A DNA stretch of 64,000 bases from NCBI GenBank assembly GCA_003215795.1, contig QCJV01000004.1:1-64000 (forward strand), given 5' to 3'. Both the position numbers and the translations under genes were made by a program. Source of the DNA: Prochlorococcus sp. AG-409-F19 (lineage in GTDB: Bacteria > Cyanobacteriota > Cyanobacteriia > PCC-6307 > Cyanobiaceae). The notes below the pieces were generated by a model. The model had not been told where the DNA came from. It saw nothing but the letters and a program-made list of their open reading frames with translations, and did not search any database. Position 1 is the stretch's first letter, and each line of letters starts with the position of its first letter. Positions 1-64,000 of this stretch are shown here, piece after piece.

Positions 1-855
1 CATAGTGACCCCCATTGGCAGAAAGCCACCAGTTAGCCCTTTGGAAAGACACATGAGGTCAGGAGAGAGTTTCGCACGTTGAGATGCAAATAGAGAGCCT
101 GTTCGCCCGAATCCAACCATGACTTCATCAGCAATAAGTAATGTTTTTGCTTGCCTAACAACTTTTTCTAGTTTTTCTAAAAATTCTGCTCTCACCATTG
201 ACATGCCACCTGCTCCTTGTACGAGTGGCTCAATGATTACTGCTGCTGTTGGAATATCAAGTAGTGTTTCCAGCTGTTTGATTGCTTTCTCTTCTCGCTC
301 ATCTATTCCTGGATCATTCCACCATGTTGATGGCCATAGGACTCTGCTTACTGGGAAAAGTAACTTTTCAAATGGCTCATTGAAAAGATTTCGTTCCCCT
401 ACTGACATCGCTCCAAAAGTATCCCCATGATAGGCACCTTCGAATGCAATTATGTGTTGCCTTTCGTCACCTTGGTTATGCCACCATTGAAGAGCAATCT
501 TGATTGCTACCTCAACAGCAGTGGAACCATTGTCTGAGAAAAACAATCTTTCTAGACCAGTGGCCTTGCAGAGTCTTTTGGCTAGAAGTTCAGCTTGTGG
601 ATGTGTGAAATCAGCGAAGATCACTTGTTCTAATTCTTGGGCTTGACGATAAATTGCCTCTGAAATATATGTGTTGCCATGACCATGAAGAGTTACCCAC
701 CAGCTACTTATTGCATCAATAATTGATGTTCCATCATCTTTGAAAAGCAGAGCCTCCTTACCTGTCAGGACTCTTTCAGGTGGTTTTGAAGATGTTATTT
801 GAGTGAATGGAGGCCATAGATTTGGATGCCATGATGTAGTTGATAAATCTTTCAT
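1..855 (-). CDS. bioA: Adenosylmethionine-8-amino-7-oxononanoate aminotransferase (BioA), partial
   Basis: PLP-dependent aminotransferase that converts KAPA to DAPA with SAM as amino donor, the antepenultimate step of biotin synthesis. The reading frame starts at an ATG (MKDLSTTSWHPNLWPPFTQ) and stays open to the window edge, so about 285 N-terminal residues are visible. The early WPPFTQ and the ISSWWVTLHGHG stretch are typical of BioA. The last visible residues include CLSKGLTGGFLPMG, which holds the PLP-binding lysine (about residue 272). It is the last gene of a leftward biotin operon, about 150 bp after bioD. The C-terminus lies outside the window. Confidence 0.95.
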   Translation of the reverse strand, partial: MKDLSTTSWHPNLWPPFTQITSSKPPERVLTGKEALLFKDDGTSIIDAISSWWVTLHGHGNTYISEAIYRQAQELEQVIFADFTHPQAELLAKRLCKATGLERLFFSDNGSTAVEVAIKIALQWWHNQGDERQHIIAFEGAYHGDTFGAMSVGERNLFNEPFEKLLFPVSRVLWPSTWWNDPGIDEREEKAIKQLETLLDIPTAAVIIEPLVQGAGGMSMVRAEFLEKLEKVVRQAKTLLIADEVMVGFGRTGSLFASQRAKLSPDLMCLSKGLTGGFLPMGVTM

Positions 856-1002
856 TTTCCTTGTCTAGATGAGTGCATTTGAAGAAGGACGTAATTAATC
901 TTTGGCATCTCTAAAAACAAAAATTCTCATGGACTTGATTGAAAAAAATTGATTTGGTGAAATTCTATTCGCCTTTAAGGTTGAATAGAATTTGAGTAAG
1001 TA

Positions 1003-1665
1003 CTAACAAGTATTTGTTTGAGGAATTAACCTTTCAAGCCTTTCTGAGACCTTTTGTTCGTTCCATTCCCTAGAGAGCATTTCGGGTGAAATGTGATCCA
1101 TTATAGGTAATTGGGCAACTATATCTATTCCGCTTATTTCTGAAAGGGTCTTAGGGTTGTCTGGATGAAATGGACCATTCAATATAATTCCTATTATGGG
1201 GATGTTTCTTTTTTTCAAAGCTTCAATAGTTAGGAGTGTGTGGTTAAGAGTACCTAAGCCAGTTCTTGCAACAAGGAGAACTGGTAACATCCATTTTCTT
1301 AATTGATCAATTTGCAGATATTGTCGAGTTAAGGGAACCATGACGCCACCTGCTGTTTCTATTATAAGGGGTTCTTTGAGCATAGGGAGCCTTAGTTTTA
1401 GAGGTTCGATTAATTGGCTTTCCTGTTCAGCTGCCCAGTGAGGTGAGACAGCTGCTTTGAATTTGTACCGTTCAGGAAGAATCCTTCCTTGGGGCAGTTT
1501 TAGAAGATTTTGGACTGTATTTGAATCACTGCCTTCTTCGAAACCACTTTGAATTGGCTTCCAATAAAATGCTTTTAAACCTTGCACTAGAAAACTACTG
1601 ACAATAGTCTTACCTACGTCTGTATCTGTTCCACATACAATCAGTTTTAAAGACTGTAAATTCAT
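1003..1665 (-). CDS. bioD: Dethiobiotin synthetase (BioD)
   Basis: ATP-dependent carboxylase that closes the ureido ring of DAPA to give dethiobiotin. The P-loop GTDTDVGKT sits at residues 12-20 and an ETAGG motif for DAPA binding follows mid-protein. I chose the ATG at 1665 (MNLQSLKLIV, 220 aa) rather than the upstream in-frame ATG at 1695, because it overlaps the bioC stop as ATGA, the coupling also seen between bioC and the upstream esterase gene. Length fits the family. Confidence 0.93.
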   Translation of the reverse strand: MNLQSLKLIVCGTDTDVGKTIVSSFLVQGLKAFYWKPIQSGFEEGSDSNTVQNLLKLPQGRILPERYKFKAAVSPHWAAEQESQLIEPLKLRLPMLKEPLIIETAGGVMVPLTRQYLQIDQLRKWMLPVLLVARTGLGTLNHTLLTIEALKKRNIPIIGIILNGPFHPDNPKTLSEISGIDIVAQLPIMDHISPEMLSREWNEQKVSERLERLIPQTNTC

Positions 1666-2417
1666 TTTTGAGCTACAAGTACTTGAATGAACCAAGTCAA
1701 TTTATAGACATTAGTTTTCTCACACATGTCCCATGCATTTTCTAGTCTTCTCCATTGTGCAATTGTAAGAGACTTTTGAGGACTACTTTGGCCTCCAAAC
1801 TTGACGAATGTTTTTAAAAGTGAAGTAACTCTGGGACTGTCTTGAGTAAAATGCTCAAGTTTTTGGAACTTTATTTGTTCATTTTTGATTACTTTAAGTA
1901 TTGAATATTTAGAGGGAAATGGCATAGCAGTACAAGCGACACCAGCTTTGTTTGCAGCTTTATACCATTCGGGGAAACATCCCTCTACGGGGATTGCTAT
2001 AGCAATCCATCCTCCAGGAGCTAATGCATTAAACCATTCCTTTAATTTTTCCTCAGGTTTATTTATCCAATGCAGTACAAAGCTAGATGCAATTAATGTT
2101 GGAGGGTCTATCCATTTTGGTAGACCTGAGTTTAAATCAAAAAGGATTGTTTTACTGTCAGATGGATGCTGTTCAAGCATCTTTGGAGAGCTATCTACTC
2201 TAGAAACAGTTTGATTTGGATGAAGTCTTTCAAGTTCATTTGCAAGAAAACCTGTTCCAGAACCTAGATCAACCCAAAGGCCATTCGGAATATTTCTGCG
2301 TGAGCATTCTAATGCAAGCAACTTTGCAAAGGGCATTTGCAAAGTTGCTTCCTTGTTATATCTCGAGGAAGCAACTTCAAAGTTGTTAATTATATTATTT
2401 TTCCAGCTAGATTTCAT
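1662..2417 (-). CDS. bioC: Malonyl-ACP O-methyltransferase (BioC)
   Basis: SAM-dependent methyltransferase of 251 aa. In the BioC-BioH pathway it methylates malonyl-ACP so that the fatty acid machinery can build the pimeloyl chain. Motif I of class I methyltransferases, LWVDLGSGTGFLA, is at about residues 47-59, and the LHWINKPEEKLKEW region resembles the BioC post-motif (the usual LQW is LHW here). It overlaps its upstream esterase by 4 bp and bioD by 4 bp, so it is translated as part of one biotin operon. Confidence 0.9.
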   Translation of the reverse strand: MKSSWKNNIINNFEVASSRYNKEATLQMPFAKLLALECSRRNIPNGLWVDLGSGTGFLANELERLHPNQTVSRVDSSPKMLEQHPSDSKTILFDLNSGLPKWIDPPTLIASSFVLHWINKPEEKLKEWFNALAPGGWIAIAIPVEGCFPEWYKAANKAGVACTAMPFPSKYSILKVIKNEQIKFQKLEHFTQDSPRVTSLLKTFVKFGGQSSPQKSLTIAQWRRLENAWDMCEKTNVYKLTWFIQVLVAQK

Positions 2418-3130
2418 TTAGCTAATTTTAACCATTCGCTAACTTGTTTGATGATGCCTGGCATTTGGATGATATGTCCTTCACTTGTCAGCAGCCATTT
2501 CGTAGGTGGGTGATCCATATGCATTCTTAGATCGGAGATGAGTTGATCATTTGTTGTAGGACTAATGATTTTATCTTCTTTGCCTTGTATTACGAGAACT
2601 CGAGCTTTTTTTGATAGAGCCTGAGGTAATTCATTACTCTTGATTAAAAGATTAAAGTCTTCTATAAGTTGCTTTCGACCTTTGCAAGAGATCCTTTTTG
2701 AAAGTGGCACTTCCTTGCAATCAGTAATCTTATAAGGTTGAATTGCTTTTTTTAGAAACATGAAAAGCATTTCGCTTTCTGTTGGCTTACCTAAATGCTT
2801 TCCCATGCCGTTTAATGCTGCTCTTACGGCTCTACCTCTTTTCCCATTGGGAATGAAACGACTAAAGCTGTTTAGTAAAATAATGTCTGAAGCTTCTTTA
2901 AGTATTTTACTAGGGACTAAATGTATCCCAAGTGAATGACAAAAAATAACTTTTTTCCGGCTCATATTTCCCTGGTCATTATTTTCCCATGCAGGGTTTG
3001 AAGCTTCGTAATCTCCATAACCTCTTTCGGCATTTTTCCAGAGCCAACCATCCTTTTGAAAGTATTCTTTCCAGTTTTCCCAAAAGGTGCTTTCACAACA
3101 CCATCCATGCATAGAGATTGCTTGCTTCAT
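2414..3130 (-). CDS. bioK: Pimeloyl-ACP methyl ester esterase, BioK-type
   Basis: Alpha/beta-hydrolase-like protein (238 aa) placed exactly where the pathway needs the esterase that frees pimeloyl-ACP from its methyl ester before BioF. A nucleophile elbow CHSLG (Ser66), an acid Asp186 in GKEDKII and His219 in SEGHIIQ make a plausible triad. The motif is CHSLG rather than the GWSLG of BioH, and the protein is short on the usual lid. Picocyanobacteria are known to use BioK, an esterase distinct from BioH and BioG; position and triad support that name, but it is by context and motif, not by search. Confidence 0.8.
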   Translation of the reverse strand: MKQAISMHGWCCESTFWENWKEYFQKDGWLWKNAERGYGDYEASNPAWENNDQGNMSRKKVIFCHSLGIHLVPSKILKEASDIILLNSFSRFIPNGKRGRAVRAALNGMGKHLGKPTESEMLFMFLKKAIQPYKITDCKEVPLSKRISCKGRKQLIEDFNLLIKSNELPQALSKKARVLVIQGKEDKIISPTTNDQLISDLRMHMDHPPTKWLLTSEGHIIQMPGIIKQVSEWLKLAK

Positions 3131-4272
3131 TGCTTTTCCCCAAGGTGAAACAATAGTTTCTGTAGGGTGTTTTTAGGTAAATTACTTCTGACTATTAGCC
3201 TTAGACGAGAAGTTCCCTCTGGAACAGTTGGGGGGCGTATTGCAATAGTTAAAAGACCATGCTCCTCTAGTTCATATTGCTTTTTCAAGGCTTGTTCATC
3301 ACTACCAAGCTTAAGTGAAATGATGGGACCAATTGCCCTAGGGCAATTCCAACCTTGCTTTGCAAACTCCGACCTCCAAATCATTGATTCTTCTTGAAGC
3401 CTTTGACCTTTTTGAGGGTTGCTTTTTAAGAGCCTTAATGCTTCCAAAGTTGCTGAAGCTAATGGTGGTGCTAGAGCAGTTGTATATCGAAAAGCACCAC
3501 TGGTTTGAAGGACATGTTCGCCAAAAGTGTTATTTGTCGCCAAGAAAGCGCCTCCACTTCCAAATGCTTTACCAAAAGTTCCACTAATCATAGTGATCCC
3601 TTTTGATGTCCCATGGCATAGTCCGCGGCCTTGGGATCCCAAAACACCTAAAGCATGCGCTTCATCAACTAGAAGTCTTGCTTGATAGTTTTCACAGAGA
3701 CGAGCGATTTTCTTGATATCTGGACTAGTCCCTTCCATGCTAAAAAGACTTTCAGTTATTACTAGAGGAGTCTGATTCGGTTCTTCAAGTACAGAATTCT
3801 GGAGAAGCCTTTCAAGATCATTAATATTGTTGTGTGCATAACGCTTAATCTTTGCTCCACTTGCTTTTATCCCAACCAACAGAGAGTGATGAATTAACTT
3901 GTCTGTGATAACAAGGGTTTTGCGATTTGCTAAAGCACAAACTGCAGCTAAGTTTGCTTGAAACCCACTGGGGAAAAGTAGAACCCTTTCTACACCAAGC
4001 CATTGACCAAGCTCTTTCTCAAGGCGGTCATGTATAGGCCGACTTCCTGTGACAAGCCTCGACCCTCCAGATCCAACTCCTTCGGAGAGCATTGTTTTAT
4101 GTGCTGCTTCAATTAACCTGGGGTCTTGGCTGAGACCAAGATAATCATTGCTAGCAAGATCGATCAGTGAGATTGATTCGTTATTTTTTCCAGAACTAAT
4201 TAATTGAAAGGCTTTATCACCTGGTTTCCAGGTTCTTAGTTTACGTAGTCTTGACTTTGGAATATTTTTCAT
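3127..4272 (-). CDS. bioF: 8-amino-7-oxononanoate synthase (BioF)
   Basis: PLP enzyme (381 aa) that condenses pimeloyl-ACP with L-alanine. The SNDYLGL motif (residues 41-47), VDEAHALGVLG (202-212) and the PLP lysine in SGTFGKAFGSGGA (Lys235) are all present. It is the first gene of the leftward operon bioF-bioK-bioC-bioD-bioA, whose first four genes overlap by 4 bp each; the promoter should lie in the 133 bp shared with the divergent helicase gene. Confidence 0.96.
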   Translation of the reverse strand: MKNIPKSRLRKLRTWKPGDKAFQLISSGKNNESISLIDLASNDYLGLSQDPRLIEAAHKTMLSEGVGSGGSRLVTGSRPIHDRLEKELGQWLGVERVLLFPSGFQANLAAVCALANRKTLVITDKLIHHSLLVGIKASGAKIKRYAHNNINDLERLLQNSVLEEPNQTPLVITESLFSMEGTSPDIKKIARLCENYQARLLVDEAHALGVLGSQGRGLCHGTSKGITMISGTFGKAFGSGGAFLATNNTFGEHVLQTSGAFRYTTALAPPLASATLEALRLLKSNPQKGQRLQEESMIWRSEFAKQGWNCPRAIGPIISLKLGSDEQALKKQYELEEHGLLTIAIRPPTVPEGTSRLRLIVRSNLPKNTLQKLLFHLGEKQ

Positions 4273-4405
4273 GAATCTAGTTTGATGAAATTTTAAGTAT
4301 TAAATAAGATTCTTTGATATTTTGAATATGCATGCCTTTCTTGAGATGGAATTATTGGATGGAGAGATTAGATTCTCTGATTAGGATTAGAGGAATGAGC
4401 TGGAG

Positions 4406-7189
4406 ATGAAGAAAACGGCTTCTGATTTTGTGGAAGAAAAATTGGACCTAGGGAATATTTTCCCATTTCAGCTGGATACTTTTCAGCTTGAGGCTATAGA
4501 TGCTCTTAATCATGGACATTCAGTTGTAGTTAGTGCTCCTACAGGTTCAGGTAAGACGATGATTGGTGAATATGCGATTTACAGGGCAATCTCGCATGGA
4601 CAAAAGGTTTTGTATACAACCCCTCTTAAGGCTCTTTCAAATCAAAAACTCCGTGATTTCCGTAATCAATTTGGCTATGAAAACGTAGGTCTTCTTACTG
4701 GAGATCTCAGTGTGAATAGAGGTGCCCCCATTACGGTGATGACCACAGAAATTTTTCGCAATATGCTTTATGCAGAAGTAGATGAATGTGATGACCCTCT
4801 TTTTGATGTCGAGGCGGTTGTTTTAGATGAGTGTCATTATATGAATGATTCCCAACGAGGGACTGTTTGGGAAGAGTCGATAATTCATTGCCCTTCAACC
4901 GTACAACTAGTAGCACTTTCAGCAACTGTTGCTAATGCAGGACAATTAACAGATTGGATTAAAAAAGTTCATGGTCCTACAGAATTAATTTTCAGCGATT
5001 TTCGCCCGGTACCATTGACCTTTTCTTTTTGTAGCGCGAAGGGATTGCATCCTCTCCTGAATAATTCTAGAACAGGCTTACATCCAAATTGCAAAATTTG
5101 GAGACCCCCTAAGGGGCAGCAGAGAAAAAGACGTTCTTCTAAGCCATTACAACCTGAGTCTCCTTCAATTAGTTTTGTAATTAAAAACATGGCAGAGAGG
5201 GACATGCTCCCTGCTATTTATTTCATTTTCAGCAGACGTGGTTGTGATAGAGCTGTTAAAGATCTGTTGGGCTCATTGCGTTTAGTGTCTAATGAAGAGC
5301 AAGAAAAAATTGAAGTTCGTTTAAGTTTGTATATCAGGGAGAATTCTGAAGGTATTCGTAGTGGAATACACCTTGATGCTCTTAGGTGTGGCATTGCCTC
5401 TCATCATGCTGGAGTTTTACCCGCGTGGAAGGAATTAATAGAGGAATTATTTCAACAGGGCTTAGTGAAGGTCGTTTTTGCTACAGAGACTTTGGCGGCA
5501 GGTATAAATATGCCTGCTCGCAGCACAGTAATTTCATCTTTGTCTAAGCGAACTGAAAATGGCCATCGGCAACTTATGGGGAGTGAGTTTTTACAAATGG
5601 CTGGCAGAGCAGGTCGGAGAGGCTTAGATTCGCAAGGCTATGTTGTAACTGTACAAAGTCGTTTTGAAGGTGTTCGGGAAGCTGGGCAATTAGCTATTTC
5701 TAATGCAAATCCCTTAGTAAGTCAATTTACCCCCAGTTATGGAATGGTCCTAAACCTTTTGCATCGCTATGATTTGGAAAAGTCAAGAGAGTTAGTGCAG
5801 AGGAGTTTTGGTTGTTATTTGGCGAGTTTAGATTTATTTGATGAAGAAGAACAGCTTGAGCAATTGCGCAGAAGGCTTTCTACTCTTGAAGCTTTGGTTA
5901 GTGATATTCCATGGAATGATTTTGAAGATTATGAGAAGCGTAGGAACCGTTTAAAAGAAGAGAGAAGGTTGCTTCGCACTCTGCAAAAGCAAGCCGCAGA
6001 CACTCTCGCTAATGAATTAATTTCAGCATTGCAGTTCGCACACATAGGAACATTGATTAGCTTCAAGACTCCTTCTTTCAAAGGTCGTGTTATTCCTGCT
6101 GTGATTGTCGCCAAACAGCAGCAGCATGGCCATTCGTCGCATCTTGTGTGTTTAACTGAGTCCAACACTTGGACTCTAATTGCTTGTCAGTCTGTAGTCA
6201 GTCTTCATGCCGAACTTAGTTGTTTAGACATAAGCCCCCTAAAGACTCCAGAACTGAGTCGTTTGGGTGAAGTAATCCATGGTGATAGTCAGAGTTTGCA
6301 GTTTGCTTCTGCTATTCAGGCGACTGCACAAACTTATGACATGGTGACCCCACAGTATGACTTGGCTGCAGAAGTGCTTTCTCAGTCTAGATTTGTACAT
6401 TCATTAGAGCAAGAATTAGCATCTTTACCAGCCCATCAATGGGGAGACCGAAAAAAACTTAAGAAACATCGCAGACGAATGGAAGAGCTTGAGCTTGAGA
6501 TTGGAGAACGTCAGGATTTGATACATCATCGTGCAAACCGTCACTGGGACACTTTCTTGGCTTTGTTGGAGATTCTGCAATATTTTGGATGTCTGGATGA
6601 ACTTGACTCTACAGAGATAGGTAAAACAGTTGGTTCATTACGAGGAGATAATGAGCTTTGGCTGGGTCTCGTTTTGATGAGTGGTCATTTAGATGAATTG
6701 CCCCCACCTCAACTGGCGGCTGTATTGCAAGCTGTTAGCACTGAAGTGAATCGCCGTGATTTATGGTCTGGATTTTCAGCATCTCCTCTATCTTTGGAAG
6801 CTTTGGGTGATTTATCAAGTATTCGTCGGGAACTCTTACGCATACAAGAGAGATATGATTTAAATATCCCAGTTTGCTCTGAAACCGAGTTGATTGGACT
6901 AGTTGAGGAATGGGCTAATGGCTCAACTTGGGAGAAACTAATGGCCAATACGTCATTAGATGAGGGAGATGTTGTGCGAGTTATACGTCGTACAATTGAT
7001 CTCTTGGCTCAAATTCCTTACTGTCTCGCAATTAGTCAGAAACTTAAGCATAATGCTGCAAAAGCATTACATTCTTTGAACCGCTTTCCAGTACGTGAAG
7101 CAGAAGATGTATCAAAAGAACAAGGTGAGGATAAAATTGGCTTGAATTTTGCTACTGAACATGTGTCCAATTCAGATAAATCAAAATAA
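4406..7189 (+). CDS. Ski2/Mtr4-like DExH-box RNA helicase
   Basis: Large superfamily 2 helicase (927 aa). Motif I APTGSGKT is at about residues 44-51, motif II is DECH (in VVLDECHYM), SAT follows in ALSATVANAG, and motif VI is QMAGRAGRRG near residue 400. The C-terminal half has helical, charged segments and ends in a DSHCT-like domain as in Ski2/Mtr4 and the plastid ISE2 proteins, which act in RNA turnover or rRNA maturation. Substrate is not evident here. The gene is divergent from bioF and ends 10 bp before the convergent fumC stop. Confidence 0.9.
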   Translation: MKKTASDFVEEKLDLGNIFPFQLDTFQLEAIDALNHGHSVVVSAPTGSGKTMIGEYAIYRAISHGQKVLYTTPLKALSNQKLRDFRNQFGYENVGLLTGDLSVNRGAPITVMTTEIFRNMLYAEVDECDDPLFDVEAVVLDECHYMNDSQRGTVWEESIIHCPSTVQLVALSATVANAGQLTDWIKKVHGPTELIFSDFRPVPLTFSFCSAKGLHPLLNNSRTGLHPNCKIWRPPKGQQRKRRSSKPLQPESPSISFVIKNMAERDMLPAIYFIFSRRGCDRAVKDLLGSLRLVSNEEQEKIEVRLSLYIRENSEGIRSGIHLDALRCGIASHHAGVLPAWKELIEELFQQGLVKVVFATETLAAGINMPARSTVISSLSKRTENGHRQLMGSEFLQMAGRAGRRGLDSQGYVVTVQSRFEGVREAGQLAISNANPLVSQFTPSYGMVLNLLHRYDLEKSRELVQRSFGCYLASLDLFDEEEQLEQLRRRLSTLEALVSDIPWNDFEDYEKRRNRLKEERRLLRTLQKQAADTLANELISALQFAHIGTLISFKTPSFKGRVIPAVIVAKQQQHGHSSHLVCLTESNTWTLIACQSVVSLHAELSCLDISPLKTPELSRLGEVIHGDSQSLQFASAIQATAQTYDMVTPQYDLAAEVLSQSRFVHSLEQELASLPAHQWGDRKKLKKHRRRMEELELEIGERQDLIHHRANRHWDTFLALLEILQYFGCLDELDSTEIGKTVGSLRGDNELWLGLVLMSGHLDELPPPQLAAVLQAVSTEVNRRDLWSGFSASPLSLEALGDLSSIRRELLRIQERYDLNIPVCSETELIGLVEEWANGSTWEKLMANTSLDEGDVVRVIRRTIDLLAQIPYCLAISQKLKHNAAKALHSLNRFPVREAEDVSKEQGEDKIGLNFATEHVSNSDKSK

Positions 7190-7199
7190 GTACCGTCTA

Positions 7200-8594
7200 T
7201 TAACTTGAGCCAGTCATCAACTTTGCGTTAACAATGCGATCAAAATCGTGCTCGCTAACATAGCCTAATATTTTGGATGCTTCTTTAAGAGTGATGTTTT
7301 TATTGTGAGCATATTGGGCAATTTGGCTAGCCTTCTCGTAGCCAATTTCAGGAGCTAAGCTTGTAACAAGCATCAGAGATTGTCGAAGGTTATGCTCAAT
7401 TTTTTTTAGATTAGGTTGTATGCCTTCAATCATTGACACGCGTGAGCATCTACAGGCATCAGTTAGCAGAGTAATGCTTTTTAGGAGATTAAACCCTATC
7501 AATGGCTTGTAAACATTCATTTGAAGATGTCCTCCACTCCCAGCCATTGTCACTGCATTGTCGAGGGCTATCACTTGAGTGCAAACCATTGCCATTGCTT
7601 CACATTGTGTTGGGTTGATCTTACCGGGCATAATTGAGCTGCCTGGCTCATTAGCGGGAAGTAATAACTCTCCAAAGCCAGCTCTTGGACCACAAGATAA
7701 GAGGCGAAGATCATTGGCTATTTTTAATAGGGATACAGATAATAATTTCAATTCTGACATTGCGTGGACTAGCCCATCATGACTAGCCATTATGGCGAAT
7801 TTATTTTCCGCTGATTTGAAAGGAAGCCTAGTTGAAGTGGCTATAACTTGAGCAATCTTTTCCCCGAATTCTTTTGGTGCATTTATACCTGTTCCTATTG
7901 CAGTTCCACCTAAAGGGAGAGGGAAAAGTTCTTTCATGCCTTCTTCTATTCTCTTGCTAGCAGTTGCTAATTGCTCTTTCCAGGCAGATGCCTCTTGCCC
8001 GAGGGTAAGTGGAACAGCATCTTGTAGGTGTGTCCTACCTGTCTTAATTATTCCATTCCATTCTGTTGTTTTTCTTTCAAATGCATTGATAAGTCGATTT
8101 AGCTCAGGTAGAAGATGATCAGTGATTTCTTGGATAGCAGCTATCTGTATAGCCGCTGGGAAAACGTCGTTTGTGGATTGTGATTGGTTAACATCATCAT
8201 TTGGATGCAATGTTTTATGACTACCTAAAGGATCGTTATTTGCTAATGCTGCAATATTGCAGATGACTTCGTTTACATTCATATTTGTTTGAGTACCACT
8301 ACCTGTTTGCCAGACACTCAAGGGAAATTGGTCGTCATGCAGTCCTGAAAGAATTTCTAAGCAAGCATTAATGATGAAATTTTTCTTTGTTTCTGTAATT
8401 AAACCTAATTTATAGTTAACTATTGCGGCAGATTGTTTAATTGTAGTTAGAGCGTAAATAAGCTTGATAGGAATTTTATCGTCTCCAATTGCGAAATTTA
8501 GTAGGGATCGTTGAGTTTGGGCTCCCCATAGCGCCAAGTTCGAGACCTCTATTGAGCCTATGCTGTCACTTTCTAGTCGAGATAAATCAGTCAT
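7200..8594 (-). CDS. fumC: Fumarate hydratase class II (FumC)
   Basis: Interconverts fumarate and malate. The superfamily signature GSSIMPGKINPTQCEAM, the TGSGTQTNMNVNEV substrate-binding stretch and GRTHLQDAVPLTLGQE are all present. I chose the ATG at 8594 (MTDLSRLESDSIG, 464 aa, the normal length); an in-frame start at 8615 would add seven residues not seen in the family. It follows purB by 63 bp, so the two related lyases look cotranscribed. Confidence 0.95.
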   Translation of the reverse strand: MTDLSRLESDSIGSIEVSNLALWGAQTQRSLLNFAIGDDKIPIKLIYALTTIKQSAAIVNYKLGLITETKKNFIINACLEILSGLHDDQFPLSVWQTGSGTQTNMNVNEVICNIAALANNDPLGSHKTLHPNDDVNQSQSTNDVFPAAIQIAAIQEITDHLLPELNRLINAFERKTTEWNGIIKTGRTHLQDAVPLTLGQEASAWKEQLATASKRIEEGMKELFPLPLGGTAIGTGINAPKEFGEKIAQVIATSTRLPFKSAENKFAIMASHDGLVHAMSELKLLSVSLLKIANDLRLLSCGPRAGFGELLLPANEPGSSIMPGKINPTQCEAMAMVCTQVIALDNAVTMAGSGGHLQMNVYKPLIGFNLLKSITLLTDACRCSRVSMIEGIQPNLKKIEHNLRQSLMLVTSLAPEIGYEKASQIAQYAHNKNITLKEASKILGYVSEHDFDRIVNAKLMTGSS

Positions 8595-8657
8595 TTTTTG
8601 TAGATGATAGACCAATTATTGTTGTTTCATATTAAATCGTTTAATTAGCGATGAGTT

Positions 8658-9953
8658 TTAGATTTCGAGGCGATTCCAAATGACCTCTAGATTGGCTTGA
8701 TGTATTGTTGTACTGAAGCAATTATTTAGTTGCTCTGAAGATAGTACTGAAGTGATTGACTTATCTGATTTAAGATTCGCTTGGAAATCTCCTGACTCTT
8801 TGTTCCAGGCTTCATGAGCATGTTTCTGTACCAATTTATACGCTTCTTCACGTTGCATACCATTCTCTACAAGAGCTAAGAGTACGCGTTGGCTGAAAAC
8901 CACACCTCCGTAAATATTCATGTTTTTTGTCATGTTCTTCTTATAAATTCCTAGCCCTTGAATTACGTCACTCATTTCTCTCAACATAAAGTGCAAGGTA
9001 ATTGATATGTCTGGAAGCATCATTCTTTCTGTTGAGCTATGACTTATATCTCTTTCATGCCATAGCGAAACATTTTCTAGTGCGGCAACCACATAACTTC
9101 TAAGAACTCTTGCAAGACCACTAATACGCTCACTTCTAATTGGATTTCTTTTGTGAGGCATAGCAGAGCTTCCTTTTTGACCTTTTGCGAACCCCTCTTC
9201 TACTTCCAGTACGTCAGTTCTTTGCAGGTTTCGTATTTCAGTTGCAAAACGATCTAGTGAAGAACCTACTAAGGCAAGTGTTTGAACATAAGTTGCATGT
9301 CGATCTCTTGAAATTACTTGAGTACTTGCTGTATCAGGGGTTAATCCAAGAGAAGCACATGTAATCCGTTCAATTTCAGGGTCTGTATTTGCATACGTTC
9401 CCATTGCACCACTGATTTGACCAACTGAAATTTCTTTTTCGAGCAGATCAAGTCTTTTTTTATTTCGATTAGTTTCAGCTAACCATCCAGCAAGTTTGAA
9501 ACCAAAGGTAATTGGCTCTCCATGGATTGCATGTGATCTTCCTATCATTACTGTTGTTTTATGTTCACGTGCTTTATCTCGAATTATTTGTTGAAGTTTT
9601 TTGATTTCTTCGATTAATAATTTGACAGATGCTTTTAATTGCAAAGCAAGCCCAGTATCCAGAACATCACTACTTGTCATCCCGACATGAATAAAACGAC
9701 CAGAGTCTCCGATGTTTTCATTTAGATTTGTGAGAAAAGCAATAACGTCATGACGAACTTCTGATTCAATTTCAAGAATTCGTTTTGGGCTAAATTCAGC
9801 TTTTTCGCGGATATCTTTCATTGCATTCTCTGGTATCTTCCCAAGCTTTAGGTTTGCCTCGCAAGCAGCAAGCTCTACATCAAGCCAACTTTGAAACTTG
9901 GCATGCTCTGTCCAAATTTTCCCCATTTCTGGGAGAGTGTAACGATCAATCAA
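8658..9953 (-). CDS. purB: Adenylosuccinate lyase (PurB)
   Basis: Releases fumarate in two steps of purine synthesis (SAICAR to AICAR and adenylosuccinate to AMP). It is 431 aa with the signature SSAMPHKRNP, the TSSDVLDTGLALQ motif and GRSHAIHGEPITFG. Its fumarate product is the substrate of FumC encoded just downstream in the same direction, so the two belong together metabolically as well as by position. Confidence 0.96.
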   Translation of the reverse strand: MIDRYTLPEMGKIWTEHAKFQSWLDVELAACEANLKLGKIPENAMKDIREKAEFSPKRILEIESEVRHDVIAFLTNLNENIGDSGRFIHVGMTSSDVLDTGLALQLKASVKLLIEEIKKLQQIIRDKAREHKTTVMIGRSHAIHGEPITFGFKLAGWLAETNRNKKRLDLLEKEISVGQISGAMGTYANTDPEIERITCASLGLTPDTASTQVISRDRHATYVQTLALVGSSLDRFATEIRNLQRTDVLEVEEGFAKGQKGSSAMPHKRNPIRSERISGLARVLRSYVVAALENVSLWHERDISHSSTERMMLPDISITLHFMLREMSDVIQGLGIYKKNMTKNMNIYGGVVFSQRVLLALVENGMQREEAYKLVQKHAHEAWNKESGDFQANLKSDKSITSVLSSEQLNNCFSTTIHQANLEVIWNRLEI

Positions 9954-9999
9954 AGCAATTTAGATTTTTTCTAGAAAACTAGAATTTAGTTCTTGTTGT

Positions 10000-10260
10000 T
10001 TAAGCTGATTTTAGTCGGTGGTGCTCAACTTCCCAATGAATATATTGGCCCCATGTCTGTTGCCGAACAAAGCAACGCCCTCCTTTACATGAAATTAATT
10101 GGAAAGGTGGTAAATCATTAGGCTGATTCTTTAGCCTGACAAAACTTCCTGGTTGAAATAGCTCAATTAGATTTGAACCTTGGTTCATTGCAACTAAATG
10201 AAGGTGACCTTTTCTTGGGCTATTTCTTTTTTGGGATGAATTAGAGCGTTTACCCGTCAC
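10000..10260 (-). CDS. Small conserved cyanobacterial protein of unknown function
   Basis: 86 aa, basic N-terminus (KRSNSSQKRNSPRKG) followed by a segment (residues 33-80) with a beta-rich look: FQPGSFVRLKNQP, CKGGRCFVRQQTWG, WEVEHHRL. I do not recognise a named family. It lies between purB and the divergent tlyA in its own frame with normal codon use. The basic tail would fit nucleic-acid or ribosome contact, but that is inference. Confidence 0.65.
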   Translation of the reverse strand: MTGKRSNSSQKRNSPRKGHLHLVAMNQGSNLIELFQPGSFVRLKNQPNDLPPFQLISCKGGRCFVRQQTWGQYIHWEVEHHRLKSA

Positions 10261-10360
10261 GTCCTTTTGGGATGTTTATGACAATGATCTTCTAGTAGAT
10301 TTTCTAAAATCATCAACTTCTCCGGTTTTTATTCGGTTTCTTGTTTGCTTTTATGACGAT

Positions 10361-11527
<1,167 letters not shown>

Positions 11528-11544
11528 TTAATAAGTTTTTGGGA

Positions 11545-11766
11545 TTATATGGAATATGCGATATCGGGGATTGAATTTATTGTTAATCCTGCCTCCTGAG
11601 CATCCTGAGAAAGCATACTTGCATTGCTTTTGCTAAGTGTTACTTGTTCAGATGCAATTGCATCCCAATGGTCGCTTTCAAAATGTGTTTGCAACCAAAG
11701 CATCCCATGAACACTGGCAGCCCTTACATGTACTCTCTCATTAGCACTAACAAACCATATGTCCAT
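11545..11766 (-). CDS. Small hypothetical protein
   Basis: 73 aa, upstream of glnB in the same direction (45 bp apart). Sequence MDIWFVSANERVHVRAASVHGMLWLQTHF with no signal peptide or membrane segment; it looks like a compact alpha/beta fold. I do not recognise a family. The frame is free of competing genes and codon use resembles neighbours, so it is probably real. Confidence 0.65.
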   Translation of the reverse strand: MDIWFVSANERVHVRAASVHGMLWLQTHFESDHWDAIASEQVTLSKSNASMLSQDAQEAGLTINSIPDIAYSI

Positions 11767-11969
11767 GAAAAGAGTGTCAAATAACTGCTTCTATTAGGGC
11801 TCTTCGCGGGAATATTGTTTGTAATTGATGATACAGATTTGTGTTTTCTTCTTAGACTTCTATCCTTTTTGAAGCTTTGGATACAAAAAACAGATGTTGC
11901 TGGAGGAAGCCTTGTATTTAATTAATAAAGAATTAGCTTTTGTAATGTTTAGTTTGGTGTGAGAGTCAA

Positions 11970-12365
11970 GTGAAAACCAATGGCCCCCAATTCTATGGTG
12001 AAAGGTTAATTTCAGAGTCTGAAATTGAATGTTTCCCTAACCCTAGTCCTGAAAGGGATTATGAGATTTCTATAGAATTACCTGAATTTACATGCCAATG
12101 TCCATTCTCTGGTTATCCAGATTTTGCAGTAATTAGATTGCTTTATCAGCCATTTGAGAAAGTCTTGGAGCTTAAATCAATAAAGCTTTATATAAACAGT
12201 TTCCGAAGTATCAAGATTTCACATGAAGAAGTTGCAAATAAAATCTTAAATGATCTTGTTGCAGCTTCTAACCCTACTTGGATGAAAGTAGAAGCTGACT
12301 TTAACCCGCGTGGGAATGTGCACACCATTATTAGAGCTTCCCATGGTTCAAAAAAGGCCTTTTAA
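11970..12365 (+). CDS. queF: NADPH-dependent 7-cyano-7-deazaguanine reductase (QueF)
   Basis: Reduces preQ0 to preQ1 in queuosine tRNA modification. At 131 aa it is the short, single-domain (YkvM-like) form. The catalytic region reads [14 protein letters not shown], with Cys44 aligning to the nucleophile before Pro; the NADPH-side motif [14 protein letters not shown] (69-82) and the C-terminal DFNPRGN follow. Start is a GTG at 11970. No recognisable preQ1 riboswitch was seen upstream. The stop overlaps the convergent ccs1 stop by 4 bp. Confidence 0.94.
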
Positions 12366-13651
12366 TCCATTGATGCGGATTTAACAATTAATGGAAATTG
12401 CTTAGCAAAACCTATTAAATTTCTGTTAGATAAACCCCCTATATGTAATAATTTAGAATTATTTTCAGCAATTATCCAAAGTTGTTTTGTTGATATAATG
12501 CTAAATATGCTGCCTATTAAACTTATTGCAAAACCTATGTAAACAATAGGTACACCAGGATCATATTTAAGTAGTATTCCGCTACTTGGTAGAATGTCAA
12601 CAATATTTATTTCAGATTCACCACTTTTAATCGATGCTCCTTGAGGCCTTGCTGATCCTATAGGAACTCCTTCTGAACTATAGAAACTTACTGGCCCTTT
12701 TTCACTAGATACAGTTAATAGCATTGGTTGATTCATATTATTTAATTTAGGAATTAATACCCCCCAAACTTGATCTCCAAGTGCTTCAATTTTTTTTAGA
12801 GGAAATTGCAATTTTTGTTGTTTATCCATTTGAATAGTAATTGCCGCAAGAGACCAGTCGGCCTGATATACAGTCATTCCTTTAAAACGTAATGGATGGT
12901 TGACGCTTATTTCTTTAGAGAGGAATTGATTGAGATTTTTATCACTTAATTCAATATTTGATCTAAATTGCTCTGGCTGACCATTTGGTCCCCTTTCAAT
13001 TTGGAAATCTGTTAATTTTAAATTTATTTGAGCTCTACCATTAGAACTTAAAAGATTTAATGATCTATTAGGAGCAAGAAATTTTTCAACTTTTGCACCT
13101 TGTAATGCACCAAAACTTGCTCCAAAAATTAATATTATTAGTCCAAAGTGTACTAGAGGAGGACCCACTCTACCTATTAAACCTTGTCTGGCTGATATCC
13201 CCAAAGAGCTCCTTTTTACTTTCCATCCCGAATTAACTAAATAATGTTCTAATTTTTCAATACTATTAATGGGCTTATCTATTGTAAAAGTTTTAGAAAT
13301 TGCTAGTTTCTGAATTTGTCTTGGTTCCGTATACTCTATCCAAGTTATTGCCTTTTTGAGAGTAGGCCATTGCCTTCGCCAGCTACAAACAATAAGTGAA
13401 ATACATAACCAAGTGAGAAGACCTAAGAACCAAATGCTTGAATAGACCCGGTCTAGTTGCATTCGAATTATTAGATTTCCATCTAGTACTCCAAGGAATT
13501 TTTCGACTTGGTACTTATTGAAATAAATTTCAGGAAGTTCTCCTTGAGGAAGTGAAGTCCCTATAGCACTTGCAATTGCTATAAGCAGGAGGAGGATGAT
13601 CGCAACTTTTAAACTTGATAAAGTAAGTAGAATCCTACGCAAATATTTCAT
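12362..13651 (-). CDS. ccs1: Cytochrome c biogenesis protein Ccs1 (ResB family)
   Basis: 429 aa membrane protein of the system II haem-attachment machine in thylakoids, working with CcsA and the thiol carrier CcdA. Hydrophobic segments at about residues 9-31, 70-88 and 160-180, a large lumenal domain, then a final segment near residue 370 match ResB/Ccs1. It follows ccdA by 4 bp in the same direction, which supports a cotranscribed maturation unit. Confidence 0.92.
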
Positions 13652-13655
13652 CTAT

Positions 13656-14357
13656 CTAGAACAATTTTGAAAATAGAGTGAGTGAACCAGTCGTAAGGAA
13701 AATAACCCCACTTAAAGATGGTATCCATTGACTAATCCCACGCATTGACAAAAGTGTTGGAATTGCGGCAGCAGTTGTTCCTGCTAATAAAAGAGGTATG
13801 ACTTGTCCAAAACCAAAACATGCTAAAAGAATTACACCACTAGCCGGATTTCCATTTTCAGCGATCCAAGCTAAAAGAACAGCTAAAACTGGAGTTGTAC
13901 AAGGTGAAGACGCTAACCCAAATGTTAACCCAGCAGCAATTGGTAGAAGTGGAGCAGGAATTTTTTCGCTCCAGATATCAATCTCAGGACCACTTGGGAG
14001 CCTTATTCTTAGGATCCCAAGGAGGTTCAATCCCATGAGAACCATTATGATGGGGACTAGTAATCCTATCTCTGAAGGTATTTGACCGTAAACTTTTCCT
14101 AAAAGACCGCTAAGACTCCCTAAAATAATAAGAGATAAGACGATTCCACTACAGAAAATTAGGCTTTTAAAAAAAGGATTTTGCTCTTTATTGAATCCAC
14201 CTAGGTACGCAATAGTTACTGGTAAAAGAGACAAAGAACAGGGGCCGAGGCTTGTAAGCAAACCTCCTATAAAAATAATTAATAGTGTTAATGGGCTTGG
14301 TGACTCTAATCCATGCCTCATAATGTTCTCACTATTTTGGGCTAAATCAGATATCAC
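13656..14357 (-). CDS. ccdA: Cytochrome c biogenesis thiol-disulfide transporter CcdA
   Basis: 233 aa polytopic protein with about six membrane segments. It carries the conserved GPCSLSLLPV and SSPCTTPVLA cysteine motifs that pass electrons across the membrane to reduce apocytochrome c and Ccs partners. It sits between the ftsW-like gene and ccs1, all leftward. Confidence 0.93.
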   Translation of the reverse strand: MISDLAQNSENIMRHGLESPSPLTLLIIFIGGLLTSLGPCSLSLLPVTIAYLGGFNKEQNPFFKSLIFCSGIVLSLIILGSLSGLLGKVYGQIPSEIGLLVPIIMVLMGLNLLGILRIRLPSGPEIDIWSEKIPAPLLPIAAGLTFGLASSPCTTPVLAVLLAWIAENGNPASGVILLACFGFGQVIPLLLAGTTAAAIPTLLSMRGISQWIPSLSGVIFLTTGSLTLFSKLF

Positions 14358-14419
14358 AAGATTTAAAGATGAAATAACAAAAATGAGTCCTGCTCCTGTA
14401 AATCTAAACTTTAAAATCT

Positions 14420-15658
14420 CTAATTGAGCTTCTTCTTAATTTTTAATCTTCCGACTAAGCCGCTTGATTCAAGTGAGCATCTCAATAATAGACCTCCAAT
14501 AAGAAAACTTGAGAGTAATGAGTTCCCTCCGTAGCTGATAAAAGGAAGCGGTAAGCCAGTCGTTGGCATTGATCCAGATGTGACGGCTAAATGCATAATG
14601 GACTGTCCAATTAGCATTGTGCTACACCCAATTGAGATTAGCTTTGAATAATTATTTTGGCTTCTTAAAGAAATTCGTAACCCAAGAAAGGCAATGAGTA
14701 TAAAGAACATTATGAGCATGAATGAACCTGCAAAACCAAATTCTTCAGCATAAACAGAGAAAATAAAATCTGTGTTTAGAAAAGGTAGGTACAAAAGTTT
14801 TTGCGTTGAGAGTCCATAGCCTTCTCCAAACCATCCACCAGATCCTATTGCTAGGAGACTTTGTATTAGTTGGTAGCCATTGCCATGAGGGTCCTCCCAT
14901 GGATTGAGGAATGAAGTAACTCTTAAAAGTTGATATTCATGTCTTGTAATGCTAAAGACACCAAGCCCTAATCCTGATAATGCTGCTAAAAAAAGATTTT
15001 TAAAACTTACACCTGCAGAGAGTGCAATCATCCAGATTAGGATCCCTATAAGAGCAGCTGTACTTAGGTTGGGTTGTTTGAGAATTAAAAGAATTAATGT
15101 TCCGAAAATACTTAACTCTAAAAGCTTTTGACCATTTTTTATACGTTCCCATTGTGCAAAAAGATTCGCTGCTTGAAGAATTAAAAAGGGTTTAACTAAT
15201 TCAGAAGGTTGGATTCTAATAGGACCTAGAATTAACCATCTTGAAGCCCCATTAATATTACTTCCAAAAATCAGAGTAGCTCCTACTAATAGGAGGCATA
15301 TGAGTAGACAAATTTTCGATAGTCTAAGCCATCTTCTTAGGTTGGTTGTAATGGCTAACCAAGCAATTGTCCAACTAGTAACAAGCCACATTAATTGACG
15401 CTTTACGAAATAACTACCTTCGCCCATTTCTCTCACTGCGACCCACCAACTTGCTGACCCAAGAATACAAAGGCCAGCAATACTCCAAAAAACCATTAAT
15501 GCTAATAGGAGCCTAGCTTCTGCAGGCCAAAGGTGCCAAGGAAGTGGCATAAGCTTTGCCCATATTAGATTACTTTCGATATTTCTTGGAAGAAATTTGT
15601 TCGATATTTTTGTAGAAAGAGATCCTCCATTAATTTTTTTTATTGTGGAAGTTCTCAA
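14420..15658 (-). CDS. ftsW: FtsW/RodA/SpoVE-family peptidoglycan polymerase
   Basis: 412 aa SEDS-family membrane protein with about ten membrane segments. SEDS signatures are visible: ASRWLILGPIRIQPSEL, EEFGFAGSF and GLPLPFISYGG near the C-terminus. SEDS proteins polymerise septal or side-wall peptidoglycan. FtsW is the more likely name given cyanobacterial gene sets, but RodA cannot be ruled out by motif alone. Confidence 0.87.
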   Translation of the reverse strand: MRTSTIKKINGGSLSTKISNKFLPRNIESNLIWAKLMPLPWHLWPAEARLLLALMVFWSIAGLCILGSASWWVAVREMGEGSYFVKRQLMWLVTSWTIAWLAITTNLRRWLRLSKICLLICLLLVGATLIFGSNINGASRWLILGPIRIQPSELVKPFLILQAANLFAQWERIKNGQKLLELSIFGTLILLILKQPNLSTAALIGILIWMIALSAGVSFKNLFLAALSGLGLGVFSITRHEYQLLRVTSFLNPWEDPHGNGYQLIQSLLAIGSGGWFGEGYGLSTQKLLYLPFLNTDFIFSVYAEEFGFAGSFMLIMFFILIAFLGLRISLRSQNNYSKLISIGCSTMLIGQSIMHLAVTSGSMPTTGLPLPFISYGGNSLLSSFLIGGLLLRCSLESSGLVGRLKIKKKLN

Positions 15659-16051
15659 AGTCTTTTCTTAAAATTCTTTTTCCTATTGAGCCGTTTAAAA
15701 AGGGATTTGCCAAGAGCAGTTAAATATTTATTTGAAATAAACTATGGATTATTAACTTAGAAACACAATCAATACTTTTTAATCTAAATATTTTATAAAG
15801 TTTCAAAATCAAAAGGCGTGTACTTTTTAACTGTCTTAGCTTAAAGAGAATTAATTCACTCTTAATTGACAATTTATTTATAAATTGTGGTTTTCTTCTT
15901 GCAAGAAAGGACTGCTTGTGAAAAAAATGAGGATTTTTGGGCCTTTTATTGCGTGTTTAATCGTAAAAGAAATGATGTTTTTAAGGAACTTTCAAGTTTG
16001 AACACAGTTTTTTTACCTACTGCATGGTAGATTCCTCGCGCCTTTGGAGCA
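15659..16051. promoter_or_regulatory. Divergent intergenic region upstream of the ATP synthase operon
   Basis: A 393-bp AT-rich stretch between the leftward ftsW and the rightward atpI. It must hold the promoter(s) of both. I see no convincing ORF, RNA gene or strong inverted repeat, and I cannot place a -10 box with confidence. Confidence 0.5.
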
Positions 16052-16555
16052 TTGGAGCCTTTGTTGGCATCCTCACCTGTTACATCTGACGCCAACTCCC
16101 GAAATGGAGCTGGTGACTTGTGTTCAAGTAAGGAGGGCAGTGAAAGACTAAAGCTTTCAGGGGACCTTGAGTCTTCAGAAACTAGTTCTGGAGATCTATC
16201 TTCGGAATATGTGTTGCTTCAACTACGCATATTCAGGATTAACTTGGCTGTAACAGCTCTTGCAGTTCTGGTTTCCATCCTTTTTGTTGATCTTAATGCT
16301 GCTATTAGTCTTCTTTTAGGGGCATTTTCAGGAATCATTTATTTGCGGCTTCTCGCCAAAAACATTGGATCTCTTGGTAAATCTTCATCTTCGGTTGGCA
16401 AGGCCCAATTGATTGTTCCGGCAGCACTAGTTCTGGTAGTTGCAAAAGTACCTGAACTTCACTTGCTTCCTTCTTTGGTCGGCTTCTTGTTGTATAAGCC
16501 ATCTTTAATTATTCAGTTTTTACTTGAGCCCTATGCTCAAAAAAAATCTGGCTAA
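16052..16555 (+). CDS. atpI: ATP synthase accessory protein I (AtpI/Atp1)
   Basis: 167 aa. A Ser-rich, poorly conserved N-terminus (about 50 residues) is followed by four hydrophobic helices, as in cyanobacterial Atp1, the small membrane protein at the head of the atp operon thought to help c-ring assembly. The start is a TTG (TTG GAG CCT); an internal start could be used because the N-terminal part is low complexity. It precedes atpB by about 75 bp. Confidence 0.8.
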   Translation: MEPLLASSPVTSDANSRNGAGDLCSSKEGSERLKLSGDLESSETSSGDLSSEYVLLQLRIFRINLAVTALAVLVSILFVDLNAAISLLLGAFSGIIYLRLLAKNIGSLGKSSSSVGKAQLIVPAALVLVVAKVPELHLLPSLVGFLLYKPSLIIQFLLEPYAQKKSG

Positions 16556-16630
16556 TTGATTTTTTGAGATGCTTGTTTAAGGCTTAACTAAGACACAATG
16601 TCGCTTTTGCGACTTTTCATTTCTTTAAAA

Positions 16631-17356
16631 ATGGGTACCTCTCCATTTGTTTTACCGTTTGCTGCTCTTGAAGTTGGCCAACATCTTTATTGGCAGCTTG
16701 GAAATTTAAGGATTCATGGCCAGGTTTTCATGACCTCATGGATTCTTATTGGTGCTTTGCTAACTCTTGTTGTAGTTGGCACCAAAAAGATGGAACGTGA
16801 CCCTAAGGGCGTTCAAAATTTACTTGAGTTCCTTTGGGATTACATTCGCGATTTGGCGCGCACTCAAATAGGAGAAAAAGTCTATAGAGACTGGATGCCA
16901 TTTATAGGCACTCTTTTCTTGTTCATTTTTGTGAGCAATTGGGGAGGGGCCTTAATCCCATGGAAGTTAATTGAACTCCCTAGTGGAGAGTTAGGAGCAC
17001 CTACGGCTGATATAAATACAACCGTTGCACTAGCTCTTTTGGTCTCACTTTCTTATTTTTATGCGGGTTTGAGCAATAAGGGATTGCGTTACTTCGAGTA
17101 CTACGTTCATCCCACACCGATCATGCTCCCATTCAAGATTGTTGAGGATTTCACTAAGCCGCTCTCTCTTTCCTTCCGTTTATTTGGAAACATATTGGCC
17201 GATGAACTTGTTGTTGCGGTACTTGTTTTTCTAGTACCACTTGTTCTACCGGTTCCTGTTATGTTCCTTGGTTTGTTTACTAGTGCTATTCAAGCCTTGA
17301 TTTTTGCAACTCTTGCTGCTTACTACATTGGTGAAGCAGTCGAAGAACATCATTAA
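16631..17356 (+). CDS. atpB: ATP synthase F0 subunit a
   Basis: Proton channel subunit that hands protons to the c-ring. I chose the ATG at 16631 (241 aa, [21 protein letters not shown]), which matches the usual cyanobacterial N-terminus; an ATG at 16598 in the same frame would add 11 residues. The essential arginine lies in [17 protein letters not shown], and the C-terminal helix [14 protein letters not shown] is intact. Confidence 0.96.
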
Positions 17357-17499
17357 TCAAAACTTTTGTTGCTAGAAATTATTCATTTTTCTGGCAAAAC
17401 GCTTGCGAATAGGTTCAATTGTTTTTGAACTCATCTTATTAATTATGAGATTGACCCCTCGCAGGTATAAACTCCCGGTTTCTCTTAATACGCGCTTAG

Positions 17500-17775
<276 letters not shown>

Positions 17776-17803
17776 ACAGCTTCAAATCAAGAGGTTGATC
17801 TTT

Positions 17804-17890
17804 AAACAAACTTTTTAGTTTGGTTTCAGATCTTCCTCAAATCTGATTTGAAAAAAATTCTTCTCCAAGCTCTTAATAATTGATTAAGAG
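17804..17890 (+). promoter_or_regulatory. Run of three inverted repeats between atpE and atpF2
   Basis: Three short stem-loops follow one another in the 144-bp gap: CAAACT/AGTTTG (17807-17812 with 17817-17822), CAGAT/ATCTG (17827-17831 with 17841-17845) and CTCTTAAT/ATTAAGAG (17870-17877 with 17883-17890), the last followed by TCTTTCTT. They could stabilise the atpE message or attenuate readthrough, matching the need for many c subunits per enzyme. The role is inferred. Confidence 0.5.
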
Positions 17891-17919
17891 TCTTTCTTAA
17901 ATTCACGCTCGCCTGCTAA

Positions 17920-18381
17920 ATGACCAGCTTGCTTTTGTTTGGTGCTAGTGAGGGAGGTCTATTTGACTTTGATGCAACTCTGCCTCTCATGGCAGTTCAG
18001 ATTGTTCTCCTCACCTACATCCTTAACGCTCTTTTCTTTAAACCTGTCGGTAAGGTTGTAGAAGAGAGAGAAGACTATGTTTTGACTAGTCGTACCGAGG
18101 CTAAAAAGAAGCTTGCAGAGGTTGAAAAGCTCGAGAATGATTTAAAAAATCAGCTTAAGGGAGCCCGACAGGCTGCTCAAAAAGTTATTTCTGAAGCTGA
18201 AGATGATTCTGAAAAGCTTTATAAGGAAGCACTCGCCTTGGCTAACTCTGAGGCTAATGCTTCTAGAGAGAAAGTAAGAAGAGAGATTGATTCTCAAAGG
18301 GAATCTGCTCTTAATCAGCTCAAGTCAGATGCTGAAAAGCTTGGTGATTTGATTGTTCAAAAGTTATTGGCAGCTAAATGA
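17920..18381 (+). CDS. atpF2: ATP synthase F0 subunit b'
   Basis: 153 aa peripheral-stalk subunit of photosynthetic ATP synthases. One N-terminal membrane helix ([20 protein letters not shown]) is followed by a long charged coiled coil. It pairs with subunit b encoded next, whose start overlaps this stop by 4 bp. Confidence 0.95.
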
Positions 18382-18893
18382 ACTATTCACTGATTTTTGC
18401 AACCGAAGGATTTGGCTTAAATCTCAATTTATTTGAGACAAACTTACTCAACTTGGCTGTTGTGGTATTTGGCCTTTATAAATTTCTTCCAAATTTCTTA
18501 GGCAGTATGCTTGAGAGACGTCGATCTTCAATATTGCAGGATCTTAAAGATGCTGAAGATCGTTTAGTTGATGCTTCCAAAGCTCTTAAGCAGGCAAAAG
18601 TAGAACTTGCATCTGCTGAGAAGAAAGCTGACAAAATTAGGAGCGATTGTCAGGCTAGGGCTGAATCAATTCGCTTGGAGAGTGAAAAACGTACTGTCTT
18701 AGAAATGGCCAGAATAAAGCAAGGAGCTGCTTCTGATCTCAACTTAGAGGCTTCTAGAGTAAGCAATCAACTTCGAAGAGAGGCTGCTGAATTGGCAATT
18801 GAAAAAGCCCTTTCTAGTCTTTCAGGCAAACTTGACGACAAAGCTCAAGATAAGTTTTTAAGGCAGTCAATTAAAAATATTGGAGATATTTAG
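18378..18893 (+). CDS. atpF: ATP synthase F0 subunit b
   Basis: 171 aa. N-terminal membrane helix at about residues 20-42 ([20 protein letters not shown]) and a long coiled coil that forms the peripheral stalk with b'. It directly abuts atpH, whose ATG follows the stop codon. Confidence 0.95.
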
Positions 18894-19442
18894 ATGCCAT
18901 TGCTTAATAACATCACCACCCCATACGCAGAAGCATTCCTTCAAGTTGCAGAAAGCCGTAATGAAGTTGATCAGATTGTTGATCAGTCAAAGTCATTACT
19001 AGAGCTGTGGGATCAATCTCCAGAGTTTAGTGATGCAATGTCATCACCTGTTCTTGAAATCGAAAGTAAGAAAAAAGTTCTTGAGAAGATCTTCGCTAAA
19101 GAAGTTTCTCCTTCTTTGATGAACCTCTTAAAATTACTTGCTGATAGACAGCGAATAGGTTATCTGAACTCAGTTCTTGAGAGACTTGTTGAGCTTTATC
19201 GTGAACAACGTAATATTGCCCTAGCAACAGTAACTTCAGCAACTTCATTGACTGAAGATCAGCAAGAAAAGATTCTTAAGACGGTACAATCAGTAGCTGG
19301 AACTGACAATTTAGAATTAGATCTAAAAGTTGATCCTAACTTGATTGGCGGTTTTATTATCAATGTTGGTTCAAAGGTCATCGATGCAAGCCTTTCTGGA
19401 CAGGTGCGTCGCTTGGGCCTTGCGCTTGCGAAGGTAAGCTAG
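18894..19442 (+). CDS. atpH: ATP synthase F1 subunit delta
   Basis: 182 aa OSCP/delta protein that ties F1 to the peripheral stalk. The N-terminal helical domain opens with TPYAEAFLQVAE and the C-terminal region contains DPNLIGGFIINVGSKVIDASLSGQVRRL, the delta signature. It starts immediately after the atpF stop. Confidence 0.95.
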   Translation: MPLLNNITTPYAEAFLQVAESRNEVDQIVDQSKSLLELWDQSPEFSDAMSSPVLEIESKKKVLEKIFAKEVSPSLMNLLKLLADRQRIGYLNSVLERLVELYREQRNIALATVTSATSLTEDQQEKILKTVQSVAGTDNLELDLKVDPNLIGGFIINVGSKVIDASLSGQVRRLGLALAKVS

Positions 19443-19508
19443 CTCAATCAACTTTTTCTTTCTTCATTTCTTTCACCAATTCCTCACCTTTAATTACATT
19501 CTCATCCC

Positions 19509-21026
19509 ATGGTTTCTATACGTCCCGACGAAATTAGTTCAATCCTGAAGAAACAGATTGCTGATTATGACAAGTCTGTTTCAGTCAGCAATGTAGGTAC
19601 TGTTCTCCAAATTGGTGATGGAATCGCAAGAGTTTATGGCTTACAGAAAGCTATGGCTGGAGAATTAGTTGAATTTGAAGATGGGACTGAAGGAATTGCG
19701 TTGAACTTAGAAGATGACAATGTTGGTGTTGTTCTAATGGGTGAAGCCCTTGGAGTTCAAGAGGGAAGTACTGTTAAGGCAACTGGAAAGATTGCATCTG
19801 TCCCTGTTGGAGATGCAATGTTAGGTAGGGTTGTGAACTCTCTTGGACAACCAGTTGATGGCAGTGGAGAAATTGCTACCAGCGATTCTCGCTTGATTGA
19901 GTCAATAGCTCCTGGGATCATTAAAAGGAAATCGGTTCACGAGCCGATGCAAACTGGTATTACCTCTATTGATGCAATGATCCCTATCGGGAGAGGACAG
20001 AGAGAGTTGATTATTGGTGATCGCCAAACAGGGAAGACAGCTATTGCTATTGATACGATCATTAATCAAAAAGGACAGGATGTAGTTTGTGTATATGTAG
20101 CAGTTGGTCAGAAATCAGCTTCAGTTGCTCAAGTTGTTGAGGTTTTACGCGAAAAAGGGGCTTTGGATTACACAATTGTTGTAAATGCTAGTGCTTCAGA
20201 AGCAGCAGCTTTGCAATATTTAGCACCTTATACAGGAGCAGCGATTGCTGAGCATTTTATGTATCAAGGTAAGGCGACATTGGTTATTTACGATGATTTA
20301 ACTAAACAGGCTCAAGCTTATCGTCAAATGTCTTTATTACTTCGTCGTCCACCAGGACGTGAGGCTTATCCTGGAGATGTTTTTTATTGCCATAGTCGTT
20401 TACTTGAAAGAGCTGCAAAGCTTTCTGATGCAATGGGTGGTGGCTCAATGACTGCCCTCCCAATCATTGAAACTCAGGCTGGGGATGTATCTGCCTATAT
20501 CCCTACCAATGTTATTTCTATTACTGATGGTCAAATCTTCTTAAGTGCAGACCTCTTTAACTCTGGCTTAAGGCCAGCTATTAATGTTGGTATTTCGGTT
20601 AGTCGTGTTGGTGGAGCTGCTCAAACTAAAGCCATTAAAAAAATCGCTGGTACTTTGAAGCTTGAATTGGCTCAGTTTGATGAGCTTGCTGCATTCTCAC
20701 AATTTGCCTCAGATTTGGATGAAGCTACTCAGCAACAGCTTGAAAGAGGAAAACGTCTAAGAGAACTTCTTAAACAAGCACAGTTTGCACCTTTGAATCT
20801 TGCTGAGCAGGTTGCTGTGGTTTATGCAGGGGTCAAAGGTTTGATCGACGAAGTACCAGTAGATGAAGTAACTAAATTTGCTTCTGAACTTCGTGAATAT
20901 CTCAAAACTAGCAAGCCTGACTATATATCTACAGTCCTTTCTGAGAAAAAGCTCAATGAGGAAATTGAATCAGTCCTTAAAGAGTCAATAAACGAGGTTA
21001 AATCCTCTATGTTGGCATCTGCTTAA
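19509..21026 (+). CDS. atpA: ATP synthase F1 subunit alpha
   Basis: 505 aa nucleotide-binding subunit. The Walker [12 protein letters not shown] and the signature [17 protein letters not shown] are present, as is the N-terminal [13 protein letters not shown] that contacts delta. Full length, ATG start, 66 bp after atpH. Confidence 0.98.
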
Positions 21027-21059
21027 TTCTAATAAGGCTATCCAGGAGATTTTTATTAA

Positions 21060-22010
21060 ATGGCAAACCTAAAGGATATTCGAGACAGAATTGTTTCTGT
21101 TAAGAACACTCGTAAGATTACTGAGGCAATGCGTTTGGTTGCTGCAGCCAAGGTGAGACGAGCCCAGGAGCAAGTGCTGAGAAGTCGTCCTTTTGCCGAT
21201 CGCTTGGCAAGAGTTCTTGAAAACATACAGTCACGTATGCAGTTTGAAGCGGCTGATTCCCCACTTCTTAAAAAACGTGAGGTCAAGAAAGTTACTTTGC
21301 TTGCAGTAACTGGAGATAGAGGCCTTTGCGGTGGTTATAACACTAATGTGATTAAGCAAACTGAGCAGCGATATCAAGAACTTCAAAGACAAGGATTTGA
21401 AACCAACTTGGTATTAATTGGTCGAAAAGCTATTACTTATTTTCAGAATAGAAGTAGTCAGTACACTATTAGTGCTTCTTTTCAGGGCCTTGAGCAAGTC
21501 CCAACATCTATAGATGCTGCGGAGGCGACTAGTGAAGTCTTGTCAGAGTTTCTCTCAGAAAGCACAGACCGGGTAGAGGTGATTTATACAAAGTTTATTA
21601 GTCTTGTAAGTTGTAATCCAGTTGTCCAGACCCTTCTTCCTCTAGACCCTCAGGGGATTGCTCAAGAAGATGATGAGATTTTTAGAATTACAACTAAAGA
21701 CAGTCGTCTAGTTATTGAAAAGGATTTAGCACCCGCTAATGAAGAACCCAAGTTGCCTTCTGATGTCGTTTTTGAACAAAGTCCTGATGATTTATTGAAT
21801 TCTCTTTTGCCCTTATATTTGCAGAATCAACTTCTCAGAGCATTGCAAGAAGCAGCAGCTTCAGAGTTAGCAAGCAGAATGACGGCAATGAATAACGCTA
21901 GTGACAATGCAAAAGAATTAGCCAAGACCTTAAGTCTCACATATAACAAAGCACGCCAAGCAGCAATTACTCAAGAGATTCTTGAGGTTGTTGGTGGGGC
22001 AACTGCATAA
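21060..22010 (+). CDS. atpG: ATP synthase F1 subunit gamma
   Basis: 316 aa rotor shaft. It has the N-terminal [30 protein letters not shown] and the C-terminal [12 protein letters not shown]. An insertion of about 35-40 residues around residues 200-240 ([21 protein letters not shown]) is the cyanobacterial/plastid gamma insert; it lacks the two-cysteine redox switch of plants. Confidence 0.97.
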
Positions 22011-22036
22011 TAGAAGGGATTTAAGTAGGAGTAGAT

Positions 22037-22231
22037 GTGAGACTTAAGTCTCTTGAAATACAACTTCCCTGGCCAGAGACTCTACTGATTCAAGATCTCC
22101 GAAGCTATGTAGTAGAAGAATTAGGGAGCTTTGGGGAGCCTGTTAGATGGGCTATTACAAGTATTTCTTCTTTTTCTGAACCTGAATGTATTCGGCAATT
22201 AAATATTGAAGCTGTTGTCCTAATTATTTGA
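22037..22231 (+). CDS. Small hypothetical protein
   Basis: 64 aa with a GTG start, 26 bp after atpG and 4 bp before the DUF3326 gene. It starts MRLKSLEIQLPWPETLLIQDLRS and lacks motifs I can name. Tight spacing suggests cotranscription with the next gene. Confidence 0.6.
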   Translation: MRLKSLEIQLPWPETLLIQDLRSYVVEELGSFGEPVRWAITSISSFSEPECIRQLNIEAVVLII

Positions 22232-22235
22232 ACAA

Positions 22236-23336
22236 GTGAATGCTTCTAAACCATTCCCAACTCTTTTATTAATCCCTACAGGGATTGGTTGCGAAGTTGG
22301 AGGTTTTGCAGGTGATGCGATCCCATCAGCCCGTTTGCTTGCAGCGGCAAGTGGGTGTTTGATTACGCATCCAAATGTAATGAATGGAGCTTCTCTTTAT
22401 TGGAATGATAAGCGAATCCAATATGTCGAAGGTTTTTCTATTGATCGATTTGCATGTGGTGATCTTTTATTGCGGCCTTGTATTAGCCAGAAAGTAGGTG
22501 TATTAATCGATGCAGGCTTAGAACAGGAAATTCGTCAAAGACATTTACAAGTAATTGATGGTTGTCGTGCAACCTTGGGCCTTGACATTGGCCCAGTGAT
22601 TATGACAGACACTCCTCTAGAAATATCTACTATGACATCAACTAGTGGAGCTAGTTGGGGTGAACTCAGTTGCTTAGAGCCATTATTAAAGGCAGGTGAG
22701 AGATTGAAAGAAGAAGGTGCAACTGCAATCGCTGTCATTACTAGATTCCCTGATGATATAGAGCTTAAAAGTTTAGATGCCTATCGACAAGGTAAAGGAG
22801 TGGATCTGAGCTCAGGTTGTGAGGCAGTGATAAGTCATGTATTGGTTCGTCATTTATGCATTCCATGTGCTCATGCCCCTGCATTTGCTCCAGTGGAAAT
22901 AGAAGCTTGCTTAGACCCTCGTGCTGCTGGAGAAGAGTTGGGGCACACATTCTTGCCTTGTGTTTTAGTTGGACTAAGTCGTGCACCTGACCTCGTCAAA
23001 CCTCACTTTTTAAAACAAAATTCTCTGTTCGATCGTTCAAGTTTGATAAGCATTGAACAAGTTGGAGCTGTAATTGCTCCTGATGGTGCATTAGGAGGAG
23101 AAGCTGTTTTAGGATGCATTGAGAGAGGAATTCCCCTTATTGTTGTCTCAAATCCAGGAATTTCAAAAGTTGATTTGGAAGCCTTAGGAGTCACAGTTGG
23201 AGGAAATGTTCATAGAAACATGAGTACGTTTAATGTACCTAACTACTTGCAGGCAGCGGGGCTATTACTTTCATTGAGAGAAGGCATTGCTATCTCTTCT
23301 TTAACCCGGCCAATTAAAAGTGTGCCTTTGATATAA
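22236..23336 (+). CDS. DUF3326 family protein
   Basis: 366 aa protein of the DUF3326 family, widespread in cyanobacteria and plants and of unknown function. It opens LLIPTGIGCEVGGFAGDA and has conserved glycine- and cysteine-containing stretches (ITHPNVMNGASLYW, LSRAPDLV, VGGNVHRNMSTFNVPNYLQAAG). Start is GTG at 22236. No membrane segments. The repeated Gly/Asp motifs suggest an enzyme, but no reaction is known. Confidence 0.8.
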   Translation: MNASKPFPTLLLIPTGIGCEVGGFAGDAIPSARLLAAASGCLITHPNVMNGASLYWNDKRIQYVEGFSIDRFACGDLLLRPCISQKVGVLIDAGLEQEIRQRHLQVIDGCRATLGLDIGPVIMTDTPLEISTMTSTSGASWGELSCLEPLLKAGERLKEEGATAIAVITRFPDDIELKSLDAYRQGKGVDLSSGCEAVISHVLVRHLCIPCAHAPAFAPVEIEACLDPRAAGEELGHTFLPCVLVGLSRAPDLVKPHFLKQNSLFDRSSLISIEQVGAVIAPDGALGGEAVLGCIERGIPLIVVSNPGISKVDLEALGVTVGGNVHRNMSTFNVPNYLQAAGLLLSLREGIAISSLTRPIKSVPLI

Positions 23337-23342
23337 TCATTT

Positions 23343-24482
23343 TTAATTCAAACATGCCATTGGATGTCTTGGTTGGATTCCAAGGGCTTTGGCTACACCT
23401 GGATGGCAAACTGAACCACCTATTGTATTAAGTCCAGAGACAATCTCTGGACGTTCAGTAAGTACACCTTCAAGTCCTCGACCTGCAATTCCTAGAATAT
23501 ATGGCAGGGTAACGCTTACTAATGCTTCAGTTGATGTAAATGGCACGGCACCAGGCATGTTGCTGACTGCATAATGCTGAATACCTTTAATATTTATGGT
23601 AGGTTGAGTGTGAGTTGTCTCAAGACTTGTAGCAATACATCCACCCTGATCTATCGATACATCTACAATAACTGAGTTGAGTTTCATTTGAGCAACCATA
23701 TCTTCATCTACCAATGTCGGTGCTCTGCTACCTGGGGTGAGTACAGCACCAATAACTAGATCAGCTGATGGTATGAGTCTTTCCAAAAGTCCCCTACTGC
23801 TTACTATGCTTTCTAAGCGACCTCGTCGATGAGCTTCAAGTTTACGAAGTCGTTCTGGTGATCTATCTAATAGCATTACTTCTGCATCCATAGCAGCTGC
23901 TAACCTAGCCGCATTCCACCCTACAGTTCCTGCCCCTAGCACAATAACTCTTGCAGGCCTGACTCCAGTACATCCTCCAATAAGAATTCCCCTGCCTCCG
24001 TGAGGCTTCTCAAGTAAATGTGCGCCCACTTGAGCGGCCAGTCTTCCAGCGATTTCACTCATAGGGGCAAGTAAGGGTAAAGTTCCATCTTCCATTTGTA
24101 CTGTCTCATAACCTATACTGGTTGTACCTGCTTTTAACAAGGCTTCCCCAACTTTCGGATATGCCGCTAAATGGAGATATGTCAATAGAACCATATCTTC
24201 TCTAAGTAACTTGTATTCTTCTTCTTGAGGCTCTTTTACTTTGACAACAAGATGAGCCGACCATGCTCCATCACGATCAACAATAGTGGCGCCTGCTTCA
24301 GCAAAAGAGTTATCGGATATTCCTACTCCCTTACCGGCCTCTGATTGCACTCTTACCTCAAGCCCTTGCGTTACAAGCTCCTTTACACCATCAGGAGTAA
24401 TTGCAACTCTTAGCTCATCTGATTTGATTTCTTTAGGGATACCAATACTTGAGATTGGTGCTGACAATAAGGATAAGGACAT
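23343..24482 (-). CDS. ald: Alanine dehydrogenase
   Basis: NAD-dependent enzyme interconverting alanine and pyruvate plus ammonia; 379 aa, slightly long for the family. IGIPKEIKSDELRVAITPDGVKEL at the N-terminus and the nucleotide-binding VIVLGAGTVGWNAARLAAAMDAEV at about residues 180-200 are diagnostic. It is convergent with the DUF3326 gene, with 6 bp between stops. Confidence 0.95.
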   Translation of the reverse strand: MSLSLLSAPISSIGIPKEIKSDELRVAITPDGVKELVTQGLEVRVQSEAGKGVGISDNSFAEAGATIVDRDGAWSAHLVVKVKEPQEEEYKLLREDMVLLTYLHLAAYPKVGEALLKAGTTSIGYETVQMEDGTLPLLAPMSEIAGRLAAQVGAHLLEKPHGGRGILIGGCTGVRPARVIVLGAGTVGWNAARLAAAMDAEVMLLDRSPERLRKLEAHRRGRLESIVSSRGLLERLIPSADLVIGAVLTPGSRAPTLVDEDMVAQMKLNSVIVDVSIDQGGCIATSLETTHTQPTINIKGIQHYAVSNMPGAVPFTSTEALVSVTLPYILGIAGRGLEGVLTERPEIVSGLNTIGGSVCHPGVAKALGIQPRHPMACLN

Positions 24483-24534
24483 TTAGTGTTTTAGAGAGAA
24501 TTCCTTGCGGGTTGATGCTTTAGCTTATTTCCTA

Positions 24535-26229
24535 TTATGTTGATGCAATAGGTTTTCTCCAACCACTCCCAAATGCTTGGTCACTTATTTTTAACACGGG
24601 AGGAGCTTGGCGCCTTTTAAATTCAGCTTGTTTGAGCAATTTCTGGACTCTTTGTATTAATTCTGTTCCATGTTCTTTGTTAAGAAGTTCTCTTTGGTTA
24701 TCTTGCTTTTCAATTAGAGCTTTGAGGATCGGATCAAGAATCCCATAGTCAGGTATTGAGTCACTATCAAATTGATTTGGACTCAGTTCTGCGCTAGGAG
24801 GTTTAGTCCGAATTGATTTACCTACTAAAGCCCCACTCTCTGGGAGCATTAAAGATCTTCTACATTTAGAGGCTTTTTCACTATCAAGCCACTTACATAG
24901 CCTGAAGACACTAGTTTTATAGAGATCTCCAATAACAGAAAGACCACCATTCATATCACCATAGAGTGTGCAGTATCCAACGGCGTACTCTGACTTGTTA
25001 CCTGTAGATAAAAGTAGATGCTTTTGCTGATTTGCTATTGCCATCAGAAGGGTTCCTCTGATACGTGCCTGAAGATTTTCAGCAGTTAATCCTTGAGGAA
25101 CTTTCCCTAGTGGCACTTTAAGACTTTGGTCATAACTATGCATTAAGGGTGTGATGGGGATCATCTCTGTTTGAATACCTAGCCTTGAGGCAAGTTCTTT
25201 GGCATCCTTGACTGAACTGTCTGAACTCCATGGTGATGGCATTAGTATCGCTAAGACATTTTCTGCACCAAGTGCGGCGCAGGCAATAATTGCTACTAAT
25301 GCAGAGTCAATACCACCACTTAATCCAAGTAATACACTCTTGAACCCACACTTCTCAACGTAATCCCGCAAACCTAGTACTAATGCATTCAGGAGGATCT
25401 CTTCTGTATCTGGGATGATTCGAGAGGAAACTTCTTCTGTATTGGCATAGTCCCAGATAGCAATCGACTCTTGACATAAAGGGAGAGAAAAGGTTATTAG
25501 ACCTTTGTGATTAGTGACAAAACTCGATCCATCAAAGATCAATTCATCGTTTCCACCGACTTGATTGAGATATACAACTGGACAATTAAGACGCTTAGCC
25601 GCTTCACCTGCTATTTGTTGGCGTATTAATCTTTTAGTATAAGTAAACGGGGAAGCAGATAGATTTAAAAGTAGGTCTATGTTTTTCGTGGAAAGATTAG
25701 CTATAGGATCAGGCCCTAGTAAAAGTTGGCCTTGAATCTTCTCTTCTACCCATAAGTCTTCACAAATGGTCAATCCAATTTGCCATTTTTTTTCTTTAAC
25801 CTCAAAATTTATAAACCCGGAACTATTTGCAGGCCTAAAATATCGCTTTTCATCAAATACGTCGTAAGTAGGGAGCAATTGTTTTCTGCATATGATTTCC
25901 CAGCCATCTTTATTGACAAGTGCAATTGCGTTGAATAGGTGTGGAATCTTTCGATCAGGTGTTGGCTCTGCTACCCCAATTAAAACGGCTAAGTGTTTTG
26001 CATGATTCTTAATATGAGATGAAACCTCCTCTAAACATAGCCATTGGCTATCTATAAGATGTTGATTAAATAGTAAATCTCTTGGTGGATACCCCAATAG
26101 TGAGAGTTCAGGTGTGATTACTAGGTTTGCATTACTCTCAGTAGCTTTTGAGCAGGCGTCGATGATTTTTCTACAGTTACCTTTTAGATCACCGATGAAA
26201 GGATTAAGTTGTGCAAGGCAAAGTCTCAT
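24535..26229 (-). CDS. nadE: Glutamine-dependent NAD+ synthetase (NadE)
   Basis: Two-domain enzyme of 564 aa. The N-terminal nitrilase-like glutaminase domain has the CEDLW nucleophile (about residue 176) with the catalytic Glu in TPELSLLGYPPRDLL. The C-terminal ATP pyrophosphatase domain has GLSGGIDSALVAIIA. It amidates nicotinate adenine dinucleotide, the step after NadD, which is encoded just upstream in the same operon. Confidence 0.96.
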   Translation of the reverse strand: MRLCLAQLNPFIGDLKGNCRKIIDACSKATESNANLVITPELSLLGYPPRDLLFNQHLIDSQWLCLEEVSSHIKNHAKHLAVLIGVAEPTPDRKIPHLFNAIALVNKDGWEIICRKQLLPTYDVFDEKRYFRPANSSGFINFEVKEKKWQIGLTICEDLWVEEKIQGQLLLGPDPIANLSTKNIDLLLNLSASPFTYTKRLIRQQIAGEAAKRLNCPVVYLNQVGGNDELIFDGSSFVTNHKGLITFSLPLCQESIAIWDYANTEEVSSRIIPDTEEILLNALVLGLRDYVEKCGFKSVLLGLSGGIDSALVAIIACAALGAENVLAILMPSPWSSDSSVKDAKELASRLGIQTEMIPITPLMHSYDQSLKVPLGKVPQGLTAENLQARIRGTLLMAIANQQKHLLLSTGNKSEYAVGYCTLYGDMNGGLSVIGDLYKTSVFRLCKWLDSEKASKCRRSLMLPESGALVGKSIRTKPPSAELSPNQFDSDSIPDYGILDPILKALIEKQDNQRELLNKEHGTELIQRVQKLLKQAEFKRRQAPPVLKISDQAFGSGWRKPIAST

Positions 26230-26237
26230 TATTGTTT

Positions 26238-26816
26238 TTAGGAAATACCATAGAGATTCTTTTCTTTAAGTATTGGTAGAATTGCTTTTGGTATATAAGA
26301 GGGGTTTAAGTTAGTATGGATACTTGAGCTGGCTGCAGCTGGAATGTCTAATGGTAATACAGTAACCTTCCCACCCATCTTTCTTATTATATTTAATTCA
26401 ATGTTATTTATTGGCCATCCTTTACGAGGAACAACCCCAATTCGTGCTTTGGTAAGTACCTTCTTCACTTCGAACCAAGTAGGGAGAGGCTTTAGTAGAT
26501 CACTGCCTATAATTAGCATTAGACGTTTACCTGGCCAGTAAGCTTTTGCTTGTTCTAGAGTCATTAAGGCCCATTGACTACTTAAATCTTGTCTTAGCTC
26601 TAGATTTGGGAGGCCCATAGTTTCAACCAATGTATTCAGAAGTTCGTGGCGTTGATTAAGCGATGCTTTATGTTCCTTCCCAGGGTTATTGCTGGCCCAA
26701 GTCGCAACCTTTGGGAAAAGGTTGCTTAGGCCAATTAAGAGAGCTTTATGACCAGTTGTGGGAGGATCTGCACTTGTTCCCAGTAAAGCTATGCAACTAT
26801 AGGTTGATTTTTTCAT
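26238..26816 (-). CDS. nadD: Nicotinate-nucleotide adenylyltransferase (NadD-like)
   Basis: 192 aa nucleotidyltransferase. The HIGH-type motif appears as ALLGTSADPPTTGHKALL with the TTGH core, and IGSDLLKPLPTWFEVKKVL and the ISSTxxR-like site (ASSSIHTNL) follow, although the final Arg is not obvious. It lies 8 bp upstream of nadE, so the two last steps of NAD synthesis are together, and overlaps the preceding GTPase gene by 4 bp. Confidence 0.85.
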   Translation of the reverse strand: MKKSTYSCIALLGTSADPPTTGHKALLIGLSNLFPKVATWASNNPGKEHKASLNQRHELLNTLVETMGLPNLELRQDLSSQWALMTLEQAKAYWPGKRLMLIIGSDLLKPLPTWFEVKKVLTKARIGVVPRKGWPINNIELNIIRKMGGKVTVLPLDIPAAASSSIHTNLNPSYIPKAILPILKEKNLYGIS

Positions 26817-28132
26817 GGCAAGAGAGCTTTATTGTAGCTTTTCTTGTTGTTGTTCATATCCCAATTTAAGAGATATTGACCCATTTCAGAATTTGCTCTA
26901 CTCAGTTGCCTTAGAATAGATGTTGGATTTGCACCTGGTATATAGCTATTCAAGAGTAGCTCTTTTGCTGCTAGGCGCCCAGTAGCCTTTGTCGTATGAA
27001 TAGCAATAGCTCCTTGCGCAAGCGCAACTGGTGCAGAAGACATAAGACTTGTCCCACCTGTGAATGGAGATACAAGCAACAAAAGGTGCTGTATTACTGA
27101 TAAGGTGAATTGGATCCCAATTTGTACTCCTCCGAGTAAGCCATTATGCATAGATAGTGTTTGAAGCAGTTTCCTTGCGGAAGGTCCCTTTAATTCCAAA
27201 CCATATATTTTACTTAGTTGAATGACGAGGGCAGTATCCAAAGCTAGTCCTGCTGCAAAATCAAACATTAGTAGAGGGTTTACAGCAACCCCAGATGCTT
27301 TTAAAGTTGCAAACTTACCAATAAGACTTTGCACCTCGGACTTTCTTCTTTTAAGTCGACCACTCTTTAGAGAAAGATAAAAAGAGTCAGCTTGTCTCAG
27401 AGTGTTCAGTGTCAGGAGTTCATATCCTTGCTTGTTTAAAATATTTAGTAATGTCTTTTTAAGAGAATATACATCTGAGTCAGATTCTTGACTACGTACC
27501 CGCCCATTTGAGAATAGCTTTGCTTTTCGCGGTGCGGCTGACACAGTCTCAATAGCTAGATTTTGTGCTATGTTAGGTAGACGATTTCTGATGCTTTGAA
27601 CAAGTTTTTTTATTTCATTGCTTTCCCATTGATCACATCTATTTAAAATTAATACAACTGGTTTGCCCTTATTGATAAGAACTTGCAAAGCATTAATTTC
27701 GATAGTAGTTATATCGCTATCGAGAATTAATAAAACTAAGTCAGAATGAAGAGCAACTTCTAAAGCTAGACATTCTCTCTCTTGTGCGGCAATTTCGTTT
27801 ATACCTGGGGTGTCAACTAGTTCAATAGATTTTAGATTTGTAATTGAATGATTCCATTGGCTTGCCTTGGCTTTTTTAGTGAAGCCATGTGCAATATCTG
27901 TAGCAAAAATTTTTTGGCCTATAAGTGCATTTAGTAGGCTTGATTTCCCAACACCTACGCGTCCAAAAGCAGCTACCCTTGCGTGCCTATCTTCTAACCG
28001 ATGAATCTGTCTGCTTAGTGCTTGGGCTTCTGCCCCAAATTGAGCTTTTTCTAGTGGACTTAGATCTAGGCACCCTTGCCATTCTTTGAGTAAAGCACTA
28101 TAGCCTCTAACTTTAGGTTGAGAATTTACCAT
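26813..28132 (-). CDS. Era-like/YcjF-type GTPase with C-terminal membrane-associated domain
   Basis: About 439 aa. G1 GRVGVGKSSLLNALIG, G3 DTPGINE and G4 NRCD are clear. The C-terminal third has hydrophobic helices (LLMFDFAAGLALDTALVIQL and VIQHLLLLVSPFTGG) as in DUF697 proteins. I prefer the ATG at 28132, which overlaps the upstream CBS-protein gene by 7 bp; the start at 28153 would overlap more. Role unknown; such GTPases associate with membranes or ribosomes. Confidence 0.82.
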   Translation of the reverse strand: MVNSQPKVRGYSALLKEWQGCLDLSPLEKAQFGAEAQALSRQIHRLEDRHARVAAFGRVGVGKSSLLNALIGQKIFATDIAHGFTKKAKASQWNHSITNLKSIELVDTPGINEIAAQERECLALEVALHSDLVLLILDSDITTIEINALQVLINKGKPVVLILNRCDQWESNEIKKLVQSIRNRLPNIAQNLAIETVSAAPRKAKLFSNGRVRSQESDSDVYSLKKTLLNILNKQGYELLTLNTLRQADSFYLSLKSGRLKRRKSEVQSLIGKFATLKASGVAVNPLLMFDFAAGLALDTALVIQLSKIYGLELKGPSARKLLQTLSMHNGLLGGVQIGIQFTLSVIQHLLLLVSPFTGGTSLMSSAPVALAQGAIAIHTTKATGRLAAKELLLNSYIPGANPTSILRQLSRANSEMGQYLLNWDMNNNKKSYNKALLP

Positions 28133-29115
28133 TTCTTTGATGTTCTCCACCAACCTGCCAAAACAGCGAGTACTGCTTCCGCTCCAATTAAACCTACAAA
28201 TGCTCCAAATTCATCAACAACAACTCTTACTCCTTTTTTGTCTTTGTTGAAAGAAGTTAGTAGTCGATCAGCTCGAATCATTTCTGGAACAAATTCTACT
28301 GCTTCACAAAGATCTATAGGTGTTAATTGTGTTTGGCCTTGGACTAATGCTGTTAGGAGACGTTCTCTCTTGGCTATCCCTAACACTTTGTCTACTTCTT
28401 TTCCAAGCACGACCCAGCATTGAGAATTATTGGTTAATAAGAGAGGCTTTAAATCCCCTAATGCCGTAGAACCATCAAGAGAGGGGGCAGCTACTCTTGG
28501 AGTCATAAGATCTCTCGCAGTTAAATCATTGAGTTGAAAAACCTTCCCTATCATGGCTGCCTCATCAGCTTCTATTTGACCTTTTTGTAAGCCTAGTCTT
28601 GTCATCTGTCTAATTTCTTCTTCATCAGTCGTAATTTCACTTTCAGCTGTTATGACTGGTAACAAGTGCTCTAGTGGAAGGATCAATGGACGCATTAAAA
28701 CACTTAAAAGATGAAGTATTGGTGCACTAATTAATGAAATCTTCAAAGAAAGTTTTGCTCCTAGTGATTTTGGAAGTATTTCACCAACTAGAAGAACCAA
28801 AATGGTTAAGCTTATTGAAAATAAGGCTCGATCAAATCCTGCACTAAATACAACAGTTGCGTAGATACCTAACATTAAACTTCCGAAAATATTAAAGCTG
28901 TTATTTGCAATACTTAAAACAGTTAGTGTCCTACCAAGTCGAAGTCGCAACTTTGCCAATTTCTTTGCTCCCCTCACTTTGGGATGCCCAGCTGCAAGTT
29001 CATGCACTCGTAATGGATTTACCGTTAATAGAGCAGCTTCTACTCCTGAACAGAATGCAGAACCAATTAATACAACCGCAACAAGAATTGTTAGGAATAG
29101 AATGTCAGGATTCAT
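28126..29115 (-). CDS. CNNM/CorC-type protein with DUF21 and CBS domains
   Basis: 329 aa. An N-terminal DUF21 membrane domain with about four hydrophobic segments (FLTILVAVVLIGSAFCSGVEAALL onward) is followed by a CBS pair region (DLMTPRVAAPSLDGSTALGDL and VVVDEFGAFVGLIGAEAVL). Family members are involved in magnesium or cobalt export; the older label is haemolysin-like. It lacks the C-terminal CorC_HlyC domain seen in longer homologues. Confidence 0.85.
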   Translation of the reverse strand: MNPDILFLTILVAVVLIGSAFCSGVEAALLTVNPLRVHELAAGHPKVRGAKKLAKLRLRLGRTLTVLSIANNSFNIFGSLMLGIYATVVFSAGFDRALFSISLTILVLLVGEILPKSLGAKLSLKISLISAPILHLLSVLMRPLILPLEHLLPVITAESEITTDEEEIRQMTRLGLQKGQIEADEAAMIGKVFQLNDLTARDLMTPRVAAPSLDGSTALGDLKPLLLTNNSQCWVVLGKEVDKVLGIAKRERLLTALVQGQTQLTPIDLCEAVEFVPEMIRADRLLTSFNKDKKGVRVVVDEFGAFVGLIGAEAVLAVLAGWWRTSKKW

Positions 29116-29218
29116 ACCTTGGGGATCTTCAGTAATTTTGAAGAATCATTAGAACTTCATTCTCCATGATGTTGGAGTTCTTGCCATCCTTAAGGATTTA
29201 ATTGATTATTACGTTACT

Positions 29219-30538
29219 GTGAACAATTACCAGACTTATCAGCATCGACGTGAACGATTCTTAAAAGAATTGGGAAGTAGTGCGGCAATTATCCCTGCTG
29301 CAGAATTGGTGACGCATCACGCAGATTGTGAATATCCCTTTAGGCAGGATAGTGATTTTTGGTATTTGACTGGTTTTGATGAACCTGAAGCAATTGCATT
29401 GTTCTTACCTCATCGGCCAGAAGGAGAGAAATATATTTTATTTGTTTTGCAAAAAGATACAGCTACTGAAATTTGGAGTGGTTTTCGTTGGGGAGTTCAA
29501 GGTGCTATTGATCATTTTCATGCAGATATTGCTTATCCTGTATGCGATTTTCCTAAGAAGTTAGGCGAATATCTGCATGGAGCTGAAAATATCGTTTTTC
29601 GTATTGGTAAACACCCGAAAGTGGAACCTTTCGTTTTAAAAACTTGGTCTGAGTTATTAGAAAGATCCTCTAGAGGTGACTTTGTCCCATTAGCATTAAC
29701 TGCGCCTTCTGCCTTCCTTCATAAATTGAGATTGAAAAAGGATTCTTGGGAAATTGAGCGCTTGCGAGAAGCTGCTCTAATTTCTTCAAATGCTCATGAA
29801 AAAGCCCGACATTCAACTCTGCCTGGAATGAATGAGCGACAAATTCAGGCAGTTTTAGAAAAATCTTTTTTGGATCAAGGAGGGAGAGGACCTGCCTATG
29901 GTTCAATAGTTGCCGGTGGCAAAAATGCTTGTATTCTTCACTACACTGCTAATAATGCACTTTTGAAAGATCGAGAATTAGTTCTTATAGATGCTGGATG
30001 CTCAACTAATGATTATTACAATGGTGATATAACAAGAACTTTCCCTATTGGAGGAAAGTTTACTTCTGAGCAAAGGGCTATTTATGAAGTTGTTTTGGCT
30101 GCCCAGAATGCAGCTATTGAATATGTACTACCTGGAAAAAATGCAGAAGAAATTCATTTGCAAGCAGTGAGAATTTTGGTTGAAGGATTGATAGATCTTG
30201 GCTTGCTTAAAGGTTCTCTTGATTCATTAATTGAACAAGGATTGTATAGACATCTTTATATGCATAGAACCGGCCACTGGCTTGGTTTAGATGTTCATGA
30301 TGTAGGAGCCTATCGCTTGGGTGAGTCCCCAATTCCTCTTGAGCAAGGGATGGTTTTAACTGTTGAGCCTGGGATATATATTAGTGATCTTATCCCTGTC
30401 CCAGAAGGACAGCCAAGTATTCATGAGCGCTGGAAAAATATCGGTATTCGTATAGAGGATGATGTTTTAGTTACCGCTGCTGAACCTGATGTTCTTTCAT
30501 CTAATGCCTTGAAGTCATTAGATGAAATGGAACGGTAA
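29219..30538 (+). CDS. pepP: Xaa-Pro aminopeptidase P (PepP)
   Basis: 439 aa metallopeptidase that removes an N-terminal residue ahead of proline. The metal ligands are visible: DAGCSTNDYYNGDITRTF (two Asp), HRTGHWLGLDVHD (His), VEPGIYI (Glu) and IRIEDDVLV (Glu). The N-terminal creatinase-like domain begins YQHRRERFL. GTG start at 29219. Confidence 0.95.
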   Translation: MNNYQTYQHRRERFLKELGSSAAIIPAAELVTHHADCEYPFRQDSDFWYLTGFDEPEAIALFLPHRPEGEKYILFVLQKDTATEIWSGFRWGVQGAIDHFHADIAYPVCDFPKKLGEYLHGAENIVFRIGKHPKVEPFVLKTWSELLERSSRGDFVPLALTAPSAFLHKLRLKKDSWEIERLREAALISSNAHEKARHSTLPGMNERQIQAVLEKSFLDQGGRGPAYGSIVAGGKNACILHYTANNALLKDRELVLIDAGCSTNDYYNGDITRTFPIGGKFTSEQRAIYEVVLAAQNAAIEYVLPGKNAEEIHLQAVRILVEGLIDLGLLKGSLDSLIEQGLYRHLYMHRTGHWLGLDVHDVGAYRLGESPIPLEQGMVLTVEPGIYISDLIPVPEGQPSIHERWKNIGIRIEDDVLVTAAEPDVLSSNALKSLDEMER

Positions 30539-30558
30539 ATAGTAAGGTTTTTAGAGAT

Positions 30559-31347
30559 TTACCAATTATTAATATGATTAATAATTTCATTGGTTGATAA
30601 AAGTATTTCATCTGCTCCTGCTTTTTTTAGTTGATGTTCATAAACTTTGCGCTCCTGAATATTTCTTTTTTTATGCAGGTGTGGAGGAGCTATTGCATAA
30701 CTGGTAAACCGTTGATTTGGGCATTTTTCACGTGCTCTTTCAATTGTGAGAACGTCTGCAACTGTATCCCCTACATATGCAATTGGAGGAATGCCTTTGC
30801 CCAGAGGTTTTGAAAGGAGTTGTTCGCATAATCTGATCAAGCCTTCAGGGTTTGGTTTGTCAGGTGCGTCGCCCATGGCTATTAAGGGAGGTTCTATTAG
30901 GCCAATACGATGTTCAAGAACAAATCTTGCTGACGGAGGCTCTGCCCCACTAACAAAACCCCAGCCCACTTCTTGTTCGGTTAACTTGTCGAAAAATTCT
31001 TTATTTACCAGAAGTGTTTCATTGTTTATGAAGCCATTCCATTGAATATGGTCTTGATGATTAGGGTTACCTCCAAAATAAAAATTATTGAATTTACTTA
31101 TTAAATTATTCCTCGAAGGCAAACTAATTCTGAGCTTTTTCAATTCTTTTCTTCTTCTTATTAGCTCAAGACTTGCATCCCAATCATTGTTCCAATTCCC
31201 TTCAGATTTTAGAGAATCAATAATTTGATTGCTAGGTCTCCATTTAGTGAAATGATTTACTGTTTCTTGAAGTGCTAAACGGTAGCTGTTGCTTACATCA
31301 CGAATAACGCCATCGATGTCGAATAGTACTAATGCTTTGAAATCCAA
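30559..31347 (-). CDS. HAD-superfamily hydrolase (TIGR01548-like)
   Basis: 262 aa. HAD motif I is VLFDIDGVIRD at about residues 7-17, a Lys in PDKPNPEGL forms motif III, and YVGDTVADVLTIERA is motif IV. The profile fits the cyanobacterial HAD subfamily IA group called hypothetical 1. Substrate unknown. It is convergent with pepP, 20 bp between stops. Confidence 0.85.
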   Translation of the reverse strand: MDFKALVLFDIDGVIRDVSNSYRLALQETVNHFTKWRPSNQIIDSLKSEGNWNNDWDASLELIRRRKELKKLRISLPSRNNLISKFNNFYFGGNPNHQDHIQWNGFINNETLLVNKEFFDKLTEQEVGWGFVSGAEPPSARFVLEHRIGLIEPPLIAMGDAPDKPNPEGLIRLCEQLLSKPLGKGIPPIAYVGDTVADVLTIERAREKCPNQRFTSYAIAPPHLHKKRNIQERKVYEHQLKKAGADEILLSTNEIINHINNW

Positions 31348-31408
31348 ACTTACCTGATGCAGCTAATCCTGTTAAGTTAGTTGATTGTTAGTTGTATGAG
31401 TCTTAGAA

Positions 31409-31888
31409 ATGAGCGTTTCTGATAGTTCCTCTACGATTCAAGAGGATCATGCAAATTCAAATCCTGAGGTATCTGGAGACCAAAAGACTAAAGTAGGTCG
31501 TCCTGGCATGCTTGGCGCTGCAGAGGTTCTTGCTTCTGCAACCTTTGATGCTGACGGAGTACCTTCTGGTCATACACCTAAAGCAGACGAGGGGAGATTT
31601 ATTTTAAAGATTCTTTGGCTTCCAGACAATGTTGCCCTAGCAGTGGATCAAATAGTTGGAGGAGGTACTAGCCCTCTTACTGCTTATTTCTTTTGGCCAA
31701 GGGAAGATGCTTGGGAAACCCTTAAGACACAATTAGAAGAAAAAGCTTGGATTACAGATAATGAGAGAGTTGAAATCTTAAATAAGGCAACAGAAGTTAT
31801 TAATTATTGGCAGGAGGAAGGAAAAGGTAAAACTTTAGAAGAAGCTAAATTGAAGTTCCCTGAAGTTTCATTCTGTGGAACAGCCTGA
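31409..31888 (+). CDS. Ribosome-associated protein PSRP-3 / Ycf65
   Basis: 159 aa. The C-terminal 95 residues ([40 protein letters not shown] and [11 protein letters not shown]) match PSRP-3, a small-subunit ribosomal protein of cyanobacteria and chloroplasts. A Ser/Asp-rich, low-complexity N-terminal extension of about 60 residues precedes it. It lies just downstream of the convergent atpC. Confidence 0.88.
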
Positions 31889-31911
31889 TTTTGAATTAGT
31901 TCGAAAAATAT

Positions 31912-32322
31912 TTACTTATTTAATCCTGCTTGAGCTCTAGCCCTTGCTTTGTTTAGGCTTTCTTTTGCTTTAATCTTTTCAGGTGAGTTTCCTTCACCCT
32001 CAAGCCTAGTAACTTCATTTTTTGCTTCTTCCAGTTTCTTTTCTGCATCAGTTGAATCAATATTTCCCCCTAGTTCAGCAGAATTTACTAAAACAGTTAC
32101 ATCATCTGATTCAACTTCTGCAAAGCCCCCCATTAGAGCAATAGAATCCCATTTCCCATTGCTGTTACGGACTTTTAGAACACCTATATCAATTGCTGTA
32201 ACCATTGATATATGCCCTGGAAGTATTCCAAGTAGGCCTGTAGTGCTTGGAAGAATAACTTCTTCTACTTTGTCGTCAAATACACTCTTGTCTGGAGCAA
32301 GTACTCTTAGGGTAAGGGGCAT
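31912..32322 (-). CDS. atpC: ATP synthase F1 subunit epsilon
   Basis: 136 aa. N-terminal beta sandwich (LTLRVLAPDKSVFDDKVEEVILPSTTG) and C-terminal helical hairpin that can inhibit the rotor. It is downstream of atpD with 73 bp between, the beta-epsilon pair detached from the main atp operon as in other cyanobacteria and plastids. Confidence 0.96.
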   Translation of the reverse strand: MPLTLRVLAPDKSVFDDKVEEVILPSTTGLLGILPGHISMVTAIDIGVLKVRNSNGKWDSIALMGGFAEVESDDVTVLVNSAELGGNIDSTDAEKKLEEAKNEVTRLEGEGNSPEKIKAKESLNKARARAQAGLNK

Positions 32323-32395
32323 TTTGATTGCTTAGTTGGTGATTGAATTAGATTTGATTAATGATTTAACTCAAGTGATATAGATGCTCACTGAG

Positions 32396-33886
<1,491 letters not shown>

Positions 33887-33946
33887 TTACTTTTAAGCAA
33901 ATCGCATTAAACCGCGCAAGACTACCACTATGCAGGGAAAGTATGT

Positions 33947-34060
33947 TGTGCGGTTCGGTCAACCGCACAGAATAGTTGTAGTCGCGAGGCTGCTTTGGTG
34001 AATATCTTGTTGTTCATATGGATACGAGTTTTCCTCGTTTCTTTAGGCGAAAATCTCGCC
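33947..34060. promoter_or_regulatory. Three inverted repeats in the atpD-groES divergent region
   Basis: A perfect 9-bp inverted repeat with 5-nt spacer (TGTGCGGTT at 33947-33955, AACCGCACA at 33961-33969) is followed by ACGAG/CTCGT (34024-34028 and 34034-34038) and GGCGA/TCGCC (34046-34050 and 34056-34060). The last two would fold as hairpins in a groES leader. None matches the CIRCE operator (TTAGCACTC-N9-GAGTGCTAA), and I did not find CIRCE in this interval. Confidence 0.6.
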
Positions 34061-34084
34061 CAACTATTGATCCTGCATTAATTC

Positions 34085-34396
34085 ATGGCGGCTGTATCTC
34101 TCAGCGTCTCCACTGTTAAGCCACTTGGAGATCGTGTTTTTATTAAAGTCTCTGAATCTGAAGAGAAGACGGCAGGTGGGATTTTGCTCCCAGATACTGC
34201 CAAAGAAAAGCCTCAGGTTGGTGAGGTTGCCCAAGTTGGCCCAGGGAAACGTAACGAAGATGGTTCCCGACAGGCTCCGGAAGTTGGAGTCGGTGACAAA
34301 GTGCTCTATAGCAAATATGCAGGCACTGATATCAAGCTTGGTGGTGATGAATACGTCCTTTTATCTGAAAAGGATATTCTCGCAGTAGTCAATTGA
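34085..34396 (+). CDS. groES: Co-chaperonin GroES
   Basis: 103 aa heptameric lid of Gro[38 protein letters not shown] contains the mobile loop, and the [30 protein letters not shown] end is intact. First gene of the groES-groEL operon, 65 bp before groEL. Confidence 0.98.
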
Positions 34397-34434
34397 ATAC
34401 GATTGCTTAGCCCAAAGCAAAATTTTATTTTTAA

Positions 34435-36093
<1,659 letters not shown>

Positions 36094-36132
36094 TTTAAAC
36101 AATTAATAGTTAGAAACTTTAATTTCAATGAG

Positions 36133-36165
36133 GGACAAGGGTCTATACCTTGTCCTTCTTTTTTG
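36133..36165 (+). terminator. Rho-independent terminator of groES-groEL
   Basis: Perfect 8-bp stem GGACAAGG (36133-36140) with CCTTGTCC (36148-36155), 7-nt loop, followed by a T-rich tract (TTCTTTTTTG). It begins 40 bp past the groEL stop. Confidence 0.85.
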
Positions 36166-36349
36166 CTTTTAAAAGCTTTGGAACATTGACCTAGATTTTT
36201 GGACTGTTCAAGAAATTATTTATAAATATAGTTTTTTTAAAAAGAGCCATTTTGTTGATTGCTCTTAGATGAATATCTTTTGAGATATTTAATTATTAGA
36301 TGATTTCACTTAGAACTTAACTTTTTTATATTAATCAGTCTCTTTTTCT

Positions 36350-36613
36350 TCAAGTTCGGCAGCATGCATAAATTGGCTTGTCATTAATTGGTTTTTGGTT
36401 AGTATCGTGCTCAACACCTATTTGATAACAAAAGAAATCAGAACTCAATGAAGATTTCTTGAAGTGTTTATGCTGATTCATTTTATTTTCCAGTTCTTTG
36501 ACCTCTCCCTTCACATTGAATTTAATATCACAAATTTTCTTTTTCGGAGATGCAGTTGATAAATCTAAAAGATTGATAAGTAAAAATAAAAGTAAGATCT
36601 TTTTCTTTTCCAA
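36350..36613 (-). CDS. Small putative secreted protein, no known family
   Basis: 87 aa. MEKKKILLLFLLINLLDLSTASP looks like a signal peptide, followed by a charged mature part with four cysteines (C28, C62, C84, C85 by count). AT-rich codon use and no recognisable family; it may be a lineage-specific gene. Moderate doubt that it is expressed. Confidence 0.45.
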   Translation of the reverse strand: MEKKKILLLFLLINLLDLSTASPKKKICDIKFNVKGEVKELENKMNQHKHFKKSSLSSDFFCYQIGVEHDTNQKPINDKPIYACCRT

Positions 36614-36688
36614 ATTATTTGTTGAAGCTGAGGGAGATTTATTTAATTTAAACTAACTACATTAATTACAATAAGGATGATTGAAATC

Positions 36689-36919
36689 TTATTTTAACCA
36701 TCCAGCGCTAAGAATTACAGAAAGTCCTAGGAAAATTGTCAAGCAGAACCATGTGGCCTTATTTAGCGTTGATTCAGCACTACTAGCGCTAGAGAACATA
36801 GAACTACCACTTGCGGCAAGGCCTCCCATGCCATCTCCCTTGGGACTATGAAGTAGAACTAGTAGAATAATCAATAATCCACTGGAGACCCAGATCCAGG
36901 AAAGAATAGAAATTAGCAT
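36689..36919 (-). CDS. secG: Protein translocase subunit SecG
   Basis: 76 aa with two membrane helices flanking a glycine/serine loop (LHSPKGDGMGGLAASGSSMFSSASSAE), the SecG signature. It lies 12 bp downstream of the gpmI start side, leftward order secG after... gpmI is transcribed leftward from 38554 and ends at 36932, so secG follows it in the same direction. Confidence 0.93.
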   Translation of the reverse strand: MLISILSWIWVSSGLLIILLVLLHSPKGDGMGGLAASGSSMFSSASSAESTLNKATWFCLTIFLGLSVILSAGWLK

Positions 36920-36931
36920 TTTAAAAGTGCA

Positions 36932-38554
36932 TTAGACAGTTTGTGGAAGAAGGGAAGTTTTAGGTGAAGTCTCAATGGTTTCAATCAAAGATGAACCTGT
37001 CATTGCTTTAGGTTTCTCTAACGATAGTAATTGAAGCAGTGTCGGTGCTATGTCTGCAAGTCCACCACCATCTCTGAGGCGAAGCGCATTACCTTGACCG
37101 GCTATTTTTCTTCCTTCTCCTTCTATAAGAATTACAGGGACTGGATTTGTAGTGTGTGCAGTCCATGGTTCTCCATCGGGACCTTTCATTAATTCAGCAT
37201 TTCCATGATCAGCTGTTATTAAAAGTGTCCCACGCATTTTCCCTGTCGAGTTAAGAATCTTGCCAATACAACTATCAACAGTATTAATTGCTTTTTTAGT
37301 TGCTTCATGAATGCCAGTATGTCCTACCATGTCAGGATTTGCGTAGTTAATAACTACAAAAGAATAAATTCCACTCTCAATTGCTTCTTGACAACTTTTA
37401 GTCAGCTTTTCAGCTGACATCTCGGGATAAATGTCATAAGTAGCAACTCTTGGGGAAGGAACAAGATGGCGATGTTCTCCAGGCAAAGGCTTTTCAATTC
37501 CACCATTAAAGAAGTAAGTAACATGTGGATATTTTTCAGTTTCTGCAGTTCTGTATTGAAGGAGGTCATTGCCGGAAATCACTTGTCCCAACAAATCGTC
37601 TAAAGATTCTGGCGGGAAAGCAACTGAAACAGGTAAACCAGCTTCGTATTGTGTAAAAGTAACTGCTTTAATTTTTGGGTGATGATTCCGTTGAAAATTA
37701 TCAAAACTCTGAACAGTTATGGCTTTAATCAACTGGCGAGCTCTATCAGGACGAAAATTAAACATAATTAATCCATCCCCCTCTTTGAGGTAAGAAGGAG
37801 TAAGACGTACAGGTTCTAAGAACTCATCAGTGATATTTTCTTTATAGCTGTTAGAAATAACTTCCTCACTGGTTAATTTGCTTACAGGAAAGTCAGGATT
37901 AGTTAATAGCTCGTAGCCCTTTTCGATTCTGTCCCATCTATTGTCTCTATCCATTGACCAATACCTCCCACATAAACTTGAAATCTCCCCAAGCCCTAAT
38001 GATTCAATTTTTTCATTAATAACCTTTATATATTGCAAGGCGCTTTTTGCAGGTGTATCTCTACCATCGGTGAAAGCATGGATTGCAACTTTCTTGATTC
38101 CCTTATCTTTAGCCCATTCTAAAAGTCCACATAAGTGATTTATGTGACTGTGTACACCACCATCTGAACAAAGGCCTATCAAATGGAGTGTTTGGCTGTT
38201 TTCAATTAAATCTTCTGCTAATCTCTCTAAATTGGGAATTTGATCAAGTTGCTTATATTTTATTGTATTGCTAATTCTTACTAGTTCTTGTTGGATTATT
38301 CTTCCTGCCCCAATAGTTAGATGTCCTACTTCAGAGTTTCCCATTTGATCATCAGGTAAACCTACATCTGAACCACTAGCTTCAATAAGTGTATGAGGGT
38401 ATGCCTTCCATAATGCATCCATTACGGGAGTATTCGCTTCACTTATTGCATTATTATTGGACTCTTCACTATGCCCCCAGCCATCAAGGATGGTTAAAAC
38501 AACAGGAGCTACATGACCTGATTTGATTGAATGGGCGGAACTAATGTTCGGCAT
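36932..38554 (-). CDS. gpmI: 2,3-bisphosphoglycerate-independent phosphoglycerate mutase
   Basis: About 540 aa, manganese-dependent mutase of glycolysis. Metal-binding LDGWGHS and the phosphoserine site in [17 protein letters not shown] are present, and the C-terminal [10 protein letters not shown] supplies more ligands. The ATG at 38554 ([13 protein letters not shown]) suits the family better than the in-frame ATG at 38590. secG follows after 12 bp. Confidence 0.96.
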
Positions 38555-38704
38555 GTGTAAGATAAAGCCCTGTTTTTTGGAAGCTCTCATCTCAAATTAC
38601 TTCTTTGTTGGGCAAGCACATTATTTGTATTAACTTCCGTTAGCTTTTCCAAATTGAATTAAATCATTCAAACCTAGATAAAATGACCTTCAAATCAATG
38701 ATCA

Positions 38705-39259
38705 ATGACTGATCAGTCTATTCCCCAAAGGGTGGAGATCCTTTCCAAGGAAGAGTTGGCTAGAACTCTTGAAAGACTTTCTTCGCAAATTCTTGAGAGT
38801 ATTTCTGATAGTAAGGATTTGTTGCTTTTAGGGATACCAACAAGAGGAGTTCAACTTGCAGAAGTGTTGGCTCATGAATTGATCGAGAAAACAGGTCATA
38901 AAATTGAACAAGGTATTATTGACCCAACCTTTTATAGAGATGATCTCGTTAGATTAGGGACAAGAATGGCTTCTCCCACGTCATTGCCATCAAGCTTGGA
39001 TGGGCGAACAGTACTGTTGGTTGATGATGTCATATTTACTGGAAGAACAGTCCGCGCTGCTATTGAATCACTTCAGGCATGGGGGAGACCCCAGAAAGTA
39101 ATGCTCTTGGTAATGGTTGACAGGACTGGACATAGAGAGCTTCCTATTCAGCCTGATTTCTATGGTCGCAAGGTCCCTACTAAGAGAATAGAAACGATTG
39201 AGTTGAAACTAAATCAAATTGATGGTGAAGAAGGGGTTTACCTTGGGGACGCTGGATAG
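38705..39259 (+). CDS. pyrR: Bifunctional PyrR: pyr operon regulator / uracil phosphoribosyltransferase
   Basis: 184 aa. The PRPP-binding motif VLLVDDVIFTGRTVRAAI (about residues 101-118) and VMLLVMVDRTGHRELPIQPDFYGRKVPT are diagnostic. In cyanobacteria the regulatory side is uncertain; no pyr genes are adjacent here. Divergent from gpmI and convergent with the DnaK-like gene. Confidence 0.94.
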   Translation: MTDQSIPQRVEILSKEELARTLERLSSQILESISDSKDLLLLGIPTRGVQLAEVLAHELIEKTGHKIEQGIIDPTFYRDDLVRLGTRMASPTSLPSSLDGRTVLLVDDVIFTGRTVRAAIESLQAWGRPQKVMLLVMVDRTGHRELPIQPDFYGRKVPTKRIETIELKLNQIDGEEGVYLGDAG

Positions 39260-39274
39260 GAGGATTAAATATAT

Positions 39275-40885
39275 TTATCTAATTGATCCAATTATTTTTC
39301 TGATGACCATATTGTTACTTCGAAGATCAAAGCCATCTACATGGAGTTGACAGGATTTATTGATAGAAAATCTTAGTTTTAAACAATCTGAACCTGGCTC
39401 TCCAGGTTGATCTAATTTGATCATTACTGGATCACCTTCCCAAGGTGAAACCTTTGATAAAGAACTTTGTTCTTTATCTTGAAGAACAGGAATGCCATTT
39501 ACATAAATAATATCTTGGTTTTGATTTACTTCGTTATCGGCAATTACCAATTCAACTTCTAATTGATTTTTTGTATTGGCACTGATAACAATTTCCAGAG
39601 GTTTAATTGTTGGCCATGGCTGCCCAGAAAAGAACAGAGGGTGCCAATTGTGCTGTTTTTTCTTCTGATCCCAATATCTTAAGGAGACCCCTTTATGTAA
39701 TACATCTCTAACCATTACCCCTGGAGTTAATTTTAATGCCCCAACAGCGACTGTTTCTATAGGTGGCGGAACAAGTAACTTAGTTTGCCCAACTTTCTCA
39801 ATAAGAAAATTTTTAATAGAAGGTATTTGAGACCCTCCACCAACTATTACAACTCCTGTTAGGTCTTCCAACTCGCAGCCGTTTGATCTACCCATTGCAA
39901 GAGTTTGTTCTAATAAGTTTGAAATACTTTTGAACAAACCTTTATCTTTAAGCAGATCTTCTAATTCAACTCTTCTTAATGAGAATTCCTTTGATTCATA
40001 TTCAGATTTGATGAAGACTTCTTCGGTAATCTTTTGGTTTTTATTTAGCTTGAGATCACTGAGCTTGCATTTTAACTTTTCTGCAGCATTAAGAAGCAAT
40101 TCTGTTTGGGGTGAATCTGGATATAGATAATTAAGTATCCATCTATCAATATCTCTCCCTCCTAAGCGAATACCTGCTTTGCCAAGAACTTTTGCACCAC
40201 GAAGAACCTGCTTGCTTTTACCCTCTAAGTCTTGTCCCCCAAAGCGAATTAATTGTGCAATTGGCTCAGCTTCTCCCTCACCCCCTTCGATCAGGACCAT
40301 TGACATATCAATTGTGCTCCCCCCTATATCCACAACTAACAATTTTGCCCCACCAGGGATCCCTGCCCCAAAAGCTGCGGCCGTAGGTTCATCGACCAAG
40401 GCAATTTCCTGAATATTTAAATTGCTACAAATAGAATGCAGCCATTTTCTGTATTCTTTATAGGCTTCAATAGGAGCAGTTAAAACAAGCTTCTTTACTT
40501 CAAATTCATTCGGTATTCTCTTCCAGATTTCTTTAATTAGCAGTTCACCAGCATCTTCTGGCGACAATTGAAAACTTTTTGGGACTTGACTTTTGGGAGC
40601 ACCTATCCAGCGCTTAAAGTCAGAAATTATGGTTCCACCTTTGTTTCCCTTAAGAGTTATATTTTCTACTTCCTGGCCGAAATAAAAAGATTGTTCAGCG
40701 TTAACTGAGGATGTCCAAATTAGGCTTGGGATTTCCCCAGGGGCTCTGCTAATGGGAGATAATTCAAGTAACTGCGCAGTTTCTTCGTCCTCGGCTTGGA
40801 AAGCTACAACTGTTGTTGTGCTCCCAAGATCAATAGCAAGAGAACCCGCTATTTTTTGGACATTGTTGTCAATTCGGAGGTTCAA
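39275..40885 (-). CDS. Hsp70/DnaK-like ATPase, divergent
   Basis: 536 aa, shorter than DnaK (about 630). The actin-fold ATPase motifs are present: LAIDLGSTTTVVAFQ, ALVDEPTAAAFGAG, LLVVDIGGSTIDMS and VVIVGGGSQIPSIK. After the ATPase domain (to about 390) the remaining region is not a typical substrate-binding domain with a helical lid. This matches the short DnaK homologue found in picocyanobacteria; no J-protein or GrpE is adjacent. Divergent from rpoZ. Confidence 0.88.
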   Translation of the reverse strand: MNLRIDNNVQKIAGSLAIDLGSTTTVVAFQAEDEETAQLLELSPISRAPGEIPSLIWTSSVNAEQSFYFGQEVENITLKGNKGGTIISDFKRWIGAPKSQVPKSFQLSPEDAGELLIKEIWKRIPNEFEVKKLVLTAPIEAYKEYRKWLHSICSNLNIQEIALVDEPTAAAFGAGIPGGAKLLVVDIGGSTIDMSMVLIEGGEGEAEPIAQLIRFGGQDLEGKSKQVLRGAKVLGKAGIRLGGRDIDRWILNYLYPDSPQTELLLNAAEKLKCKLSDLKLNKNQKITEEVFIKSEYESKEFSLRRVELEDLLKDKGLFKSISNLLEQTLAMGRSNGCELEDLTGVVIVGGGSQIPSIKNFLIEKVGQTKLLVPPPIETVAVGALKLTPGVMVRDVLHKGVSLRYWDQKKKQHNWHPLFFSGQPWPTIKPLEIVISANTKNQLEVELVIADNEVNQNQDIIYVNGIPVLQDKEQSSLSKVSPWEGDPVMIKLDQPGEPGSDCLKLRFSINKSCQLHVDGFDLRSNNMVIRKIIGSIR

Positions 40886-40970
40886 TTAATTTGCATTGTT
40901 TTCTATTTCTTGTATTTTGACTTCTTTAAGGCCTTATCTATTAAAATAAATTTACTATTTGAAGATTTTT

Positions 40971-41198
40971 GTGATTAAGACTGGATTTGATTCTCAAGAT
41001 CTTGCAAAGCGTGGCGAAAGTCTTATTCGTCAAGCCAGCAATAGATATTTAACAACTGTTCGTATAGCATTTAGAGCGAAACAGCGACGTTTTGATGACT
41101 TTGATGGATTGTTGGAAGAATCATCTGTAAAACCTGTACAAAGATCAATTATTGAACTTAGTGATGAGCAGGATCAGCCAGATTTGTTGCCAGGGTGA
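40971..41198 (+). CDS. rpoZ: DNA-directed RNA polymerase omega subunit
   Basis: 75 aa from a GTG at 40971 ([19 protein letters not shown]); a TTG at 40959 in frame would extend it by four. The core [32 protein letters not shown] is the cyanobacterial omega pattern. Its stop overlaps the GTG of the next gene by 4 bp. Confidence 0.93.
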
Positions 41199-41566
41199 CT
41201 AAACTCGAGGGAATAGGGTGGCGACTTGAAAGAGATATTTCAAAGAAACAATTTTCTTTTTTAATAGGTGCTAAACATTGTGCGGTTGAACTTTTAGAAA
41301 CAGAATGGGAAAATTTGTGTTTGATTGTTTTCGACTTAATGGATGAGCATAAAAAATTGAAAAATAATTTAATGGCTGAAGAGGAAATATGCCTAGAAAT
41401 GGAACGTTATCCATGGTGGGCTTGTATCGATGGTACTAGAGATAGTTGGAGTTTAAAGGTGATTCTTTCAGAAGAAGATGAAAAAACAAGAGGCTTAGAA
41501 CTGTTTTGGCCTATTTCAACTGCGCATGCTTTTACAACGGCCATGAGAACAATGTGGGATTCCTAG
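41195..41566 (+). CDS. DUF1818 family protein
   Basis: 123 aa, GTG start overlapping rpoZ. The pattern [10 protein letters not shown] at the N-terminus and [22 protein letters not shown] at the C-terminus is typical of DUF1818, a cyanobacterial/plastid family of unknown function with a PC4/YdbC-like fold. Cotranscribed with rpoZ. Confidence 0.85.
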
Positions 41567-41878
41567 TCATAAAAATGTGATTGTAATTTTAAAGAATTTC
41601 AATTTTTAGGTAAATCTTTAGACTGATTTCACATGATTTCCACAAGCTTGACCTTGTTGATCATCTCTATAGCAGAATCTGTGGAAAAGAGAGGAAAGTA
41701 GTGTTCTTGTTGACTTTCTCAAAGAACTAGCTAAAAAGCGAGCAGTTTCAGGGAAGTTGAAGACGTCTCTCTTGCAATCAGTCTAGTTTTGAGAGTCTAT
41801 GAGATTACTCTTTTACAGCTCCCTTGACGTTTCTCTCGGCATATGAGGAACTAGATGTACGAAAAATATTTTTAAATC
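41567..41878. other. 312-bp intergenic stretch with an inverted pair of DnaA-box-like sites
   Basis: No convincing gene. A 35-codon open frame without a start runs to a TAG at about 41788. ATTTCCACA (41636-41644) and TGTGGAAAA (41680-41688) are inverted relative to each other and resemble the cyanobacterial DnaA box TTTTCCACA, but two sites are weak evidence. Confidence 0.35.
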
Positions 41879-42166
41879 ATGCAAGGAGCTCAATTGAACA
41901 ATCAATTGCAAGAAACAATTTTGGCTAAGGTTGATCAGTCTGAAGATTCTATAATTAGTTTTCAGGTTCGTTTACCACTTCCACTTAATAAAGCAATGAA
42001 TGATTTTATAGAGCTTTATCCCAATTGGGACCAATATAGGTTGATCCATGCTGCCCTAGCAGGTTTCCTAATACAAAATGGTATGGAATCAAGATCTCTG
42101 AATAGGTTGTATATAGGCAATATGTTCGGATTACCTTCATTAATTCAAGGAGATGAAAGTATCTAA
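41879..42166 (+). CDS. DUF2811 family protein
   Basis: 95 aa. The core VRLPLPLNKAMNDFIELYPNWDQYRLIHAALAGFLIQNG is the DUF2811 pattern, a small cyanobacterial family of unknown function. A charged N-terminus (MQGAQLNNQLQETILAKVD) precedes it; an internal start is possible. Confidence 0.8.
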   Translation: MQGAQLNNQLQETILAKVDQSEDSIISFQVRLPLPLNKAMNDFIELYPNWDQYRLIHAALAGFLIQNGMESRSLNRLYIGNMFGLPSLIQGDESI

Positions 42167-42211
42167 TTAGCAAAATTATAAATTTTAATGTTCTTGTTAT
42201 AAGGCTTTAGG

Positions 42212-42694
42212 TTATTTACTGGATTTAATTTCATTTAGTTTGCTCAAAAGCTCCATAGCTATATTTGTCATTATTGGCATTATAGATAATCTATTACCTT
42301 TCCTAATTAGAAGCAATTCACTTTCTTTAAAGCTTTCATTTATGTCTTTTAGGCTAAGTAATTCTTCAAATTTTTTTAGATATTTGACTTTTACACAATC
42401 CCATCTTGGGTTTTCTTTCTTTGATTTTTGGTCAAAGTAATTTGACTTTCTATCAAATTGGGTTGGATCAATTAAATTAGTCTCTATGACTTCCATTAGT
42501 CCAATTATTCCAGGCGGCTTGCAGTTTGAGTGATAAAAAAACACTTGATCACCGATTTGCATCTCTCTCATGAAATTTCTGGCTTGATAATTTCTAATAC
42601 CATCCCAGAGTGTTGTCCCCTCATTCTTAAGGTTGTCTATGCTGTAAGCATTGGGCTCACTTTTCATTAGCCAAAATCTAGTTTTTTCAGTCAT
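42212..42694 (-). CDS. EVE-domain (PUA-like) protein
   Basis: 160 aa from the ATG at 42694 (MTEKTRFWLMKSEPNAYSIDNL). The whole protein is one EVE domain: FWLMKSEP, TLWDGIRNYQARNFMREMQIGDQVFFYHSN, PGIIGLMEV and a basic C-terminal half. EVE domains bind RNA or modified bases. I prefer this start over the ATG at 42712 because the dispersed mini-ORF repeats of the island share the MTE start and about 30 bp of its leader. It marks the left border of the island and appears to be the parent of those repeats. Confidence 0.88.
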   Translation of the reverse strand: MTEKTRFWLMKSEPNAYSIDNLKNEGTTLWDGIRNYQARNFMREMQIGDQVFFYHSNCKPPGIIGLMEVIETNLIDPTQFDRKSNYFDQKSKKENPRWDCVKVKYLKKFEELLSLKDINESFKESELLLIRKGNRLSIMPIMTNIAMELLSKLNEIKSSK

Positions 42695-42980
42695 AGCAAG
42701 GCATCTTGGCATTTAATTGTGATACTTTTAGGCTGTTCTCGGTGTTGAAACCTAAGAATTGCCTGCATTCTCTTCTCTATTAATAGACCTTTTTCTGCCT
42801 AAAGAGCAATTGATAAGGTAAGACGCTTTAAATCTTTAAACACTGAGCAGAAAATTGCAAATAGAGGATTTTTCTTTAACTCTGGAGTTGCTTTTGAGTC
42901 AAATCCATTTCTGTCTAGGCTTTCTAGCATTTCTATTTAATTGAGCGACAATTATAAAAACTTAGAGAATTAGAAGTTTA

Positions 42981-44204
42981 ATGAAGAAAAGAAAGAAAAT
43001 GCTGGCCTTAAGCTCCGTCTTGGCTTTAATAGGCTTGTCAGCAGTTCAAGCTGAACCTCTCAAGACTGAGATCGCCTCTACTTCGTTGAATGGTTCAGAC
43101 GGTCATACAGAAATCTTTATAGAAAAGCCAGACAATATTAATCATCCAACAGCTTGCGATGTTTTTGAGGATCCAAGTTCAGTGGCTTGCATTGGACCAA
43201 GTGATCAGGTGTATCAACCCAAGAACAGACTGGATCGAGTAATTATTAAAACTGCTGAATATGCTGGACGATTTGTTCCTCTTTTAAATAGCAATGCAGA
43301 TGGTAGTGCTTATTCAGATTTAGTTATTAATGACGGGAAACGGATCATTGCTGATGCTGGTTACGGTGCAATCAATAGCTATAGCAATGAGCAAATTCAG
43401 AAGATTCCATTCTTTGCTCAAACCTCAGTTTCTATTAGTGGAACGACAGACGCAACAACAAGCTTTTCAATTGATAGCTTGATGAAGCTCAAAGAGATGG
43501 CCAATGATGATGAGGGAGATCTCAAAACATTGTTGTTCTCACAAGCAAGATTCTCCAAAGCTAGTAGCAGTGATGGTTCAACAACCAACTTGGGATTAGG
43601 CATAAGACATCGTCCGAATGACCAGTCATTGATCGGTGCTAATGCATTCGTTGATTACCGCATGACCAATTACAGCTCTGCTCATAGCAGACTTGGTTTA
43701 GGTGGAGAGTATTTAAAGAACGGCTGGGAACTAAGAAATAACTGGTACATGTCGATCAGTGATGAAAAGTCAGTAACTGTAAATGGTACGGATTATACCG
43801 AGAGAGTTGTTCCTGGTTGGGATGTAGAAGCTGGTTATCGTTTTCCTAATAATCCAGAGATGGCCGTGTTTGCAAAAGCCTTTAATTGGGATTACGTAAA
43901 CACACAAGACAACAGTGGCCTGGAAGGATCCTTTAGTTGGCAATCTACACCTCATATCAACTGGGAAGCTTGGGTAGGAAATCAACTTGCTGCTGGTAGG
44001 ACCGTTGCTAACACAGCTTTACCAGGAACAGATGAAACCTTCTTTGGTTTGAGATTTAAGTGGACAGGACGTCCAGTGATATTCAAGAAGCAGAACATCA
44101 AGCAGAACCTAGTCACCCAAATGACTCAACCGGTTAGACGTAGTCATGATGTTTTATTAGAACGTTCTATAGGTGGTTGGAGCGCTAGGGTGACAACCAA
44201 TTAG
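42981..44204 (+). CDS. Outer-membrane beta-barrel, inverse autotransporter (intimin/invasin-like) domain
   Basis: 407 aa. A signal peptide (1-24, cut after AVQA) is followed by about 80 residues and then a beta-barrel domain from about residue 110. Motifs of the inverse autotransporter beta domain are clear: FSQARF, LGLGIRHRPNDQSLIGANAFVDYRMT, HSRLGLGGEYLKNGWELRNNWYMSIS, VVPGWDVEAGYRF and FAKAFNWDYV. No Ig-like passenger follows; the protein ends about 40 residues after the barrel. It could be a stand-alone barrel that secretes or anchors the next gene's product. Function in Prochlorococcus is unknown. Confidence 0.82.
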   Translation: MKKRKKMLALSSVLALIGLSAVQAEPLKTEIASTSLNGSDGHTEIFIEKPDNINHPTACDVFEDPSSVACIGPSDQVYQPKNRLDRVIIKTAEYAGRFVPLLNSNADGSAYSDLVINDGKRIIADAGYGAINSYSNEQIQKIPFFAQTSVSISGTTDATTSFSIDSLMKLKEMANDDEGDLKTLLFSQARFSKASSSDGSTTNLGLGIRHRPNDQSLIGANAFVDYRMTNYSSAHSRLGLGGEYLKNGWELRNNWYMSISDEKSVTVNGTDYTERVVPGWDVEAGYRFPNNPEMAVFAKAFNWDYVNTQDNSGLEGSFSWQSTPHINWEAWVGNQLAAGRTVANTALPGTDETFFGLRFKWTGRPVIFKKQNIKQNLVTQMTQPVRRSHDVLLERSIGGWSARVTTN

Positions 44205-44239
44205 AGCCATACGGTATACAAACACTACTTCTTTTTAAA

Positions 44240-44962
44240 ATGAACAACTTTTTAAGAAAAATCATTCCTGCAATTGCATCATCTGCAATGATCTTATCTA
44301 ATCAACCCTTTGCCCGTGCAGGAGACTTCACACCATCTAAGTTTGAAGTTACCTTCTATGAAATAGGCTTAGTTAATGAAAATGATACTTCAAATAGATT
44401 CAAGGTTTTTGAAAGTACAGATGGTCAAACTGTGGATGTATCTGCATCCGGAACGAATAAACTTCTTACTACTAATGTTCAACCAAAGGCGGGAACATGG
44501 ACTCACGTATATATGGTTATGAATAATGAAATCGATGTTAGTGGAACAGATGGTAGTTGCTATTTAACAAGTGGTTCTTCTACTTCATTAGCGTCAGACT
44601 TTGAAAATGTAACCTCAACAGATAGTTCCAATGCTGGTACAGCTAGCATTAAGTGGATGCAATTTGGAACTGATCAAGCTGGACCAACAGATCCAAATCT
44701 AGCGACTGTGGTAAATGGAAGAGCTGCAACTGATGTTCAAATATACCTAACAAACAGCTCTGATCTCCTAACAGCAACTTTAACAGACCCAAATAGAATG
44801 GTTTTTTATGGAACCATAACGGAATTCACAACGAAAGCTGGTAATGCGGGAGGAGAAGTGGAAATGAGTTTTGGACTGACTGATTCAATGTCAATGAATG
44901 CCGGTTGTACAACAGTGAATTATGAAAGTGCTAGTTATGGATTATCTGTCCTTGAATATTAA
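44240..44962 (+). CDS. Secreted Ser/Thr-rich protein paired with the barrel
   Basis: 240 aa. Signal peptide of about 27 residues (MNNFLRKIIPAIASSAMILSNQPFARA) and then a beta-strand-rich, Ser/Thr/Asn-rich mature part: FEVTFYEIGLVNEND, AGTWTHVYMVMNN, SCYLTSGSSTSL. Two cysteines (SCYLT and AGCTT) may form a disulfide. It starts 35 bp after the barrel gene in the same direction, which suggests a cotranscribed pair. No family recognised; a surface or exported ligand of the barrel is a guess. Confidence 0.7.
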   Translation: MNNFLRKIIPAIASSAMILSNQPFARAGDFTPSKFEVTFYEIGLVNENDTSNRFKVFESTDGQTVDVSASGTNKLLTTNVQPKAGTWTHVYMVMNNEIDVSGTDGSCYLTSGSSTSLASDFENVTSTDSSNAGTASIKWMQFGTDQAGPTDPNLATVVNGRAATDVQIYLTNSSDLLTATLTDPNRMVFYGTITEFTTKAGNAGGEVEMSFGLTDSMSMNAGCTTVNYESASYGLSVLEY

Positions 44963-44966
44963 AAAA

Positions 44967-44982
44967 CCTTTGATTTCAAAGG
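44967..44982 (+). terminator. Candidate hairpin after the barrel operon
   Basis: CCTTTGA (44967-44973) and TCAAAGG (44976-44982) form a perfect 7-bp stem, 4 bp past the stop, followed by ATTGTTTA. Tight 2-nt loop, so the true stem is probably shorter. Confidence 0.5.
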
Positions 44983-45002
44983 ATTGTTTAGGCTGGTACT
45001 TG

Positions 45003-45260
45003 CTAGAATTTTGCTAGAATAGATTCTAACGGTTTCTTGAGATCCCTTCCTACAACTGTATGCTCACTCTTCATTAGCCAGTAGCGTGGTTCAGTCATAG
45101 TCTGTAATCTTAGCGATGCTCGATGGTTGGAATGGAGTTGGAATGAAACCTCATTCTTCCATCTCTTTTCTTTACTCCATCTAATTAGGATTTGAAGGGA
45201 ATAAGAATTACTGGAAGCTTACAGATCACATCTAAATAAAAAATTCAACCATTCTCAATT
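45003..45260 (-). repeat. EVE-start repeat, copy A (type 1 leader, full mini-ORF)
   Basis: Mini-ORF 45003-45098 (31 aa) starts MTEPRYWLMKSE and ends ILAKF, with ATG at 45098 and stop TAG at 45003. The leader upstream of the ATG (45099 to about 45240) has an 11-bp tandem repeat (45126-45136 and 45137-45147) and the box ATCGCTAAGA. About 130 bp of leader is nearly identical to copy F. The N-terminus matches the EVE protein encoded at 42.2-42.7 kb. Confidence 0.8.
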
Positions 45261-45401
45261 GAGCAGGGCTAAATAAGAAAGCTAGTATTACCAGTGGATT
45301 TGGAGCATGGTGGCTGCAGTTCATTCTCTAGAAAGTACTTCTATCGCCTAAAGACATAACCAAGGTTGCAAGGAATCTCTCTGACTCTGGAAGTCTTGGC
45401 T

Positions 45402-45683
45402 CTAACAGTAGTGATAAATGAAATCAGTCGTTCTTCTCGTCCCCCAAGCATCGTGATTGAGAACCCACTCAGATGGATTGATATCTAGATCAGGAGGTTC
45501 GATATAGATCTCATTTTCTTTCCCCTCTTCTTTGATCTCATCGAGGATTTGCTCATACTCTTCTATCGCTTTTGACTTGCTGATTCTTCCGACATCAATA
45601 ATCTCCACACTCTTCCATTTCATCTTGCAGATCTTCTCTGGACTCATACCTGTGCTCTTTGCAATTCGGCAAGGTAATTTCAC
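45402..45683 (-). CDS. Hypothetical protein, weakly integrase-like
   Basis: 93 aa. The segment AKSTGMSPEKICKMKWKSVEIID (residues 8-30) loosely recalls the TGMRxxE...LxWxDI box of tyrosine recombinases, but the catalytic residues cannot be seen. The rest is acidic with no match I know. It may be a remnant of a mobile element or an unrelated small gene. Confidence 0.4.
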   Translation of the reverse strand: MKLPCRIAKSTGMSPEKICKMKWKSVEIIDVGRISKSKAIEEYEQILDEIKEEGKENEIYIEPPDLDINPSEWVLNHDAWGTRRTTDFIYHYC

Positions 45684-45786
45684 AAACCCATTATTCTGTA
45701 TCTGTTGCTACAATATTTGTACGTTCGTCCCTTAGGGATGCATGTATTGGCAGCAGGGAACGGGGCTGTCACTTTGAAGGAATGTT

Positions 45787-45966
45787 ATGAACACTCTCCC
45801 ATTAATCCGCTCGCAACTTCAAAGAGCTAAACGACTTCACAAAGCACAGTTGCTATCGACTTCACATGGAAGCAAGTACCATGATCAGTCAGTATTAAAT
45901 GCCAATAGTGCTGCAAGAAAAGAGAAGGCTAAACGTCTGCATCATGCACAACTAATGGCATTTTAA
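45787..45966 (+). CDS. Small basic protein with an internal repeat
   Basis: 59 aa starting MNTLPLIRSQLQRAKRLHKAQ. The motif AKRLHKAQLLS near residue 14 recurs as AKRLHHAQLMAF at the C-terminus, so the protein looks like two copies of a basic helix joined by a linker. It ends 160 bp before a hairpin element. Family unknown; likely real because of the internal protein-level repeat. Confidence 0.55.
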   Translation: MNTLPLIRSQLQRAKRLHKAQLLSTSHGSKYHDQSVLNANSAARKEKAKRLHHAQLMAF

Positions 45967-45989
45967 ACGCTTAATAAAATCGGGACGTA

Positions 45990-46060
45990 ATTTTATTGTC
46001 TTGTTATAGCTTTAAGCTCATTTTTCATTAGCTAGCAAAGATCAAAAGGAGGTGTTTATA
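45990..46060 (-). repeat. EVE-start repeat, degraded copy G
   Basis: On the minus strand GCTAATGAAAAATGAGC (around 46014-46035) encodes LMKNEL and corresponds to the WLMKSE core; no leader or start codon remains. Recognised only by comparison with the other copies. Confidence 0.45.
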
Positions 46061-46104
46061 CTCTTTGTCTGTTGTTCTTAGTTGGCTAGAAATGAAATAG
46101 GAGT

Positions 46105-46190
46105 CCGAGCTCGTTGATTAAGAAAATAAGAGCTGGACTCAAAGGGGGGACATCGAAATACGTCCCCCTTGTTCATGTTCAAAAATTAAT
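46105..46190 (+). ncRNA. Hairpin element, copy 1 (candidate small RNA or terminator)
   Basis: GAGTCCGAGCTC (46111-46122) can pair with GAGCTGGACTC (46130-46140), followed by a G-rich stem GGGGGAC (46145-46151) with GTCCCCC (46162-46168) and TTGTTC. The 65 bp from AAAATAAGAGCTGGACTC onward recur almost unchanged at 57369-57430. The form suits a short structured RNA ending in an intrinsic terminator. Confidence 0.55.
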
Positions 46191-46298
46191 CGAAAGTTCG
46201 AGCAGGACTTCCATTATGAAAATTTCTTCGTCTCTTTCGTGAAAACCATACCTTTTAAATTGTAAGCGAGCTAATTTTGGTATACCTGAGGAGTCAAA

Positions 46299-46493
46299 GT
46301 GGCTATCGACCCTGAAGTAATCCCACCATCAAGTTCTGACGGATATAACTCTGTGCGCTTTGTCCCCAAGTGGGTTTTCTACCTTGCAATATCACTTGGT
46401 GTATTCGTATTAATTGGGATCTTGAAAGCGCTTCTTCCTTTGATTGTGATGTCTTTGCTTGTTGGGTTTATCTGGAGACAAGCAACTAAGTAA
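46299..46493 (+). CDS. Small membrane protein
   Basis: 64 aa, GTG start. A soluble N-terminus (about 24 residues) and two short hydrophobic stretches (VFYLAISLGVFVLIGILKALLPLIVMSLLVGFIW) forming one or two membrane helices. Cyanobacterial look, family unknown. Confidence 0.65.
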   Translation: MAIDPEVIPPSSSDGYNSVRFVPKWVFYLAISLGVFVLIGILKALLPLIVMSLLVGFIWRQATK

Positions 46494-46559
46494 TTAGATT
46501 TATAGAAATGCTTGTGTCGATGGTTTGCACACGCTCTTCGATTCTGACCTTCTAGTTCA

Positions 46560-46721
46560 ATGAGAAACCTTCTAGCCAGTGAGAGAACCAAGTGGATCTG
46601 TGTAATTGGGCTGGTTGCAATCGGGGCAGGCATTACAGCAAAAAATGTAATCTCATACCCGACTGAATGTCTTCCTGAAAAGGGTTTGGAACTAACTCAG
46701 TTAATAAGACCTCTGGTTTGA
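46560..46721 (+). CDS. Small membrane protein (53 aa)
   Basis: MRNLLASERTKWICVIGLVA onward, one hydrophobic helix at about residues 12-30, then a soluble tail with one Cys (PTECLPEKG). It ends 1 bp before the DUF2905 gene, so translation is probably coupled. Too short for automated calls but well placed in a run of small genes. Confidence 0.55.
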   Translation: MRNLLASERTKWICVIGLVAIGAGITAKNVISYPTECLPEKGLELTQLIRPLV

Positions 46722-46722
46722 A

Positions 46723-46926
46723 ATGCAAAAATTACTAATTACACTCGGACTTGGAATTGCCGTAATAGGTGCTCTATATCCTTACTTAAAGCAAATAGGT
46801 TTAGGGCAATTACCTGGAGACATAATTTTGAGGGGAGAAAACTCCACTTTTTATTTCCCAGTAGTCAGTTGCATTGCGATCAGCTTGCTTGTTTCACTCC
46901 TACTGAATTTATTGAGATCCTCCTAA
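46723..46926 (+). CDS. DUF2905 family membrane protein
   Basis: 67 aa with two membrane helices. LGIAVIGALYPYLKQIGLGQLPGDIILRGENSTFYFPVVSCIAISLLVSLLLNL fits DUF2905 (glycine and GRLPGDI-type loop, two helices). Function unknown. It is followed immediately by another small gene. Confidence 0.82.
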   Translation: MQKLLITLGLGIAVIGALYPYLKQIGLGQLPGDIILRGENSTFYFPVVSCIAISLLVSLLLNLLRSS

Positions 46927-47088
46927 ATGCCATTAAATAAATTTATCCCAGATTCTGTGATGCGTTTGTGGCGTAAGGTTCGGAGATATGAATTTACTCC
47001 TACTCTTCATGCTACTGAGAAAAGGATGGAATATGTCAAAAAGTCCTTGGCTTATATTGATCGAGTAGAAGGCAGAACATCTAAATAA
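46927..47088 (+). CDS. Small basic protein (53 aa)
   Basis: Starts at the ATG right after the DUF2905 stop: MPLNKFIPDSVMRLWRKVRR, ends VEGRTSK. Strongly basic and probably helical. Its stop is followed at once by the next ATG, so it lies in a chain of translationally coupled small genes from 46.56 to 47.2 kb. Confidence 0.55.
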   Translation: MPLNKFIPDSVMRLWRKVRRYEFTPTLHATEKRMEYVKKSLAYIDRVEGRTSK

Positions 47089-47205
47089 ATGACTGAAGAA
47101 TCTGGCAGAGATCAAGTAAGACCTAGATATTCTTTTGTAATTCTCTTGGTTATTTCAGGCATCGCATTATCAGCGGTGCCTTTCTTTCTTCTAAGTAGTC
47201 GATGA
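47089..47205 (+). CDS. Small single-span membrane protein (38 aa)
   Basis: MTEESGRDQVRPRYSF, then a hydrophobic helix (VILLVISGIALSAVPFFLL). A diverged copy with an in-frame stop at codon 3 lies at 54454. Both copies sit next to an EVE-start repeat, so gene and repeat were copied as one block. Confidence 0.6.
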   Translation: MTEESGRDQVRPRYSFVILLVISGIALSAVPFFLLSSR

Positions 47206-47216
47206 GTTTTGGCTTG

Positions 47217-47400
47217 CTAGAATTTTGCTAGAATAAGATTTGCAGGAATCGTGAGATCCATTGGGATAACTACTGGCTTACTTTTCATTAGCCAGTAGCG
47301 TAGTTCCTTGGGTGCCATGGGATCTCAGCGATATTGCGATGTGTGGATGGTGTGTGGATGGCTTAACATTCTCACCCCTATTTCTTTATTCTATTTCAAT
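47217..47400 (-). repeat. EVE-start repeat, copy B (type 2 leader, full mini-ORF)
   Basis: Mini-ORF 47217-47318 (33 aa) starts MAPKELRYWLMKSK and ends ILAKF. The leader differs from copy A but has its own perfect 11-bp tandem repeat TGTGTGGATGG (47340-47350 and 47351-47361, plus-strand reading) and the shared ATCGCTGAGA box before the start. About 100 bp of leader resembles copy E. Confidence 0.8.
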
Positions 47401-47526
47401 CCAGTTTTGATTACTAAGACTCCAAATATCAGATCTTAAAGGATATATTCTAATGCTCTTGAACAACATTCCGAGGAAGAGAAGGTTCTTTAGAGAAATT
47501 CGGTTTCCATAAGTAACGGCTAAAGT

Positions 47527-47814
47527 TCATTTTTCATTCATTGCTAAAACAATGCCTTTGTGTTTCAACAAATCTCCTTGGATCCAGTCTGTGTCATGTC
47601 TATTAATAGTCATTGATATTCTTCCCTTAGCATTTATCACTCGGTGCCAGGGGATTTTTAAGGACAACGTTAATCGTCTTAAAGACCATCCGCCTTGGCG
47701 TGCGCATCCATAGGCACCAATTAGATCAGCTATTTGTCCATAAGTAGCAACTTGACCAAATAGTATCTGTGAAACAGCTTCATATACTCGCAAATCAAAA
47801 GACTTTTTAGGCAT
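47527..47814 (-). CDS. Alkyltransferase-like protein (ATL)
   Basis: 95 aa, the DNA-binding domain of the MGMT/Ogt family only. The active-site motif, PCHRV in true alkyltransferases, reads PWHRV here (Trp56 in place of the cysteine), as in ATL proteins that bind O6-alkylguanine and flag it for nucleotide excision repair. FGQVATYGQIADLIGAYGCARQGG is the helix-turn-helix. Full length for an ATL. Confidence 0.9.
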   Translation of the reverse strand: MPKKSFDLRVYEAVSQILFGQVATYGQIADLIGAYGCARQGGWSLRRLTLSLKIPWHRVINAKGRISMTINRHDTDWIQGDLLKHKGIVLAMNEK

Positions 47815-47966
47815 AAAGTTTTGCTGGATTATCTAAGTAAAGTGATTTCTTCAACTTCTAGAAGCAGTCTAAGTTGATTTTCCCATCGTTGAAAGATGTT
47901 TCTCAAGGAAAACTTAACTATAAGATAAAGCAGCAAAAGAAATCTAAAAAACCATTGAAGAAATAT

Positions 47967-48074
47967 TCATAAAACCCCCATCGAACCAGCAGCTAAACCG
48001 ACTACACAGAAGAAAGCAAATTCCAATAAATCTCGAAACGGGGAATGTAGCGCAATAGAAATTTGTTCAGTCAT
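47967..48074 (-). CDS. Small single-span membrane protein (35 aa)
   Basis: MTEQISIALHSPFRDLLEF then a hydrophobic helix (AFFCVVGLAAGSMGVL). Size and topology recall the tiny subunits of photosystem or cytochrome b6f complexes, but I cannot assign it. ATG start, TGA stop. Confidence 0.5.
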   Translation of the reverse strand: MTEQISIALHSPFRDLLEFAFFCVVGLAAGSMGVL

Positions 48075-48172
48075 TTTTATGCTTCATAAATGAGGGAAAA
48101 TAAGGTTTGATGAATTAAAAGTTATCTGATGAAAAGTTTTAATAGGAGTCACTTAAGAGATTTTGTGTAGTC

Positions 48173-48355
48173 TTAAAAAAGGAAAATCCCTTTTGATTGA
48201 AAGAAAACATGAACTGCTGGATTGTGAAGATATTGATAGTGAAACTCACTTGCCAACAAAGCGATAATAAATGAACTGCTTAATAGAATTCCAACTAGTA
48301 AGAAAGTACGATTTATTTTGCTATAGCGATTCAAAATGAGATTAGATGTAGTCAT
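48173..48355 (-). CDS. Small membrane protein
   Basis: 60 aa. One long hydrophobic helix (TFLLVGILLSSSFIIALLAS) with a basic N-terminus and an aromatic, His-containing tail. No family recognised; codon use is as AT-rich as its neighbours. Confidence 0.5.
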   Translation of the reverse strand: MTTSNLILNRYSKINRTFLLVGILLSSSFIIALLASEFHYQYLHNPAVHVFFQSKGIFLF

Positions 48356-48554
48356 AATGTTTTGATATACCTAAGGTAATGAGACTTGACTGCCAGGAAG
48401 TTTGAGAATAAGGATCTAACTAAGACATCTATGTCAAATACATCAGATCATGTTGATATTGATTAGATAACAACTCTCCAGAAAGCGTGAAGACGTCTTT
48501 GATGTTGTTCTGATGCATTTGAATTCTTTAGATTTCTCTGTTTTCTTCTTGAGT

Positions 48555-48728
48555 TCAAATTCTGCACCCAAGTTGGAGTTGACCTGAATCTATTAATTGG
48601 CCAAGTTCTAAAGCTTTTGCTTGTTCACACCTAGAGAAATTTAATTGATTTCTAGTTATCCATCCAAGTTCATCTTGTGTGATGATTCCTGTAGAGATGG
48701 AAAGAAGAAATAATGTGCCAATTCCCAT
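48555..48728 (-). CDS. Small conserved picocyanobacterial protein (57 aa)
   Basis: After a hydrophobic start (MGIGTLFLLSIS) comes TQDELGWITRNQLNFSRCEQ and ALELGQLIDSGQLQLGCRI. The pattern of Glu-rich helix, FSR and GxLIDxGxLxLGCR is one I associate with a family of short picocyanobacterial proteins of unknown role. ATG start, full frame. Confidence 0.65.
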   Translation of the reverse strand: MGIGTLFLLSISTGIITQDELGWITRNQLNFSRCEQAKALELGQLIDSGQLQLGCRI

Positions 48729-48774
48729 TTTAGATTCCTTAGTTAATAAATTAGTTGGATGCTTTTCAATAGCT

Positions 48775-48915
48775 TTAAATAATTCCAGGAATTACTTGTC
48801 CTGTAGATACGTAAGCACCAATTAAGGCCCAAAAGCCCATCATTGCTGCCCACCCATTAAGACGCTCGGCAAGCTGAGGATTAGCAAGAGCATCGAGCTG
48901 TTCAGAGTTTTTCAT
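48775..48915 (-). CDS. hli: High-light-inducible protein (Hli/SCP)
   Basis: 46 aa. AERLNGWAAMMGFWALIGAYVSTGQVIPGI is the single chlorophyll-binding helix of the LHC superfamily, with the ExxNGxxAMxGF pattern. Hli proteins bind chlorophyll and carotenoid and protect photosystem II in stress; they are expanded in Prochlorococcus and often lie in islands. Its N-terminus MKNSEQLDALANPQL is short, as in the small Prochlorococcus forms. Confidence 0.9.
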   Translation of the reverse strand: MKNSEQLDALANPQLAERLNGWAAMMGFWALIGAYVSTGQVIPGII

Positions 48916-49013
48916 TGCAAAAAGAAAGGAATAAGTAACGGTACTACCGTGATGTAAAGAACTGTAACAAAGATGTTAAGGAGTGTGACGGTTCGGTTAG
49001 CCGCAATAGATGA

Positions 49014-49045
49014 TTTAATAGGCATAAGCCTATTAAAGGCCTTTT
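49014..49045 (+). terminator. Perfect 10-bp hairpin with T tract
   Basis: TTTAATAGGC (49014-49023), 4-nt loop ATAA, GCCTATTAAA (49028-49037), then GGCCTTTTTTG. It lies upstream of hli on the opposite strand with no plus-strand gene ahead of it, so a short unannotated RNA may end here. Confidence 0.6.
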
Positions 49046-49049
49046 TTGA

Positions 49050-49774
49050 CAAGTATATCTGGTTTTTATGGGTAAAAATTAGTGTTACTTTTGTCTGTAA
49101 AATAATATTTTAATTCTATACTTTAGATGTAAAAGTTTAATATAATTTGCTTATTTATAGTATTTAGTTCTTACTTGTATCCTTTAACTGCAATTTGATA
49201 TTAGAAATCTTAGCTAATTCTTTTCAGCTGAGAGAATATTTCCCTGAAGGATAAAGCTATAGAAAATATCAACTTTATGCATTTATTAAGGATTGCTTTT
49301 GATAAAATTTATCAAGAGATATGTAGCCTTTCTGCGATGTGATCCTTACGTTATTTCTTATATGCTTTTAGATTGGCGTTAGAAGCGAGTGGATTCTCTC
49401 ATAAGGCAAACACTTACGTAACCACTGAAAGATTTGTTGTATCCCTTCAGCAAGTCGATAGTGGTTAGTAGCCTTTTACGCTGGATGAAATGCTAATACA
49501 AAGAAATTAATACTTCCTATTACTAGAGACTTAGAAAACCGTATCTCTCTGATCGGAGGGCCGAACTCAATTAATCCATCTCTATGTACTTATACTTTTT
49601 CAGATTTTCCTGTGGAACGAGCTGAAAAGGATACAGCCTTTCCGTTCCACACAAAAAACTAGTTGTTGTTATACCAATTGTATTTGAGATATAAGTTCTA
49701 AACGCTATTAATTTCTTCTAAACCTTTTTTCTAACGAAAGGATCATGGGTCATTTTACTCAGATAGAAAGATTA
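49050..49774. other. AT-rich gene-poor stretch
   Basis: About 720 bp with no solid gene. An open frame at 49373-49468 (TTG start, about 31 codons: LALEASGFSHKAN onward) may be a gene remnant. A stem of TGTGGAACG (49611-49619) and CGTTCCACA (49643-49651) encloses a second stem AAAGG/CCTTT and could be a structured RNA. Confidence 0.45.
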
Positions 49775-50296
49775 CTAGAATTGTTGCGAGGCTTCTAGTT
49801 GTAATGGACTTAGCTCAATTCTTTTTATTCTCTTATTTTCGTATACCCAAAAAATAGGTTTTGTAGCTTTTGCTCCTGTCAAACCTTTTCTTTCTCGCAG
49901 GCTTACAGGAATAAACTCTTTGTTGGGGTCAAAGCCCTGTTTTCTTATTGATTGATTGATAACAATACTTCCTTCTTTCCCTGAAACTGATCTGTGATAA
50001 GTCCCTATAGGAATTTGCAGTGCTCCCATCTCTCGCCTTAGAAAAATCACATGATGAGGTTCATCCCATGATGGATTTAGCAAAGTGAATGTTCTTTTGC
50101 CTTCGATAACTAAGTTATGATCAACTTGAAACTGGTGTACATAATATTGTTCATATTCCTCGTCATTAGGAGGAGATGTCGCACTTCCACGATGCATAAC
50201 TACATCGCAACCATTCGATGCTCTTACTCCTGCATCGAAGAAAGTAACCTGAGGTGTTTCTCTGAAAATTTGAATAGGGGTGAATTCAAGATGCAT
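49775..50296 (-). CDS. Cupin-like protein, second copy (separate gene)
   Basis: 173 aa. QVTFFDAGVRASNGCDVVMH, YYVHQFQVDHNLVIEGKRTFTLLN, EPHHVIFLRREMGALQIPIGTYHRSVSGKEGS: a double-stranded beta-helix pattern with clustered His that suggests a cupin fold. It is about 60 percent identical by eye to residues 135-300 of the fused protein at 58.2 kb. Its own ATG has an AGGAGG ribosome site (around 50303). It follows the OsmC pseudogene leftward. Confidence 0.75.
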   Translation of the reverse strand: MHLEFTPIQIFRETPQVTFFDAGVRASNGCDVVMHRGSATSPPNDEEYEQYYVHQFQVDHNLVIEGKRTFTLLNPSWDEPHHVIFLRREMGALQIPIGTYHRSVSGKEGSIVINQSIRKQGFDPNKEFIPVSLRERKGLTGAKATKPIFWVYENKRIKRIELSPLQLEASQQF

Positions 50297-50309
50297 TTTA
50301 ATACCTCCT

Positions 50310-50670
50310 TTTGTTAGTGATCCAATGGACTGTGATCTTTAATGAGCTTTTCAGGCTTCTTATTACCGGGCAATCTTTAGTTAATTTCTGAAGAACTTTA
50401 ACCTCTCTATCGATAAATCAATAGGCATAAAAAGTTGAATAGAAATAGAATCAATTGCCCTGGGTCCTTTTAGAGTCATCTTTTTATTAACCTCTGCTGT
50501 TATCTCTCCTATATCCCAACCTTCTCTTTTAGCTGCAATACCCATAACTGTCAGAAAACATATTCCCAACGCGGTTGCGACTAGATCAGTGGGTGCGAAA
50601 TTGTAACTTTCTCCGTCGTGATCTATAGGTGCATCGGTTGTTAGTGTTTGCCCTGAAGGAGTATGGAGAG
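50310..50670 (-). pseudogene. OsmC-like gene, frameshifted
   Basis: Translating leftward from about 50670 gives LHTPSGQTLTTDAPIDHDGESYNFAPTDLVA and GICFLTVMGIAAKREGWDIGEITAEV, then MPIDLSIERLK, where the frame breaks; the other frame continues VLQKLTKDCPVIRSLK. One missing base near 50395 explains this. The first Cys (GICFLT) and second Cys (KDCPV) of the OsmC active site are both present but in different frames. An in-frame TAG also cuts the N-terminus. Compare the intact copy at 58.2 kb. Confidence 0.8.
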
Positions 50671-50711
50671 CCTATGTATGTAGGTTCCCAAGATATTTCA
50701 AATAATCTTGT

Positions 50712-50882
50712 TTACACTTCATACAACTTGCAGTTGGCTTTTGTCGGATTGCTAAGGCATTCTTCTTCCCACTTGAAATTTTTATCTGCTTCTGGTCTTG
50801 GCAAATTGTAATTGAAATCGTGCATCCTCCAGACGTCACTTACTGCTCCGTTAAGGATGGTGAAAGGTGATACCAGCTTCAT
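50712..50882 (-). CDS. CP12-tail micro-protein, copy 1 (56 aa)
   Basis: Starts MKLVSPFTILNG with a clear GGAGG upstream and ends WEEECLSNPTKANCKLYEV. The end has the CP12 C-terminal pattern, Cys-x8-Cys followed by (K/R)xY(D/E); in CP12 this loop is redox-controlled and grips GAPDH. The N-terminal half of CP12 and its PRK-binding part are missing. It is the first gene of the cassette with OsmC and cupin, paralogous to that at 58052. Confidence 0.75.
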   Translation of the reverse strand: MKLVSPFTILNGAVSDVWRMHDFNYNLPRPEADKNFKWEEECLSNPTKANCKLYEV

Positions 50883-50911
50883 GATCCTCCTTGTCGATTG
50901 CTAAGATATAT

Positions 50912-51055
50912 ATGACGGCTAAACCATTGACTCAAGAGGGTTTATACCTATTCACACGTTTATTTAATATTGTCTTAATTATCTCTTGGACATATTCTTG
51001 TCACGCATTAGTAGAGATGCTGAAGTTACTCTTTATTATGCCTACTTTGAATTAG
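50912..51055 (+). CDS. Small putative membrane protein (47 aa)
   Basis: MTAKPLTQEGLYLFTRLFN onward, with a hydrophobic middle (IVLIISWTYSCHALVEM). Divergent from the CP12-tail gene. Short and unconfirmed; the surrounding 50.9-51.3 kb shows no other gene. Confidence 0.4.
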   Translation: MTAKPLTQEGLYLFTRLFNIVLIISWTYSCHALVEMLKLLFIMPTLN

Positions 51056-51318
51056 TCCTATATGTTTAAATGACTCTAATTTCAGGGGAAATTGGTAGAG
51101 TGAATAGATTTCTCTTCCTGGCAGCTTTCTTTGGCTGCATTTAACGTCCAGCTCGACTCTTTTCTCCTTATACGTAACGACTCGCTCTTTTGATAGATAG
51201 GTATTCTTTTGTTTCGGTTATTACTGGCCGGTTTATTCGTAGAGACCGAAGTTCGGTGTAGATACCGCATGTTTTTCTACGGTTTATATCACCATCAAAA
51301 ACAACGACTTGGCTCATA

Positions 51319-51648
51319 GTGATTTTGTTGTTCGCATTCGTTGTGATGTATTCAGTTACTCGTTTCTCTCTTGCTCCTTCTTTCTATCGTCCTGTCTATG
51401 TCATTTCTGATAGCGAGATGGCTCAATTAAAAGTTCAACAACATCAAGATGAACTTGATTCAGTAGTTGATCAACGAAAAAGACTAGAGGACGCTTATGA
51501 GAAGCAGAGAACACATTTGCTTGAGAGAGAAAAATTTATTAAGAGTGAGTTAAAAACTCTTGCTCCATCTGCAAGTAACCCTGTTAAAGAAACAGTAGAG
51601 AAAGCAGTTGATGCAATTAAAGACACTGCTAAGAAAGTAGTCGCATAA
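51319..51648 (+). CDS. Membrane-anchored coiled-coil protein, copy 1
   Basis: 109 aa, GTG start. A short hydrophobic N-terminus (ILLFAFVVMYSVTRFSL) is followed by VYVISDSEMAQLK and a Glu/Arg/Lys-rich coiled coil (KRLEDAYEKQRTHLLEREKFIKSEL), ending VEKAVDAIKDTAKKVVA. A shorter paralogue with a probable frameshift lies on the other strand at 57542-57793. Function unknown. A clear terminator follows at 51667. Confidence 0.7.
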   Translation: MILLFAFVVMYSVTRFSLAPSFYRPVYVISDSEMAQLKVQQHQDELDSVVDQRKRLEDAYEKQRTHLLEREKFIKSELKTLAPSASNPVKETVEKAVDAIKDTAKKVVA

Positions 51649-51666
51649 GGTTTGGCGACACAGTAA

Positions 51667-51697
51667 AAAGCCCTGCTTAAACAGGGCTTTAGCTTTT
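51667..51697 (+). terminator. Rho-independent terminator
   Basis: Perfect 9-bp stem AAAGCCCTG (51667-51675) with CAGGGCTTT (51682-51690), 6-nt loop, followed by AGCTTTTTCT. Positioned 19 bp past the coiled-coil gene stop. Confidence 0.88.
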
Positions 51698-52467
51698 TCT
51701 ATTTATGGAATTTGTGAGAAAAAAAAATTGTTAATTGGCACTTATTTTAGATCAACTCTCAATATTTAACTTGGCATAATGGATCTATTGCATGAGTAGC
51801 TTTTATAAATCCTTTCCTTCTTGTAGGAATTATATTTGGAGGGACTTAAGTTCTCTATTTGCTTTTTCTTGGGATAGGTTTTGGAGGTGTATCATAAAAT
51901 CGAAATGCACAAGGCTTAGATGATTAGTAAAGATTTTTTTTATAAAGCATCTCCTATAGCTTTCAATCTTCTTTTAAGTTTCTATGTTGTTGTTAATGCG
52001 ATGGAAGTTTTCATTGGCCAGGAGTTAATTTCTTCTTTTGCGTTGTTATGACTGGGATATGGTGCTAAAAATTAAAGTTTGAACATAGTTTGAACAAGTC
52101 TATGACCGGTAACATAGCTAAGAGAATTTTGTCATTTGTATTTTCTCTTAAATCAAGAAAAGAATGCATTAAGCGTATTAATTCTTTCTTGTATGAATCC
52201 AACCAAAGTGTTTCAACATTCTTTGATGGATATAGAACTTCTGGGTTTTATTGAAGACAAAAGGCTCATTTCTTTTGTTCCTGAAAATCTGTAGGGCTAT
52301 ATAGGTTTGAATTCCTAGGGAAGCAAGTGAAAATAGAGGCAGACCAATCATCAGGTCATTATATTCATAAGCTCAATCTACTAAAAATTATCTAAATATG
52401 TGAGGACATCCTTTGGTTTTTTGAAATGCTTTAATGTCGAGGTAGGTATTTGCCCCACTGATACTTA
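51698..52467. other. Gene-poor stretch with one weak small ORF
   Basis: AT-rich. The only plausible gene is 51920-52051 (43 aa, listed separately). TTTTCATTGGCCAG at about 52009-52022 matches the core of the EVE-start repeat copy E, without leader. Otherwise I see nothing I can support. Confidence 0.4.
51920..52051 (+). CDS. Small hydrophobic ORF (43 aa)
   Basis: MISKDFFYKASPIAFNLLLS, then FYVVVNAMEVFIGQELISSF. Hydrophobic, one possible membrane helix. No support beyond an ATG and its length; the 3' part overlaps a sequence resembling the island repeat, so it may be chance. Confidence 0.3.
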   Translation: MISKDFFYKASPIAFNLLLSFYVVVNAMEVFIGQELISSFALL

Positions 52468-52653
52468 ATGTCTGGAATCCTTTTTTTATTATTCAAGCCG
52501 CTATTGTTTTTAACTCTGAAAAAGTTTTTCAAGAAACAAATGAAAGCATGGATTATCTCAGCTTTGGAATGGTTAGCACTTCAAACAGACAATGATATTG
52601 ATGATGCAATCGTTAAACGAGTTAAAGGTGCAATGAAGTTAGGAGTTGTATAG
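52468..52653 (+). CDS. Small membrane-anchored protein
   Basis: 61 aa. Hydrophobic start (ILFLLFKPLLFLTLKKFF) and an amphipathic, acidic C-terminus (LQTDNDIDDAIVKRVKGAMKLG). It is 2 bp upstream of the next ORF in the same direction, so the two are probably cotranslated. Family unknown. Confidence 0.6.
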   Translation: MSGILFLLFKPLLFLTLKKFFKKQMKAWIISALEWLALQTDNDIDDAIVKRVKGAMKLGVV

Positions 52654-52655
52654 AC

Positions 52656-52880
52656 ATGTCTTCTCTTCACCATCCTTTATTTCATAGAACAATCGAAGCT
52701 TTATTAATTGATGTTCAAGAGGCAGGGTATGAGCCACCAACGCTTGAGAATAGAGAGGCATTTAAAAATGAGCTTCTAAAGGAATTAGAGGAAGGCATCT
52801 CCCCTATTATTGAGCGATGTTGTTATCAGAATCCTTCCATTAAAAGAAACGTACAGGAATCAAATATTCCTAAGTGTTGA
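52656..52880 (+). CDS. Small acidic protein
   Basis: 74 aa: MSSLHHPLFHRTIEALLIDV and EELEEGISPIIERCCYQNPS. No signal peptide, two adjacent cysteines near the C-terminus. Follows the previous gene closely. No family recognised. Confidence 0.5.
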   Translation: MSSLHHPLFHRTIEALLIDVQEAGYEPPTLENREAFKNELLKELEEGISPIIERCCYQNPSIKRNVQESNIPKC

Positions 52881-52927
52881 CTGGCTGTGAGTAAAGTTTG
52901 AGTAAATCTCTACGCTTCGCTGAGAAG

Positions 52928-53090
52928 TTAGTCCATGGCTAAAAGTGCTGTTTTCATTAGCCAATAGCGTGGTTCAGTCATAGTCTGTAATCTTAGCGAT
53001 ACTCGATGGTTGGACTGGAGTTGGAATGAAATTATCCGATTCCGTTAAAACTCTTTCCTTCACTCATCTTACGCATCTTATAACTGACCT
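52928..53090 (-). repeat. EVE-start repeat, copy C (type 1 leader, truncated mini-ORF)
   Basis: Mini-ORF 52928-52981 (17 aa) starts MTEPRYWLMKT and ends early at TAA. The leader is type 1, with the 11-bp tandem repeat at 53009-53019 and 53020-53030 (one mismatch) and the ATCGCTAAGA box. The part downstream of the WLMK core is unrelated to copies A and B. Confidence 0.75.
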
Positions 53091-53168
53091 AGATCGACTA
53101 GATTTAAATAGTTTCTGCTGTTTGCATCGACCTAGTTCCATCGCAGCACTAAGTCATTGGTCATTCGT

Positions 53169-53197
53169 AATGCCTTGTGATTGATTCACAAGGCATT
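53169..53197 (-). terminator. 12-bp hairpin downstream of a small leftward operon
   Basis: AATGCCTTGTGA (53169-53180) and TCACAAGGCATT (53186-53197) form a perfect 12-bp stem with 5-nt loop, 3 bp beyond the stop of the 53201 gene. No strong T tract, so it may protect the 3' end rather than terminate. Confidence 0.6.
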
Positions 53198-53200
53198 GCT

Positions 53201-53365
53201 TCATTCAGGTCTCGAAACTCCTAGATCCCCGTTTTCTCTGTCTTTCTTCATCTCTTCTTTGATCTGCTTGTAATAGGCAACTTCTTCTGGATCTTCTGAA
53301 CCAAGACCATATCCCATAGTTGCTGCGATATAAATTTTGTGTTGTCGATGAGGACTAAGAGTCAT
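53201..53365 (-). CDS. Small protein (54 aa)
   Basis: MTLSPHRQHKIYIAATMGYG and EEVAYYKQIKEEMKKDRENGD. Helical, charged C-terminus. It starts immediately after the stop of the upstream membrane-protein gene, so the pair is translationally coupled. No family recognised. Confidence 0.55.
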   Translation of the reverse strand: MTLSPHRQHKIYIAATMGYGLGSEDPEEVAYYKQIKEEMKKDRENGDLGVSRPE

Positions 53366-53563
53366 CTAACTATTGCTCCAGTATTTCAAGATTGATAAAA
53401 CAGTGATCGTAATGACTCCGTATGTCCAGATAGTCCCACTGTTATCCGATAGTCTTTCTATCCATGGAGGAAGCCCTTTTTTGTCGATGCTCAGGATGTA
53501 GATGAATCCAAGAATTAATAGAGGAAGGATCAGCGCTAGGATGGGAATCATTTGCAATGCCAC
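53366..53563 (-). CDS. Small membrane protein
   Basis: 65 aa with two hydrophobic helices (IPILALILPLLILGFIYIL and TIWTYGVITITVLSILKYW) separated by a polar loop. Its stop is directly followed by the ATG of the 54-aa gene. No family recognised. Confidence 0.6.
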   Translation of the reverse strand: MALQMIPILALILPLLILGFIYILSIDKKGLPPWIERLSDNSGTIWTYGVITITVLSILKYWSNS

Positions 53564-53586
53564 TGATTACTTCTATTATCTCTTTT

Positions 53587-53751
53587 ATGGAAACATCTAT
53601 GTGGAAACCTTCAGAAGAAGAAAGAGAAGTAATGGAAGCTGTTTGGATGCAAGTTAAATGTGCTTGCGAGAAACTAAAGGAAGAAACTAATGCGCAAGAT
53701 GAACACATTCGAAAAATGCTCAAAGAAATGGCTGACCGTTATTACTCGTGA
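53587..53751 (+). CDS. Small helical protein
   Basis: 54 aa from the ATG at 53587 (METSMWKPSEEEREVMEAVW); the in-frame ATG at 53557 would overlap the divergent gene by 7 bp. One central CAC motif and a charged helical rest. No family recognised. Confidence 0.5.
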   Translation: METSMWKPSEEEREVMEAVWMQVKCACEKLKEETNAQDEHIRKMLKEMADRYYS

Positions 53752-53766
53752 TGGATAATAAAAATA

Positions 53767-54102
53767 ATGACTAGATATGTAAAAGATTTTGTAGCAACAA
53801 CAGCTATGAAATTTTCAGCCAATTCAACTACTACAGTCTTAGATCCAAAGACAACAAAAAAGAAATATCCTGAAGCAAGGATAATAGTTCTAGATGATAA
53901 TTTTAATACGTTTGAACATGTGGCAAATTGTCTCGTGACAATCATTCCAGGAATGAGTGAAAAAAGATCATGGGTACTTGCCGTCGAAGTAGATAGTGAA
54001 GGTTTGGCGGAAGTATGGAGAGGCCCGCTTGAACAGGCAGAGCTATATCATCAGCAACTGATCAGCAAAGGATTAACAATGGCACCAATTGAAAAAACAT
54101 AA
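53767..54102 (+). CDS. ClpS-like protease adaptor
   Basis: 111 aa. ARIIVLDDNFNTFEHVANCLVTIIPGMSEKRSWVLAVEVDSEGLAEVWRGPLEQAELYHQQLISKGL follows the ClpS fold: LDDxxNTFEHV, the W-containing helix, then EVDSEGxAxVWxG and the AELYHxxLxxxGL end. ClpS hands N-degron substrates to ClpC/ClpP. An N-terminal extension of about 35 residues is present. Likely the cyanobacterial ClpS2-type; I cannot tell it from ClpS1 by motif. Confidence 0.85.
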   Translation: MTRYVKDFVATTAMKFSANSTTTVLDPKTTKKKYPEARIIVLDDNFNTFEHVANCLVTIIPGMSEKRSWVLAVEVDSEGLAEVWRGPLEQAELYHQQLISKGLTMAPIEKT

Positions 54103-54137
54103 AATTTCTCACCCACACAGAAACTCTCAAAAAAGTA

Positions 54138-54362
54138 ATGAAAAAATTATTGCCTTTTGTCCTTGGTCTTCTTTTGTTTTTCTGCCCAATTGCAGTTCAA
54201 GCAGAAGATGTTGAGCCAATGTCCCAAGAGGAAATAGTTGAAGCGCCTTCAGAAGACGCACTCAATTACTTACTGAGTGAGGACATGTATCAAGGTACTC
54301 TTTCTTGGCAAGGTAACAAAGTTTCTACCAAATTTAATTACGATAAGCCTAAGAAGAAATGA
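54138..54362 (+). CDS. Small secreted protein
   Basis: 74 aa. Signal peptide (LLPFVLGLLLFFCPIAVQAED, cut after QA) and an acidic mature part ending SWQGNKVSTKFNYDKPKKK. Its stop overlaps the ATG of the 32-aa ORF at 54359. No family recognised. Confidence 0.6.
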   Translation: MKKLLPFVLGLLLFFCPIAVQAEDVEPMSQEEIVEAPSEDALNYLLSEDMYQGTLSWQGNKVSTKFNYDKPKKK

Positions 54363-54457
54363 CACTTATAGAAAAGCAAAAGCAGAAAATTGCTTGGTTT
54401 CAAAAGAAATCGGGTCTTAGTGATTATGAAAGGCTTGCTACTTGCTCTACAAAATGA
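54359..54457 (+). CDS. Micro-ORF (32 aa), coupled to neighbours
   Basis: MTLIEKQKQKIAWFQKKSGL onward, ending ATCSTK; ATGA overlap with the secreted-protein gene and again with the damaged gene at 54454. The overlapping stops and starts suggest coupled translation. It is otherwise unremarkable and could be non-coding. Confidence 0.4.
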   Translation: MTLIEKQKQKIAWFQKKSGLSDYERLATCSTK

Positions 54458-54609
54458 CTTAAGAAACAGACAAAGAAACAGGAAAAGAAACAACACAACC
54501 TAGATATTCTTTTGTAACTCTCTTGGTTATCTCAGGAATCACATTATCAGTGGGACCTTTCTTTTTATTTGAAGTAGTCGATCAGTGCCAGCTTGCTAAT
54601 ATTTTGCTA
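54454..54609 (+). pseudogene. Paralogue of the 38-aa membrane gene, nonsense at codon 3
   Basis: The frame begins ATG ACT TAA where the intact copy at 47089 has ATG ACT GAA. After it, QPRYSFVTLLVISGITLSVGPFFLF matches PRYSFVILLVISGIALSAVPFFLL. The copy is followed by the degraded EVE-start repeat D, as the intact one is by copy B. No obvious alternative start. Confidence 0.7.
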
Positions 54610-54705
54610 GAGTAAAATTTACTAGAATCATAAGATCGCTTGTTATCCCAGCAGGTCACTCTTCATTAGCCATTAGTTAATATTTTTTTCAGCCATTGCG
54701 AGGGA
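54590..54705 (-). repeat. EVE-start repeat, degraded copy D
   Basis: Minus-strand TGGCTAATGAAGAGTGACC (about 54654-54672) encodes the WLMKS core in one frame, and LAKY appears in another near 54606, so the mini-ORF is broken by several changes. Little leader is left. It adjoins the pseudogene at 54454. Confidence 0.6.
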
Positions 54706-54722
54706 AGAAGTTAGGGAGATTC

Positions 54723-55868
54723 CTAGCAATCTCTTTGAGATAGATATTGAGCTTGTCCCTTTCTATCTGAATTTATTGGTTGACTCTTAAATTCGTCACC
54801 CTCAATGTCAAAGGTGTTGCTTCGACATTGAATGATCATTCGCTGCTTTCTGAACCAACCTTCAGGCATAGCTTTTCCCTGATATAGTAGTGAATTAGCA
54901 CAGTCTTCCTTACTACCTTGTGAACAGTTCAGCACGCCAATGATACCTGCAACAATATTTCCAGTAATTTGCCTACTCCTGTCGATTTCAAATCTATAAA
55001 CATCAAAATATAAGATGTCAGTATTAAGGCTGTAGCTTTTATGAATTCTTTTGGAGAATGTCTCATTTGTATCTTGTAGCCATTCTCCAGCAAAACTACC
55101 TATACCCATATATGCATCATTGAAGCCATTCATGAAGGCTTTGAACCTACCTTTTGGGTTGCTATGCTCTGAATGTAAATGGAAATCTCCAATACTAAAA
55201 AAGAGATTTGCACTAGTCGTTAATCCTTCTAAAGGCATTAACTTGTTGTAGATTACATATGCTAAGTACTTACCAGCTCTCCAGTCAGCCTCATTTTCTT
55301 CATTGCCACGATACTTTTCTCTACCAATATGTTGATTAACATGATGTCCAAATTCATGAGACAAAATTGCTAAACTCAGATAATTCAGGTTAAGGCTTGC
55401 TCGATTGCTAGAACCCTTAATTAATGGTCTTACATCAAGAGTGATTTCACTAGATTCAGGACAATAAATGTTGGGGGATTTAGAAACCGCCCTTTTACCA
55501 CATCCGATAAGATCTCCATCATCTAAGCGTAAAATGGGGAACGGTAAATTCAAGCCTCGCTTTCTCGCATGCTCAAGCCAGTATGCATGCATCAATTTTA
55601 AATGAAGTCTCAAAAAATCTTTATCGGCAATGTTAGTACTTGGCTCACCAAAATTCTGGAGATTAACTATCAAAGGTTGATGTGTATCATTAGAAGAAAG
55701 GGGATTGGTATTTCTTATTGGGTAAATCCGAGAATAATATCGATAGCAGTCATTGTAATCATTGCCACTTCTTAATTTGCATTTCCTATGCGCTACTTGG
55801 TTTAGCTCTTCAGCATCTAAAGCATCCAAGCTAATCATCAAAGATAGGAGTAGCAGTAGGTGTTTCAT
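54723..55868 (-). CDS. Secreted zinc metallopeptidase, YpfJ-like
   Basis: 381 aa. Signal peptide MKHLLLLLSLMISLDALDAEE, then HEFGHH at about 171-176 with a downstream EENEADWRAG around 190-199, the pattern of neutral zinc metallopeptidases (two His plus a Glu/Asp ligand). Several cysteines (C30, C41, C123, C136) suggest disulfides in the periplasm. The C-terminal 80 residues add CSQGSKEDCANSL and CRSNTFDIEGDE. Substrate unknown. Confidence 0.78.
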   Translation of the reverse strand: MKHLLLLLSLMISLDALDAEELNQVAHRKCKLRSGNDYNDCYRYYSRIYPIRNTNPLSSNDTHQPLIVNLQNFGEPSTNIADKDFLRLHLKLMHAYWLEHARKRGLNLPFPILRLDDGDLIGCGKRAVSKSPNIYCPESSEITLDVRPLIKGSSNRASLNLNYLSLAILSHEFGHHVNQHIGREKYRGNEENEADWRAGKYLAYVIYNKLMPLEGLTTSANLFFSIGDFHLHSEHSNPKGRFKAFMNGFNDAYMGIGSFAGEWLQDTNETFSKRIHKSYSLNTDILYFDVYRFEIDRSRQITGNIVAGIIGVLNCSQGSKEDCANSLLYQGKAMPEGWFRKQRMIIQCRSNTFDIEGDEFKSQPINSDRKGQAQYLSQRDC

Positions 55869-55942
55869 TATTCATCTAGTCTATCTGACTGGTTTCTTAA
55901 GAACCTTGGTGTGATAGTGACTCTCATTGCTAGTATGGCTTT

Positions 55943-56115
55943 TCAAAAATCGCTGAGATCCGTTGCGATAGTTGATTGCCCGCTTTTCATTGGCCAGAAG
56001 CGAGGTTCCTGTTGTGCCATGGGCTCTTAGCGATATTGCGATGTGTGGATTGATTAATACTTTCACCTTCATTTCTTTATTCTATTTCAACTAAGTTTCT
56101 ATTACTAATAGGGCA
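55943..56115 (-). repeat. EVE-start repeat, copy E (type 2 leader, short mini-ORF)
   Basis: Mini-ORF 55943-56020 (25 aa) starts MAQQEPRFWPMKS and ends early at TGA. The leader shares the CACATCGCAATATCGCTAAGA stretch and about 60 bp more with copy B, but only one 11-bp unit is left. Confidence 0.75.
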
Positions 56116-56222
56116 AAGGTTATCTTTCCCTTCCCTCGTGATTTTTGTAGTTGGTTTTCTGACGTACATTTCCAAATTGCAAGGAGTATGTAAAGCTGTT
56201 TTGAATTGATTTTTTTTTTCTG

Positions 56223-56519
56223 ATGGCCAAGGGTTTCTGGATTGTCACAACAACCGTTACTAATCCAGCATTTGCTGAATATGTTGATGCATTTCAACCT
56301 TGGGTTGAATCAGTAGGAGGAACAGTTTTTGCTAAAGATATGGAGTCAAAAACTGTAGAAGGACAGGGTGGGAAATTAGCAGTGATTATTGAGTTCCCAT
56401 CCAAAAAAGCTGCAATTGAGGCTTATAACAGTGCTGAATATCAACAATTGAGCAAGTTGCGTTGGGCTAATTCCAGCGATACCAATATCACAATTATGGA
56501 TGGTGGTATAACTCATTAA
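56223..56519 (+). CDS. DUF1330 family protein
   Basis: 98 aa dimeric alpha/beta-barrel fold (ferredoxin-like). KGFWIVTTTVTNPAFAEYVDAF, VGGTVFAKDMESKTVEGQ and FPSKKAAIEAYNSAEYQQLSKLR are typical of DUF1330. Function unknown. First of a run of three small enzyme-like proteins to 57.3 kb. Confidence 0.85.
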   Translation: MAKGFWIVTTTVTNPAFAEYVDAFQPWVESVGGTVFAKDMESKTVEGQGGKLAVIIEFPSKKAAIEAYNSAEYQQLSKLRWANSSDTNITIMDGGITH

Positions 56520-56643
56520 GAGGCATCCCATTTACTCGAATGCTGAGATGATGATTAGATAATGAGCTTTTGTTCAAATAAATCAAAAGATACAAGCAGC
56601 CTTTTTCTTGTGTGAGATCCTTTAAGTAATTATTTTCAAAACA

Positions 56644-57033
56644 TTGTCCTCAGATTCTCAACAGATAGAAGCTCTTATTAAGGGGTTTGCAAATAGAGCT
56701 AAAAGTAAGTCTTTTTTGACCTCTAATGTCACAGAAGATTTCTTAGCTATTAGACCGAGTGGCAACCCTATTACTGCAGAAGGTCTTATTGGAATGTATA
56801 ACAATGCAGACTTGGTTATTGAGCTTTCTGAATTAGTCAAGATTCATCGTTTAGAAGCAAATTCAGACTGGGGTTTTTCTGCTTTTACCTTGAAAGAAGC
56901 ATTTAGTTATAAAGGGGAACAAAACAATGATTTATCTAGCTATTCAATGATTTTTAAAAAAGCAGATGGAACTTGGAAGATTTCTTGGATGCACAGATCA
57001 TCAGGAACTACAGATCTTTCAACTTGGGACTAA
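56644..57033 (+). CDS. NTF2-like (SnoaL/DUF4440-type) protein
   Basis: 129 aa, TTG start. The pattern of helices then a curved sheet ending in WKISWMHRSSG fits the cone-shaped NTF2 fold; LTSNVTEDFLAIRPSGNPITAEGL is the family's loop region. Usually small-molecule binding or isomerase-like; no catalytic residues can be named. Confidence 0.7.
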   Translation: MSSDSQQIEALIKGFANRAKSKSFLTSNVTEDFLAIRPSGNPITAEGLIGMYNNADLVIELSELVKIHRLEANSDWGFSAFTLKEAFSYKGEQNNDLSSYSMIFKKADGTWKISWMHRSSGTTDLSTWD

Positions 57034-57068
57034 TCTGTACTCTATTAATTAATTAATTATTTGTTCTA

Positions 57069-57347
57069 ATGGCACTCGACACCACTGTTATCACCTTCAA
57101 ACTTAATGGAACTTTTGCTGATTGGTCAGCCATTTTTGATAGTGATGAAGCTAAGAAAAGGCATGCAGCGCATGGGATAAAGCCTCTATTCAGAGGAGTT
57201 GATAAATCCGATCCTCAGAAGGTGATTGTTATTCATCAGCATCAGGAAGGGGCTTTAGAAAAGTTTCTTGCAGCTAATGGTGATTGGATCGCCACTCATG
57301 ATGTTGATATGACCAGCTTTGATCAGTCAGTTTGGTCTTCAGATTAG
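57069..57347 (+). CDS. DUF3764 family protein
   Basis: 92 aa. VITFKLNGTFADWSAIFDSDEAKKRHAAHGIKPLFRGVDKSDPQKVIVIHQHQEGALEKFL matches DUF3764, a small cyanobacterial family of ferredoxin-like fold, function unknown. It is followed by the hairpin element at 57369. Confidence 0.85.
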   Translation: MALDTTVITFKLNGTFADWSAIFDSDEAKKRHAAHGIKPLFRGVDKSDPQKVIVIHQHQEGALEKFLAANGDWIATHDVDMTSFDQSVWSSD

Positions 57348-57368
57348 TTATTGAGATAGTTGCCGATA

Positions 57369-57430
57369 AAATAAGAGCTGGACTCAAAGGGGACATCGAA
57401 ATACGTCCCCTTCTTCATGTCTAAAAATTT
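57369..57430 (+). ncRNA. Hairpin element, copy 2
   Basis: AAAATAAGAGCTGGACTC then GGGGAC (57389-57394) with GTCCCC (57405-57410) and TTCTTCATGT. Nearly identical to 46122-46187 over about 62 bp, but without the upstream GAGTCC pairing partner. Here it can serve as the terminator of the DUF3764 gene. Confidence 0.6.
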
Positions 57431-57541
57431 CTTTACATGCTTTCTTTTTTGGTTGTCATTAAGGAGATTCATTTGAAATTGTAAATATAAAGTGACCAGA
57501 CAAAGCCCCTTTATATCTATTTAGTGATCCCTATCACTAGA

Positions 57542-57793
57542 CTAGTTAAAAGGCTTAAGCCTTAACAGCACACTGTTCAGTTTCTTCAGCAACAGGCTTA
57601 GTTTTTTTGCTGGTGCGAGTGCCTTGAGTCCTTCTTGAAGTTCATGCTCACGTTCATCAATGATTTTGATCCGTGACTGATAGTTCTCCTCAAGTCTTTT
57701 GCGTGAAGCTTCAAGATTGTCGAGTTCCTCTTGTCTTTGCTTGTATTTTATCTCCTCTAGTTGACTATCAGAAACAACATAAACAGTCCTCAT
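57542..57793 (-). CDS. Coiled-coil protein, copy 2, with probable slippage site
   Basis: 83 aa as read. VYVVSDSQLEEIKYKQRQEELDNLEASRKRLEENYQ is clearly the paralogue of the 51319 protein (VYVISDSEMAQLK...), but it lacks the hydrophobic N-terminus. After LAPA the frame runs through seven adenines (57602-57608 as T on the plus strand). With eight, it would end KKTKPVAEETEQCAVKA, closer to the paralogue's NPVKETVEKAVDA. Either a frameshift or a slippage-dependent end. Confidence 0.6.
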   Translation of the reverse strand: MRTVYVVSDSQLEEIKYKQRQEELDNLEASRKRLEENYQSRIKIIDEREHELQEGLKALAPAKKLSLLLKKLNSVLLRLKPFN

Positions 57794-58051
57794 AGGAGAA
57801 AAGAATGAGTCGAAGAGAACTGTGTCAAATTAGGATGGGTACATGATGTTCCGTGCAGGAACAGTATTATTTGCCTCTATTTTTAGAAATCATTAATCAT
57901 GTAAACTGAAGAAATATATACGGTAAATATCACTTAAGACGTTTAAAAATACTTTGATTAGTAAGGACCGTACAGTCTAAATACTTTCGTGAAAGCCCTA
58001 TATGTAATTTACAAGAATGTGTTAGAAATGACTTAACCGAATAGGAGGATT

Positions 58052-58216
58052 ATGAAACTCAGAACTCCTTTTACAGTCTTTCCAAATCCACTGAGAGATA
58101 TTGACTATCTTCATGATTTCTCTTATCAATTACCAAAACAAACGCAAGATTTGTTTTGGGCAGAGGAATGTAAACTTCATCCTGCTAAATCTACTTGTAA
58201 ACTCTACGAAGTGTAG
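58052..58216 (+). CDS. CP12-tail micro-protein, copy 2 (54 aa)
   Basis: MKLRTPFTVFPNPLRDID to AEECKLHPAKSTCKLYEV, with AGGAGG just upstream. The end repeats the CP12 tail pattern Cys-x8-Cys-K-L-Y-E. It is about 40 percent identical to the copy at 50712 and also comes first in its cassette, before OsmC. Confidence 0.75.
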   Translation: MKLRTPFTVFPNPLRDIDYLHDFSYQLPKQTQDLFWAEECKLHPAKSTCKLYEV

Positions 58217-58245
58217 ACAGAATTCTTTGTCGTTATTTAGGGGAT

Positions 58246-59157
58246 TTGCATACTGAAGCTCAGCATGTGCATTCTGGGCAAACACTTAGGACCGATGCAC
58301 CTGTTGATCATGCAGGAAAAGGAGAAAATTTTGCTCCGACTGATTTATTGGCAACATCAGTAGGGACTTGTTTCCTTACAGTGATGGGAATTGCAGCAAA
58401 AGAAAAAGGTTGGGAATTAGGTGAGATAACAGTTGAAATTGAAAAGCAGATGACAACTCGTGGTCCACGCAAAATTGAATCTTTATTACTACAAATTGAG
58501 ATGCCAAATAACTTGGAACCTGATCAATTAAAGGTTCTTCAAAAGGCTACGAAGGACTGTCCTGTTTTGAGAAATCTAGATGACTCAATACGAATTAACG
58601 TACAGTGGAATCAATGGAAAAGTAAAAAAAAGACTTCTCTAAACTTTGTCCCCACGAATGTGTTTAGGGAAACACATCAAGTTACTTTCTTTGATGCAGG
58701 AGTCAAGGACTCTAATGGATCTGATGTGGTCATTCATCATGGAAGTGCAATTTCTCCTCCATATGACGATGAAATTGAGCAGTATTATGTGCATCATCAC
58801 CAGGTTGACCACAATTTGGTCATAGCAGGTAAACGTACTTTTACCTTGCTCAATCCCGAATGGGAAGAGCCTCATCATGTGATTTATCTCAACCAGCGAA
58901 TGGGTGCTCTCCAGATACCTATTGGTACTTATCACCGATCTGTTTCAGGGCCGGAAGGTAGTATTGTGTTGAATCAAGCTGTTAGAGACAGCGATTTCGA
59001 TCCAGCTAAGGAATTTAAGCCAGTTAGTTTGGGACATCAAGCTGCTTTGCAGAAAGCAAAAGCAGCCGATCCTGTTTTTTGGATTTGGGAAGATGGAAAA
59101 ATCAGAAGATTTAAAGTTGCTGATTTTTCAAGTGGTAAGAAAAAGATCACGGCTTAA
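58246..59157 (+). CDS. OsmC-cupin fusion protein
   Basis: 303 aa as called from a TTG. Residues 1-122 are OsmC/Ohr-like: SVGTCFLTVMGIAAKEKGW with Cys42 and TKDCPVLRN with Cys105, the pair that reduces hydroperoxides. Residues about 138-300 are the cupin-like part seen separately at 49775. A run of eight adenines sits at the join. The frame extends upstream to a TAA at 58198 and encodes ILCRYLGDLHTEAQH, which looks like an OsmC N-terminus, so the real start may be an ATT (58222) or the called TTG. Confidence 0.82.
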   Translation: MHTEAQHVHSGQTLRTDAPVDHAGKGENFAPTDLLATSVGTCFLTVMGIAAKEKGWELGEITVEIEKQMTTRGPRKIESLLLQIEMPNNLEPDQLKVLQKATKDCPVLRNLDDSIRINVQWNQWKSKKKTSLNFVPTNVFRETHQVTFFDAGVKDSNGSDVVIHHGSAISPPYDDEIEQYYVHHHQVDHNLVIAGKRTFTLLNPEWEEPHHVIYLNQRMGALQIPIGTYHRSVSGPEGSIVLNQAVRDSDFDPAKEFKPVSLGHQAALQKAKAADPVFWIWEDGKIRRFKVADFSSGKKKITA

Positions 59158-59186
59158 TTACAATTAGTTTTTCAAATTCTTCTAAT

Positions 59187-59390
59187 TCAATTTTGTATAA
59201 ATGCAAGCCTTGTTAACCATTCAAGTTCGCACTTCATTAGCCAGTAGTTAACTTCAGTCATAGTCTGTAATCTTAGCGATACTTGGTGGTTGGAATGGAG
59301 TTGGAATGAAACCTCATTCTTTCATCTCTTTTCTTTTCTCTATATAATTAGGATTTTAAAGGAATAAGAATTACTGGAAAGATGGGAATG
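59187..59390 (-). repeat. EVE-start repeat, copy F (type 1 leader, short mini-ORF)
   Basis: Mini-ORF 59187-59261 (24 aa) starts MTEVNYWLMKCE and ends at TGA. About 130 bp of leader is nearly identical to copy A, including the 11-bp tandem repeat (59289-59299 and 59300-59310) and ATCGCTAAGA. It marks the right border of the repeat-rich region, just before urtE. Confidence 0.8.
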
Positions 59391-59425
59391 GAGAAGTGAA
59401 TATCTCTTTCATCTACTATGCTGAT

Positions 59426-60133
59426 TTATACGCTTAGGAACTTGCTAATAACATCTTTACTCAGTTCACTTGTGGAGCCACTTGCGACAATTCCCCCACG
59501 TTGCATTGCGTAATACCTATCCGCTTGTCGGACAAAATGTAAATGTTGCTCAACAAGCAACACCCCTATACCAGTTTCATTAATAATACGTCTTACAGCT
59601 GTTTCAATACCTTGGATGATATTGGGTTGAATTCCTTCTGTTGGCTCATCAAGTAATAAAACTTTTGGGCGGCCTAGCAGTGCCCTCCCAATGGCTAATT
59701 GCTGTTGTTGTCCTCCGCTTAAATCCCCACCTTTTCGCAATAAAAAATCTTTTAGTATTGGAAACAATTCAAAAACGAATGGATCGATTCTTTTGTTTTT
59801 CTCAATTCCTCCTGGTAGTGCTTCCATCCCTAGAATTAGATTCTCTTCTACAGTTAAATAAGGAATAATTTCCCTACCTTGGGGAACATAAGCAATACCT
59901 GCACGTGCTCTTTTGTGCGGCCTATTTCGTATTATTGACTTCCCCTCAAAAAGGATCTCTCCTGTACGAGGTTTTAATAAGCCAATTAGAGACTTTAATA
60001 ATGTTGTTTTACCGACACCATTGCGACCAATAAGACATACCATTTCACCATACTTGATTGTTATGTCTACATTTCGTAGGATATGACTCTCACCATAGTA
60101 GGTATTTAAGTTAGAGATCTCAATTAAATTCAT
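59426..60133 (-). CDS. urtE: Urea ABC transporter ATPase UrtE
   Basis: 235 aa. Walker A GRNGVGKTTLLKS, signature LSGGQQQQLAIGRAL, Walker B VLLLDEPTEGIQP and a switch His in VEQHLHF are clear; it resembles LivF. It closes the leftward urtABCDE operon and overlaps urtD by 4 bp. Confidence 0.93.
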   Translation of the reverse strand: MNLIEISNLNTYYGESHILRNVDITIKYGEMVCLIGRNGVGKTTLLKSLIGLLKPRTGEILFEGKSIIRNRPHKRARAGIAYVPQGREIIPYLTVEENLILGMEALPGGIEKNKRIDPFVFELFPILKDFLLRKGGDLSGGQQQQLAIGRALLGRPKVLLLDEPTEGIQPNIIQGIETAVRRIINETGIGVLLVEQHLHFVRQADRYYAMQRGGIVASGSTSELSKDVISKFLSV

Positions 60134-60888
60134 GAAATACCCTCCTCTGGTTGCCCTAGGTAAACTTCAATTACACGAGGTTCTTTCTGAATAGTTTCCA
60201 TGTCACCTTCACATAGAACATGACCTTGATGCAGAACAGTTACAGTACTATCTAGTCGTCGAATAAAATCCATGTCATGGTCAATTACTAAAACAGTATT
60301 TTCACCTGCTAATGATTTCAGAAGATCTGCTGTTAAGTCAGTTTCTTCATCAGTTAAACCTGCGACTGGTTCGTCAACTAGTAATAAATCTGGTTTTTGA
60401 CCGACTAACATGGCAATCTCAAGCCATTGCTTTTGCCCATGAGATAATGATCCTGCCAAGACAGTTGACTTCGCTTGAAGATTAACAATACTCATCAATT
60501 TGTCGATTCGAGCATGCTCAGCTCTGTTAGTCGATTCTAGTAAGAGAGGAATAGGTTTTTTGGGCCATGCAACTGCTAATGCCAGGTTGTCAAAAACAGA
60601 TAACTTTTCGAATACTCTAGGGCTTTGAAACTTTCTGCCAATACCAAGCCTCGCGATACGATGCTCACGTTGTTTTAAAAGTGATTTGCCTTTAAAGTAG
60701 ACGTCACCTTCAATAGGTTTTACTTTCCCAGTAATGACATCCAAAAAGGTGGTTTTACCTGCTCCATTTGGGCCAATTACAGTTCTTAATTCCCCAGTTC
60801 TTAAAGATAAATTCAGGTCATCCAGTGCTTTGAATCCCCCAAATTTCACTGTAATCCCCTTTAATTCAAGAAGGAACTCTGTCATCAA
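60130..60888 (-). CDS. urtD: Urea ABC transporter ATPase UrtD
   Basis: 252 aa LivG-like ATPase. Walker A GPNGAGKTTFLDV, signature LSHGQKQWLEIAMLV (SHGQ instead of SGGQ, usual for UrtD) and Walker B LLLVDEPVAGLTDEE. Overlaps urtC by 4 bp and urtE by 4 bp. Confidence 0.94.
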   Translation of the reverse strand: MMTEFLLELKGITVKFGGFKALDDLNLSLRTGELRTVIGPNGAGKTTFLDVITGKVKPIEGDVYFKGKSLLKQREHRIARLGIGRKFQSPRVFEKLSVFDNLALAVAWPKKPIPLLLESTNRAEHARIDKLMSIVNLQAKSTVLAGSLSHGQKQWLEIAMLVGQKPDLLLVDEPVAGLTDEETDLTADLLKSLAGENTVLVIDHDMDFIRRLDSTVTVLHQGHVLCEGDMETIQKEPRVIEVYLGQPEEGIS

Positions 60889-62009
60889 TCTCTCTCCTGA
60901 TTATGATTCATTTCCAATTTTGGATACGTTGCCGAATACCTTGAGATGCCTAAACGAGAAAGTAGATTTCTAGGCCCACTCCCTTGAATCCATCCTAAAA
61001 CACCTTCTGGCAGTGCAGTGACAACCAGAATAAATAACCCACCTTGTATGAACATCCAACTTGCTGGAAGGGCTTCACTAATGAGACTTTTTGCATAATT
61101 AATTATTACTGCACCAAGAATTGCTCCTAGGAGAGTACCCCTTCCACCTACGGCCACCCAGATAACCATTTCAATGGAAAATGGCACTGTCATAAACTGT
61201 GGTGAAACTATTCCAGATTGAACAGTGTATAAAGCACCAGATATACCTGCTAAACCACCAGCTATAGCAAAGATAATGGTTTTAAATAATGTTGGATTGT
61301 AACCAGTAAACCTAACCCTAGGCTCATCATCACGGATACCGATTAATACATTCCCAAAGCGACCTCTGACAACCCATTTTGAAAAGGACCAGGCGGCAAT
61401 TACTAATAGGGCGGTGAGCCAGAACAACCATCGCTGAATAGATTCAGATCCAACCAATTGTCCAAAGATAAGTGTGACATCTGTTTTTAATCCATTTGTT
61501 CCATTGATTAATTTTTGTTGGCCATTAAAGAAATTAAAGAAAACTAAAAGTGCTGCTTGGGTAAGAATAGAAAAATAAACGCCTTTAATACGGTTTCGAA
61601 AAACCAGGAACCCCAGCAAGGCAGCTACAGCAGCAGGTATCAGCCATATAGCAACAACAGTAAAAAGAGAAGAATGAAAAGGTTCCCAAAAAAATGGAAG
61701 TTTTTTTATTCCATATAATCCAAAAAATTCTGGAATTCCGTTTGGAAAATCTCCAGAGCTATTTAGCTGTAAATACATTGCGGCACAATATCCCCCTAAT
61801 GCAAAGAAGATCCCTTGTCCAAGACTTAACAAACCTGTAAAACCCCAAATAAGGTCTACTCCAAGAGCAACAATCGCTAAAGATAAATAACGTCCTAATA
61901 AATTAAGTCTAAAAACTGGGAGTATTGTAGGCGCGGAAACAATAACGGCAATGATGACTATCCATAAAATCCATGATGGCCGTCCCTTTGAAGTATGAAA
62001 ATTATTCAT
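60885..62009 (-). CDS. urtC: Urea ABC transporter permease UrtC
   Basis: 374 aa membrane protein of the LivM family with about nine or ten helices. WGFTGLLSLGQGIFFALGGYCAAMYL near the N-terminus and FAIAGGLAGISGALYTVQSGIVSP are characteristic. It is 3 bp after urtB. Confidence 0.93.
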   Translation of the reverse strand: MNNFHTSKGRPSWILWIVIIAVIVSAPTILPVFRLNLLGRYLSLAIVALGVDLIWGFTGLLSLGQGIFFALGGYCAAMYLQLNSSGDFPNGIPEFFGLYGIKKLPFFWEPFHSSLFTVVAIWLIPAAVAALLGFLVFRNRIKGVYFSILTQAALLVFFNFFNGQQKLINGTNGLKTDVTLIFGQLVGSESIQRWLFWLTALLVIAAWSFSKWVVRGRFGNVLIGIRDDEPRVRFTGYNPTLFKTIIFAIAGGLAGISGALYTVQSGIVSPQFMTVPFSIEMVIWVAVGGRGTLLGAILGAVIINYAKSLISEALPASWMFIQGGLFILVVTALPEGVLGWIQGSGPRNLLSRLGISRYSATYPKLEMNHNQERD

Positions 62010-62012
62010 AAT

Positions 62013-63167
62013 TCAAGACTCCACCATACGACCTTTCTGGGGAAATAATCCTGCAGGTCGATATTGAAGAAAGGCGACTATTAAAGCAAAAATCATTACA
62101 CGAGCCATACTTGTTGTAGAGAAAAAATCAACTGTAGAAGCTAATGGCTGAGGCATACTTGGCCAAATAGTAAGCAGTCTTCCTGCTCCTATTAGGTCTG
62201 TCATCAATCCTATAGAAAAAGCAGCTATTACTGTTCCTAAAAGGTTTCCAACACCACCTAGAACTACAACCATAAAACATCCAACAATATAGTTCCCACC
62301 AACATTTGGCCCGACTGAACCTAGGAGGGAAACAGCTACTCCTGCAACGCCTGCAAGCCCTGAACCAATACCAAAAGTTAGAATATCTACGTTTTCTGTT
62401 GAAATCCCTAAGCATTCACTCATATCTCGATTTTGAGTTACGGCACGAATGCGCACTCCCCAAACACTCTTATTGAGAAAGAAACTAACAGCGACAACCG
62501 AAACAAGTGTGATAACTATAATAAGCAAACGAGTTTTTGGGAATGTCATTCCAAACAAATCAACTCCTCCTCTCATCCAGGCAGGAGCAGTAACGTCAAC
62601 ATTTCTTGCGCTTGCTCGACTTAGCTTGCTAACTAGTGATCCTAATAAACCTCCTGTTAAAACTCCTGCAATAGCAGAAGTACTCAAGGCACCTGCTTTA
62701 ATTAATTTCCCTTTACTTCCTTGGAATAAATGTTTTGGAACAAAAGTCCCAAAGATTAATGAAATAAAAACTGTCACGACACAACCAGTGGCATATGCCA
62801 AAGGGACACTCCTAACAAATTGCTGAAGTATAAGGCTTACTCCCCAAGTTGCTAGAAGTGTCTCAAGAGGACTCCCGTATAAGCGTCTGATCACAGTTTG
62901 TTCTAGAAGTATACCTACAACTCCACTAACAATAAAAGCAACTGCTATGGCAACAAGAATATAGATGTCGTAAAAAGGTTTTAGTATTGGCAACTTGAAA
63001 ATTAGTTGAATTACATAGGTTGAATAGGCTCCAACCATCATTAATTCGCCATGAGCAAGATTAATGACACCCATTAAACCAAAAACAATTGCAAGTCCAA
63101 GTGCTGCGACAAGCAGAACAGAACCTATTGCGACACTGTTAAAGAGACTTTCTAAAATTAATTCCAC
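62013..63167 (-). CDS. urtB: Urea ABC transporter permease UrtB
   Basis: 384 aa LivH-like permease. GLMGVINLAHGELMMVGAYSTYVIQ at the N-terminus and SGLAGVAGVAVSLLGSVGPNVGGNYIVGCFMVVVLGGVGNLLGT are diagnostic. A soluble insertion of about 50 residues around 150-205 follows the third helix. Confidence 0.94.
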   Translation of the reverse strand: MELILESLFNSVAIGSVLLVAALGLAIVFGLMGVINLAHGELMMVGAYSTYVIQLIFKLPILKPFYDIYILVAIAVAFIVSGVVGILLEQTVIRRLYGSPLETLLATWGVSLILQQFVRSVPLAYATGCVVTVFISLIFGTFVPKHLFQGSKGKLIKAGALSTSAIAGVLTGGLLGSLVSKLSRASARNVDVTAPAWMRGGVDLFGMTFPKTRLLIIVITLVSVVAVSFFLNKSVWGVRIRAVTQNRDMSECLGISTENVDILTFGIGSGLAGVAGVAVSLLGSVGPNVGGNYIVGCFMVVVLGGVGNLLGTVIAAFSIGLMTDLIGAGRLLTIWPSMPQPLASTVDFFSTTSMARVMIFALIVAFLQYRPAGLFPQKGRMVES

Positions 63168-63250
63168 TGTTCTTGAATATTAAAGCAATGAAAGAAGGAA
63201 GAGACTAATACTATCTCCTCCTTCCTAGTTGTCATAAACAACGAAAGTGA

Positions 63251-64000
63251 TCAAAGTTTATATCTTTCTCCTTTCCTTGGATTGGTCCAGTCACATGCAT
63301 ATCCCTTAGAACTTGGTTCAAATTGGTTCCATGCCTGAGGAAGAACAGGTCCATCAGTTTCTTCAAGGATTTTGAAATTACCATCTGAGGTGATTTCACC
63401 AATCCTTACAGTTTGAGATAAGTGATGATTTGGCATCACTTTTACAGGCCCTTGAGGTGCATCGAAAGTTACTCCTACCAAGGCTTCTCGTACTGCATTG
63501 TCCTCAAATGTACCAGCCTTTTCAACTGCTTTTTTCCAGAGATAAACCATGTTATAAGCTGACTCTTGAGGATCGGCTACTACACGATCACGACCCCATC
63601 TCTTTTGAAAGTTTTTAGCAAACTTTTTAGAAGCAGGAGTATTGATAGACATCATGTAGTTCCAAGCCCCATAATGGCCTTCAAGGAACTCAGGGCCGAT
63701 AGTGCTAATTTCTTCTTCTGCAATTGAATAACTCATAACGTAGTATCCGTTACTTGGTGTAATTCCTGCATCTTGAATTTGTTTGAAGAATGCAACGTTT
63801 TGGTCACCATTTAACGTATTAATAATGGTTCCACCATTAGGGAGTGCTCTTTTAATTTTAGAGATAATAGGTGCAACCTCTGTATTTCCAAGGGGTAGAT
63901 AATCTTCATAAACAACTTTCCCACCTAAAGACTTAACTTGTTCTTTCGTGATTGTGTTAGAGGTTCTTGGGAAAACATAATCTGACCCAACTAAAGCAAA
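63251..64000 (-). CDS. urtA: Urea ABC transporter substrate-binding protein UrtA, partial
   Basis: The open frame runs from the window edge to the stop at 63251, giving about 249 C-terminal residues: FALVGSDYVFPRTSN, LPLGNTEVAPIISKIKRALPNGGTIINTLNGDQNVAFF, then EGHYGAWNYMMS and RVVADPQESAYNMVYLWKKAVEKAG. Matches the periplasmic type I binding protein for urea. The signal sequence is outside the window. It heads the operon urtA-B-C-D-E. Confidence 0.93.
   Translation of the reverse strand, partial: FALVGSDYVFPRTSNTITKEQVKSLGGKVVYEDYLPLGNTEVAPIISKIKRALPNGGTIINTLNGDQNVAFFKQIQDAGITPSNGYYVMSYSIAEEEISTIGPEFLEGHYGAWNYMMSINTPASKKFAKNFQKRWGRDRVVADPQESAYNMVYLWKKAVEKAGTFEDNAVREALVGVTFDAPQGPVKVMPNHHLSQTVRIGEITSDGNFKILEETDGPVLPQAWNQFEPSSKGYACDWTNPRKGERYKL

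Follow-up and report, generated by a model that had tools for sequence, protein, structure and literature searches.

To our knowledge, Euplotes provides the only natural examples of +2 frameshifting at a stop codon. In bacteria, synthetic +2 shifts and stop hops were reportedly obtained by Weiss and colleagues in Escherichia coli in 1987 (cited in PMC5009743), and the efficiency of a +2 hop in bacteria is usually low. In Euplotes, +2 frameshifting at AUA_UAR by re-pairing on the overlapping codon has been reported, and a stimulator was not required (PMC10235951). A large 2016 review treats −1, −2, and +1 shifts and bypassing; for +2 shifts, we found in it only a cited title on constructs. In a non-exhaustive survey of the literature we found no described natural bacterial case of a two-base forward frameshift at a stop codon.

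Here we describe a conserved junction in Prochlorococcus at which such a shift may take place. It joins a small peptide with a CP12-like C-terminal tail to an OsmC-cupin reading frame. CP12 proteins are a family in which forms with only the C-terminal cysteine pair, CBS-CP12 fusions, and cyanophage CP12-like proteins are known (PMC3906501). Our literature search found no report of OsmC together with CP12.

Cassette layout and distribution

The window, a 64,000-nucleotide stretch of one contig of Prochlorococcus sp. AG-409-F19, comes from an incomplete genome assembly of 912 kb (54% complete). The initial annotation described a three-gene cassette (tail peptide, OsmC, cupin) present twice, leftward at 50882-49775 (copy A) and rightward at 58052-59157 (copy B). 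The order is indeed the same in both places, and both peptides begin with MKL, end with CKLYEV, and carry the C-x8-C pair as described, but the two copies differ from each other. In copy B, OsmC runs on into the cupin with no stop between them, so that the two supposed genes are a single ORF. In copy A, the OsmC is a pseudogene, because two 1-nt deletions (after 50699 and after 50400) and an in-frame TAG (50674-50672) separate it from the intact sister locus L087, which is 96% identical and served as the reference. Features of both copies are given in Table 1. Two related small proteins (51319-51648, plus strand, and 57793-57542, minus strand; VISDSEMAQLKVQQHQDELD and VVSDSQLEEIKYKQRQEELD) are encoded divergently beside the two cassettes, which suggests an inverted duplication of larger extent.

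Table 1. Features of the two cassette copies (positions in the window)
Feature	Position	Strand	Evidence
Shine-Dalgarno AGGAGG of copy A tail gene	50886..50891	−	Sequence
Copy A CP12-tail-like peptide, 56 aa, C-x8-C, stop TAA	50712..50882	−	ORF
Copy A GTGTA junction (GTG TAA)	50713..50717	−	Sequence
Copy A OsmC pseudogene	50298..50715	−	Alignment with intact sister locus L087
Copy A stand-alone cupin gene (173 aa) with its own AGGAGG and ATG	49775..50296	−	ORF, sequence; structure model (pLDDT 88) with cupin matches
Shine-Dalgarno AGGAGG of copy B tail gene	58043..58048	+	Sequence
Copy B CP12-tail-like peptide, 54 aa, C-x8-C, stop TAG	58052..58216	+	ORF; relatives at 52 OsmC-linked loci
Copy B GTGTA junction	58211..58215	+	Invariant at 52/52 loci; four more divergent loci
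Copy B OsmC-cupin fusion ORF, 314 codons counted from GTA	58213..59157	+	Translation, Pfam OsmC, codon-position constraint
Copy B cupin part of fusion ORF	58636..59154	+	Aligned to the copy A cupin and further relatives; phrog_9052 match

Homologues of the tail peptide (E below 1e-8) were found in many related genomes, with OsmC and then cupin downstream in most of the fetched loci. The search for this order in other genomes, which had been put forward with the initial annotation, thus bore it out: the order is constant at more than 50 loci in related genomes and is not a product of chance. The copy B layout was found at 52 distinct loci of low-light Prochlorococcus; two of the genomes that have it, G002 and G089, are closed. 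Among related loci, a Shine-Dalgarno sequence precedes nearly all tails, and several OsmC genes besides that of copy A have decayed. Synechococcus genomes have adjacent OsmC and cupin pairs without a tail, and in some other Prochlorococcus the tail precedes the cupin and no OsmC was detected in the interval. In the latter arrangement (L094, L149-L152, and L183), about 420 nt separate the tail gene from the cupin gene, and L094 holds a second tail-like ORF in this interval. At one OsmC-linked locus (L370) the second Cys of the tail is replaced by Trp and GTGTA is kept; the replacement could be a single-cell sequencing error. No viral carrier of the GTGTA junction was found in IMG/VR. Phage P-TIM68 (NC_028955, 129293-129439) encodes a homologue of the tail peptide that is 50% identical and annotated as hypothetical.

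The OsmC assignment holds, with a match to Pfam PF02566 (E 7e-16), a solved relative (2pn2), and two candidate catalytic cysteines, C53 and C116, invariant in the aligned set; its scores are far below the NCBIfam cut-offs for the Ohr and OsmC subfamilies. The cupin-like identity is likewise supported by modeling: the copy A cupin gave a confident fold model that resembles solved cupins; Foldseek paired it with archaeal phosphoglucose isomerase and CapF, among other cupins (E about 5e-6, TM 0.4 to 0.5), and the sequence carries a P-x-G-x2-H motif. A sequence search of the cupin against the PDB returned no match, and the model of the whole OsmC-cupin protein was too poor for use (pLDDT 50). Both cupins have homologues (~50% identity) in cyanophages, where the annotation reads hemagglutinin (hn) or redox protein (phrog_9052), and relatives are encoded on many marine viral contigs.

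The CP12 likeness of the tail stands for its end only. In hhalign, the last 20 residues align to the CP12 C terminus over 20 columns (probability of 39% and pairwise E of 3e-4) and show the C-terminal C-x8-C of CP12 type with a Tyr-acidic end, yet the tails gave no match to Pfam CP12 (PF02672) up to E 1; when the window's own genome was searched, the separate CP12 was the sole match. The tails lack the AWD_VEE core and the N-terminal cysteine pair, and some cyanobacterial and phage CP12-like proteins are also without certain classical CP12 features (PMC3906501). Considering the OsmC match, the conserved cysteines, the cupin model, and the alignment of the tail to the CP12 C terminus, the redox module proposed in the initial annotation, in which the tail would sense thiol state and OsmC would reduce peroxides, is plausible.

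The GTGTA junction

Overlooked at first were two properties of copy B: its OsmC-cupin frame has no ATG, GTG, or TTG start ahead of the first conserved beta strand, and a conserved GTGTA overlap joins this frame to the tail, with which it is out of frame. The GTGTA consists of the last tail codon, GTG, and the TA of the stop codon; within it, GTA is an overlapping Val codon in the +2/−1 frame and opens the OsmC frame. Wherever an intact OsmC is linked to a tail, its frame is shifted by −1 (equivalently +2) relative to that of the tail and opens just a few codons ahead of the tail stop.

At all 52 loci with an intact OsmC the tail ends in GTG, a codon that makes up 0.10 to 0.19 of Val codons elsewhere, and the stop that follows is TAG (42/52) or TAA (10/52), never TGA (0/52). 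Among the long ORFs of the window, 12 of 41 stop at TGA and 9 of 41 at TAG, so that TAG is enriched at the junction (42/52 versus 9/41). Of 32 conserved residues whose codon degeneracy is four-fold or higher, the Val of the junction GTG is the sole one with 100% codon conservation. Its third base underwent no change on the tree of the 52 loci; the mean over 37 four-fold sites, this one included, is 8.1 changes, and the minimum elsewhere is 2. The first two bases, GT, are invariant as well (52/52), and the corresponding means for other tail codons are 4.8 changes at position 1 and 2.9 at position 2.

This conservation goes with OsmC. GTG-TAR ends 52 of 52 tails with an intact OsmC and 4 of 25 without (Fisher 3e-15), and even for the closest sister tails the present-to-absent count is 4/4 versus 52/0 for OsmC-linked tails (Fisher 1e-4), although both Fisher values overstate independence because the loci are related. 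Lone tails end in many different residues. Four divergent loci of g56 genomes with a different tail type read GAA GTG TAA and thus also contain GTA; lone tails related to these end in DD or EG.

At nearly all loci the OsmC frame contains no ATG, GTG, or TTG between the upstream stop and the conserved CRYLGDLH segment, which is the first conserved strand, and a canonical start within 6 codons is absent from 51 GTGTA loci. The TTG inside the first conserved segment, which was the choice of the ORF caller, was rejected as a start since it is missing at several loci with an intact OsmC. In 11 of 11 tail-less Synechococcus orthologues a start codon, ATG or TTG, stands exactly at the GTA position; the high-light-like g17 and the larger-genome g29, both outside the cassette, likewise carry ATG there. 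The OsmC frame itself remains open at the 52 loci. Parsimony changes per site (2.87, 1.61, and 6.43 at codon positions 1, 2, and 3), with the constraint spanning 115 OsmC codons, clearly point to protein-coding constraint on OsmC-cupin in this frame. Directly after GTA, the first codon encodes D or N (T once) and the second only K or R.

A separate set of OsmC genes is found in about 20 g56 genomes, including G178 (L336-L339, L353-L369, and L372). They are tail-less, many have no in-frame ATG, GTG, or TTG, and a conserved AGG-N7/8-AUC (or AUU) lies downstream of a TAAAAT box, which suggests a non-canonical AUC/AUU start. These genes warn that the OsmC family may do without a canonical start by other means, a point that counts against the frameshift considered below.

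A candidate +2 frameshift and alternative readings

Because GUG-UAG/UAA is strictly conserved and OsmC lacks a normal start codon, a two-base forward slip at the stop is probable in our judgment. We put at about even odds the reading that tail and OsmC-cupin ORF together form a single recoded gene, in which a +2 frameshift would yield a fusion protein. Typing of 33 of the 39 tRNA genes in the closed genome G002 yielded Val tRNAs with the anticodons UAC and GAC only; therefore GUG should be read by the UAC tRNA through wobble and GUA as a full match. At the end of the tail, peptidyl-tRNA-Val(UAC) would sit on GUG by a wobble pair with UAG or UAA next. In a fraction of passages it could release GUG before termination, move two bases downstream, and re-pair on the overlapping GUA with full Watson-Crick complementarity, while the slow stop UAR waits in the A site. 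We take TAG to be the weaker, RF1 stop. Decoding would then go on in the +2 frame to give ...KLYEV-DRILCRYLGD..., a CP12-tail-OsmC-cupin protein in which a single Val is kept, and the remaining ribosomes would terminate and leave the free 54-aa tail. The same hop at copy A-type loci would give tail-OsmC, with the cupin translated from its own start.

Among features of known +2 frameshifts, a second ORF conserved as coding without its own start and a conserved site for P-site re-pairing are both found here, and a stimulatory element (RNA structure or SD-like) is not: we found no conserved RNA structure around the junction and saw by eye no slippery run or SD-like stimulator there. Transcriptional slippage was discarded as a source of the shift, since the junction contains no homopolymer. 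In one genome (L076/L137), tail, OsmC, and cupin share a single frame, a 371-aa ORF in which the tail cysteines are lost and an internal ATG is present; this case favors the view that a single protein can comprise tail and OsmC, although the internal ATG could be the start. Somewhat short of even odds is the fuller proposal that GUG_UAR to GUA by tRNA-Val(UAC) is a conserved programmed bacterial +2 frameshift, in which the stop would set how much free tail is made relative to fusion, possibly tuned by release factor 1 or the state of tRNA-Val. What we infer from comparing sequences is the hop, a fusion protein, and whatever redox role this protein may have.

The main competing reading, which we consider unlikely though by some way the best of the alternatives, is a separate OsmC initiated at a non-canonical GUA and coupled to termination of the tail, the weak start keeping OsmC low. 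GTA does sit where the orthologues carry ATG or TTG, the tail-less OsmC of g56 genomes likewise lack canonical starts, and the GUAG/GUAA overlap shares the geometry of the common AUGA start-stop overlap, which is why coupled initiation has to be weighed. Non-canonical initiation at GTC under IF3 control has been documented for Streptomyces sigR (PMC5472188), where the GTC start keeps SigR low. However, a GUA start requires nothing of the tail codon but its final G, so that any NNG would do, and the invariance of GT at 52/52 loci is left unexplained. The absence of TGA, which would give a normal GUG start at this position, is equally unaccounted for unless weak initiation is itself selected.

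It seems improbable that OsmC is started by reinitiation after the tail stop at the fourth codon of the frame, an Ile codon that is AUU or, rarely, AUC. ATT or ATC is present at 51 of 52 loci, and for the tail-less g56 OsmC a start at AUC/AUU behind an AGG-like SD seems plausible; yet at the tail-linked loci one has CTT instead, no SD was seen by eye, and the invariance of GTGTA is not explained. The codons ahead of the Ile vary as coding sequence does, with silent or conservative changes, and the coding behavior of codons 1 and 2 therefore disfavors an AUU start. We give similarly little weight to the reading that OsmC is not usefully expressed and that the products are limited to the tail, plus the cupin in copy A-type loci: the copy A pseudogene and the other decayed OsmC loci would agree with it, but not the strong codon-position constraint maintained over 115 codons with open frames. 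Least probable is a fusion made by slipping back one base, or by some other slip before the stop is reached, which would suit a frame that is equally −1 to the tail and would also give a fusion product, but neither GAA nor GUG is able to re-pair one base back, a TGA (TAT GAA) closes the −1 frame two codons before the stop at many loci, and an extra Val would be added.

Comparison with known systems

Should the +2 frameshift be real, GUGUAR, one short site kept in many low-light Prochlorococcus lineages, would offer a clean bacterial model of P-site re-pairing without stimulators. By hop or by GUA start alike, the correct start of this widespread gene is beyond standard gene callers, and a CP12-like redox tail would be linked to an OsmC enzyme.

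The tail resembles the CP12 family in its C-x8-C followed by a Tyr-acidic end, and small CP12-like proteins and fusions are known there; unlike in that family, it has no Pfam CP12 match and would be N-terminal to OsmC, joined by recoding. The OsmC part shares with OsmC/Ohr proteins (PF02566, 2pn2) the domain match and two conserved cysteines, and differs in being fused to a cupin and in its lack of a canonical start. Streptomyces sigR (PMC5472188), which bears on the GUA start, likewise has a non-canonical GUN codon and belongs to an operon that is redox-related and translationally coupled; sigR, however, has its own SD, uses GUC, makes no fusion, and has no stop overlap described, whereas the Prochlorococcus junction has GUA.

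As in the E. coli constructs of Weiss et al., the peptidyl-tRNA would move forward at a stop codon, although those sites were engineered and the GTGTA site is evolutionarily conserved. The closest likeness is to Euplotes, where a UAR stop is also preceded by a NUN codon and the P-site tRNA is proposed to re-pair with an overlapping NUA in the +2 frame. Euplotes, however, is a ciliate with altered termination and hundreds of such sites, whereas the Prochlorococcus case concerns a bacterium, one gene family, and a move from GUG to GUA that would exchange a wobble for a Watson-Crick pair.
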